From positions 1 to 38,001 of IMG/VR virus record IMGVR_UViG_3300030098_001118: DNA of 38,001 nt; one strand, 5' to 3'. This DNA is from a virus. The notes beneath the pieces were generated by a model. It worked only from the letters and a program-made list of their open reading frames with translations. It had not been told where the DNA came from and did not search any database. The position numbers and the translations under genes were made by a program. This document shows, piece by piece, positions 1-38,001 of this stretch (its first letter is position 1; each line of letters opens with the position of its first letter).

Positions 1-99
1 CCTACCCTATTGCTAACATTATTTAACTGCCTGCGTCTAAACAGATTAGGATACCCCAAATGTCGTAGCTCAGTAATCGTAGTCAAACCATGATTGTTA
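1..99. repeat. Circular-assembly overlap, copy 1
   Basis: Bases 1-99 are identical to 37903-38001, so the true unit is 37,902 bp. The join preserves the reading frame of the terminase nuclease gene (672 nt across the junction). An exact overlap of this size is what a circular or circularly permuted phage genome gives after assembly; it is probably not a biological terminal repeat. Confidence 0.95.
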
Positions 100-326
100 G
101 ACTCAACACAACACAAAGCGTCTCGATACCACAAACCTACTGCCAAAACCTCTTCCGCAAGCAAATCAGGTGCAATATGGCCATGCCAAATAGCTACTTG
201 CTCGCCAGTTCCAACACAAAGCACTTGAATACACGAATAATCACCATGTTTTAACCCCTCTGCCGTATCTACTCCCATAACATAAGCACTCATAGGGTCA
301 GGATGTTCCCAAACTTCCAAACTCAT
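1..326 (-). CDS. terL: Large terminase, nuclease half (5' part; continues at 37902)
   Basis: N-terminal 108 residues of a 223-residue protein that crosses the window edge and continues from 37902 down to 37557. ATG at 326 overlaps the TGA of the PAPS-reductase-like gene in an ATGA junction. It shows the RNase H-like terminase nuclease start: WEHPDP linker, then VMGVDTAEGL with first acidic residue D20, and VESNN with E75. This domain cuts the concatemer during packaging. In most tailed phages it is fused behind the ATPase domain; here it is a separate gene one cistron away. Codons 1-10 look like the usual inter-domain linker, so the split falls exactly at the domain boundary. The identity is firm; how the halves work together is unknown. 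Confidence 0.9.
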   Translation of the reverse strand, partial: MSLEVWEHPDPMSAYVMGVDTAEGLKHGDYSCIQVLCVGTGEQVAIWHGHIAPDLLAEEVLAVGLWYRDALCCVESNNHGLTTITELRHLGYPNLFRRRQLNNVSNRV

Positions 327-330
327 ACTC
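323..330. repeat. 8-bp direct repeat flanking the inserted gene, distal copy
   Basis: TCATACTC on the plus strand (GAGTATGA on the coding strand). It is identical to 1156-1163 and includes the ATGA stop/start junction between the PAPS-reductase-like gene and the terminase nuclease gene. Either an insertion footprint or convergent coupling junctions. Confidence 0.6.
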
Positions 331-1159
331 CGCACATCCCTTCACACTCATTATCAAACAAAGACGGCTGTTTAGTTCGCATTCTAGAAGCAAAATCAAC
401 TGTTTCTAAAGGCTCACAGCTAGGATGTAAAAAAACTTTACCATCAAATTTAGTTTCAAGCTTAACTTGCATCTTTTTTTCAAAATCTACAGCTTCCATA
501 AACTCATCGTAATGATTTTCTTTCAAATTAAGCCATTCACTGTTGTCATGATAAGGACATCCAATACACGCACTACGTTTAGGCAACTCGTACCCTTTAT
601 CAGCCATCCAATTCAAACAATCTTGGCGAGACATACCTAAATCAAGCAAAGGAAACTTAGCAAAAATATAGGGTTTATGATTATCTTTAGCCCTTTGCAC
701 CTCATCAGTACTAATTCCCATTAACTGATGCACTATTCCGTACTTCCTAGCGTACCTTTGTTTATATTTCAAACCCATAATTTCTCGTATTCTACGCTCT
801 ACAGGCAAAATTTTATACTCGCTAGTACATTGCCTACGCATAATACTTCTTTTCCCATCAACATCTAACGTATGAAACGGTATTGCAGCAAAACGATCAT
901 TTTTCAAAGCATCCTCTTTGATACTTCCAGTAGTATTTTTGCTATACGATTGAACTCTATGAAATTGTATACCTGACTTTTTAATTAAAGGTTTTAATTT
1001 TTCTAGATAGCTATACACATGCTTTGGTTCCCACCCAGTATCAGAAAAAATACAATGTTCTATAGGCTTTATTTCCCCATGAATAGCCATTAACAAAACA
1101 GCACTACTCTGAACACCAGCTCCTAAAGAAAGAATACGAATAACTCGATTTTCATTCAT
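323..1159 (-). CDS. PAPS-reductase/ATP-pyrophosphatase-like protein inserted in terL
   Basis: 278 residues of the phage PAPS-reductase-like (adenine nucleotide alpha-hydrolase) family. Residues 11-19 (SLGAGVQSS) form the PP-loop; FSDTGWEPK follows at 38-46; CTSEYKI at 111-117 carries the conserved Cys-Thr; CIGC at 198-201 is a paired-cysteine motif. Relatives include sulfate-assimilation enzymes, DndC-type DNA phosphorothioation proteins and tRNA thiolases, so the chemistry is probably adenylation or sulfur transfer. The substrate cannot be told from sequence. ATG at 1159 overlaps the TGA of the terminase ATPase gene, and the gene ends in an ATGA overlap with the nuclease gene, so translation of all three is probably coupled. 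No other sulfur-pathway gene is seen in the genome. Confidence 0.85.
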   Translation of the reverse strand: MNENRVIRILSLGAGVQSSAVLLMAIHGEIKPIEHCIFSDTGWEPKHVYSYLEKLKPLIKKSGIQFHRVQSYSKNTTGSIKEDALKNDRFAAIPFHTLDVDGKRSIMRRQCTSEYKILPVERRIREIMGLKYKQRYARKYGIVHQLMGISTDEVQRAKDNHKPYIFAKFPLLDLGMSRQDCLNWMADKGYELPKRSACIGCPYHDNSEWLNLKENHYDEFMEAVDFEKKMQVKLETKFDGKVFLHPSCEPLETVDFASRMRTKQPSLFDNECEGMCGV

Positions 1160-1163
1160 ACTC
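1156..1163. repeat. 8-bp direct repeat flanking the inserted gene, proximal copy
   Basis: TCATACTC, exact match of 323-330, containing the ATPase-gene TGA and the PAPS-like ATG. Removing one copy plus the intervening 833 bp would leave the ATPase gene joined to the nuclease gene by a single ATGA overlap. Confidence 0.6.
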
Positions 1164-2043
1164 TAAATTCCACATGTTTATTGTTACGCCACATATAACC
1201 TTCCTCACCATAAGTAGTGTTTCTAGCCATTTCCTCTAATATGGCTAAATCAAACACAGGATTACCTGACTTAACAAACGCTTCTTCAGGTGTCGTAGGA
1301 TATTCTTGTGCTAGTTGCCAAGGCAACATGCTTTCTATCTTTTCTTGATACCAAGAGTCTCCCCGATCTTCAGTCGCCGACCAAGGGAAAAACATAGGCG
1401 CAAACTTGTTTGCACCAGTAGAAGCACCAACCCACAACTGATGATAAAAATTCCCGCTACCATTCGCAGTGGACAAACCAATAATGCGACCACCAATATC
1501 AGCAACAGGTTCAATAGAGGCCCAAGCTTCTTCAGGATTAGGGAGAAAAGCCCATTCATCCACCACAATAAGCGATGCTGACTCACCACGAGCTGGGTCA
1601 GACGCAGATGGCATTGATGTAATAAGCGAGCCATTATCAAACCCCATTCTTTGTTGATGTTCCATTAAGGACTTAGGTCCACGTTCAAGCATCCAATCAG
1701 GTAAATGCTTAAAACCATATTTCGTCTTTCTTAACAATAGCACAGCTTCACGTTCAGTTCTAGACAAATCAATGATGTTCTGATCTGCATGAAAAAACGC
1801 CAACCAGAACTGATGAGCAGCTACAAGCGTAGACCACCCAATCTGCCTGGCTTTCAACGTTAACGAATACCTGTGTTCTTGCCAATGCTCCAACGCTTCA
1901 GCTTGAGCTGAACGCAAATCAAACAAAATACGGCCATGAGCAGGATGTGCTATATTCCAATAGTTTTCAAGAAAGTAACGTTCATTCTTACAACACTTTC
2001 TCCACTCTGCTTCTTTCTTCAATTCTGATAGAGTGTATGACAT
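1156..2043 (-). CDS. terL: Large terminase, ATPase half
   Basis: 295 residues covering only the packaging-motor ATPase. The Walker A region is KARQIGWST (64-72), the variant with Lys at the front of the loop. Walker B is SLIVVDEWAF with DE at 162-163, and GLSTANGSG (189-197) is the coupling motif. The protein stops at residue 295 after the linker (EGYMWRNN), where a normal terminase runs on into WE-P-DP and the nuclease. The only ATG in range is at 2043; an in-frame TGA lies just upstream. Its CAT/ATG overlaps the ATG of the divergent oxygenase gene. Identity is high confidence; lack of an attached nuclease is the odd feature. Confidence 0.93.
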   Translation of the reverse strand: MSYTLSELKKEAEWRKCCKNERYFLENYWNIAHPAHGRILFDLRSAQAEALEHWQEHRYSLTLKARQIGWSTLVAAHQFWLAFFHADQNIIDLSRTEREAVLLLRKTKYGFKHLPDWMLERGPKSLMEHQQRMGFDNGSLITSMPSASDPARGESASLIVVDEWAFLPNPEEAWASIEPVADIGGRIIGLSTANGSGNFYHQLWVGASTGANKFAPMFFPWSATEDRGDSWYQEKIESMLPWQLAQEYPTTPEEAFVKSGNPVFDLAILEEMARNTTYGEEGYMWRNNKHVEFRV

Positions 2044-2653
2044 GTTAAATAATCATTTCTGGTATATACCAAACGCTTTAGATACAAACGAGATAGAACA
2101 CATTCGATTAGAAGGTGACTCTCTCATTAAACTTTATTCGTCCCAAGCATACCATCACGGTGACGCTTATAGGTCATCAAAGATAACTTGGATTGACGAT
2201 ACTTTAACAAACGAATGTATAGCCAACATAATTGAAGACTCCAACGTTCAAGCAGGCTGGTTATTTTCCTTAATACGGCCCGAAAAAACCCAATATACGG
2301 TATACAAGAAAGGAGACGAATACGATTGGCACGTAGACGGTTTCCAAGACAGGTATGCAGCAAAGCAACTCGTTTCAGAACCTTTAACACCAATGCCACT
2401 AGACAAGACCACAAACCCGCTGTTAGCAGGTCTCGTAAGAAAATTATCTGTAAGTGTAAACCTGAGTTCCCCAGACGATTACGAAGGCGGAACCTTAGAG
2501 TTACGTTTCCAAAATCAACTACACGCATTTGAGTCACCACCACAAGGTTCAGCAATAGTATTCCCTAGCTTCATAGAACACAGAGTACGCCCAGTAATCA
2601 AAGGCACACGCAAATCCGCAGTAATGTGGTACAACGGACCGCCCATCTCCTAA
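2042..2653 (+). CDS. 2OG-Fe(II) oxygenase, antisense within the late arm
   Basis: 203 residues from the ATG at 2042; a GTG nine bases upstream is an alternative. The double-stranded beta-helix oxygenase motifs are present: WHVDGF gives the His-x-Asp iron ligands, HRVRPV the distal His, and KGTRKSAVMW the 2-oxoglutarate Arg region. It is closest to prolyl-hydroxylase/PiuC-type oxygenases. Such phage enzymes may hydroxylate a protein or nucleic acid; the target is unknown. It is the only plus-strand gene among late genes: its start codon overlaps the terL start (CATG) and its stop overlaps the stop of the gene at 2650-2913. No clear ribosome site is visible. It looks like cargo inserted in reverse. 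Confidence 0.85.
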   Translation: MLNNHFWYIPNALDTNEIEHIRLEGDSLIKLYSSQAYHHGDAYRSSKITWIDDTLTNECIANIIEDSNVQAGWLFSLIRPEKTQYTVYKKGDEYDWHVDGFQDRYAAKQLVSEPLTPMPLDKTTNPLLAGLVRKLSVSVNLSSPDDYEGGTLELRFQNQLHAFESPPQGSAIVFPSFIEHRVRPVIKGTRKSAVMWYNGPPIS

Positions 2654-2913
2654 CAATCCAACTGGCTGTACTGGCGTTCATAGAAACCCCATTGCAACTC
2701 AGTCAACTTATCCAAATCAACATCCTCTATTGATTCCCAAAACATGTCACACTCATTGTCTAACACATCGCCATCACCGCCTGAGCAATCAGGCGCAAAC
2801 ATAAAAATAGAAAAAATAGCAGTAACTAAACCAGCTATATTCCTACCTATTTTTGTTAGCGAACGACTTACCTTAGTAGTAGCCTCCGCAAATTCCTCTA
2901 AATCCTCTAACAA
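2650..2913 (-). CDS. Small acidic protein with one hydrophobic segment
   Basis: 87 residues, family not recognised. A TTG start at 2913 is supported by a GGGGAG ribosome site a few bases upstream. The N-terminus is charged and helical, residues ~27-41 (AGLVTAIFSIFMFAP) could span a membrane, and the C-terminus is acidic. It follows the basic-protein cluster in the packaging operon. Its stop codon overlaps that of the opposing oxygenase gene. No function is assigned. Confidence 0.6.
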   Translation of the reverse strand: MLEDLEEFAEATTKVSRSLTKIGRNIAGLVTAIFSIFMFAPDCSGGDGDVLDNECDMFWESIEDVDLDKLTELQWGFYERQYSQLDC

Positions 2914-2928
2914 TTAGCTCCCCAAGCA

Positions 2929-3213
2929 CTATTTCAATCTTCCATTATTACCATGACCATTTCTGGCCCTATTTCCCTTAGATTCCTCTACAACCAAGCC
3001 CCCATTCTTAGTGTGTGACAAATCTTTCCCAGTTAAAACCATTCCCATACGTTTAGCCTTACGCCTAGCAGTAGACAACTCAGAACGTTTCTTACGCTGT
3101 TCAGGGCGCTTATTGTACTCCCTATCATACGCTAACTTCTTAGCGTATGACTCAGGACTCTTACGATACGCTTTCGCTGAACTACCAGGATTACTACTCG
3201 TAGGAGAAGCCAT
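2929..3213 (-). CDS. Small basic protein, HNH-fold-like remnant
   Basis: 94 residues from the ATG at 3213, which overlaps the preceding stop as TAATG and is preferred over a GTG six bases upstream. Very rich in Lys/Arg. The middle reads YDREYNKRPEQRKKRSEL and the C-terminal half has DLSHTKNGG...NRARNG. That spacing resembles HNH-type proteins (D-H...GG...N) but lacks a complete catalytic set. Similar small proteins occur next to terminase genes in marine phages as far as I recall. Nucleic-acid binding is likely; the exact role is unknown. Confidence 0.7.
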   Translation of the reverse strand: MASPTSSNPGSSAKAYRKSPESYAKKLAYDREYNKRPEQRKKRSELSTARRKAKRMGMVLTGKDLSHTKNGGLVVEESKGNRARNGHGNNGRLK

Positions 3214-3500
3214 TACCACTTAACCTTGTCAGCCCAATAAGCAGCAGAACAAACACCTTTCTGAATGTTGCTACGATGCCTAGCCTTAAACGACTTACGC
3301 CTAGCCATTTCTTTCTTACTCTTAGGATTCTTACCAGCACCTCGAACACCCTGCTGACCAAAACGTATAACTTTGCCACCAGAACAACCATCTCCCTTAG
3401 CCAACACAACATGCGACTTTGTAGGATGATTTGGCGTACGCTTAGGTTTGTTATACCCTGACAAACCTAATCTTTTCAAACGAGGGTCACGTTTAGACAT
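3213..3500 (-). CDS. Small Lys/Arg-rich conserved phage protein
   Basis: 95 residues starting SKRDPRLKR and containing NKPKRTPNHPTKSHVV, a Gly-rich FGQQGVRGAGK stretch, ARRKSFKARH and a YWADKVKW end. This pattern is a recurrent conserved small protein in phages and some large DNA viruses, as I recall, with no established function. AGGAG lies just before the ATG. Second-to-last of four consecutive basic genes behind terS. Possible DNA-binding or internal virion component (inference). Confidence 0.75.
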   Translation of the reverse strand: MSKRDPRLKRLGLSGYNKPKRTPNHPTKSHVVLAKGDGCSGGKVIRFGQQGVRGAGKNPKSKKEMARRKSFKARHRSNIQKGVCSAAYWADKVKW

Positions 3501-3502
3501 AA

Positions 3503-3754
3503 TTAACTCCTAGCATTCTTAGAGGCTTTCTTAGCCGCTTTTGTATTAGACACATACTGTTTACCACTTCTAGAACCTTGCTTCTTCTTACGATTAGTAG
3601 CGGCTTTCTGAGCAGGACTCAAATTCTTCCAAGCAGAATCAGGCAAATACCTAACAGTACCACCAGCACGCATAGCCTTCTTCCCATCAGAAGTACGCCA
3701 CTTTTGCCTAGTCCATTTATCAAGACTTTCTTGAGGTTTAGCTTTACCAGCCAT
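3503..3754 (-). CDS. Small basic protein, DUF5872-like
   Basis: 83 residues with LDKWTRQKWRTSDGKK, then RYLPDSAW and LSPAQKAATNRKKKQGSRSGKQ and a Lys/Ser-rich tail. This resembles a small domain of unknown function shared by phages and giant viruses (I believe DUF5872; not verified). Start and upstream stop share bases as TAATG. Part of the basic-protein cassette. Confidence 0.72.
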   Translation of the reverse strand: MAGKAKPQESLDKWTRQKWRTSDGKKAMRAGGTVRYLPDSAWKNLSPAQKAATNRKKKQGSRSGKQYVSNTKAAKKASKNARS

Positions 3755-3930
3755 TAATTCTTATACCCTCCACCCTTAGCTTTGTATTGCCTAGCAAGCA
3801 TCTGCGCCTTACGAGCAGACCACTGACCAGGTTTACCGCCTTTACTACCAGCTTTAATTTGATTAAACAAACGCTTACGCATAGCAGGTTTCGTATAATT
3901 ACCAGATTCATTAACTCTTGACTTAGCCAT
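3754..3930 (-). CDS. Small basic protein (AKSRVNESGNYTKP type)
   Basis: 58 residues from the ATG at 3930, chosen over an upstream TTG because it overlaps the stop of the 34-residue gene as TAATG. Sequence features: NYTKPAMRKRLF, GSKGGKPGQWSARKAQ and a YKAKGGGYKN end. Positively charged throughout, no cysteines. The same type of protein is common near packaging genes of aquatic phages as far as I recall. Function unknown; likely binds nucleic acid. Confidence 0.75.
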   Translation of the reverse strand: MAKSRVNESGNYTKPAMRKRLFNQIKAGSKGGKPGQWSARKAQMLARQYKAKGGGYKN

Positions 3931-4034
3931 TATTGACAACTTTCACATATCTCAGGGTTTTCCAACCCACATTCCAATACTTCATCATCATTATCACCTA
4001 TAGAGTCCCAATCGTCAACAAAAAAATCAGACAT
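3930..4034 (-). CDS. 34-residue acidic mini-protein with CxxC
   Basis: A short gene fitted exactly between terS and the first basic gene. Its ATG (4034-4032) overlaps the last codons and stop of terS, and its TAA overlaps the next ATG as TAATG. The product is strongly acidic (DDWDS, DNDDE) with three Cys, two as CESC near the C-terminus. Perfect nesting in a translationally coupled chain supports coding. It contrasts in charge with its four basic neighbours, so pairing with one of them is conceivable (inference). Family unknown. Confidence 0.6.
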   Translation of the reverse strand: MSDFFVDDWDSIGDNDDEVLECGLENPEICESCQ

Positions 4035-4470
4035 CCAACCCCTCCATCAACGACTCCAACTCAGCATGCAACTCAGAATCAGACAAACCAGAAACCTCAC
4101 GGTCATCATCCAACACCAAACGGCGCTTAGGAGTAAACTTCTCAATGTATTGCAAATACAACGAAGCAGCCTTAACATCACCAGTCACAGCAGCAGCGTG
4201 CAACGCATCTATTACGCTCTGTGTCCTTTCTGGGTGGACATTTAACTCAGCAGCCCTACGGTCCCACTCTCGAATAAATCTAGAGTCATTTTTCCACCGC
4301 CGAACAGTACGCTCATTAACATCATTTTGTATAGCCCACTCACGAGTAGTAGCAGGCTCACGACCTTCCGACAACAACCAATCCAGATACGCTTTCCACT
4401 TATCTGGCATGACTTGTTCCCCTGTCTCAGGGTCTGTCTTCCAACCTTTGCCTCCACCGTTTTGTGGCAT
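4027..4470 (-). CDS. terS: Small terminase subunit
   Basis: 147 residues. A helix-turn-helix (TTREWAIQNDVNERTVRRW, ~40-59) recognises DNA, and the oligomerisation part contains VIDALHAAAVTGDVKAASLY and LQYIEKFTPKRR, the A-x-x-G-D-x-K-A-A pattern of small terminase subunits. It is the first gene of the leftward late arm, in the usual position ahead of terL although seven small genes and an antisense gene separate the two. GGAGG lies 8 bases before the ATG, overlapping the TATAG of the upstream TGGGACA element. Confidence 0.88.
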   Translation of the reverse strand: MPQNGGGKGWKTDPETGEQVMPDKWKAYLDWLLSEGREPATTREWAIQNDVNERTVRRWKNDSRFIREWDRRAAELNVHPERTQSVIDALHAAAVTGDVKAASLYLQYIEKFTPKRRLVLDDDREVSGLSDSELHAELESLMEGLDV

Positions 4471-4482
4471 AATGACAACCTC

Positions 4483-4507
4483 CTATATTAAAAGTTTTTT
4501 TGTCCCA
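4483..4507 (-). promoter_or_regulatory. TGGGACA...TATAG element before terS
   Basis: On the minus strand TGGGACA, 13 bases, then TATAG, directly fused to the terS ribosome site (TATAGGAGG). Five comparable minus-strand elements precede late genes. The arrangement, with TATAG at the presumed transcript start, resembles single-subunit RNA polymerase promoters more than sigma70, but no such polymerase gene was recognised. Confidence 0.55.
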
Positions 4508-4509
4508 AA

Positions 4510-4534
4510 GTGGGACATTCGTAAGTATTAGTAG
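4510..4534 (+). promoter_or_regulatory. Divergent plus-strand copy of the TGGGACA element
   Basis: GTGGGACA, 12 bases, AGTAGGAG on the plus strand. Together with the terS copy it forms the near-palindrome TGTCCCA-AAG-TGGGACA at 4501-4517. The 3' part matches the element before the gene at 27460 (both AGTAGGAG). No gene follows for 500 bases; a long hairpin does. Confidence 0.4.
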
Positions 4535-4536
4535 GA

Positions 4537-4583
4537 GAAGGTGGGAGTAAGAAGTTGCCCCACAACTTCTTACTCCCACCTTC
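4537..4583. repeat. Perfect 21-bp inverted repeat, 5-nt loop
   Basis: Arms 4537-4557 and 4563-4583 are exactly complementary, with loop CCCCA. There is no T-run on either side, so it is not a standard intrinsic terminator. It lies in the putative leader of terS and just downstream of the plus-strand TGGGACA element. Could be a cruciform/origin structure, attenuator or RNase III site. Confidence 0.75.
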
Positions 4584-4772
4584 CCTCCCCATCGTACTAG
4601 TACTGTATAACTATCACAACCTGTTTTCTTAAAAAGACGTACGTTATACAGAGAACGAGCACAAGACCAGGTACAACCCCCTCCCCCTTCGTTTCGAATA
4701 CCAGTGTCCAAACACATAACAAGACCGAGTTTTATTTTTTGCACGCATCGGATATTGATATCTATACATAAG

Positions 4773-4862
4773 TATGGTCGGACGGCCCACCCCCCCTAGG
4801 GGTCCGACCCGTCGGGATCGTGGGCGGCACGGTGCTAGCGTTGGCGGGTCGGGAGTAGGGAG
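4773..4862. other. GC-rich island with stem GGTCGGAC/GTCCGACC
   Basis: A ~90-bp block visibly far richer in G+C than the rest of the phage. GGTCGGAC at 4776-4783 pairs with GTCCGACC at 4802-4809 around a C8-containing loop. It is not part of any convincing gene. Possible recently acquired DNA, origin component or structured RNA; I cannot choose between these. Confidence 0.5.
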
Positions 4863-4890
4863 ACGTAACCGTTTCTGAACGGCTTACGTC
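4862..4890. repeat. 12-bp stem-loop
   Basis: GACGTAACCGTT pairs with AACGG-C-TTACGTC around TCTG, with a single bulged C (4883). Located between the GC-rich island and the first 18-bp palindrome. No T-tract follows, so a protein-binding or RNA-structure role is more likely than termination. Confidence 0.5.
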
Positions 4891-4903
4891 AATGGCAGGG
4901 TGC

Positions 4904-4921
4904 TTATGTAATATTACATAA
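4904..4921. promoter_or_regulatory. 18-bp dyad operator-like site 1
   Basis: TTATGTAATATTACATAA, a perfect palindrome and the most symmetric of six related 18-bp sites (4904, 5796, 6051, 6173, 6419, 6784). Consensus TTATGYAANATTRCATAA. Lies ~140 bases before the first early gene; suits a dimeric DNA-binding protein. Confidence 0.65.
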
Positions 4922-4971
4922 GGAACGGTCATATTTTTACGGGAGAAAGACAAATTCGGCTAATGAATTAC

Positions 4972-4985
4972 GTCATTGGTGGATT
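4972..4985 (+). promoter_or_regulatory. Shared early motif GTCATTGGTGGRTT, copy 1
   Basis: 13 of 14 bases match 6344-6357, and ATATGCT follows in both places. Here it overlaps TTGACA (4984-4989), but no good -10 lies at normal spacing. Probably the control element of the transcript carrying the 225-residue gene. Confidence 0.45.
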
Positions 4986-5060
4986 GACATGATATGCTTT
5001 TAGTAATGGCAAGTAGCCAGAAATTTAAGCCCACCATAGGACGGTGGGAGAAAGGGACAT

Positions 5061-5738
5061 ATGTCCAAAACAACAAAGGGTCAAGATCAGAGCGTCACTG
5101 ATCTTGAGGTAAACAAAGAGGCGGAAATTCCGTCCATGCAAGACACAATCAAAGCAGAAGCGATTGAGAAAGCAAGTCAATGGGTATCCGTTCACGGTGA
5201 TAAAACCCAATCCGCTTTTGATGACATTAAGTCTGTAATGATTGAGGCATACGAACAATATGGAGAGATCAAGAAAGACTACGATCTCTTTCATAACACG
5301 TTCAGCGATAACCTAGGCAAGTTGCAATCAATAGCTAGCATCTTCGTCCATGGCAACATGGCATCATTGTCCAAATGGGAAGAGGCTATAGCAATCCTTG
5401 ATGAAAAGGGAATTGCTCATGATGGAATGCCAAAGGTAACACCGTCTCAAATGACTAGAAACGGTGCGCTATTACTTGAGGTAGCTAACTCAGATTTAGC
5501 AGCCGATATTGTTGCTGAATCTAATGCCAATGGAGATTCAACGAAGAATACTCTCAACAAGATAGCCAAGGCGCACGGTGTAGAGGTTAGGGCAACTCAG
5601 ACAAAGCCAGAAAGTGCTAGGAAGAAAGCTGAGAAAGCTATCCTTAAAGAATTTGGGAAGCTTACAGATGCTGATACCAAAGCAATCTTGCGTGTGTTAG
5701 TTAAGAAATATCCAAACATTATTAAAATGGTTGGCTAA
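5061..5738 (+). CDS. First early gene, unknown alpha-helical protein
   Basis: 225 residues, no family recognised. AGAAAGGG precedes the ATG. The sequence is charged and mostly helical with an acidic N-terminus and a Lys-rich C-terminus (residues ~180-225). No cysteine cluster or clear enzymatic motif; a stretch at 163-178 (LNKIAKAHGVEVRATQ) is weakly reminiscent of a helix-turn-helix. It is a single-gene unit: isolated between two non-coding regulatory blocks, headed by dyad site 1 and closed by a strong terminator. This position suits an early takeover protein, origin-binding protein or a regulator of the dyad sites (inference only). Confidence 0.8.
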   Translation: MSKTTKGQDQSVTDLEVNKEAEIPSMQDTIKAEAIEKASQWVSVHGDKTQSAFDDIKSVMIEAYEQYGEIKKDYDLFHNTFSDNLGKLQSIASIFVHGNMASLSKWEEAIAILDEKGIAHDGMPKVTPSQMTRNGALLLEVANSDLAADIVAESNANGDSTKNTLNKIAKAHGVEVRATQTKPESARKKAEKAILKEFGKLTDADTKAILRVLVKKYPNIIKMVG

Positions 5739-5750
5739 TAGCTGATAGCT

Positions 5751-5790
5751 GAGGCGCTAGGTCTTCGGACCTAGCGCCTCTTTTATTTTT
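5751..5790 (+). terminator. Strong intrinsic terminator
   Basis: Perfect 13-bp GC-rich stem (5751-5763 with 5768-5780) closed by a TTCG tetraloop with C-G closure, then TTTTATTTTT. Ends the transcript of the 225-residue gene 13 bases after its stop. The best intrinsic terminator in the window. Confidence 0.95.
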
Positions 5791-5795
5791 GCCAC

Positions 5796-5813
5796 TTATG
5801 CAATCTTGCGTAA
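5796..5813. promoter_or_regulatory. Dyad operator-like site 2, in a larger inverted repeat
   Basis: TTATGCAATCTTGCGTAA lies in a larger hairpin 5791-5818 (12-bp arms GCCACTTATGCA/TGCGTAAGTGGC with one G-T pair, loop ATCT), immediately after the terminator T-tract. Deviates most from the consensus centre. Confidence 0.5.
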
Positions 5814-5916
5814 GTGGCTATTTCTATTTTTCTATGACCACTGGAATGACGTTCCTATGCTTGGAACAAGACCGTTCCACGCTGATAGTGGTAGATTGAT
5901 GTTCGCTTTTTCGTTT

Positions 5917-5945
5917 TCTATCGCCACTGGATTTTACTAGTGTGC
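5917..5945. repeat. 29-bp direct repeat, copy 1
   Basis: Core GCCACTGGATTTTA; 26 of 29 bases agree with 6022-6050, 105 bp downstream. Partial versions occur near 5829 and 6116. Confidence 0.65.
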
Positions 5946-6021
5946 CTGGTTTTTGCTGATTAAAAATTTTTACTGTTCTAATGATAGATTTTGCTATCAT
6001 TGGAACAACGATTTTTAGCAC

Positions 6022-6050
6022 TCTATTGCCACTGGATTTTAGTACTGTGC
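6022..6050. repeat. 29-bp direct repeat, copy 2
   Basis: Second copy of the GCCACTGGATTTTA-centred repeat; it abuts dyad site 3, linking the two repeat families. Confidence 0.65.
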
Positions 6051-6068
6051 TTATCCAAGATTGTTTAA
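6051..6068. promoter_or_regulatory. Dyad operator-like site 3
   Basis: TTATCCAAGATTGTTTAA, flanked by longer arms GTGCTTA (6047-6053) and TAAGCAC (6066-6072). The left half also resembles a DnaA box (TTATCCA), so an origin role is possible. Confidence 0.5.
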
Positions 6069-6172
6069 GCACCCTGTCGAATCGGCAGCGCCGATAGTGA
6101 TAGTGGACAGCACCCTGCTGACTGGATTTTTCGTAGAGTGATGGTCGGGTTTGTTATACATGATGACTGTGC

Positions 6173-6190
6173 TTGTGTAAGATTGTATAA
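6173..6190. promoter_or_regulatory. Dyad operator-like site 4
   Basis: TTGTGTAAGATTGTATAA, preceded by GTGC as in sites 1 and 3. Confidence 0.5.
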
Positions 6191-6340
6191 CGAGGGTGCT
6201 GATAGTGGTTGATAGTGGGAGGACCGTGCTGACCGTTTCGCTGGTGAAGCTAGGGTCGTTGTTTGGAACCATGATCCTGGTAGGGGTGGAAGAAGTAGGG
6301 TCGGATTTCTTGTTTTGTGAGAGATACTTGCCCAATGCGT

Positions 6341-6370
6341 TTGGTCATTGGTGGGTTTATATGCTATACT
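6341..6370 (+). promoter_or_regulatory. Sigma70-like promoter for the small-gene operon
   Basis: TTGGTC (6341-6346), 18 bases, TATACT (6365-6370). The spacer contains the shared motif GTCATTGGTGGGTT (6344-6357). It lies ~100 bases before the first small gene, with dyad site 5 (6419) downstream of the expected start, a suitable place for repression. Confidence 0.55.
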
Positions 6371-6418
6371 TGTATTAGCGACTTGAGGAGTCGGTTTATA
6401 CCATTCTCAGCGCTCTGC

Positions 6419-6436
6419 TTATGCAACATTACATAG
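6419..6436. promoter_or_regulatory. Dyad operator-like site 5
   Basis: TTATGCAACATTACATAG, in the leader between the 6341 promoter and the gene at 6470; flanks extend the symmetry (GC...GC). Likely operator for the small-gene operon. Confidence 0.6.
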
Positions 6437-6469
6437 CATGGGTACTACTACAACACTAAGGAGGTTGTT

Positions 6470-6778
6470 ATGATGTTCCAACTATTCCATAGGGAACACA
6501 ATGGCATTCCTCAAGCTGTTGAGTCAGAGATCAAAGCGTTACACGCTGAGGTTACCAAAGACATCTTTGCTGATGTTCGCCGTAACAATATCAGATATGT
6601 AATTGCTATTGAGGTCTTTGATGATGGCAGTTTGGGTATGGCTAGAATTAAATTATCAGATGGGCGAGAGCAGACTGTCGATTGCTCTTGTGCATCAACA
6701 TATGGCTTCACGCTAGGTAAAGCGAGATTCTGGAGCATACAGGAGTCGCATGCTCGTGCTGCTCGTGGCGCTTGGTAG
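6470..6778 (+). CDS. Early small protein, unknown
   Basis: 102 residues, family not recognised. AAGGAGG lies 5 bases before the ATG at 6470 and 8 before a second in-frame ATG at 6473; the second has the better spacing, so either may be used. The N-terminal half is helical and charged; the C-terminal half has a strand-rich DDGSLGMARIKLSDGREQTVD segment split by turns and two Cys in CSC. First gene of the rightward small-gene operon. Confidence 0.75.
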   Translation: MMFQLFHREHNGIPQAVESEIKALHAEVTKDIFADVRRNNIRYVIAIEVFDDGSLGMARIKLSDGREQTVDCSCASTYGFTLGKARFWSIQESHARAARGAW

Positions 6779-6783
6779 TGAGC

Positions 6784-6801
6784 TTATGCAAGATTACCTA
6801 A
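6784..6801. promoter_or_regulatory. Dyad operator-like site 6
   Basis: TTATGCAAGATTACCTAA, in the 39-base gap between the first two genes of the small-gene operon and abutting the next ribosome site (AAGGAGG). Confidence 0.55.
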
Positions 6802-6817
6802 GAAAGGAGGTAACGCT

Positions 6818-7003
6818 ATGGTCAATATGTTAGACGCATATGACAAGAACGGTGAGTTTAGTTCTCTGTTAGCGATGGAAACGCTATTTGATGAGATAAA
6901 AGCTCTCCGTAAACAACATGAGGAAGACCAAATGCGTATCCGTGTTTTACGGTATGCGTATGCAACGCAGAAGCTGCTTGCAGAGAGAGAAGGTGAAGCG
7001 TAA
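6818..7003 (+). CDS. Small coiled-coil-like protein
   Basis: 61 residues, unknown. AAAGGAGG precedes the ATG. Residues ~22-58 are a continuous charged helix (EIKALRKQHEEDQMRIRVL) likely to form a coiled coil. Its stop overlaps the next ATG (TAATG). Confidence 0.7.
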   Translation: MVNMLDAYDKNGEFSSLLAMETLFDEIKALRKQHEEDQMRIRVLRYAYATQKLLAEREGEA

Positions 7004-7146
7004 TGCTAACTAGATTCTTGATAAACGTGTTCTTCACTGCCTGTATCGTAGGTATGCCCGCACTTGTGTGGTGTGTCTGGAGGTATGGGGCTGTGGAGGT
7101 CATGCGATATTTCGGTTTACATTCAGATGAGAAGGGAGGTGAGTAA
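7003..7146 (+). CDS. 47-residue single-span membrane peptide
   Basis: ATG at 7003 shares a base with the upstream TAA, and its own TAA shares a base with the next ATG at 7146, so the gene fits the chain exactly. Residues ~5-27 (FLINVFFTACIVGMPALVWC) are hydrophobic and end at Trp/Arg, a typical membrane span with the short polar C-terminus inside. Unknown function; early membrane peptides often act on host physiology or exclude other phages (inference). Confidence 0.65.
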   Translation: MLTRFLINVFFTACIVGMPALVWCVWRYGAVEVMRYFGLHSDEKGGE

Positions 7147-7346
7147 TGTATACCTTGACAATATTGGATTTGCAGGGTGGAGGTATGGGCACAAATGGTG
7201 TCCATGCACAATTCCCTACCCTGGCAGAGACACAACATGCTTTGAATACTTGGATAGATGAAGTAGGGAAGCATTTACCAATTCAATACAGCGGATATAA
7301 GTATTCGTGGTTTATTAAAGACCCACAAGGAAAGGAAATAATATAA
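7146..7346 (+). CDS. Early small protein, unknown
   Basis: 66 residues. GAAGGGAGG before the ATG, TAATG overlaps at both ends. Starts with a strand (YTLTILDL), a Gly-rich loop, a helix (TLAETQHALNTWIDEVG) and an aromatic strand (YKYSWFIKD). Compact alpha/beta mini-protein with no recognised family. Confidence 0.7.
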   Translation: MYTLTILDLQGGGMGTNGVHAQFPTLAETQHALNTWIDEVGKHLPIQYSGYKYSWFIKDPQGKEII

Positions 7347-7624
7347 TGCAAATGAAAAATGGTAGACCAATCGTCAGGATTGAGCTTACCCGTGTCAGAG
7401 AAGACAGATGGGAAGGTGTAGTTCTGTGCTATTGGGGAAACATAGACCCAGACGAGTATGTTACTTGGAGGGTCGCATGTGGTGACGACATGTTGCTTGA
7501 TGCAGCGTGGGGTAACTACATTGTCGGACTTGGCGAAGCTAACGATGACTTCAATAGGAGGTCTAAGGAATTTATTAGACCTATACACAAGAAAGCAATA
7601 ATAAAGGAGGGTATCGATGCCTGA
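7346..7624 (+). CDS. Early small protein, unknown
   Basis: 92 residues. ATG at 7346 overlaps the previous stop. A strand-rich N-terminus with repeated Trp/Arg (RWEGVVLCYWG, VTWRVACGDD) and a helical Lys-rich end. Overlaps the next gene by 8 bases. No family recognised. Confidence 0.7.
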   Translation: MQMKNGRPIVRIELTRVREDRWEGVVLCYWGNIDPDEYVTWRVACGDDMLLDAAWGNYIVGLGEANDDFNRRSKEFIRPIHKKAIIKEGIDA

Positions 7625-7895
7625 TGAATGGGAGATGATAGGGTTCTGCCCTGTAGATTCAGGGCAGATTATGCTCGTTGACCCATGCTATGTACTAGCA
7701 GATAACAACACTAAGGATGAAAAGCTTAATCAATTCTACCGTGACATATGTGAGGTCACGTTGAGTAGCGAACAAGCAGGTCCGTGGGAATTAGGTTGTG
7801 CTACCAGTACTGGGTGGGGTGATGGAAGCTATCCTGTGTATGTCAAGAGGGAGGGCGGTAGAGTCGCTGAGGTCCGTATCGTATTCATGTCGTGA
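7617..7895 (+). CDS. VDPCYV-type small protein
   Basis: 92 residues with AAGGAGG before the ATG. Contains GQIMLVDPCYV (~16-26) and a C-terminal STGWGDGSYPVYV...GGRVAEVRIVF. The DPCY-plus-GDG-Y-V combination recurs in small phage and bacterial proteins of unknown function. Two conserved Cys could bind metal. Its TGA overlaps the GTG of the next gene. Confidence 0.7.
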   Translation: MPDEWEMIGFCPVDSGQIMLVDPCYVLADNNTKDEKLNQFYRDICEVTLSSEQAGPWELGCATSTGWGDGSYPVYVKREGGRVAEVRIVFMS

Positions 7896-8233
7896 CTGAA
7901 GTTAACTTTACAGTAGAGACTCTTGATGACATATGGGAAGACATCTGTGTCGGGTGTGCTCAAGATACTTCGTTCGGTAGCGGTAGGTTCGTAAACCGCA
8001 TAGGTGCTGACGGCGTAGCTTGGTGCTATGAGATAGATGATTATATAGAAGTAGATGGTTGGTTATGTTGGGAGTGCAGAGAAATGGACTGCGACTTCTG
8101 CAACAACACGACCTTAGAGCCTCAGATAATAAACGCATCGGGTGAACTGATGTGCGAGGAGTGTGATGAGAAGTTCATCGCACATTATACAGAAAATGGG
8201 TATATCCCAGAAAGGATAAGTAATGGCAATTAA
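7892..8233 (+). CDS. Zinc-knuckle protein with four CxxC pairs
   Basis: 113 residues from a GTG at 7892, inside a GTGA overlap with the previous gene; no in-frame ATG is nearby. Four CxxC pairs: CVGC (19-22), CWEC (59-62), CDFC (67-70), CEEC (87-90), enough for two zinc sites. Strongly acidic otherwise, so more likely a protein-interaction module than a DNA binder. Overlaps the next gene by 11 bases. Confidence 0.72.
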   Translation: MTEVNFTVETLDDIWEDICVGCAQDTSFGSGRFVNRIGADGVAWCYEIDDYIEVDGWLCWECREMDCDFCNNTTLEPQIINASGELMCEECDEKFIAHYTENGYIPERISNGN

Positions 8234-8429
8234 CTATGATGATGCAGGGAAGCGGGTGGAGTTTATTCACTCGTCTGACCCCTACACCAAGCTCCAGAAA
8301 GGAGACCTGGGTACTATCAAGTTTGAGATAGAGAATGACTTTACATGGTCTGTCTCTGTTGATTGGGACTGCGGGTCTAGTCTGAGCATGCTACCTCTTG
8401 AAGGTGACAGCTACAGGGTGGTGGAATAA
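8223..8429 (+). CDS. DUF4314-like small protein
   Basis: 68 residues. The pattern GKRVEFIHSSDPYTKLQKGD, then GTI, VDWDCGSSLSMLP and YRVV matches DUF4314, a small SH3-like barrel of phages and firmicute/actinobacterial mobile elements. Function unknown. GAAAGGAT before the ATG; TAATG overlap with the next gene. Confidence 0.75.
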   Translation: MAINYDDAGKRVEFIHSSDPYTKLQKGDLGTIKFEIENDFTWSVSVDWDCGSSLSMLPLEGDSYRVVE

Positions 8430-8650
8430 TGGACAGCTTTTCAGTATGGGTTAATCATTCCATTGAAGCGGAAGAGGTAGATTTCTTCACAGCGTTTACG
8501 ACTGCGTTTAAAGCTTTTGAGCGGGGTGAAGAAAACGTTAACTTGTATGCCAATGGACCCGAAGAACAAAGGTTGAAGGCTGAAAGAGTAATGGACGCTT
8601 TGATGGCTATACAAGAAGAGCGTAACTACTACGAAGAAGGGAGAGAGTAA
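8429..8650 (+). CDS. Early small acidic protein, unknown
   Basis: 73 residues, acidic and mostly helical (DFFTAFTTAFKAFERGEENV; RLKAERVMDALMAIQEE). TAATG overlaps on both sides. No family recognised. Confidence 0.68.
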   Translation: MDSFSVWVNHSIEAEEVDFFTAFTTAFKAFERGEENVNLYANGPEEQRLKAERVMDALMAIQEERNYYEEGRE

Positions 8651-8835
8651 TGCCGACATATAAAGTGCATCTTAATCACGTTTATGAAGATGATGAATGG
8701 GTAGAGGTAGAGGCTTCTAACGAGTCTGAAGCCCGTGACTTTGCATGGCATAGCGAAGCAAGTATTAACAGTGCCTACGATCATGCTATGCACACTCATA
8801 CCATGATTCTTGAATGTGAAGAGGTGGAAGAGTAA
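8650..8835 (+). CDS. Small YxVxLxHxY-type protein, paralogue group
   Basis: 61 residues: an N-terminal strand pair (TYKVHLNHVYEDDEWVEVEA) followed by a helix beginning SNESEARDFAW. The same plan appears at 9656-9883 and more weakly at 9876-10079. His- and Glu-rich C-terminus. Unknown function. Good Shine-Dalgarno (GAAGGGAGAG). Confidence 0.68.
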   Translation: MPTYKVHLNHVYEDDEWVEVEASNESEARDFAWHSEASINSAYDHAMHTHTMILECEEVEE

Positions 8836-9065
8836 TGGCAAGATATTCAGCTAGCCACATAAGGGAGGCCTTGGTCGGCAAGACCATTGCCAATGTTATG
8901 TACATGTCTGACGATGACCGTGACGCTAATGGTTGGTTCAGTTCACCAATCATAATTAAGTTTGATGACGGCAATTTCATCATACCTATGCGTGACGATG
9001 AAGGTAACGATGGCGGGGCGCTTTGGTGTTCCGTTGAAGGTCTGGAAACAATTCCAGTAATGTAA
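8835..9065 (+). CDS. Conserved early phage protein, unknown
   Basis: 76 residues. Features: REALVGKTIANVMYMSDDD, WFSSPIIIKFDDGNFIIP and RDDEGNDGGALW. I recall similar small proteins in actinobacteriophages, always without function. Beta-rich. ATG overlaps the previous TAA. Confidence 0.72.
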   Translation: MARYSASHIREALVGKTIANVMYMSDDDRDANGWFSSPIIIKFDDGNFIIPMRDDEGNDGGALWCSVEGLETIPVM

Positions 9066-9092
9066 ACCCCGAAAGGGAGAAAGGAAATAACA

Positions 9093-9410
9093 ATGGGAGA
9101 AGTAAACCCAAATGCAGCAAGGGGGTTGGACAAGATACTGCAAGCATGCGCTAATGCGCTTGCTCCGTATCTAGCACCGTACCTCGAAGACCACTACCAG
9201 AATAACTCTGAGGATTTAGATTATCCTGATATAGCTTCTAGGGTCATGGATGAGATAGATGGTTATGATCTAGCTCAAACTACCATGAATTACATAGACG
9301 GCTACGACTTGTATGAGCACATAGAGTCGTATGTTCAGGATGAAATCTCTTCCTTTATGAAGAATGAGTCATTCACGATTAAGGGTACGGTACATCATGA
9401 ACCAAGCTGA
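9093..9410 (+). CDS. Early acidic protein, unknown
   Basis: 105 residues. AGAAAGGA before the ATG. Contains two DGYDL units (~52-56, 69-73) and a Pro/Tyr-rich APYLAPYLEDHY, an internal repeat of amphipathic acidic helices. Overlaps the next gene by 14 bases. Confidence 0.7.
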   Translation: MGEVNPNAARGLDKILQACANALAPYLAPYLEDHYQNNSEDLDYPDIASRVMDEIDGYDLAQTTMNYIDGYDLYEHIESYVQDEISSFMKNESFTIKGTVHHEPS

Positions 9411-9543
9411 TGAAGAGCAACCAAAGTATTGGTTCTTCTGCAAGAAGTGTGGTGATGACTACTACACCTACGATGAAGAGCATGCCAAGCGTATGATGGG
9501 TTCTAGGTGGCGCTGTAATGCCTGCGTCTATTCGTGGCTATGA
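9397..9543 (+). CDS. 48-residue zinc-ribbon peptide
   Basis: ATG at 9397 inside the end of the previous gene, TGA at 9543 overlapping the next ATG. Product has FFCKKCGDDYYTY (C15, C18) and RWRCNACVYSW (C40, C43): a complete four-Cys zinc ribbon of typical spacing. This metal-site geometry in a short frame supports coding. Role unknown. Confidence 0.72.
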   Translation: MNQADEEQPKYWFFCKKCGDDYYTYDEEHAKRMMGSRWRCNACVYSWL

Positions 9544-9674
9544 GTAACTATCACCGTTTCGTAGCAGAGCTACGTTTGATGCAATCCGTAGAGCCTCAAT
9601 GGTTGTCTAATGCAATCGTTGATTACCTATTAGAAGACAGAAAGGAGGACCAAGAATGGCAAGATACAGAGTAG
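9540..9674 (+). CDS. 44-residue helical peptide
   Basis: ATG at 9540 forms an ATGA overlap with the zinc-ribbon stop; TAG at 9674 lies inside the next gene. Sequence reads FVAELRLMQSVEPQWLSNAI then an acidic helix. The overlap pattern matches the rest of the operon, but the peptide itself has no recognisable family. Confidence 0.5.
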   Translation: MSNYHRFVAELRLMQSVEPQWLSNAIVDYLLEDRKEDQEWQDTE

Positions 9675-9883
9675 AGCTGTTGCACTACTACAGGCATGTA
9701 GAAGTGGTAGAGGTAGAGATGCCTGACAGTTACAGCTACAATCTTGCAACTTGTGACGAGTTGTGGGATAAGGCTAGACAGCTTGCTGACCCGCATGGGT
9801 GGGATGAACTACCTGAGTGGGATGGAGAAGACGCAGAGATAGCTGACTGCGTACAAATAACAGAAAGGAAAAGTAATGCCTGA
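9656..9883 (+). CDS. Small RYRVxLxHYY-type protein, paralogue group
   Basis: 75 residues; strong AAAGGAGG. N-terminal RYRVELLHYYRHVEVVEVEM aligns by eye with the 8650 protein, followed by an acidic Trp-rich helix region. Likely arose by duplication within the operon. Function unknown. Confidence 0.7.
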   Translation: MARYRVELLHYYRHVEVVEVEMPDSYSYNLATCDELWDKARQLADPHGWDELPEWDGEDAEIADCVQITERKSNA

Positions 9884-10079
9884 TTTTGAAGTAGACGTAA
9901 CAGTTAGCTTTGACACTCAAGTCATTGTGCGTGACTGCACTGATGGCTTTGAGTTCGGCGAAGCTGAAGAGCTAGTCATGGACAACGTATGGAAATACGC
10001 TGAGGATGCTTGGCTAAGTATAGAAGCTTATCAAAGTCTAGAAATAGAGAAAGGAGAAAGCAATGGAAACACCAGTTAA
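9876..10079 (+). CDS. Small acidic protein, possible third paralogue
   Basis: 67 residues; FEVDVTVSFDTQVIVRDCTD resembles the strand pair of the 8650 and 9656 proteins, then an acidic helix (AEELVMDNVWKYAEDAW). GAAAGGAAA before the ATG. Overlaps both neighbours. Confidence 0.68.
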   Translation: MPDFEVDVTVSFDTQVIVRDCTDGFEFGEAEELVMDNVWKYAEDAWLSIEAYQSLEIEKGESNGNTS

Positions 10080-10839
10080 GTTTACTGGAGATAGGAAAGT
10101 GACCAATCATGCCACATCAAGGGGTGCGTTAGGTGACGATGCTACTGTCAATGACAAGAACAGCTTCGGCCTATCCGCTAAGCGATGCACGAACAGGACA
10201 CCGTTTTGTGACTCGTGCTATGCGGAAGCATTGGAACGCTTTCCTACTATACACAATGCGCTTGAGCATAATTGGGAGGTGATTAAACCTCACCTGAACG
10301 ATGGGTTCAAGCTGTATGAAATACTGATGCCTGGAGTGGTTGAATCCATTAGGCAGAAGAAGAAGCGGGGTGTGCCAGAATCCAAATGGCAGTTCCGCTG
10401 GTTCTGGGATGGTGACATCCCATCCCAGCAGTTCGCATGGGCTATGAATCGTATAGCGTATGCGTTCCCCAAGGTGAAGTTCTGGGTGTATACCAGATGC
10501 TTCCAGTATGTGCCGCAGCTTCTCGGACCAGAGAACCTAGCGGTATACATGAGTACAGACATGTGGAATTATCGTTGGGCTAAACGAGTCAAGTACGATA
10601 ACCCAGACGTTCAGTATGCGTTCAATGGTCGGGATTGGGAAGAGACCTTGGAGCTTGCCGAGTTGTGTGGTGAGCCAAGAGGCCTCAAATGTCCTGAGCT
10701 TGTTGGACGTATTGATCTTGTTGAGTGGTCAACGGAGACCACGAAGGCAGGTAAGCATATCGGTGAAGGTGCTTGCGCCAAGTGTGACTATTGTACAGTT
10801 GGTAAAGGTAACGTCCGATTTGCTATTGACCCTAGATAG
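10063..10839 (+). CDS. Gp88-like cysteine-rich phage protein
   Basis: 258 residues. An N-terminal Cys cluster AKRCTNRTPFCDSCYAEA (C42, C49, C52) and a C-terminal cluster ACAKCDYC (C238, C241, C244) bracket an alpha/beta core with RWFWDGDIPSQQF and FWVYTRCFQYVP. This is the layout of the phage gene-product-88 family, whose clustered Cys suggest an Fe-S or zinc site; it may be distantly radical-SAM-like, but CxxxCxxC is not met. AGAAAGGAG before the ATG. Function not established. Confidence 0.65.
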   Translation: METPVKFTGDRKVTNHATSRGALGDDATVNDKNSFGLSAKRCTNRTPFCDSCYAEALERFPTIHNALEHNWEVIKPHLNDGFKLYEILMPGVVESIRQKKKRGVPESKWQFRWFWDGDIPSQQFAWAMNRIAYAFPKVKFWVYTRCFQYVPQLLGPENLAVYMSTDMWNYRWAKRVKYDNPDVQYAFNGRDWEETLELAELCGEPRGLKCPELVGRIDLVEWSTETTKAGKHIGEGACAKCDYCTVGKGNVRFAIDPR

Positions 10840-10850
10840 AAAGGAAACCA

Positions 10851-11093
10851 ATGGAAAGAAATGAAATAACTGAAGACTGGTTGCATAAAGAAATACAATG
10901 CAATTTATGTCATGATGTTGCAGGTGTGCTTGTAGACCCCCATCGATGGGGTATATACATGAAAGGGAAACTAGTCCAGGATGTGTGGCCAGAGGCTGGC
11001 CCTGTGTACAGGGAGCAAATGATAGGCCTTCGTTCTGGCTACCATGTTTGCGATTTGTGTTGGGATTCAATAGGTGATGACTACGAAGACTAA
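10851..11093 (+). CDS. Small zinc-knuckle protein
   Basis: 80 residues with CNLC (17-20) and CDLC (67-70), a likely single zinc site joining both ends, around a core VQDVWPEAGPVYREQMIGLR. A similar Q-D-x-W/F-P...R-E...G...C-x-x-C pattern is common in phage proteins of unknown role. AGAAAGGAAA before the ATG. Confidence 0.7.
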   Translation: MERNEITEDWLHKEIQCNLCHDVAGVLVDPHRWGIYMKGKLVQDVWPEAGPVYREQMIGLRSGYHVCDLCWDSIGDDYED

Positions 11094-11131
11094 TGTTTTT
11101 GTGTCAGAAACACAAACAGAACCCAAAGTCA

Positions 11132-11160
11132 TTGTATGATTTACTTTATGCTGGTATAAT
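11132..11160 (+). promoter_or_regulatory. Consensus sigma70-type promoter
   Basis: TTGTAT (11132-11137), 17 bases, TATAAT (11155-11160), with the TGG extended -10. The best host-type promoter seen. The expected start (~11167) is just ahead of the AAAGGAG ribosome site and ATG at 11183. Confidence 0.7.
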
Positions 11161-11182
11161 GGATGAAAGGAAAGGAGCAAAT

Positions 11183-11392
11183 ATGAAACATACTGTATTG
11201 TCTTTGGCCAGATACCTTGCCAAAATGACTGAACTCATCAAAGCAGCTATTTTGGACGGCGAGTATGGCAGGGCAATAACTTACCTAGACAGAACAAGGG
11301 ACACATGTTACAAGGTCATCATACAGGAGACTGTGGAAGACCCAGAGATTAACTTTAACAAGCTGTTAGGTAATCACAGAAAGGACAAATAA
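11183..11392 (+). CDS. Small helical protein with its own promoter
   Basis: 69 residues from the ATG at 11183, chosen because GGAAAGGAG lies immediately before it and the 11132 promoter would start the message at about 11167. The frame is open back to 11093, where an ATG overlaps the previous stop (TAATG), so a 99-residue form could be made from the longer operon transcript. Helical: LARYLAKMTELIKAAI, RAITYLDRTRDTCYK. No family recognised. Confidence 0.65.
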   Translation: MKHTVLSLARYLAKMTELIKAAILDGEYGRAITYLDRTRDTCYKVIIQETVEDPEINFNKLLGNHRKDK

Positions 11393-11396
11393 GTTC

Positions 11397-11476
11397 TGGT
11401 GGATGGGGCGCTGCTTACCCTTTCGGCAGTGAAAGGTAACGTCTTACCCTTTGTGCGTTACCTGCCCCTACCACCA
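11397..11476 (+). ncRNA. Structured 80-nt leader element before the methyltransferase
   Basis: Outer helix TGGTGG (11397-11402) with CCACCA (11471-11476), then a 2x2 internal loop, GGGGC (11405-11409) with GCCCC (11464-11468), enclosing two inner hairpins: CCTTTC/GAAAGG and TAACG/CGTTA. CTTACCCTTT occurs twice inside. It fills the gap before the DNA methyltransferase. It looks like a junction-type cis-regulatory RNA, but I do not recognise a riboswitch class; tRNA features are absent. Confidence 0.45.
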
Positions 11477-11496
11477 ACCTATATGAAGGGAGAAGT

Positions 11497-12414
11497 ATGA
11501 GAGTAGGTTCAGTCTGCTCAGGCATTGGAGGATTAGAACTTGGCTTAAGCATGATAGCTAAGACTGATCTCCAATGGGTGAGTGAGACAGATGCGACAGC
11601 ATCAACAATCCTAGACAGGCACTTTGGTGTGCCTAATCTAGGTGACTTAACACAAATCCAAGACCCACCAGAGGTGGACTTGGTGGTTGGCGGGTTCCCC
11701 TGTCAACCAGTATCGGTTGCAAATAGTAACCCGAATGGAAGGCAAGGTATACATGATGACAGATGGCTCATTGCAGATGTTTGCGAGTTGGCTGAAAGAG
11801 CAGGGGCTCGATGGCTCCTCCTTGAAAACGTCCGAGGACTTCTTACCGCTAACAACGGAGACGCTCTCGCCAGAGTCTGTGCAGAAATGGCCCACAGAGG
11901 TTTCGTCAGATGGGAGTGGCGCACTCTATATGCGTCCGAAGTCGGAGCGCCTCATCGCAGGGACAGATGGTTCTGTATTGCTACCAACACCAAGGGCAGC
12001 GCAGGGCGACAAAAGAAACCAGAGGGTTTGGGAACGTCCATTAGACAAACCGCAGAACTTAGAGAACGCCTTAGCGAGGCTACCTCTACTACCTACACCT
12101 ACAGCGAGGGACTACAAGGACAGGGGGAAGGGCATGAATTGGAATCATGCGTGGAAGAAACGCCGTCTCCCTGGTGTCGTTATGATGGAGCTATACGAAG
12201 ATGGGAAGCAATCCTAGGAAGGCCTGCTCCTAATCCTGCTATTGATTGGAAGATGAACCCTTTGTTCATTGAGTGGATGATGGGATTCCCTGAAGGTTGG
12301 GTAGATGTGGACAACTATAGCGGTGCGCTCAAGTGCTTAGGCAATGCAGTCGTACCCCATCAAGCAGCGTATGCCTACGCTGACTTGTTTGAGCGGATAA
12401 ACGGAGGGAGGTGA
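11497..12414 (+). CDS. C5-cytosine DNA methyltransferase
   Basis: 305 residues. Motif I SVCSGIGGLELGL (5-17) binds S-adenosylmethionine; motif IV GGFPCQP carries catalytic C69; motif VI ENV at 110-112; motif VIII APHRRDRWFCIA; motifs IX-X near the end (CLGNAVVPHQAA). All parts of a Dcm-type enzyme are present with a short recognition region, followed by RRWEAILGRPAPNP...IEWMMGFPEGWV, typical of actinophage versions. No restriction partner is nearby, so protection from host restriction is the likely job. GAAGGGAGA precedes the ATG; the 80-nt structured element lies directly upstream. Confidence 0.95.
   Translation: MRVGSVCSGIGGLELGLSMIAKTDLQWVSETDATASTILDRHFGVPNLGDLTQIQDPPEVDLVVGGFPCQPVSVANSNPNGRQGIHDDRWLIADVCELAERAGARWLLLENVRGLLTANNGDALARVCAEMAHRGFVRWEWRTLYASEVGAPHRRDRWFCIATNTKGSAGRQKKPEGLGTSIRQTAELRERLSEATSTTYTYSEGLQGQGEGHELESCVEETPSPWCRYDGAIRRWEAILGRPAPNPAIDWKMNPLFIEWMMGFPEGWVDVDNYSGALKCLGNAVVPHQAAYAYADLFERINGGR
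11687..12217 (+). CDS. Possible overlapping gene inside the methyltransferase (LPTP-repeat frame)
   Basis: A 176-codon frame open within the methyltransferase gene in another phase. It begins at TTG 11687; a more credible start is an ATG near 11750 preceded by AAGGCAAGG. It encodes two units of LLPTPRAA / LLPTPTARD. The same LPTPT words arise in many phage methyltransferase genes because Ala-Asp-Thr-His-type codons read in this phase give Pro-Thr-Pro. It may therefore be a conserved dual-coding artefact rather than a gene. Kept at low confidence. Confidence 0.25.
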   Translation: MAGSPVNQYRLQIVTRMEGKVYMMTDGSLQMFASWLKEQGLDGSSLKTSEDFLPLTTETLSPESVQKWPTEVSSDGSGALYMRPKSERLIAGTDGSVLLPTPRAAQGDKRNQRVWERPLDKPQNLENALARLPLLPTPTARDYKDRGKGMNWNHAWKKRRLPGVVMMELYEDGKQS

Positions 12415-12415
12415 T

Positions 12416-12646
12416 ATGAGCAAAAAAGTAGCAGTTGACGCTGAAGCTTTACTGGCCTTGATGGACTCTATGACAGATGTGTTTATGAGAATGGATGAGT
12501 TAGTAGAAGCGTTTAACGAGTTCTTGAATGCTAACAAGGACGGCATAAGTGTGAAGTTCACAGAGGCAGAAGAGAACAATGTAATACCTATAGATAAGAA
12601 AAAATTAGATAAGCAACAAAGTGAATTATATTTTAAGGAGGATTAA
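12416..12646 (+). CDS. Small helical acidic protein, unknown
   Basis: 76 residues with GGAGGGAGGTGAT directly before the ATG. First ~45 residues form a helix with Leu/Met/Val repeats (LLALMDSMTDVFMRMDELVE), probably a coiled coil; Lys/Asp-rich tail. TAATG overlap with the HTH gene suggests linked expression. Confidence 0.7.
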   Translation: MSKKVAVDAEALLALMDSMTDVFMRMDELVEAFNEFLNANKDGISVKFTEAEENNVIPIDKKKLDKQQSELYFKED

Positions 12647-13044
12647 TGCACAATTTAACTAAATTATCAACAGGTCCACTAGGAGAAGAAGCATTTGACA
12701 ACAAATGGAAAGGTAACGAAGCGTACCTCAAAATTTCACCTGTGTTGGACCACACTAAAGACATATACTTTATTGAAGGTTTGAAATCTTGGTTTGCTAA
12801 GACAAACAAATTGACAGTTATGCAAAGGCTTGACATCTGGAGCAAACGTCTTGAGCGATGGTCTAAGATAATTTCCTATTACAAGAGGCAAGCGTTGTAT
12901 AGCTATGTTATGGAAGAGGGTCGAGGTGGTGTAAGCAGCGCTGCTAGATACCTTGAAATTACACGGCAACGAGCGCACACCATGTACCAGCAAGCAGAGC
13001 AAGAACGGTTGACCCAGTTCACACCTAAGGAGTTCTTAGACTGA
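12646..13044 (+). CDS. HTH-type DNA-binding protein
   Basis: 132 residues with AAGGAGG before the ATG. Residues ~94-117 (GVSSAARYLEITRQRAHTMY) read as a helix-turn-helix similar to sigma-region-4/FIS-like arrays: Ala-rich first helix, turn at EIT, Arg-rich recognition helix. The N-terminal half is charged with many Trp/Lys. It precedes whiB and is a candidate regulator for the dyad sites or early promoters (inference). Confidence 0.65.
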   Translation: MHNLTKLSTGPLGEEAFDNKWKGNEAYLKISPVLDHTKDIYFIEGLKSWFAKTNKLTVMQRLDIWSKRLERWSKIISYYKRQALYSYVMEEGRGGVSSAARYLEITRQRAHTMYQQAEQERLTQFTPKEFLD

Positions 13045-13053
13045 TGAACGTTA

Positions 13054-13332
13054 ATGCTTGAATACAAAGACGCACCATGCTTAGGGCAAACCGAGATATT
13101 CTTTAACAACAGAAATAAACGAAAGAAAGCTCGTGCGAAACAAATATGTTTCAAATGCCCACACAAAAAAGAATGCGGTGAATGGGCTATACATAACCAC
13201 ATATTCTACGGAGTATGGGGAGGTATGGACATGAACGAGATAGAAGTACAGCGCCGTATTAGAGATATTGTCTTACCTGAGCATTATGGTTATACAAGAG
13301 GGCAAACTACGAATAGGAGAAACAGTGCTTGA
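13054..13332 (+). CDS. whiB: WhiB-family Fe-S transcription regulator
   Basis: 92 residues. Cluster ligands C9, C32, C35 and C41 in the order C...CxxC...C, followed by the family turn GVWGG (53-57) and a basic C-terminal tail (QRRIRD, TTNRRN). WhiB proteins bind a [4Fe-4S] cluster and act on the actinobacterial housekeeping sigma factor; phage versions such as TM4 WhiBTM4 down-regulate host whiB2. The family is confined to actinobacteria and their phages, so this gene is the main host clue. No strong ribosome site is seen; translation may depend on the upstream gene, which ends 10 bases before. Confidence 0.93.
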   Translation: MLEYKDAPCLGQTEIFFNNRNKRKKARAKQICFKCPHKKECGEWAIHNHIFYGVWGGMDMNEIEVQRRIRDIVLPEHYGYTRGQTTNRRNSA

Positions 13333-13366
13333 CACGTTGGTGTATAACATATACCTTATTAAAATA

Positions 13367-13408
13367 GGGTTTAAGAGAAACCCCCTTAAAAGGGTTTCTC
13401 TTAAACCC
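13367..13408. repeat. Hairpin A, 17-bp perfect stem
   Basis: Arms GGGTTTAAGAGAAACCC and GGGTTTCTCTTAAACCC with loop CCTTAAAA. Each arm itself starts with GGGTTT and ends with AAACCC, making alternative folds possible. Confidence 0.8.
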
Positions 13409-13424
13409 ACCTCTAATAATAATA

Positions 13425-13468
13425 GTTGGGGTCAAGTGTTGTTATTCTCCCTTACACTTGGCCCCAAC
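13425..13468. repeat. Hairpin B, 15-bp stem
   Basis: GTTGGGGTCAAGTGT pairs with ACACTTGGCCCCAAC; one G-T pair, 14-nt loop. Lies between hairpin A and the ribosome site of the Cas4/RecB-like gene. Confidence 0.75.
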
Positions 13469-13482
13469 ATAGGGAGAATAAT

Positions 13483-14253
13483 ATGGAGATAATAAAGTTA
13501 CGGCAAAGTTGGATAAACAATTTCCTTCGATGCCCTGAACAAGCCAGGCAAGAGCGTCTTGGACTTGTATACCAAAAGCAAACAACAGACTTGCTGAGAG
13601 GTAACGCAGTTCACGCAGCGATAGAGTATGCAGGCCTTACCAAGATGGGTGGAGGAACATACGACCTGAATGAACTGATAGACGTAAGCGACACATTCAT
13701 AGCTGACAACAGTAACACTATTGATGTGTGGCGTGACGATTACGAGGTGGTTGTTGATACATGTCGTGCAAATCTTACGACATGGCATAGCGAGCTGGAC
13801 CCTATACTTGAACCCGCTGGGGTAGAGCAGACTTTTGAAAAGTCTATGGGTGTCAGGAATGGGGTTCAGCTCGTTCTTACAGGAACTGCTGACTGGAATG
13901 ACAAGAGTGGCGTGTTATGGGATTGGAAGAATCCATCACGACATTATCCAGCTTGGGAGAAAAAACGTTGGGATATTCAATCTCACGCCTATACTTGGGC
14001 ATTGGAGAAAGAACAATTCAACCTTGCAGTATTCGCAAATGGCGACCTGCAAGTGATAGAGATACATAGATCGGAAGCTGAACAAGAAGCTTTTATAGAA
14101 CTTTGCTGGTCCATAGTGCCGACACTATTGACTATCGATGAGGCCACTACATGGCCTCAAAGATGGGAAGGGTGGCATTGCTCACCCAAATGGTGTCCAG
14201 TATGGCAGGCAGGTAAATGCCGAGGGAAACACCTCGGAAACGAACCCTGGTAA
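13483..14253 (+). CDS. Cas4/RecB-like PD-(D/E)XK exonuclease
   Basis: 256 residues from the ATG at 13483 (AGGGAG upstream); the frame is open further back through hairpin B, but without a good start. Motifs: SWINNFLRCPEQARQ (C17), RGNAVHAAIE with H44, LTGTADW with D137, LWDWKN with D147 and K149, QSHAY (166-170). C233, C238 and C246 join C17 as the four ligands of a 4Fe-4S cluster, as in Cas4/AddB nucleases. Role: resection or processing of ends in replication/recombination. Heads the replication block. Confidence 0.88.
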   Translation: MEIIKLRQSWINNFLRCPEQARQERLGLVYQKQTTDLLRGNAVHAAIEYAGLTKMGGGTYDLNELIDVSDTFIADNSNTIDVWRDDYEVVVDTCRANLTTWHSELDPILEPAGVEQTFEKSMGVRNGVQLVLTGTADWNDKSGVLWDWKNPSRHYPAWEKKRWDIQSHAYTWALEKEQFNLAVFANGDLQVIEIHRSEAEQEAFIELCWSIVPTLLTIDEATTWPQRWEGWHCSPKWCPVWQAGKCRGKHLGNEPW

Positions 14254-14271
14254 AGGGAGAAAGATAAAATA

Positions 14272-15015
14272 ATGACAGAAGCAAAAATTAGCGTGACTTT
14301 CACGCAAAAAATATCAGAACAAGCGTATGAAACGTCAGACTATAGTTTGACGGTTGAACGTACTGTACCTGATGCTAATGTCGTGGAGGAAACTCAAGCA
14401 TTGTTTGAAATGGCAAAATCAGAAGTGCTAAAGCAAGCAGGCCAAGAGTTTGACGTAAGCGACACAGGAGTAGTAATGAGGAAGCTCAAAAGTGCTGTTC
14501 CCAAACCTACAAGTAATGCGCCAAGCGCCCCTGCGAAAGCACCCGCCCCTAGTCAGCAAGAAGGTCCAACCCAGAGAAGCGTAACAGCTCCTCCAGCACG
14601 ACCAAGCGGTGGAACAATGACAGGGCGTGTCTACAAGCGTCTACCACAATGCGTAGGTAAGAACGCTGAAATTAATCAAGCAGCGTTTAACATACTTGCA
14701 TTCCAACCAGCTACATGGTCTGATAACGGTGGAGACATCAAAGTCTATGAAGTCAAAGAAAAAGCAGACGGCTCTACGGACGTAGCGAAGAGTGGGAACA
14801 ACTTCCCTAACTTCTCTATATCACCAGAAGCCTTAGCAATACTCGGCTTTGACATCAACAAGAACCACGGCATCTGGATACGAGAAGGCGACAGCAATGT
14901 GCCTTTGACCGTATGGGATGCAGTTGGGGGACAAACCGAGGCAGATGCAGTTGAGTGGGACTGGTTAGCTCGAAGGGCAGAGCTACAACAGTACGCTTAC
15001 AAGCCTCGTGGCTGA
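14272..15015 (+). CDS. Two-domain protein with Pro/Ala linker, possible ssDNA-binding
   Basis: 247 residues. N-terminal beta/alpha domain (~1-75: KISVTFTQKISEQ...TDYSLTVERTV), low-complexity Pro/Ala/Ser linker (~78-116) and a C-terminal domain (~120-240) with CVGKNAEINQAAFNILAF and IWIREGDSNVP. I do not recognise the family. Its place between a Cas4-like nuclease and the helicase, and the flexible linker, suggest a single-strand-binding or recombination mediator (inference). GGGAGAAAG upstream. Confidence 0.6.
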   Translation: MTEAKISVTFTQKISEQAYETSDYSLTVERTVPDANVVEETQALFEMAKSEVLKQAGQEFDVSDTGVVMRKLKSAVPKPTSNAPSAPAKAPAPSQQEGPTQRSVTAPPARPSGGTMTGRVYKRLPQCVGKNAEINQAAFNILAFQPATWSDNGGDIKVYEVKEKADGSTDVAKSGNNFPNFSISPEALAILGFDINKNHGIWIREGDSNVPLTVWDAVGGQTEADAVEWDWLARRAELQQYAYKPRG

Positions 15016-15982
15016 GGAGGTAACAACCCTCAGTGATGACGAGATTGAGGCCAGACTCGCTGGCCTCAATCTTGAAGAAGAGGGAGATAAATACAAGTTC
15101 TTCAAGCCCACATCAGAAGCGGTTGATAAATGGATTACCTATGCCCAAGGTAGCCATGATTGTTTCTACACAGGCTTACAAGCAATAGACGAGAAAATGA
15201 GAGGCGTTTGGCCAAGTGATGTCTTAGTCGTCACGGGCCGAGCGCACTCAGGAAAGAGTGCGGTTCTGCTGTCTAGCATTGCACGCAACTTACAAGAAGA
15301 CCCAGACTTCTATGCTGTGGTGTATACCCCAGACGAACCTGAGATTCTTGTAGTGTCCAAATTGTATGCTTTGCTATACAAGCGGAACCTCGCTCAAGTA
15401 GAAGAAGCATTACGGTTAGAAGACAGAGACATAATCTCTGAAATCCAAGAAGCCAGGGACGGATTCTTAGACAGAATCAAGATATTCCCAACAGCATTGA
15501 GCTTTGACGACATGTCAGAAGCCATGCGGGAATGCGAAGACTACTGGCAACACAAACCACGTTTCGTCATGGTTGATTTCTTAGAGCAGCTACCCAAAGC
15601 ATCAGGCTATGAAGGGGTATCAAACGTCCTGAAAGGAATGAAAGAATGGGCTGAAGGAGAGAACCTGCCAGTCGGCCTTATCCATCAATCAGGTAAGCAA
15701 TCACCTAGAGGTGAGACACGAGGAATGGACAGTGGCAAATTCAACGCTGACGAATATGCTATACTTCAACTAAACGTATTTAGAAAGAGGGACAACCCAA
15801 AACTTTCAGACGAAGAGCGAAGGATACATAGCGTGAGCGTTTCACTTGACTTATGTAAGAATAAGAGGCCACCTTGTAAGATAACTTCGCCACCCATTGA
15901 CTATTTCATGGACCCTGACTGCGGATTCGTTAGAGAATACTACGAATCTGATGTGCCAGAGGATGACCGATGGCTAGAATAA
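15008..15982 (+). CDS. DnaB-type replicative helicase (RecA-fold ATPase)
   Basis: 324 residues from a GTG at 15008, overlapping the previous gene by 8 bases. Walker A GRAHSGKSA (77-85), Walker B FVMVDFLEQL with D190, then GLIHQSGKQS (~217) and RGETRGMDSG, the loop region of DnaB/RecA-fold ATPases. It lacks the N-terminal primase-binding domain of bacterial DnaB, so it is the core helicase only. Overlaps the primase gene by 13 bases, so the two probably act as a pair at the fork. Confidence 0.85.
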   Translation: MAEEVTTLSDDEIEARLAGLNLEEEGDKYKFFKPTSEAVDKWITYAQGSHDCFYTGLQAIDEKMRGVWPSDVLVVTGRAHSGKSAVLLSSIARNLQEDPDFYAVVYTPDEPEILVVSKLYALLYKRNLAQVEEALRLEDRDIISEIQEARDGFLDRIKIFPTALSFDDMSEAMRECEDYWQHKPRFVMVDFLEQLPKASGYEGVSNVLKGMKEWAEGENLPVGLIHQSGKQSPRGETRGMDSGKFNADEYAILQLNVFRKRDNPKLSDEERRIHSVSVSLDLCKNKRPPCKITSPPIDYFMDPDCGFVREYYESDVPEDDRWLE

Positions 15983-16887
15983 AAGACGTTCTAGAGGACT
16001 TCGCTACCCTACATGAAGGTAGCGCAGTCGCATCGGTGAAGGACAAAGTTCACCCACTGGACAAGAACGTTAGCCAAGAAGACTATCTGAAATACGTTGA
16101 AGAACATTTAGGGGGAGATGAACCTATTGGTGTCTATCCTTTATGGCAAAGAAACAACGTGTGGATGGTTAACTGGGTAGCAGTTGATCTAGATGAAGGT
16201 GATGTGTCAGACGTACACGCAGACAACCTTGTTGCTTTACTTACCAAGATGAAGATTAAGTCATGGAAAGAACCATCTCGAAGCAAGGGATACCATGTCT
16301 GGGTATATCTTAAAGAACCTATCTCAGCGACCATAGGTCGCAACGGAATGATCGGAGCGTGCAGAACAGTAGACGTACCTATCAAAGAGGTTTACCCTAA
16401 ACAAACCTTCTTAGAAGGCAACAAGATAGGTAACTGTTTACGTCTCCCATATCCAAAGATTAGGAAACCAGGCAAGCAAGAAGTAGAAGGCTACAGCCTT
16501 AAACAATTTGTGGAAGAAGCAATGGAGAACAGAACTCCGCCAGCCATCTACCGCAAACTACTCCCTTTGTATAACGCTACACGCCCAGTGACTTTACATA
16601 AGTTCAAAGACACAGGAACTAAGACTGACGGAAACTTCGTTGGCGTAGCAGAAGAGATATGGAACAACCCTACAAGCAAGCGTGGAGCTGACGCAACAGA
16701 CAGATCAGCTACGCTCTACGCATTCGCAGGAAGCCTGCTATGGCAAGAGTACTCAATACAAGCTACCATTGATTGGGTACGGCGACTAGACGACAGGATA
16801 GGCAAATATGTTGACAGGCAAGATAGAGAGCGAAGACTCCAAGCGCTCGTTGAACGAGCAGCGCAGGAGGTAAAGGTTCGTGACTAA
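15970..16887 (+). CDS. Archaeo-eukaryotic-type primase (PrimPol-like)
   Basis: 305 residues. AEP motifs in order: VAVDLDEG (71-78; metal-binding D73/D75), SRSKGYHVW (103-111; His motif) and GNCLRLPYPK (154-163). The C-terminal half (~210-300) is helical, like the primase C-terminal domain that follows AEP cores. It makes primers, possibly with polymerase activity; as no DNA polymerase gene was found, this could matter for how the phage starts replication. Translationally overlapped with helicase and RusA genes. Confidence 0.82.
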   Translation: MARIKDVLEDFATLHEGSAVASVKDKVHPLDKNVSQEDYLKYVEEHLGGDEPIGVYPLWQRNNVWMVNWVAVDLDEGDVSDVHADNLVALLTKMKIKSWKEPSRSKGYHVWVYLKEPISATIGRNGMIGACRTVDVPIKEVYPKQTFLEGNKIGNCLRLPYPKIRKPGKQEVEGYSLKQFVEEAMENRTPPAIYRKLLPLYNATRPVTLHKFKDTGTKTDGNFVGVAEEIWNNPTSKRGADATDRSATLYAFAGSLLWQEYSIQATIDWVRRLDDRIGKYVDRQDRERRLQALVERAAQEVKVRD

Positions 16888-17227
16888 AAGCTACAAATTT
16901 TCCATACCAGTTAGACCTAAAGCTAAAGGTAGGCCACGCATAACACGAAAGAACAATGCGATGTGGGCCTACACGCCAAAAGGCACACGAGACTACGAAG
17001 AAATCGTTAAAGAATGCTACAAAGGGCCAAAATTTGATGGCCCTGTTTCTTTAACGGTTTCTTTGAGTGCTAAACGAGCATTGGTTACAATAACTGAAAT
17101 AGATTGCGATACGTCACCCCTTCGAGGTGACATATCTAATTATATTAAGGGTATAGAAGACGCATTGAATGGTTTAGCCTATGATGATGACCGACAGATA
17201 CATAAGTTAGTTGGTAAGAAAAAATGA
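16880..17227 (+). CDS. rusA: RusA-family Holliday junction resolvase
   Basis: 115 residues from a GTG at 16880, with AGGAGG upstream in the primase end. PKAKGRPR near the N-terminus, TPKGTRDYE, then GDISNYIKGIEDALNG and YDDDRQIHKL: the acidic residues D84, D94, D102 and D103 and Lys90 fit the RusA active site. It resolves branched DNA before packaging. Full length for the family. Confidence 0.9.
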   Translation: MTKSYKFSIPVRPKAKGRPRITRKNNAMWAYTPKGTRDYEEIVKECYKGPKFDGPVSLTVSLSAKRALVTITEIDCDTSPLRGDISNYIKGIEDALNGLAYDDDRQIHKLVGKKK

Positions 17228-17682
17228 GTCAACAAGCATTCCATCAAGCATCGTATAACCATAGATTTGCGTTTATGGGAGACGAAGCGGAGTCAGCGTT
17301 TGAAGAACGCAACGAACAATGGGCTAGATTCGGATTTAACAGGCCAGAAGGCATGACTAAATTTCATTACCTACCCCATGTGATTCGTTATACACCAGAC
17401 TATGTGCAAGCAGACCCAACCAGGCTAGTAGAAGTAATGGGCATGGGCAAAACCCCTCTCAAGATCAAACTAGAGAAGATAGCAGCCATGCAATGGTGGG
17501 ATGGAATCGAAGCCCCCCTTTACCTGTGGGTTTGGTCATCTACCCGACAAAACTATGCGGAAGTGCAATTTAGACAGTTAATGAACATCATTAATAAGAA
17601 TGATGTTCCTCTGGGCAACTTCCATGAAGGGAAGAAATACTTCTCTATAAGTTCAAAGCTGTTACCGTGGAGTAATGAGTGA
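17224..17682 (+). CDS. Possible PD-(D/E)XK endonuclease
   Basis: 152 residues, ATGA overlap with rusA. The core HVIRYTPDYVQADPTRLVEVMG has P58-D59 and E70 at the spacing of PD-(D/E)XK enzymes, followed by KTPLKIKLEK. The normal lysine of E-x-K is a Met (EVM), though K76 or K80 might replace it. Resembles phage endonuclease I/TnsA-like proteins. Family assignment is tentative. Confidence 0.5.
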   Translation: MSQQAFHQASYNHRFAFMGDEAESAFEERNEQWARFGFNRPEGMTKFHYLPHVIRYTPDYVQADPTRLVEVMGMGKTPLKIKLEKIAAMQWWDGIEAPLYLWVWSSTRQNYAEVQFRQLMNIINKNDVPLGNFHEGKKYFSISSKLLPWSNE

Positions 17683-18094
17683 ACTCTCCGAGGGAGAACA
17701 GTTATTTAACAGATTAAAGCTACTAAAGTTTCCATCCCTACGCCCTGTGCGAACAAGAGGTTCAGCGCAGGGCTTTACTCAGCATTACTTTGAAACAGAA
17801 ATAGAAGCAATACTGTACGCTAAACCAGGCCAAGAACCAGATGTTTCTACAGAGCTACACACACAAAGACATGAAGCATTGCGTTTAGCTGTTGAAGACA
17901 TGTTTAGCAAACTCACAGAAGAAGAGCAATGGATATACCACATGCTAGTAGACGTAGGTTTATCTATGCGCTTCGTAGCACGAGCGCTAAACATGCCGAA
18001 GACAACGTTCGCTAGGCGCAGAGACGCACTAGCTGATAAAATGCGTAAGCTACTACTAGAACACCAAGTCGTACGAGATAAGTTAGGTTACTGA
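17675..18094 (+). CDS. Sigma-region-4-like HTH protein, last early gene
   Basis: 139 residues. Residues ~79-118 (LTEEEQWIYHMLVDVGLSMR, then FVARALNMPKTTFARRR) form a typical sigma-region-4 HTH: acidic first helix, turn at N-M-P, Arg-rich recognition helix. The N-terminal part lacks a recognisable sigma region 2. As the last early gene facing the late arm, it is the best candidate for an early-to-late switch factor that reads the TGGGACA elements (inference). Overlaps the end of the opposing gene by 7 bases. Confidence 0.7.
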   Translation: MSELSEGEQLFNRLKLLKFPSLRPVRTRGSAQGFTQHYFETEIEAILYAKPGQEPDVSTELHTQRHEALRLAVEDMFSKLTEEEQWIYHMLVDVGLSMRFVARALNMPKTTFARRRDALADKMRKLLLEHQVVRDKLGY

Positions 18095-18423
18095 TTGTTC
18101 CGCTTATTCAAACAGTCTTCCAAAAAGTACTGAAAGCCTTCCATCCAGTTCATGATATGAGACATAGCCATAAGGTTCCCATCCATAGCTAAAGTCCAAG
18201 AATCAACTATCTTCTCTACCTCAGCTCCATCAAATACTATGAGGACACCTAACGCATCGTCTTGCCATTGGCCATGTGTGCCATCTATCATGTCAAGCTT
18301 ACTGATGTTGTCTTCTATAGTCTTTTGGATTTCGTCTTCAAGGTCTAAGCCTTGTCCCGCCATAAAATCAGCCCATCGATCTTCAAACTCGTCAGATGGA
18401 CTGTTATGGTATTCCTCAGACAT
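18088..18423 (-). CDS. Acidic late protein, unknown
   Basis: 111 residues, acidic, Trp/Met-rich, mostly helical. Contains DDALGVLIVFDGAEVEKIVD and a C-terminal HIMNWMEGFQYFLEDCLN. Last gene of the late arm, TAATG-coupled to the holin gene. A lysis accessory role is possible from position alone. Confidence 0.65.
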   Translation of the reverse strand: MSEEYHNSPSDEFEDRWADFMAGQGLDLEDEIQKTIEDNISKLDMIDGTHGQWQDDALGVLIVFDGAEVEKIVDSWTLAMDGNLMAMSHIMNWMEGFQYFLEDCLNKRNNQ

Positions 18424-18617
18424 TACTTAAGGAGCTTAATGCGCTCCTGAGCTAAAGTCTTGACAGCAGATATGACAGCAGCTACGCCTGCAATAGCGGC
18501 GCTACGCAAAGTAGATACGTCAGCTACTACAAATACTGCTAAGAAAGATTGTACGGCAGTCCAGCATGATCGTTCACACCAGTTAGCCCAATTAAATTTA
18601 GTTCCTTGTTCAGTCAT
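18423..18617 (-). CDS. Holin (r1t-like)
   Basis: 64 residues. CWTAVQSFLAVFVVADVS and LRSAAIAGVAAVISAVKTLA form two hydrophobic segments followed by a basic tail (QERIKLLK), the standard outline of small actinophage holins of the r1t type. It would form membrane lesions that release the amidase. ATGA overlap with the basic gene upstream; the endolysin is four genes away. Confidence 0.8.
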   Translation of the reverse strand: MTEQGTKFNWANWCERSCWTAVQSFLAVFVVADVSTLRSAAIAGVAAVISAVKTLAQERIKLLK

Positions 18618-18817
18618 CTTTTTTTCGTTGCTTTCTTTTTCATAGGAACATATTTAGTTGATTCTCTCCTCTTTTTCATAAACTCTTTTTTTCGTGCTTG
18701 GGAAGCTGCTCTTTGAGTAGTCTTTCCCTTGTGCCTTGTGGTTTTAGCGCCACCTTTTGGACCTCTTCTAGCAGGTCTTTTTTTCTTAGACATTTGACCA
18801 TATTTTTTAGCAGGCAT
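18614..18817 (-). CDS. Extremely basic small protein
   Basis: 67 residues, nearly half Lys/Arg (KKKRPARRGPKGG, KKRRESTKY, KKKATKKR), no acidic patch. Histone-tail-like. Between endolysin and holin genes. Probably binds DNA or RNA, perhaps packaged in the virion (inference). Confidence 0.7.
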   Translation of the reverse strand: MPAKKYGQMSKKKRPARRGPKGGAKTTRHKGKTTQRAASQARKKEFMKKRRESTKYVPMKKKATKKR

Positions 18818-19353
18818 TATCGAATCCCCCCACCTTTCTTGTAAGTGGAACGACCTTTAGTCTTCTCCTTAACTTTTTGAGCAGCAGCTTTCTTAAGACC
18901 CCTATCCAGAGCGGCTCCCAAACCTGCTTGATAGAACTTGCTACTAATGCTCATTGCATTCATTCCGCTACCGCCACCATGAGCCACGTTGCGGGTTCTA
19001 GGTTTAGGTTTTCTACCTTGATGCTCTATACGAGGTTTAGGTTTCCTAGACTTATGCTCATTAGGTTTCTTAACGTTAGGTTTAGTCTTGATGTAAGAAG
19101 GAGCTGATTTGCCAGCAGCTTCAGACATTGCTTTAGTCTTACGCCTTTTAGCGGCAGCAGCATTACCACCTGGTTTACGAGTACCTTTACGCTTAGTAGC
19201 GCCAGGACCGTAACGTTCACTAGCAGCAGGAGGAGCAGCTTTAGCAGCGCCTCGTTGCACTTTCTTTCGTTTAGCTGAAGGAGATTTCCCACCTTTAGGT
19301 TTACGTTTAGATTTGTACTGCCCACTTCGACGATAAGCGCTATCTACTGCCAT
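18817..19353 (-). CDS. Large basic low-complexity protein
   Basis: 178 residues, Lys/Arg/Ala/Pro/Gly-rich. It contains repeat-like KPRIEHQGRKPKPRTRN and RKPKPR units and a less biased centre-right segment (GMNAMSISSKFYQAGLGAAL) that could be a short helix anchor. Disordered overall. TAATG-coupled to the next basic gene. Candidate DNA-condensing protein; no family recognised. Confidence 0.7.
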   Translation of the reverse strand: MAVDSAYRRSGQYKSKRKPKGGKSPSAKRKKVQRGAAKAAPPAASERYGPGATKRKGTRKPGGNAAAAKRRKTKAMSEAAGKSAPSYIKTKPNVKKPNEHKSRKPKPRIEHQGRKPKPRTRNVAHGGGSGMNAMSISSKFYQAGLGAALDRGLKKAAAQKVKEKTKGRSTYKKGGGIR

Positions 19354-19359
19354 TAATTC

Positions 19360-19548
19360 CTACTTTCCAAACGGTCTGCCACCTTCAATGGCATTCCCTA
19401 ATTTAGTTGAACGCAAATAAGAAGCGTTAGCTTTAGCAGCACGTTCCATATCCGCTTTATTCATGTTAGAAGAAGAATCATACGGTTGACCATCATCCTG
19501 ACCACCAAACGTATCTTCAAAACTTCCGTAACCTTCAAATTTTGGCAT
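19360..19548 (-). CDS. Small late protein, unknown
   Basis: 62 residues with FEGYGSFEDTFGGQDDGQ and a helix AKANASYLRSTKLGNA. TTAGGAGG precedes the ATG and follows the TGGGACA element at 19563. Disordered N-terminus. Possibly a minor virion component. Confidence 0.65.
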   Translation of the reverse strand: MPKFEGYGSFEDTFGGQDDGQPYDSSSNMNKADMERAAKANASYLRSTKLGNAIEGGRPFGK

Positions 19549-19562
19549 AATCGCCTCCTAAT

Positions 19563-19582
19563 CTATATATAAACTGTCCCAC
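19563..19582 (-). promoter_or_regulatory. TGGGACA...TATAG element before the lysis genes
   Basis: Minus strand: TAG stop of the endolysin, then TGGGACA, a shorter spacer and TATAG. The spacer (7) is shorter than the 12-13 of the other copies, so it is a variant. It precedes the basic-protein/holin cluster. Confidence 0.4.
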
Positions 19583-20349
19583 TACGAGAACAACATCTTC
19601 CAAGTCTGCGGGCCTACTATTGAGTCAACAATTAAGAAATCCCTGTACCTATGTTGGAAAGCTCTAACACCTCTAGCGGTTTTAGCTCCAAATATTCCGT
19701 CTACAGGACCAGGGTCGTACCCAAGTTCCTTCAAACGCTGTTGAACGGCTCGTACAGCCTCTCCACGGCTCCTACGCCTCTTAGATAATGGTTTCTTTAC
19801 TAAAGTCGCTCTAAGGCGATCTAAATGCGCTTTAACGCCATCCCATTCCTGACGAGAAATGTTTTTATCTGACGTAGGCATACCAGCTTGAAGCCAGTTA
19901 TACAAAAAAGAGCCAGGACAAGCAGTAGATGCAAGATCACGATGCCCTTTGACCCACAACTTAAAGCTGTAACGCTTTTGAATCTCTCCAACTAGCCATC
20001 GAATAGACTCTAATGTTTTTTCAGGAACTACTTCATCGCCGTTCCCTGTATAACAAATAGATTCTGTTCTAGTGTTCCAAGGTCGTGTAGCAGCAGATAC
20101 TATACCTGCTCCACGGCCTTCATATATAACACCTTGTTCGTCTACTAGCCAGTTGTACGCTATTGCGTTATATCCCAGCCTGACGACATGGTGCTTTTCA
20201 AAAGCTTGCACAGCATTAATGCCTTTAGGGCCATTCTTCACCCCTGAATGATGCAAAGCTATACCTTTAACTTTTTTCTTATTCAACCAAGATGGGCTGT
20301 TCCTAAAAGGGCGAGCGTTCCATCCTGCTCTGCTAATTATTGTTCTCAT
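19582..20349 (-). CDS. Endolysin: N-acetylmuramoyl-L-alanine amidase with PG-binding domain
   Basis: 255 residues. Amidase_2/PGRP domain (~1-157): IALHHSG carries the first zinc His (33/34), IAYNWLVD the Tyr, and KGHRDLASTACPG the second His (136) and Cys144. A C-terminal peptidoglycan-binding type 1 domain (~195-255) has GEAVRAVQQRLKELGYDPGP and FGAKTARGVRAFQ. Cuts the amide link between muramic acid and the stem peptide. Overlaps the large ejection-type gene by 4 bases. Confidence 0.95.
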   Translation of the reverse strand: MRTIISRAGWNARPFRNSPSWLNKKKVKGIALHHSGVKNGPKGINAVQAFEKHHVVRLGYNAIAYNWLVDEQGVIYEGRGAGIVSAATRPWNTRTESICYTGNGDEVVPEKTLESIRWLVGEIQKRYSFKLWVKGHRDLASTACPGSFLYNWLQAGMPTSDKNISRQEWDGVKAHLDRLRATLVKKPLSKRRRSRGEAVRAVQQRLKELGYDPGPVDGIFGAKTARGVRAFQHRYRDFLIVDSIVGPQTWKMLFS

Positions 20350-23300
20350 CGTTGTCTCAATTCTATATCAATGATGTCTTGTAACGCTTTCTGCGCTTCT
20401 CTTTGCCTACGAATAAACTCACTACGTTTACTAGCAGGTGTATTAATCCTTAAGCCAGTACCCAGAAATGTGTTCATCCAAGTAGTCACAACAGCATCTT
20501 GTTTCGGCCCTTCATTAGGGACTAATCTCCTAAGCCTTCCTATCAAAGGAAGGAATTGGTCTACGCTGTAGATGTCTTTATCTGTCATAACAATGTCTCC
20601 ACCTTTTGACTTTTTAGCCAAACCAGTTAATAAGAGAGCTTCTTTAATTACAGGAGCATTAGCCCAAATAGGGGCTTGTTGATATCTGTCGCTAAACGGA
20701 ATACCACCAAATACCTGTTTACCTAACATTAGTTCAATCGGTAGCTTTACAGGGGGCAAAGCAGACTCTAACCCGATTCTACCTAACCCTTGGATTCCGC
20801 CTTTAACGTCATAAATGCTTTCCATATCTTTCGTTATCTTTTGCATGTCTCTGAAAGGCAAATCAGGCATGACATAGACTCTGTTACCTTGATGAGTAAA
20901 CGGTAAGCGTATACCCATGTTCTCACCAAAGTAATGTGGAACCATGTTCTCCATAGGTGAAGTCAATTCAAGTTCTTCTTTGACTTGTTGCAACCTAGCC
21001 CAAGCTTTAGGGTTCTTACCTATTGATTCAACTAAGATAGGTAATATGTTGCGTTGCCATGTCCAGAAAGGAATAACCTTTTTGACTTTACGCTCAAATG
21101 CTGACAAATCTCCATAATCAAAATGGTATTTAGTTACGGCAGCAACAGCATCCTCTAACGTGTCTCCCGCCATCATGTTGTTGTGCGCTAACGCACCACG
21201 CAACATAAATTCAGAATCAGAGTTTCTAGCACGAACCCAGTTCATAGGTTTCCAATCAGCTCTCCAAGGCTTCATAGAACCTTGTCGCCAAGCGCTACCT
21301 CGAACAGCTCCCAACTGGTCTAACGTAGTTTGTATTTCTTGAGTTACCTGACCTTGACCAGCAACACCAGTTTCATACCATTCTCTAAATATCCTTAACT
21401 CTTCCAAGTCAACATTCTGAGGCCCACCCATACGGCGTATCGGGCCTTTAAGCTGAATAGTGTTACCTTCCTCTATTAAGAGCCTTAAACCACGCAAAAC
21501 GTTTCCGTTACCTTTAGCATTAGCTATTTTCCGTATTTCTCTAACTCGTGCATGTTGATACATTGGCACTTCGTTAATTTGGTTATTAATCCACATACCG
21601 CCTAACTGGTTTCGCATAAAGAAACCAGGACTAGTAACAGCTTGGGCTTTCCAATAGTTCAAGAATGTGTCATAACCTTTCCAGAAAGAACTAAGTGCAT
21701 CTGGGTCTTGTATCTTACCTAAAGCAGCCATAGCGTTCGCTAACAGCTCAACTGTATCATCGTCAAATTCTCCAACAAATGCTTTCCCCTCAAACGCTCG
21801 TATAGCACGAGCGCTTTTGAGGTTTCTTGTGTTTCCTAACGGACCTCTTGATGATATAGGGGTTAGTTTAAGAAGGAAATCATTCAAAGCCCCACCATAC
21901 GCATCAAATAAGGTATTTTGTGACCTAGCCTTACTTAACTCCTTGATAGCTTCTTCTTGATCGGTAATATAAGCCATCCTCGTTGATAGTTGTTTCTCTG
22001 TTTTGCCCATTTGAATTTCAGCTTGAATGCTTTCAGACAAAGCAGTATGTTTCTGGTTAATCATTGCGATTTGTTCGTTCAATTCATCAACCGTTATTTG
22101 TTTAGCATCAAACTTTGCTTTCAAGTTAGCCATCTTGCGTTTCCACTCATCTGTTATGTCTTGCAAAGCAGCAATGTTAGCTTCATTAGCATCCAGTAAT
22201 TGCTGTCGCTTACCAATAAGCTTTGTTAACATTTCTTGAGAAGGACCATCAAGGTCATTAATTCCTGTCGTGTTTTTAATCAACTGTTCTATTTCCCTAA
22301 TCTGGTCATCAATAGCAGTTATCCCAGAAACGTCTCGTATTAATACAATACCTTCTTCAATGTTTTTAATAGCAGCAAGTGAACCGCTATACAAACGGCC
22401 TTCACCTAATTGTTTTTGCAATTTCCGAAGCTCAGAAACTTGCTCAACCCAATCATCTATAGTGCGTACATCATCCAATATTTGTTTAGCAGTATCTGGG
22501 TCTTTCTTCGCTGCGACTCTTGCAGCGGTCTTCATACGCTTAGTTAAATTTTTCAATTCCCTTTGTACAGGAGTTACAAAGTTAACCCTAGATATTTTGC
22601 GACCATTTCTCGTAATCTTATACGCAGTGTCTTTCACTACCTCATCAGATAATTGCTTAAATAAATGAGCTGTTAATACACCTGGCTCCTGCAAGGTATT
22701 GTCCATCCAGTTTAAGTTCAATGCTTCTACACTTGACTTTCCTGCAACAATCGCTTCGTCCAACTCATCTAACATGCTCTTAAATTGAGCTTTTGTAGCT
22801 GACTGGCCATCGATAGCGTTTAACACATCTACGATAGCTTGGCGTAATGTGGTCAAACTATTAACAGTTTCAGCAATGTCATTAATCGCTAACCCAGCTT
22901 GTTCAGAATTTTTCAAATACTGTGCATGGTCTACCAAAGAACTTATGAACAAACGATCACCAGCGCCAGGTTTAGCGGAAGGAGGCCTAAGCAACTCAAA
23001 CACATCCAAACTCATTTTGTACTCATCAGGCATTTTTGTCGCATTAGGGTCAAGCAAGACATTCATAAAGGAACGAATCTCGTCTATTTGACGTTGAGCT
23101 TCGGCAACTTCCGCATTGAGGCGATTAAAGTTCTCAGCTTCTTGTTTAGCCATAGCGCTAACACCGTCAGGATTTTTAGCTACAGCTTCCTCAAATTCCG
23201 CTAATCTTGCTGCATACCTCTCAAGAATATCTTGCTCTCTAGCTACTCTCGCTGTTAGTTGATCTATTTTCTTTTTGCCAGAACCAAGTAATCGTTCCAT

Positions 23301-25586
23301 ACGATTATTCAAAGTGTTAGCCCTAAATCCAAAGAAAGGAACTTGTTTACCTTTTGACATTGCTTTCGCTACTTGTAGACGGCCAGGGATATTAACAGTA
23401 ACTCCAGCATTATCTAAAGTAGCTAAGAACATGCGCTCACGCAACAAAGCAGACGATTGGTTAATGTATTTCTGAACAGCTTTCTGAACATCATCCCCAT
23501 CTTCTACACGAACAAATATATTTTTGTAATCATCGCCCAACTGCTGTTTACCTATATCATCCATTTGCTGGCGGATAGAACCACCTGTGCCAACGTCTTC
23601 CAAACGTTGCCCCAAGTATCTATTAGTTATACGACTGCCCCTATATCCAACAGAATCAGCGTATTCAAACACAACACCAGTGGGTAGATTAAGTAATTCT
23701 TCAAACACCTCATCCATAGGTCGAGCTGTGCCAAATTCAGATTTCAAATCAACGTTATTCTTACGAGCAGCTTTAATTATCATGTCATCAGTAATAGCTT
23801 CCTCAAATGGTACAAGACCAGCTTGAACCGCTGGTCTACCTTCAGCTGCTTTACGCAATTTTCTGATTCTACTAGTAGGCGCATACATTCTAATTTTACT
23901 CATTTGCCCTACAAGGCCAGACGAGTTAGACATACCCAAAGCCTGATTAATCGTAAGTAAATCCTTCTTAGGCGTAACTCCTGCAACAATATCTTCAGCA
24001 TCAACCTCGTTAAGATAACGAGGAACATAAAACTCGTCTTTGAAATCAATCAAATCTACTTTAACACCATAAGGTTCTAACTGTTTCTGTAATCGCTTCC
24101 CAGCGTTTTCCCAAAAATCTTGCGCTGCTTTATGCAACGCACGAGCCTCTGGAGTGTTACCCATTGCGTCAACTACTTTAGGGTTAGCAGCAAACTCTAA
24201 CCCGCTTGCATTATCCAACTGCGGTCCCAAAGCAGGAACAGAAACCTCAAAAGGTTCCTCCGCATAGTTGTATATCAACTTGTTGAAATCTATACCTAAC
24301 TCATCAGCTTGTACACGCAAATCTTTTAAGTTCTCCAATGTGTAATGTTGCCATTTGATAACTTCAGAGTTAGCTGTTGATGCACCCTTATACGCAACAC
24401 GCAAATAATCATAAGCATTTAACGCATCTTGATTCCCCTTAGACATTTCCTTACCCAAGTTACGAACAGCTTGATTATAGTCCCCCTGAGTTCCCATCAT
24501 CTTACTCATCGTCTGACCAAATTTCGTAGCAGCTGTAGCCCCAAACGCTGCACCAAACAAACCAGCAGAAACCTTAACAAAGTTAGCAGAACCAGGAATA
24601 TAAAATTTAGTTTGCACAGGCATACGCATAGCCTGACGAGCAGGCCTACTAAACGCAGTAGCCTTAGCAGCTTTATTTGCACGAATATTAGCAATCTTCG
24701 TTACAGCTTTATTTATGTTACCTGTTTTAGAGAAATCATAAGAACGTTCACCGTTCTTTAACCAAGGATTATTCTTACCTTTCATAAACTCAGGCAAGTT
24801 AGCTTCAGGTAATTGCTTCACACGCCTACCATCAAGATACCTGCCAATATTACCTGAACGATCAAGCTTGCGAAGAGGGCGTTCAATAATGCTTCTACTA
24901 ATACGACCAGTACCAGGCAAAGTAAACCCAATACCCACACGCATACCCACTTCTTTCAACGCATCATCACCAGCAGAAAGAACAGACCCTTTAGAAAGAA
25001 CACGACCTTGCGCTTTCAACAAATCATCTGCCTTAGTAACGTTCCCCGCCGCTCTGTATATCTTAGATGCTTCACCTAAAGCATCAGCGACACGTTTAGG
25101 GTTAGTGTAACGAGCAGCGATAGCGCCACCAGTCAAATATGTCAAAGGGTCCAACGCAATGTCTAAACCTAAACCAACTACGAAATCAAGTGGGCCAGGC
25201 AGATCAACTCCCCAATCACGCAATACCTCACCCATCATCATGTTGTCACCAACCTGATTCCACCAATCAGAAGCACTGAACCCTTCACCAGATAGCAAGT
25301 CACCAGTTTCTTTAATCGTTGAAACTATAAGGGCTCGAGGTTTATCAATAATAGATATAACGTCACCCAAAGCACCTAAGAAACCACCGCCACCTTTCTT
25401 AGGAGGAGGTGGGCTATACACATACGGTTTAATGTTGTTAGGTTCTTTATACCTGTAGACTTGAGGCTTAGGAGCCTCAATGCCTAACCCCTTAAGTATT
25501 TCTTCACGAGTTTTAAGATTAGGTTTTTCAAATTTAGGTTGAAGCGCATTAAATGCTTTGCTTCTTGGCGTTTCAGGCAAAGCCAT
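20346..25586 (-). CDS. Giant internal virion/ejection protein
   Basis: 1746 residues, the largest gene. The Pro-rich N-terminus is followed by GLGLDIALDPLTYLTGGA, and a hydrophobic Ala/Gly-rich stretch (~330-355, GLFGAAFGATAA) could insert in membrane. Long helical, coiled-coil regions span ~767-840 and ~1089-1220. The C-terminal part (~1235 on) has GFFMRNQLGGMW, SEFMLRGALAHNNMMAG and HFDYGDLSAFERKVKKVIPF, a pattern of large ejected proteins in short-tailed actinophages and other podoviruses as I recall. It has the position and size of T7 gp16. Probably forms the DNA-ejection conduit. Confidence 0.7.
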   Translation of the reverse strand: MALPETPRSKAFNALQPKFEKPNLKTREEILKGLGIEAPKPQVYRYKEPNNIKPYVYSPPPPKKGGGGFLGALGDVISIIDKPRALIVSTIKETGDLLSGEGFSASDWWNQVGDNMMMGEVLRDWGVDLPGPLDFVVGLGLDIALDPLTYLTGGAIAARYTNPKRVADALGEASKIYRAAGNVTKADDLLKAQGRVLSKGSVLSAGDDALKEVGMRVGIGFTLPGTGRISRSIIERPLRKLDRSGNIGRYLDGRRVKQLPEANLPEFMKGKNNPWLKNGERSYDFSKTGNINKAVTKIANIRANKAAKATAFSRPARQAMRMPVQTKFYIPGSANFVKVSAGLFGAAFGATAATKFGQTMSKMMGTQGDYNQAVRNLGKEMSKGNQDALNAYDYLRVAYKGASTANSEVIKWQHYTLENLKDLRVQADELGIDFNKLIYNYAEEPFEVSVPALGPQLDNASGLEFAANPKVVDAMGNTPEARALHKAAQDFWENAGKRLQKQLEPYGVKVDLIDFKDEFYVPRYLNEVDAEDIVAGVTPKKDLLTINQALGMSNSSGLVGQMSKIRMYAPTSRIRKLRKAAEGRPAVQAGLVPFEEAITDDMIIKAARKNNVDLKSEFGTARPMDEVFEELLNLPTGVVFEYADSVGYRGSRITNRYLGQRLEDVGTGGSIRQQMDDIGKQQLGDDYKNIFVRVEDGDDVQKAVQKYINQSSALLRERMFLATLDNAGVTVNIPGRLQVAKAMSKGKQVPFFGFRANTLNNRMERLLGSGKKKIDQLTARVAREQDILERYAARLAEFEEAVAKNPDGVSAMAKQEAENFNRLNAEVAEAQRQIDEIRSFMNVLLDPNATKMPDEYKMSLDVFELLRPPSAKPGAGDRLFISSLVDHAQYLKNSEQAGLAINDIAETVNSLTTLRQAIVDVLNAIDGQSATKAQFKSMLDELDEAIVAGKSSVEALNLNWMDNTLQEPGVLTAHLFKQLSDEVVKDTAYKITRNGRKISRVNFVTPVQRELKNLTKRMKTAARVAAKKDPDTAKQILDDVRTIDDWVEQVSELRKLQKQLGEGRLYSGSLAAIKNIEEGIVLIRDVSGITAIDDQIREIEQLIKNTTGINDLDGPSQEMLTKLIGKRQQLLDANEANIAALQDITDEWKRKMANLKAKFDAKQITVDELNEQIAMINQKHTALSESIQAEIQMGKTEKQLSTRMAYITDQEEAIKELSKARSQNTLFDAYGGALNDFLLKLTPISSRGPLGNTRNLKSARAIRAFEGKAFVGEFDDDTVELLANAMAALGKIQDPDALSSFWKGYDTFLNYWKAQAVTSPGFFMRNQLGGMWINNQINEVPMYQHARVREIRKIANAKGNGNVLRGLRLLIEEGNTIQLKGPIRRMGGPQNVDLEELRIFREWYETGVAGQGQVTQEIQTTLDQLGAVRGSAWRQGSMKPWRADWKPMNWVRARNSDSEFMLRGALAHNNMMAGDTLEDAVAAVTKYHFDYGDLSAFERKVKKVIPFWTWQRNILPILVESIGKNPKAWARLQQVKEELELTSPMENMVPHYFGENMGIRLPFTHQGNRVYVMPDLPFRDMQKITKDMESIYDVKGGIQGLGRIGLESALPPVKLPIELMLGKQVFGGIPFSDRYQQAPIWANAPVIKEALLLTGLAKKSKGGDIVMTDKDIYSVDQFLPLIGRLRRLVPNEGPKQDAVVTTWMNTFLGTGLRINTPASKRSEFIRRQREAQKALQDIIDIELRQR

Positions 25587-25589
25587 TAG

Positions 25590-27008
25590 TTACCTCAATG
25601 CTTCTGCTTCTTGCATCTTTAGATAATCTTGTACAGTTTCAATAGGAAGATTAAAGTCTGTTCCAGAAGGATTATAGAATGACGGTTGGCCACCAAAGTT
25701 AGCAGGAGCTTCAATGTAGCCAGAACTAATAGCTTGATTAATACTCATAGGAACTTCACCAAATTGAGTCGGAACCATAATAGTGGCTTCTTGTTGTGGT
25801 GTAGGAGCTAAAGCAGCGCCAATAATATCATCCATTGCTCCTGTTCTGTATAACGCAACAGCTTCCGCTGGGTCAGTAACACCAAAGTATGCACCTGCCG
25901 TAATCGCTCTTTGATTCTCAAGCTCCTCTGCTTGTTGCGCTCTACGCAACGCTGCAGCAGCTTGAGCCTCTGCTTTCTGTTGGGCAATAGAAGCTTCAAT
26001 ATCTGAAATAGCTTGTGAGTCTCGAGCAAACTGAATGTTTGCCATTTCTTCAGCCAAACTTGACTCAGCTTGTTGTAAGCCAGCAGCAATAGCCCTACCA
26101 GATTCAGAGTTACTAAACTCCAACATTTGATTACTAATGAAGCTCATATTGTTAAGCAAGTCAGCACCACTTTGTTGTTGGGAGAACAACATGTCTTTTG
26201 TCGCACCTGTTGCTGAATCAAATGTTTCCCTGTTGGGAGTAATACCCAAATCAGCAAGCGTGTCTAACGCTAAACTTTCCCTGTTACCAGTTCCTTGCAA
26301 GGCCTGATTAAAACGCTGATCTCTTTGTTGTCTGCGCTCGTTATACATCATGCCGATGTTTGCTAGATCAGCTTGGTATTGTTCTTTACGTTCTGCGTCC
26401 ATTGTGCCAAGATAATCTTTGATTGAGTCAAATTTGTCTTGAGCAAATTGTTCTTGATTAGCGAACATTTCCTCATACAAACCTTTACGTTGGTTTTGGA
26501 GGTCAGTTAATCCTGAGCTAAATGGGTCGGTAGGACTTTTAGTTTCTTGATCTTGGGTTTCTTGCGGTGTCTTTGTGAACTCAGGCAACGTTCGACCGTA
26601 ACCTAAATACCCAGCTCCTCTTAAGTCAGCGTATGTTTGTCCACCTTCAAAAGGTATTCCACCTCTTCGCCCATCCTTACCAGGTTGTCGCCTGTCAACA
26701 TCGTTTCTTCCCCCTTGCCTGCCCCCTTGACCAGGAACCCTAGAAGAAGCATAAGTATTCTCAAGAGTTCTGGACATTAAACCAGGTTCTAGATTGTAAG
26801 GTGCAGCTACTTGTGCAGCGTTACTTCCTGCAACAGAACCAGGTCCACTTGCACCAGCAGCAGCTGAATTACGAGCAAGGAAATCAGCGTATTCTTTCGC
26901 TTCTCGTGTAGTAGCACCCTCAGCACGCAAACGTGACTGCTCAGGAGTCAAATCAAATAAACTTGCATCTTCGTTTGGCTTGCCTCCAACATTAGTTTGT
27001 TTTGCCAT
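25590..27008 (-). CDS. Internal virion protein, coiled-coil
   Basis: 472 residues. Disordered Gly/Arg-rich N-terminal third (PGQGGRQGGRNDVDRRQ), then a long Gln/Glu/Ala-rich helical region (~175-370; EEMANIQFARDSQAISDIEA) and a compact C-terminus. No enzyme motif. Sits between a 150-residue and a 1746-residue virion gene, the layout of the three podovirus ejection proteins; would correspond to T7 gp15 by position. Confidence 0.65.
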   Translation of the reverse strand: MAKQTNVGGKPNEDASLFDLTPEQSRLRAEGATTREAKEYADFLARNSAAAGASGPGSVAGSNAAQVAAPYNLEPGLMSRTLENTYASSRVPGQGGRQGGRNDVDRRQPGKDGRRGGIPFEGGQTYADLRGAGYLGYGRTLPEFTKTPQETQDQETKSPTDPFSSGLTDLQNQRKGLYEEMFANQEQFAQDKFDSIKDYLGTMDAERKEQYQADLANIGMMYNERRQQRDQRFNQALQGTGNRESLALDTLADLGITPNRETFDSATGATKDMLFSQQQSGADLLNNMSFISNQMLEFSNSESGRAIAAGLQQAESSLAEEMANIQFARDSQAISDIEASIAQQKAEAQAAAALRRAQQAEELENQRAITAGAYFGVTDPAEAVALYRTGAMDDIIGAALAPTPQQEATIMVPTQFGEVPMSINQAISSGYIEAPANFGGQPSFYNPSGTDFNLPIETVQDYLKMQEAEALR

Positions 27009-27460
27009 TACGCTGCACCTCCACGTTTATTAACCAAATTAGCGACCAAAGCTTGATACTGCTGTCCAGTCAACTGCGACTTCAAATCAGACAAATTAGC
27101 CATCAACTGGTCATCAGAAATATACGAACGCTCAATCTGCTCATTAAAATCCTCAAACGACCTATTCATGTTCCGCAAATTATCACTGATAGCTCTATTA
27201 GCGCCACGCTGATATAACCCGCTGTCTAACATGCCACGCCTATTGAACTGGCCTGGCAATGCACGAGCTATATCTTCTCGCTGTCTACCATAATCTTCAG
27301 TCGTTCTAGCAAATTGACGGCCAAGAGCCTCTCGATTGTACTGGTTCATTCCCAACTGCTTCATAGTATCAAATGAAGCTTGACGAAAATTAGGAGCTGT
27401 ACGCCCAGCATTACCACCAAATGTCGCTGCGGCTATGTCTGCGTAACCTGTTATTGCCAT
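27008..27460 (-). CDS. Small internal virion protein
   Basis: 150 residues, helical, Gln/Asn/Arg-rich (FARTTEDYGRQREDIARALP; GQFNRRGMLDSGLYQRGANR). The RRGM-x-DSG-x-Y motif recurs in small virion proteins of this type. GTAGGAGG directly before the ATG and overlapping the TGGGACA/AGTAG element. First of three ejection-type genes. Confidence 0.65.
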   Translation of the reverse strand: MAITGYADIAAATFGGNAGRTAPNFRQASFDTMKQLGMNQYNREALGRQFARTTEDYGRQREDIARALPGQFNRRGMLDSGLYQRGANRAISDNLRNMNRSFEDFNEQIERSYISDDQLMANLSDLKSQLTGQQYQALVANLVNKRGGAA

Positions 27461-27468
27461 GTTTCCTC

Positions 27469-27493
27469 CTACTTAAAGACTGTTTTGTCCCGC
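27469..27493 (-). promoter_or_regulatory. TGGGACA-like element before the ejection genes
   Basis: Minus strand GCGGGACA, 12 bases, AGTAG, then GAGG and the ATG of the 150-residue gene. It overlaps the 3' end of the zinc-motif mini-gene. Matches the plus-strand 4510 copy in its AGTAGGAG end. Confidence 0.45.
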
Positions 27494-27634
27494 TAATTCG
27501 CCACAATGCGTGCATTCACACTCTTTCATGTGGTTCAATAATGCAGCTATACGCACTGCTTGTACGCTAATAAGAAACTCTTGTGGATAACGTGCCTGTA
27601 TTTCTTTTAATATTGCGTCTGCCGCTATATCCAT
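27473..27634 (-). CDS. 53-residue zinc-motif peptide
   Basis: ATG at 27634 overlaps the fibre-gene stop (TAATG); TAA at 27473 lies 12 bases before the next ATG. N-terminal amphipathic helix (AILKEIQARYPQEFLISVQA), then NHMKECECTHCGE with Cys39, Cys41, Cys44 and His36/His43 as a probable zinc site. Coding is supported by exact coupling and the metal motif. Perhaps an assembly factor for the fibres or ejection proteins (position only). Confidence 0.65.
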   Translation of the reverse strand: MDIAADAILKEIQARYPQEFLISVQAVRIAALLNHMKECECTHCGELAGQNSL

Positions 27635-29436
27635 TATCCTGCCTCCAATGCTTCTATACGTTCTTTCAAGTCTTTAACTATCTTAATCAAAGGAGACACT
27701 AATTGATCGTAGTAGATACCTCTTGGGGTTTCTCCCCAATGCCCCTCATCGTAACGAACAGCGTACTCATAGCCTGCATCGTGCAAACTCTCAGCAGATA
27801 AACCTGCTTCAAGAGGAACAGACGCATCATCGTCAATACCCCTAAACTTGATAGGTCTAGCATCTAGTATTTGATACGCTTCCTCTAAAGGTAAATCTTC
27901 TATGTCTTTTTTGAAGCGCTCACTAGAAACATATTCCATTACTTGACGATCAGAGTCTCTTGAACGCAATGTCCAATATCCACCTGACGAAAACGTTGAA
28001 CCTTGACCTAAATAGAATTTATCCCACGCATAGTTTTCAGCGCCTAACTTAAGCCCTTCGTTAGTTCTAGGAGCTAAACCTGTGTTCCATAACCATAGTT
28101 CTTCTGAACCATCAGCGGAGAAATAAATGTTTCCATTCGAATAATCTAAATGTATTTGATGACCGCTACTGTTGGCTCCAGCACGCAAATACAAATCACC
28201 ATTAGTCCCACCAGACACATAAGTGTGAGTGCCATCTGACATTATTACATACTCAGAGCCAGTAGATGCCATCCCAGCAGTACGCATACCAACATAGCTA
28301 CTACTAAATGTTTGACCGAGCACAATACCGCTATCAGCTCCAGCCGCATTCACAGTCAAATTCGTTCCATCAAACACCAAATTAGAAGAACCAGCAAAAG
28401 CAGTACTGTTGTTATATTGCACTTGCGTGTCAGACCCAGCAGCAGTACCAGTCGGACCAGTCGGACCCGTTGGACCAGTAGGTCCAGTGGGTCCAGTGCC
28501 ACCAGCGGGACCAGTCGGACCTGCGGGTCCAGCAGGTCCAGTAGGACCATCGGGACCGTCAGGGCCAGCAGGCCCAGTCGGACCTGTAGGACCAGTACCA
28601 CCTGCGGGTCCAGTGGGACCAGCAGGACCAGTCGGGCCTGCGGGACCAGCAGGACCATCAGGGCCGTCAGGCCCAGCAGGACCAGCGGGACCGCTAGGTC
28701 CAGCGGGGCCAGTTGGTCCAGTAGGTCCAGTTCCCCCTGGCCCTGTAGGACCAGTCGGCCCTGTAGGCCCAGTAGGGCCAGTTGGACCTGTGGGTCCATT
28801 AGGACCAACTAAAGAAGTTCCAGAACCCCAGTTACCACTTGCTTTAGGTCCAAAGATTTCATTATCACCAGTATCAATATAGAAATCTCCATCTGAACCT
28901 GTAGGACCAGATGGGTCTCCGCTACCGTTTAGTATTTGCGCCCCTGTTGGACCTGTTGGACCCGTTGGACCTGTGGGTCCAGTAGAACCTGTTGGTCCTG
29001 TAGGACCAGCAGGACCAGTGGGACCGTTTGGCCCATCGGGTCCAGTTGGCCCTGTGGGGCCAGCAGGACCAGTGCTACCTGTTGGTCCTGTGTCGCCTTG
29101 TGGACCTTGTGGACCTTGAGGCCCAGTTGGACCGCTTGGCCCTGTTGGGCCAGCGGGACCAGAAGGACCAGCGGGACCAGAGGGTCCGCTAGGTCCAGTC
29201 GGACCAGATGAACCAGTGTCACCTTTAGAAGCTAACGTCTGCCAATATGAAGTGTCACCAGGCGTATTACCTGTTGTAGCTTGCCTAGCTACATAGGAAG
29301 AACCGTTATACGAAACTACATCGCCTGCTTGATACGCAGTTGCAGCTGAATATGTTCCCTCATAGTCAGGACCATTGGTCATGGTTATAGCAACTTGTGG
29401 TCCTAGTAGTTTGGTATATTGTATATCTTTAGGCAT
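27634..29436 (-). CDS. Collagen-like tail fibre with self-cleaving S74 chaperone
   Basis: 600 residues. N-terminal CBM5/12-like module (~29-70: [17 protein letters not shown]...W). Two Gly-Pro-x collagen blocks (~73-165 and ~210-340), separated by a short globular part ([15 protein letters not shown]) that occurs in many collagen-type phage fibres. A beta-rich region follows, then the C-terminal intramolecular chaperone (~504-600: [18 protein letters not shown]) with the Ser/Lys pair for autocleavage after trimer folding. The probable host-recognition fibre. The GPT codons are highly repetitive at DNA level, so length variation by recombination is likely. Confidence 0.9.
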
Positions 29437-30194
29437 TAGAAGTCCGCCGTAAATGTTAGAGTTGCACAGTTAGAGTCAGATGGGTCACCTTCAAACCTGC
29501 TGTATACTTCTGAATATCCTGACCCCCCTGAACCTGTATTAGGTAACCAACCAGTAGACCTGTCAGAAATCCAAATGTATCTAGTAGCAGCTTGAGTTCC
29601 CACATTAGCGTTCAATGTTAAATCTTTAGATTCGTTGTAGTTCCACCCTAAAGCAGCAATCGTAGCATACGATATTGTCGCCATATTCGTGGTGGTTAAC
29701 AAGGAACTAGCATTGCCACTAGCAAACGTTCCACCAGCAGAACTATAGTAACCAACATAGTAAGGGTTCTGATCTCCAGAACCATTACCAAGAGGGTTAG
29801 TACCTGTAGAACCATCACGCTCTAACGTTAATTTGACGTTAGTTAGATTAGGTCGAGTGCCAATAATTGTAGCTATTGTTTGGCCAGATATATCACCAGT
29901 AGATGTGGCATCAGTAAAATTCATTAAACCTATATGCGTACCAAAGTTTTGAAAGTTACCTGCTCGTAGATCATTAGCTCCACGCCAACCTGTGCTACGC
30001 CACGAGTTAGTAGCTGTTGCCCTAAACGAAACAGTCTTAGGGTCTGACTTGTTCCAAACAGTAACCCACGCCCCATCTTTACGAGCCTGAATCTTCGTAG
30101 GATTAACTAACGAGCCATCCTTCTCAGCTTTAATAGTTGTACCATTAGGCACAGCTACCCAAGCACCATCCTTACGAGCTTTAATCTGCGCCAT
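29436..30194 (-). CDS. Tail fibre/appendage protein with KARKDGAWV repeats
   Basis: 252 residues. Three short N-terminal repeats ([34 protein letters not shown]), then a beta-rich Thr/Ser/Asn-rich body of unknown fold (~50-252). The KxxDGxW repeats are typical of phage tail appendages. Coupled to the fibre gene downstream; may attach the fibres or bind a receptor. Confidence 0.7.
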
Positions 30195-30754
30195 CAGCTA
30201 ATATCAATCCAAATATCACCATTGCTAGTAGCAGTGGGTTCTGACGTACACACAAAAATCGTAGGCGTACTATTAACTTGATTACTTGCAACAGTAGCAG
30301 CACCGCTGTGGCTATACGCTATGCGAGTGATTGAGTTAGCACCTGCAACGTTACCATCTAAAGTAAAGTTTCCATCCACATCAACAGCATCTAGATTAGT
30401 CGTACCATCAACATCTAAATCAGTACCAACGTATAACTTCTTAGCGATACTAGCTCCACCTTCACAGCGCAAAGCGCCAGTGTCGCCAGTAGCGTCAGAA
30501 GCATCAGTAGTATCCGTGATATCTACAACACCGCCGATAGTGGCAGTTCCTGAAGCAGTGAACGTTGCTACCCCTGTTGTACCAGTTGCAGTGATGCCAC
30601 CATTAGCAGTTATCAAACCACTAAACGTAGCACCAGTTAAAGCAGCTAAACCTGGTGAGCTGTTCACATAGTTTTCAATAGTTGCAAAGTTTGTATTCAT
30701 TGCAGAAGCAGTAATAACCGTTCCTGCTGTGAAGTCGTTGACTGAAAGAGCCAT
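30194..30754 (-). CDS. Beta-rich minor tail/fibre protein
   Basis: 186 residues, Thr/Ala/Gly-rich. N-terminus FTAGTVITASAMNTNFATIE is a common fibre-attachment start in phages. Then repeated strand units (GTATIGGVVDIT, TDLDVDGTTNLDAVDVDGNF) suggest a trimeric beta-helix. TGATG overlap with the next gene. Part of the host-adhesion set. Confidence 0.72.
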   Translation of the reverse strand: MALSVNDFTAGTVITASAMNTNFATIENYVNSSPGLAALTGATFSGLITANGGITATGTTGVATFTASGTATIGGVVDITDTTDASDATGDTGALRCEGGASIAKKLYVGTDLDVDGTTNLDAVDVDGNFTLDGNVAGANSITRIAYSHSGAATVASNQVNSTPTIFVCTSEPTATSNGDIWIDIS

Positions 30755-32343
30755 TACCGTAATCTCCTTGGTTTGTAAGTAAACATAATTCCGTTAATTT
30801 CCCAACTGCTAGACTCAGTTGGTCCATTAATCTTTAACGCAACAGACTTGGCATTGCCAAGGCTCTGCACACGAACAACATCTGTAATTTTGTTAGCTGA
30901 CTCCGCACCCCAAATACCTTTATTAGAGTCACCGCTTTCATCGTCATAAGCCCACGTTGCAGTACCCCACACAGAAGAAGACTCACGACCAGCCACGTTA
31001 ATATCAACAGTCTTCCTAGAAGAAGCCTTGTCATAGTCGGTATACACCTCGACCTGCATTGTCAGAGTAGACGCAGCATCAATAACTACCTGTGGCCTAC
31101 CCCAACGTTTCTTAACTACTGGGTTCTTACCAGACATCCAAGGAGTCGTAAAATGTGATTCAACACGAGTTGTGGCAGAAGCATCATATGAATCCGTTGG
31201 GTTAGATTGTTCAAACTTTATGACACGACCTACATTGGCAGTTGTCTGACATGCACCTAACAAAGTGGGTTCCCCACCAGGAGGAGCATGAACGTGCATT
31301 GTGGTCGCATCAATATCTGTCAACGTCCACGATTGCATAGTCGGGTCAAAGATCATGACATGCCGTTTAGTTACTTGAGTACCTGCTTTGTAATACTCCA
31401 ACATGTCTAACGAAAGATACAAGCGGTTTTCGTACCAAGCTAACTGAGGTGCAGTAGTAAAGCTTATCCTGCCATTATCTATGGCAGGCCTAAGCTTCTC
31501 AAACACATTGGTGAAATTCTGCCCATCATACAGGTACACGCCTGCACGATCATGCCAGAAGAACACACCATATGGTGTTGATACAGGGGATGACAGCGCT
31601 ATAGAACCTACATCTCTAGATAGCGCAGTTAGCTGGAAAGAATCAGAATCAAACCCATACATAGCATGAACACTGTTGTTCTTGAATATGAGTAAACGAT
31701 CAGCGAGAGGAACTAATGCAGTAATGATGTCACCACGTTCTCCAACGTCTATATCTACATAATCTGTGTTAGTCCACTTCTCAGGCTGATTAGCGTTAGA
31801 CCAACGTAGTCTAGAATTGTAGTAAGTAGAACCCTCATAAGTTTTACCTACCCAAGCAAAGTTATTCCAGAACGTTACATACTGACCTATAGGAAAGTTG
31901 CCAGCAGAACCATCAAGTGTTGTACCTAAATCAGCAGCTGACGAACCATCCCACTTAAACGATACTTTGTCTCCTGACACACCATAGAACACATTGTTCA
32001 TAGTCATGCCGTACATGCGAGACCCATTAGTTCTAGCTGTCTGACCTGTTATAGCTGTAAAGTTTGAACCTGTGCTTCTTGCAACAGCAGTTCCATGATT
32101 AGCTATAATCTGTGATGTGCCACCATCTGTAAAGAATGACGCTAGGCCTTCGACCTCAGCAGCTAGAGCTGAAGCGTTTATAGCTGTAACACCATTGCGT
32201 AGTTTGACACCTCCACGAGGGTCAACGTCAACGTTTAACAAATCGGGTGACTCATTGGGTTGTAAGTTGAACTGGTCAGTTCTGAAGTTTAAGCCACCTG
32301 CAAAGTTGGCAAGAACCTCAGTCTTGTAGCCTTGCTTTGCCAT
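30754..32343 (-). CDS. Tail nozzle/tubular protein
   Basis: 529 residues, beta-rich. Opens with FAGGLNFRTDQFNLQPNESP then LLNVDVDPRGGVKLRNG, the signature start of short-tail nozzle (T7 gp12/P22 gp10-like) beta-propeller proteins. Repeats of FKWDGS and YLYDGQ type propeller blades follow. Positioned directly after the tail adaptor, as in podoviruses. Supports a short tail rather than a long one: no tail tube or sheath gene is present. Confidence 0.78.
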   Translation of the reverse strand: MAKQGYKTEVLANFAGGLNFRTDQFNLQPNESPDLLNVDVDPRGGVKLRNGVTAINASALAAEVEGLASFFTDGGTSQIIANHGTAVARSTGSNFTAITGQTARTNGSRMYGMTMNNVFYGVSGDKVSFKWDGSSAADLGTTLDGSAGNFPIGQYVTFWNNFAWVGKTYEGSTYYNSRLRWSNANQPEKWTNTDYVDIDVGERGDIITALVPLADRLLIFKNNSVHAMYGFDSDSFQLTALSRDVGSIALSSPVSTPYGVFFWHDRAGVYLYDGQNFTNVFEKLRPAIDNGRISFTTAPQLAWYENRLYLSLDMLEYYKAGTQVTKRHVMIFDPTMQSWTLTDIDATTMHVHAPPGGEPTLLGACQTTANVGRVIKFEQSNPTDSYDASATTRVESHFTTPWMSGKNPVVKKRWGRPQVVIDAASTLTMQVEVYTDYDKASSRKTVDINVAGRESSSVWGTATWAYDDESGDSNKGIWGAESANKITDVVRVQSLGNAKSVALKINGPTESSSWEINGIMFTYKPRRLR

Positions 32344-32346
32344 AGG

Positions 32347-33060
32347 CTACTCCCAACTATATCGCAAGCGATTAGGCATTATTGATTGTGAACGCCACCT
32401 ACTAGCGTTTCTTTGATTCAACACTAGGGGTTGTGGCGTAGGCACATCAATGTGTCTTGCTCTTAGATTGTCTAACTCTCTGGCAAATATGCCATAATAC
32501 TGTTGAGCCATTCCAGGGTCTTCTTGCTGTTCATATGCACGAGCAACACCGTAAGTAGCGAAAAGAATGTGGAATGGTTCAGGAAAGTCTGAAGGAGATG
32601 TACCATCTGCTGAACCAGTACCAAACGAACTAGGTTTTTTATATCCACGAACATAAATAGTTTGAGCGCTAGAAGGAGTTGGATATAAACGAATCTTCTC
32701 AGCCCAATTAGAGAAGTAGTACACATCCCCATTAGAGTTAGAGTTCAAAGGGTATACAATGTCGCCGTCATCACGACCCAAGTATGTTAGTACATGGTCA
32801 TCTGTGCGTAACGCTGCTACATCTCGTAAACCATTTGTGTTAGTTGTAAGCACAGCAGAGCTTGACTCCAAGTCATAATCAGATGTGCCATTAACTGTCG
32901 TAAATGTGTCTTCTGCTTCATAGAAAGGCCATCGTTTCTCTGAGTAAACAATTTGATCGTAACCTTCGCCTATGAAGCGATTGAGTATGTCGTCAGATAT
33001 GTCTGACGAATCTATATCAAGCAATCCTCGGATGTATGCCCTCATCTCTTGAATTTGCAT
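32347..33060 (-). CDS. Tail adaptor (gp11-like)
   Basis: 237 residues from the ATG at 33060, preceded by AAAGGGA; a GTG 30 bases upstream is less likely. N-terminal helix bundle (IQEMRAYIRGLLDIDSSDIS, LNRFIGEGYDQIVYSEKRWP), a beta insert and a C-terminal helix with EQQEDPGMAQQYYGIFAREL. This is the outline of T7 gp11/P22 gp4-type adaptors connecting portal and nozzle. Confidence 0.75.
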   Translation of the reverse strand: MQIQEMRAYIRGLLDIDSSDISDDILNRFIGEGYDQIVYSEKRWPFYEAEDTFTTVNGTSDYDLESSSAVLTTNTNGLRDVAALRTDDHVLTYLGRDDGDIVYPLNSNSNGDVYYFSNWAEKIRLYPTPSSAQTIYVRGYKKPSSFGTGSADGTSPSDFPEPFHILFATYGVARAYEQQEDPGMAQQYYGIFARELDNLRARHIDVPTPQPLVLNQRNASRWRSQSIMPNRLRYSWE

Positions 33061-33062
33061 GA

Positions 33063-33326
33063 TTATTCCCTTTCGATATGAAAGTTGCACAAATCACCTC
33101 CCGCAGGGGGTCGCCCTTTACAGGCTTCCCCACTGCGGGTGAGTGCTTTGCATTTGCTAACTGAGGAAGTAGGCTCTGCTTGCATTACGCTGGTATCCAT
33201 AACTTGCCGAACGTTTCTAGAAGGACCAACGCCTTCTGGCCTAGGAGTACTTTCACGAAAGTTCTCTTTTGGCTGACCGTACGGTCTTGAACCAGCTTTA
33301 TGTGCGTAAGCGTAACCTCTACCCAT
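33063..33326 (-). CDS. Small late protein with C-terminal zinc motif
   Basis: 87 residues from the ATG at 33326 (a TTG lies 6 bases upstream). Disordered Arg/Pro-rich first half; C-terminus KCKALTRSGEAC...DLCNFH gives a C-C-C-H zinc site like that of many small actinobacterial and phage proteins. Sits between capsid and tail adaptor genes, where head-completion or decoration proteins are often found (inference). Confidence 0.65.
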   Translation of the reverse strand: MGRGYAYAHKAGSRPYGQPKENFRESTPRPEGVGPSRNVRQVMDTSVMQAEPTSSVSKCKALTRSGEACKGRPPAGGDLCNFHIERE

Positions 33327-33334
33327 CAACAACC

Positions 33335-34297
33335 TTAGTCAGTTAGACCAAAAAGTAGTCCCTGTCGGGAACGGTTGCTTGTGGTTAGCTCGCCGTAACA
33401 AAGAATCTGTGAGAACACAGCGTCTTGGTTAGTTGGGCGTACAAACGGTGTTGGCTTGAACCAAACATCGCTATGAGCAACAAGTTGTAGATACTTCGTG
33501 TTCAAGAAGTACATTTTGCCGTCTAGGTTTGAATCTGAATCAAACGTAACAGGCGCACCTTTGAACAGAAGGTTTTGGAACCCGCTGTCAGCCATGTCAG
33601 TATCTGTGTACCGAATGTTGCCAGTTAATAGAGACTCATACTTTTCGTATTCGTCTTGATCTGTAATGATGATCGTTGGCTGATCGTTACCTACAGAAAC
33701 ATTGTTATACATGGTTGCCATAGCAGCCACAGTTAAAGCACCACCTACGTTAGTAGTAGATGATCTCCACCATGTGTTGTTAGAACCTGATGCGTCAATG
33801 CCACCAATAGCTGCACCGCCACCGCCGTCATTTCCTGTTCCAACAATACCGCCAATTCCCATCCAGTCTTTTTGGCTGTTGCCATTTCCGTCTGCATAGA
33901 ACATGGAGTTCATGTTTTCAATTATTGTTTCTTGGGTTTGGAAAATCTTGCCTTCTAGAAGGTCAATGATTTGTGCCTCACCATTATTTTTTGCTTCTTC
34001 TAAACCGTTGATTGTTACAGTTGCAGCATATTGTTTCCAGTTGTACTCAGCAGCTGAAATGCCTGTTTGAGCAGTCGTAGAAATACTATCTGTTCCGCTG
34101 TATGAACCAGCAGTTGAGTTCGTTCCATAAATTACTGGAACAACGATCTTAGCACCACCGTTTATGCGTCGAATAGTTTGACCATTTGTCAAAGCGTAGA
34201 AAAGAGGCCTAGCTGTGAAAATGTTGTCAACTAACCGAGGTACATAGTTATTTAAGGTAGTGGTAAGAATCTCATCAAAATTAGCGTTACCCGCCAT
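33335..34297 (-). CDS. Major capsid protein (HK97-fold)
   Basis: 320 residues. N-arm with ILTTTLNNYVPRLVDNIF and the E-loop like strand pair (KIVVPVIYG...YNWKQYAATVTINGLE), a Gly-rich insert (~150-175), then a P-domain with TIIITDQDEYEKYE and a C-terminal A-domain ending SRQGLLFGLTD. No delta-domain extension; the scaffold is a separate gene just upstream. Ordered portal-scaffold-capsid as in podoviruses. Confidence 0.85.
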   Translation of the reverse strand: MAGNANFDEILTTTLNNYVPRLVDNIFTARPLFYALTNGQTIRRINGGAKIVVPVIYGTNSTAGSYSGTDSISTTAQTGISAAEYNWKQYAATVTINGLEEAKNNGEAQIIDLLEGKIFQTQETIIENMNSMFYADGNGNSQKDWMGIGGIVGTGNDGGGGAAIGGIDASGSNNTWWRSSTTNVGGALTVAAMATMYNNVSVGNDQPTIIITDQDEYEKYESLLTGNIRYTDTDMADSGFQNLLFKGAPVTFDSDSNLDGKMYFLNTKYLQLVAHSDVWFKPTPFVRPTNQDAVFSQILCYGELTTSNRSRQGLLFGLTD

Positions 34298-34316
34298 ATT
34301 CTTATCTCCTTAGAGG

Positions 34317-35030
34317 TTAATTGTTTAACTGTTGTTTAGCTAAAGCGAAAGCTTCTCGTAATGAAGTAACCTGTGGAGTTGGTTCAGGAGTAGTGCCACT
34401 TTGTGTGGAACCACCAGGAGCGACTACCGCTGCCTCACGTTTCTTGTTAGTTATTTCTTGCTCCTGCGTCAATTTATCAGCAGTAGACTTAACTTCATTG
34501 AAACGCATATGAGTATATGCAGCTTCCAAATTTGGAATGCCATGCTTTAACGCATGGTTTAGTAGTTCTTTCCTATCGAACTCTCCATATTTTTCTTGCA
34601 AAGTATCAACTTCACGCTCTACTTGTTGAACTCTTTGCGCTTGCTCTTGCTTGGCTAATTTGTTCTCTAACTCAACTAATTTCTTTTCAGTAGCATCTAG
34701 CTCATACCCATCCTCATTTGTTTGAGGCTGGTCAAACGTATCTACATTAAAAGAACGAGCTAAAGTTTGCAGTGTCCCCGATGGGTCATTTTCCAACGCT
34801 GACACAATAGCTTCTGCTTGTTGCAAACGCTCACGCTCAACAGCTATCTCTTGCGTTTTGCGGGTATAATCCGCTTGCCTTTGATAACCATTTTGAAGTT
34901 CTTCAAGGGTGACCTGCTGTTCCTCACCATCTATTTTAACGGTGTATCCAGGTTCCTCTGGCACTTCTGTAGAAGTTTCAAGGTTATCCACTGTTTCTGT
35001 GGGTTCTGTAGCTTCTGTTTCTTCAGACAC
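34317..35030 (-). CDS. Scaffolding protein
   Basis: 237 residues from a GTG at 35030 with TAGGAGG 5 bases before it. Acidic N-terminus (EETEATEPTETVDNLE), then YTVKIDGEEQQVTLEELQNG and QADYTRKTQEIAVERERLQQ, a long coiled coil (~55-190) and a Thr/Pro-rich end. This matches phage capsid scaffolds. Headed by a TGGGACA element, so its transcript may start independently. Confidence 0.85.
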   Translation of the reverse strand: MSEETEATEPTETVDNLETSTEVPEEPGYTVKIDGEEQQVTLEELQNGYQRQADYTRKTQEIAVERERLQQAEAIVSALENDPSGTLQTLARSFNVDTFDQPQTNEDGYELDATEKKLVELENKLAKQEQAQRVQQVEREVDTLQEKYGEFDRKELLNHALKHGIPNLEAAYTHMRFNEVKSTADKLTQEQEITNKKREAAVVAPGGSTQSGTTPEPTPQVTSLREAFALAKQQLNN

Positions 35031-35065
35031 AAAGTCCTCCTAGGAGTCTCGATAATAAGTTGTTC

Positions 35066-35090
35066 CTATAAGTTAATCACAGTGTCCCAC
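35066..35090 (-). promoter_or_regulatory. TGGGACA-N12-TATAG element before scaffold
   Basis: Minus strand GTGGGACAC...CTTATAG; 22 of 25 bases are identical to the element at 37546-37570. It starts at the portal stop and lies 35 bases before the scaffold GTG. The two closest copies in the genome. Confidence 0.65.
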
Positions 35091-36973
35091 TAAAGGGAAG
35101 GCAATTCCATACCCATTTGTCCCTGCAACTGAGCTAACAACTCAGGAGGAACCCCACCAGTAGGCGCAAACGCCCCTTGATCTGGTGGAGGAGGCATAGG
35201 AGCGCCCCCCATTGGACCTGCTGGCCCACCAGGAACTGGCGTACCATCAGGAGTAGGAGCGCCAGGCGCAGGCATAGGTTGCTGTTGAATCAAGAATTTC
35301 TCAGGATTCTTAACATTAAATCCAGATTCCAACACATGAACAGCTATAGCCATAGGGTCTATAACAGTACCAATAAGCGGAGCTACAGCATTCAACAAAG
35401 AAACAGCTTGCTGTTTCCTAATTGTTTCATTCATAGGCTGTGTAGAACCAGCTTGCACACTAAAGTCGTATTCTCCTACAATTTCATCTCTAGAATATGG
35501 AATCCACATAGTTTCTCCACCACGCAGATTCAATCGAGCTACCTGCTCACCAGTCATGAACTGTTGCATCAACTGTATAACTCGTTTAGCTACATGAGAT
35601 ATAGCAAGTTCAACAATAGCTAGTTTGTCAGAAGACCTAGCATTCTGTGCATCTGCAACAATAGATGCTTCTGTAGCTGTACGCCGTATTTCAGGCATAG
35701 CGCCACGAGCATACTCAGATATACCAGAAACAGTATTGATATCCTCAGATATTATGTTTGAATAGTTATATATCTCAGGTGACAAAGGCACTTGAGGCAT
35801 AGGCATAACTATCTCAGAAAGCGGTTTATTTTCGTCCACAACTGGTACAAGACGGCCATCTTCATCTGATTCCAACGCCTCACGACCTTCAGGCCCAAAA
35901 GACCTTTCGTGGTACAAGTACTTTCTCGCATATCGTTTCCTATCATTCATTAACTGGCTACGAGTCTTATCTAACTCTAGTTGTAAAGATTCTATAGATT
36001 CTAAATCACCCATTGGGTAGAAATGATCTGGAACTTCATAGTTCCGTAGCATTACAAAAGGTTGACCATAAGCGTATGGCATGGCTATTGGGTCTACAAG
36101 GAACTCGTCACCATCTTCTGCGTACACAGATATGGTGTTGTCCATAATGTTGTAGTATTCCCAAATCACAACACGTTCTTCAACGTATTGTGATTTCTCT
36201 TCCTCGTAACTTTCATCACCATATGTGTTATACATTGATGAAGCAGCAAGACGTTTGCGAGCTGATGCCTTGTAACGTTTATCTTCTTTAGCCATATCCA
36301 ATGGTCTAATAATTCTTTGAGCTATCCACTTAGCGTCTTCCATACAAGTAGCTTGTGGGTCTACATACACATCAAAAGGACTAATTCTTTCTACAAACGG
36401 TTGATCTTCAACAACACGCATTACAGTTTCAGGAATACTAGCAACTATGTCATCATCAGTAGGCAACTCACCAGCCATCATTGGATTCTCAGAAGCATAC
36501 ACAGCGCTTTCAACCATTGCTTGGTCGATCATACCGTCACGTTCTGTATCTGTAACGGTTTGTTCTTGCTCTACAAACTTCCAACCAACCTTTACCCAAC
36601 CATGACCAAATATTAAAAAGTCTTTAACTGCACGCCTGAACGGTGACCTAAAGTCATGGTGTTTCCACAAATAGTTAACTATTGCTTCAACAAATACAGC
36701 TTTTTCTCTGTTCTCAGGATTATTAGCTTGAACAACTACTTTAGGATAGTTAACAGCTACGGAAGGTGCTATAACGTTGATAGTTGAAAAAGCTAGATTA
36801 ACAGCTATTAAATCCTGGTTGTTTAACGTAGTAGAAGGCCAATGTTTACCTCGATACAGGTCATTAAGCCGTCTCCAAGTCTTGTCGTAATTCTCAGAAT
36901 CACGCCATTGTATACACTTGTCTACTTTTTCTTGGTATTCACTAAGAATAGTTTGACGACTTTTCTTTGGCAT
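35090..36973 (-). CDS. Portal protein
   Basis: 627 residues. N-terminal EYQEKVDKCIQWRDSENYDK, wing/stem segments with NLAFSTINVIAPSVAVNYPK and FRSPFRRAVKDFLIFGHGWV, RYARKYLYHERSFGPEG in the middle, and a helical C-terminal part followed by a Pro/Gly/Met-rich disordered tail (~565-627). Podovirus-type dodecameric portal by size and order. TAATG-coupled to the 85-residue gene. Confidence 0.85.
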   Translation of the reverse strand: MPKKSRQTILSEYQEKVDKCIQWRDSENYDKTWRRLNDLYRGKHWPSTTLNNQDLIAVNLAFSTINVIAPSVAVNYPKVVVQANNPENREKAVFVEAIVNYLWKHHDFRSPFRRAVKDFLIFGHGWVKVGWKFVEQEQTVTDTERDGMIDQAMVESAVYASENPMMAGELPTDDDIVASIPETVMRVVEDQPFVERISPFDVYVDPQATCMEDAKWIAQRIIRPLDMAKEDKRYKASARKRLAASSMYNTYGDESYEEEKSQYVEERVVIWEYYNIMDNTISVYAEDGDEFLVDPIAMPYAYGQPFVMLRNYEVPDHFYPMGDLESIESLQLELDKTRSQLMNDRKRYARKYLYHERSFGPEGREALESDEDGRLVPVVDENKPLSEIVMPMPQVPLSPEIYNYSNIISEDINTVSGISEYARGAMPEIRRTATEASIVADAQNARSSDKLAIVELAISHVAKRVIQLMQQFMTGEQVARLNLRGGETMWIPYSRDEIVGEYDFSVQAGSTQPMNETIRKQQAVSLLNAVAPLIGTVIDPMAIAVHVLESGFNVKNPEKFLIQQQPMPAPGAPTPDGTPVPGGPAGPMGGAPMPPPPDQGAFAPTGGVPPELLAQLQGQMGMELPSL

Positions 36974-37230
36974 TAAACCCTCGCTATGTTTCTGCCTTGC
37001 GCTTTAGCTTCCGCCACTACTTTCTGTTCCAACTGACGATTAGTCAAATCTTGTTCGTCAGGAGCTAATGCAACTGATTTCCAGCCACGTTTCATATCAA
37101 AAGTAATGCCGTGTAACTTCAAACGGCGTTGATACAGTTCCTTCAGTTCTTCTTCAGGGACTTCGCCACGCAGATCAGTAACGTATTCTACAAATTCCTC
37201 GTAGCTTGCCCCTCTGGGCAAGACAGCCAT
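36973..37230 (-). CDS. Small late protein, unknown
   Basis: 85 residues, helical and charged: YEEFVEYVTDLRGEVPEEEL, KELYQRRLKLHGITFDMKRG, RQLEQKVVAEAKAQG. Coupled to portal. Could help portal assembly; no family recognised. Confidence 0.65.
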   Translation of the reverse strand: MAVLPRGASYEEFVEYVTDLRGEVPEEELKELYQRRLKLHGITFDMKRGWKSVALAPDEQDLTNRQLEQKVVAEAKAQGRNIARV

Positions 37231-37517
37231 TAACCAGCGTCTGAACCAGAGTAATTTGGTTGATGATGTGCAGGTTCAACCTTGCCTGTCATACCGTGTT
37301 GGTTCTCAGGGGTTTGACGTACTGAAATAGCGCCTTCATCAGATGTCTGATTAGCGTATTCAGGACTTTCAAACCGTTGATCTGGACTGTTAGGTCCACC
37401 TGGTGACCAAATAGGGTTAGCCACAACACTGGAACCACGTTCCATGCGGTTGTTTTGGCCTTTAGCCCCATCTACTGTTTCTGACGCACTTGTGTGCGAT
37501 ACAAATTTTCTTGCCAT
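37230..37517 (-). CDS. Small disordered late protein
   Basis: 95 residues from the ATG at 37517, preceded by GGAAGG at normal spacing; an ATG 15 bases upstream also exists but would sit on the ribosome site. Low-complexity Ser/Asn/Gly/Pro sequence (NPIWSPGGPNSPDQRFESPE). First gene after the terminase nuclease gene and behind a TGGGACA element. Confidence 0.6.
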   Translation of the reverse strand: MARKFVSHTSASETVDGAKGQNNRMERGSSVVANPIWSPGGPNSPDQRFESPEYANQTSDEGAISVRQTPENQHGMTGKVEPAHHQPNYSGSDAG

Positions 37518-37545
37518 TAAAGCACCTTCCATGTATACATATGCT

Positions 37546-37570
37546 CTATAAGATAATTAAAGTGTCCCAC
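37546..37570 (-). promoter_or_regulatory. TGGGACA-N12-TATAG element before the portal block
   Basis: Minus strand GTGGGACAC...CTTATAG, overlapping the last codons of the terminase nuclease gene and 28 bases before the ATG at 37517. Near-identical (22/25) to 35066-35090. Confidence 0.65.
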
Positions 37571-38001
37571 GAACACTATTGCGACCTATCTGAAAGGGAT
37601 TCCCTTTAGGCGTATCATCACCCAAACGAGCAAACCAATCAACAGTCCAATAATCGTCCACTTGCGGAGCATATTCTGGTTCATACGCATATTTCCTCAT
37701 TTGATTAGCCAACGCAAGAGCCATAACACGGTCATCATAAGGAGAACCAGACATACTACCCCGATCATTCCTCGTAAACGTGCGTAACTCCGCTATTGTA
37801 TTCTTGTCATTAATTTGTAACTCATAATTACGCAAAGCAGCGCTCAAATCATCAATCATTAACGGTTTAGACGTTCTAGTTGTCTTCCAACCATACTCTT
37901 GTCCTACCCTATTGCTAACATTATTTAACTGCCTGCGTCTAAACAGATTAGGATACCCCAAATGTCGTAGCTCAGTAATCGTAGTCAAACCATGATTGTT
38001 A
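37557..38001 (-). CDS. terL: Large terminase, nuclease half (3' part)
   Basis: C-terminal part of the 223-residue nuclease protein whose start is at 326. Bases above 37902 are the assembly overlap with the window start. Contains LRHLGYPNLF and GSPYDDRVMALALA, with D165/D166 as the last acidic ligands completing D20 and E75. The three-acid set and TerL-specific flanks show an intact nuclease. Ends at 37557 inside the TGGGACA element that serves the next genes. Confidence 0.9.
   Translation of the reverse strand, partial: NNHGLTTITELRHLGYPNLFRRRQLNNVSNRVGQEYGWKTTRTSKPLMIDDLSAALRNYELQINDKNTIAELRTFTRNDRGSMSGSPYDDRVMALALANQMRKYAYEPEYAPQVDDYWTVDWFARLGDDTPKGNPFQIGRNSVRGTL
37903..38001. repeat. Circular-assembly overlap, copy 2
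   Basis: Exact copy of 1-99. See the first copy for meaning; it should be trimmed to obtain the 37,902-bp circle. Confidence 0.95.

Follow-up and report, generated by a model that had tools for sequence, protein, structure and literature searches.

TerL, the large terminase subunit, is conventionally viewed as a single two-domain motor. In the virus genome analysed here (IMG/VR record IMGVR_UViG_3300030098_001118; the whole stretch of 38,001 nucleotides is called the window below) we found it divided between two genes, one for the ATPase half and one for the nuclease half, with a third gene, coding for a PP-loop protein, between them. An earlier note made from the sequence alone had proposed this arrangement, and it was borne out by the open reading frames, by profile searches and by the circularised genome, as were the ATGA overlaps joining all three genes. 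As the best explanation of the whole we propose, with good confidence, that TerL is made in the window and its relatives as two independently translated proteins which would rebuild a T4 gp17-type motor, and that the PP-loop gene is accessory cargo. Judging from the sources of its contigs, the clade is probably marine.

As assembled, the window represents a circular phage genome of 37,902 unique bp: its ends form an exact 99-bp direct repeat, and the nuclease gene therefore wraps around the contig ends. The three reading frames follow one another on the minus strand in the order ATPase, PP-loop protein, nuclease (Table 1). A gene for a 2OG-Fe(II) oxygenase (2033-2653, plus strand) starts divergently at the start codon of the ATPase gene, which it overlaps on the opposite strand, and a 1746-aa protein encoded in the structural gene block (20346-25586, minus strand) has no PHROG match. 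Another complete terminase gene, which the earlier note had named as a finding that would speak against the split, was not found in a six-frame profile search of the window, nor was any other second terminase.

Table 1. Features of the terminase locus and its surroundings in the window
Feature	Position	Strand	Evidence
TerL ATPase protein, 295 aa	1156..2043	-	Pfam Terminase_6N 7.4e-8; PHROG terL 3e-30; T4 gp17 matched by the joint profile; motifs conserved among 90 distinct relatives
PP-loop / PAPS-reductase-like protein, 278 aa, between the TerL halves, putative optional cargo	323..1159	-	PHROG_424 1.1e-45; PADLOC SspD 2.9e-21; AF2 and Foldseek; missing from most relatives
ATGA overlap, ATPase stop / PP-loop start	1156..1159	-	sequence
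ATGA overlap, PP-loop stop / nuclease start	323..326	-	sequence
TerL nuclease gene, 5' part (223 aa in total, crosses the circular ends)	1..326	-	circularised ORF
TerL nuclease gene, 3' part (last 99 bases repeat window 1-99)	37557..38001	-	circularised ORF
TerS (small subunit) candidate, 147 aa, located ~2 kb upstream of the ATPase gene	4027..4470	-	weak PHROG terS matches, best 1e-4
Portal protein, downstream of the nuclease gene, same late gene block	35090..36973	-	PHROG portal 5.7e-23

Catalytic residues are intact in both halves and, across the clade, invariant or nearly so. The ATPase half carries a Walker A motif (KARQIGWST, residues 64-72), a Walker B motif (VVDEW, at residue 160) and a coupling motif (STAN, at residue 191); all three had been claimed earlier, to which we add that the Walker A is deviant, with a Lys at its first position and a Trp in place of the classical Lys. 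It is invariant among 90 distinct ATPases of the clade, save for an exchange of S and T at one site, and presumably resembles the type found in lambda gpA; the fused relative L120 has a Phe at the position of the Trp. By these motifs, the ATPase half ranks as a P-loop ATPase of the T4 gp17-type TerL. The nuclease half matches the C-terminal regions of TerL families in PHROG, its best PHROG match being a family of unknown function, and a joint profile of ATPase and nuclease matches the T4 gp17 structures over both domains (1e-49 to 4e-48). As the earlier note had it, the acidic residues are kept: among 96 distinct relatives D20 and D165/D166 never vary and E23 hardly does, and the window has E75 as well. 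Profile matches and conserved acids together indicate an RNase H fold with its acidic triad. Since a T4 gp17-type TerL is one polypeptide and all assessable clade members have two ORFs, we class the protein as a split TerL variant and not as a standard TerL.

Relatives were collected with the ATPase (80 loci, 81-100% identical) and with the nuclease (80 loci, 71-92%), and the pooled sets gave 112 assessable distinct junctions (relatives ~71-100% identical), the window excluded. These served to look for adjacent or separated halves, as the earlier note had suggested, and not a single junction was fused. In 108 of the 112 the two genes overlap directly, 105 of them by 4 nt (RTGA in 104 cases, CTGA in one) and three by 1 nt (TAATG). 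The PP-loop gene intervenes in three further junctions (four when the window is counted), and the last one, L063, is frameshifted, with an apparent frameshift near 1710-1762 in the 5' end of the nuclease gene that reflects either an assembly error or decay. Outside the clade, at 52% identity and below, those relatives that cover both domains have their TerL in a single ORF, as in MW202803 at 52%, in L124 and L125 at 44-47% and in others at 20-30%, full-length IMG/VR loci included. Because no clade junction is fused while these more distant two-domain relatives are in one piece, the split is a derived trait that is fixed in the clade as far as sampled.

One might ask whether split and insert arose from faulty assembly or sequencing, or mark a pseudogene in decay, as the window is one metagenomic contig with the nuclease gene broken at its ends and the L063 nuclease contains an indel. 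However, the same split recurs in more than 100 distinct contig sequences, which marks it as architecture and not as an assembly fault; other contigs have the insert in the identical position, dN stays well under dS and the active sites are invariant. The independent contigs refute this explanation, and we give it practically no weight. A second possibility is that programmed -1 ribosomal frameshifting joins the two genes into one TerL and that the split is only apparent. Indeed, the frame of the nuclease is always -1 relative to that of the ATPase, with an overlap of 4 nt or 1 nt. Yet in many members the nuclease frame is closed by a stop codon no more than 3-9 nt ahead of its start (<=30 nt in most), which leaves no room for a slip and is our reason for rejecting a fusion of this kind. 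Moreover, no slippery heptamer was seen at the junctions inspected by eye, the nuclease start is an ATG or GTG in 107 of the 108 direct junctions, and a whole gene intervenes at four distinct junctions. Frameshifting is therefore, in our estimate, very unlikely.

We could also locate the break within the TerL fold. The split reads ...VEFRV | MSLEVWE..., and an alignment to the fused L120 puts the break between VQLVDGG and NFHIWE. In an AF2 model of the fused L124, a relative of only ~45% identity (mean pLDDT 73.6, linker ~60-80), it falls into the loop between strands 329-332 and 338-340. This corresponds to about residue 380 of T4 gp17, ~20 residues ahead of the first nuclease aspartate, with the numbering offset estimated from the chain alignment. 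According to this model, two short beta-strands of the interdomain linker flank the break, which sits in the turn joining them.

Two separate proteins forming one motor, as had been suggested for the window, are well supported at the level of sequence by the clade-wide split, the intact catalytic residues, the lack of another TerL in the window and the tight start/stop overlap. An ancestral one-piece T4 gp17-type TerL would have become two proteins in this clade. Ribosomes that end on the ATPase gene would restart at the overlapping RTGA (or TAATG) of the nuclease start, and such putative translational coupling should keep the two products in balanced amounts. In 80 of the 108 direct junctions a GGAG is found no more than 21 nt ahead of the nuclease start, but on its own it proves nothing, as conserved codons include it as well. 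Most likely, the two proteins rejoin on the portal, through the strands of the split linker and the interface of the domains, to form a normal motor that cuts and pumps; that they reassemble, and in which stoichiometry, we infer.

The gene between the halves behaves differently. Besides the window, L011, L016 and L019/L020 (the latter two identical) carry an insert at the junction, and every carrier has an insert-less sister (L003 and L004 for the window, L021 for L019, L010 for L016). L004 lacks the insert, its ATPase being 96% and its nuclease 98% identical to those of the window (dS ~0.2 in each half). It is also absent from L003, the ATPase of which is 99.7-100% identical while the nuclease has diverged to a dS of 1.4, a pattern that points to recombination close to or at the junction of the TerL halves. 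Among 28 related contigs searched for a PP-loop gene, some of them fragments, 25 have no copy and two (L011, L020) have the junction copy. The remaining one, contig G005 of L010, carries a different homologue (46%, positions 215-1018) away from its insert-less junction. The boundaries of the insert are exact at the RTGA, and in the window GAGTATGA is found at both of its ends as an 8-nt direct repeat. From these patterns we conclude that the PP-loop gene was inserted without a scar and occurs patchily, and that it is apparently optional and not needed for packaging. It would have been inserted precisely into the ATGA junction, and as the start/stop overlap is kept on both sides, the nuclease should still be translated. 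The enzyme itself would stay outside the motor, merely co-expressed with the late genes.

Thus the proposal that the enzyme gene belongs to a packaging operon did not stand: L004, L003 and other close relatives have the same split and no conserved enzyme gene, which is the very observation that the earlier note had named as speaking against it. That the enzyme has a part in packaging, such as the modification of DNA or of a terminase protein, and is kept in place by selection for this role could be argued from the occurrence of the insert only at the exact junction in at least three sub-lineages, with overlaps kept on both sides, and from its purifying selection (L011 versus L016: dN 0.017, dS 0.33, dN/dS ~0.05). 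However, most relatives with the same terminase, near-identical ones included, lack the gene, the L010 homologue is located elsewhere in the genome, and in other phages homologues lie away from the terminase and are present even in tailless ones such as Thermus P23-77 and Salisaeta icosahedral phage 1. A role in packaging is therefore improbable. Of the alternatives raised earlier, passive cargo fits best as far as packaging is concerned, yet the gene is under purifying selection and therefore does something for the phage.

The presence of the PP-loop gene forces three changes on the ATPase tree, the inserts are only 55-63% identical between lineages compared to ~90% for their terminase halves, and insertion is exact at the RTGA, all of which would fit a junction that serves as a recurrent landing site, entered several times instead of once with later losses or exchange. 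On the other hand, the junction copies cluster together (93/69; 91% of bootstrap trees), albeit as a weakly supported clade, and no other gene family was found in the relatives' junctions surveyed. Furthermore, synonymous divergence is saturated, and a single entry with losses fits too; dating the insert by dS was rejected for the same saturation. Repeated entry is thus possible but rather doubtful. As every carrier belongs to the closest relatives and support for this clade of inserts is weak, the association may be lineage-specific. Still more tentatively, the RTGA junction might be a tolerated, recurrent site for scarless whole-gene insertion that keeps the start/stop coupling of an essential motor, with the two-protein TerL letting the nuclease be dosed or exchanged apart from the pump, and recombination of the L003 type swapping nucleases.

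The AF2 model of the insert (pLDDT 90) points to a PP-loop (adenine nucleotide alpha-hydrolase-like) fold. Foldseek matched it, at fold level only, to LarE [4Fe-4S], CysH and other PP-loop sulfur enzymes (6VPU, 1SUR and 2OQ2; TM 0.38-0.47; ~13% identity to solved structures), and the PADLOC SspD profile matched at 2.9e-21, a model that may span a broad PP-loop group. Unlike enzymes of the CysH, LarE and SspD type, the insert reads a conserved SLGAGVQSS instead of the canonical SGGxDS of CysH; the Pfam PAPS_reduct match stays below the cut-off, and no Ssp model, and thus no SspA/B/C partner, matched any of the 10 other window ORFs scanned. Six cysteines are invariant in the insert, including those of a C-terminal ECxGMCG motif. 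Probably the protein is one of the Fe-S-dependent PP-loop enzymes that many phages carry, serving in sulfur transfer or sulfur reduction. In other phages the homologues lie near methyltransferase, HNH, SSB or ParB-like genes and not the terminase (partly read by eye), e.g. beside SSB and HNH in Geobacillus PK5.1, among small genes in HTVC034P, near C5-methyltransferase, HNH and ParB-like genes in L158 and near a C5-methyltransferase in L083 (translations of the last two read by eye). They thus sit among early or DNA-modification genes. A partnership of the insert with the C5-cytosine methyltransferase of the window found no support, as relatives without the insert also have this methyltransferase and the L020 and L011 contigs, which are partial, did not yield it. 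A scan of bacterial genomes with the insert returned only two relatives (40-44%).

The field has yet to explain how the nuclease is kept off while the motor is pumping and turned on when pumping ends, and this large clade offers a natural case of separate motor and nuclease. As separate proteins, the two can be expressed, titrated and exchanged independently, and the position of the break reveals where the interdomain linker can do without covalent continuity. Split TerLs may also be under-counted, since annotation pipelines may label the nuclease half, with an uncharacterised PHROG family as its top hit, as unknown.

The C-terminal nuclease domain of TerL has been called universal in a review (PMC7824862). 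A TerL in two ORFs has been reported for most Arthrobacter cluster AY phages, e.g. BillyTP and BlueShadow (PMC11920828, PMC12820723). The papers covered by our literature search contain no report of a marine split TerL, of the present clade or of a gene between TerL halves. Compared by description only, cluster AY and the present clade share an ATPase and a nuclease encoded by two separate consecutive genes (108 of the 112 relatives' junctions, with one gene between them in the window). They differ in that the cluster AY phages have Arthrobacter hosts, whereas our clade, for which IMG/VR contigs are the sole source, encodes a gp17-like TerL and includes members with an intervening gene. The closest annotated relative, the TerL of Caudoviricetes sp. 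ct52p938 (MW202803; 52% in the ATPase, ~50% in the nuclease), is a single 560-aa polypeptide. T4 gp17 (PDB 3CPE, 3EZK), finally, is matched by both halves in one profile and has the same order of ATPase and RNase H-type nuclease, but it is one polypeptide with a classical Walker A (GKT), whereas the TerL of the clade is divided into two polypeptides and its Walker A is deviant, beginning with Lys.
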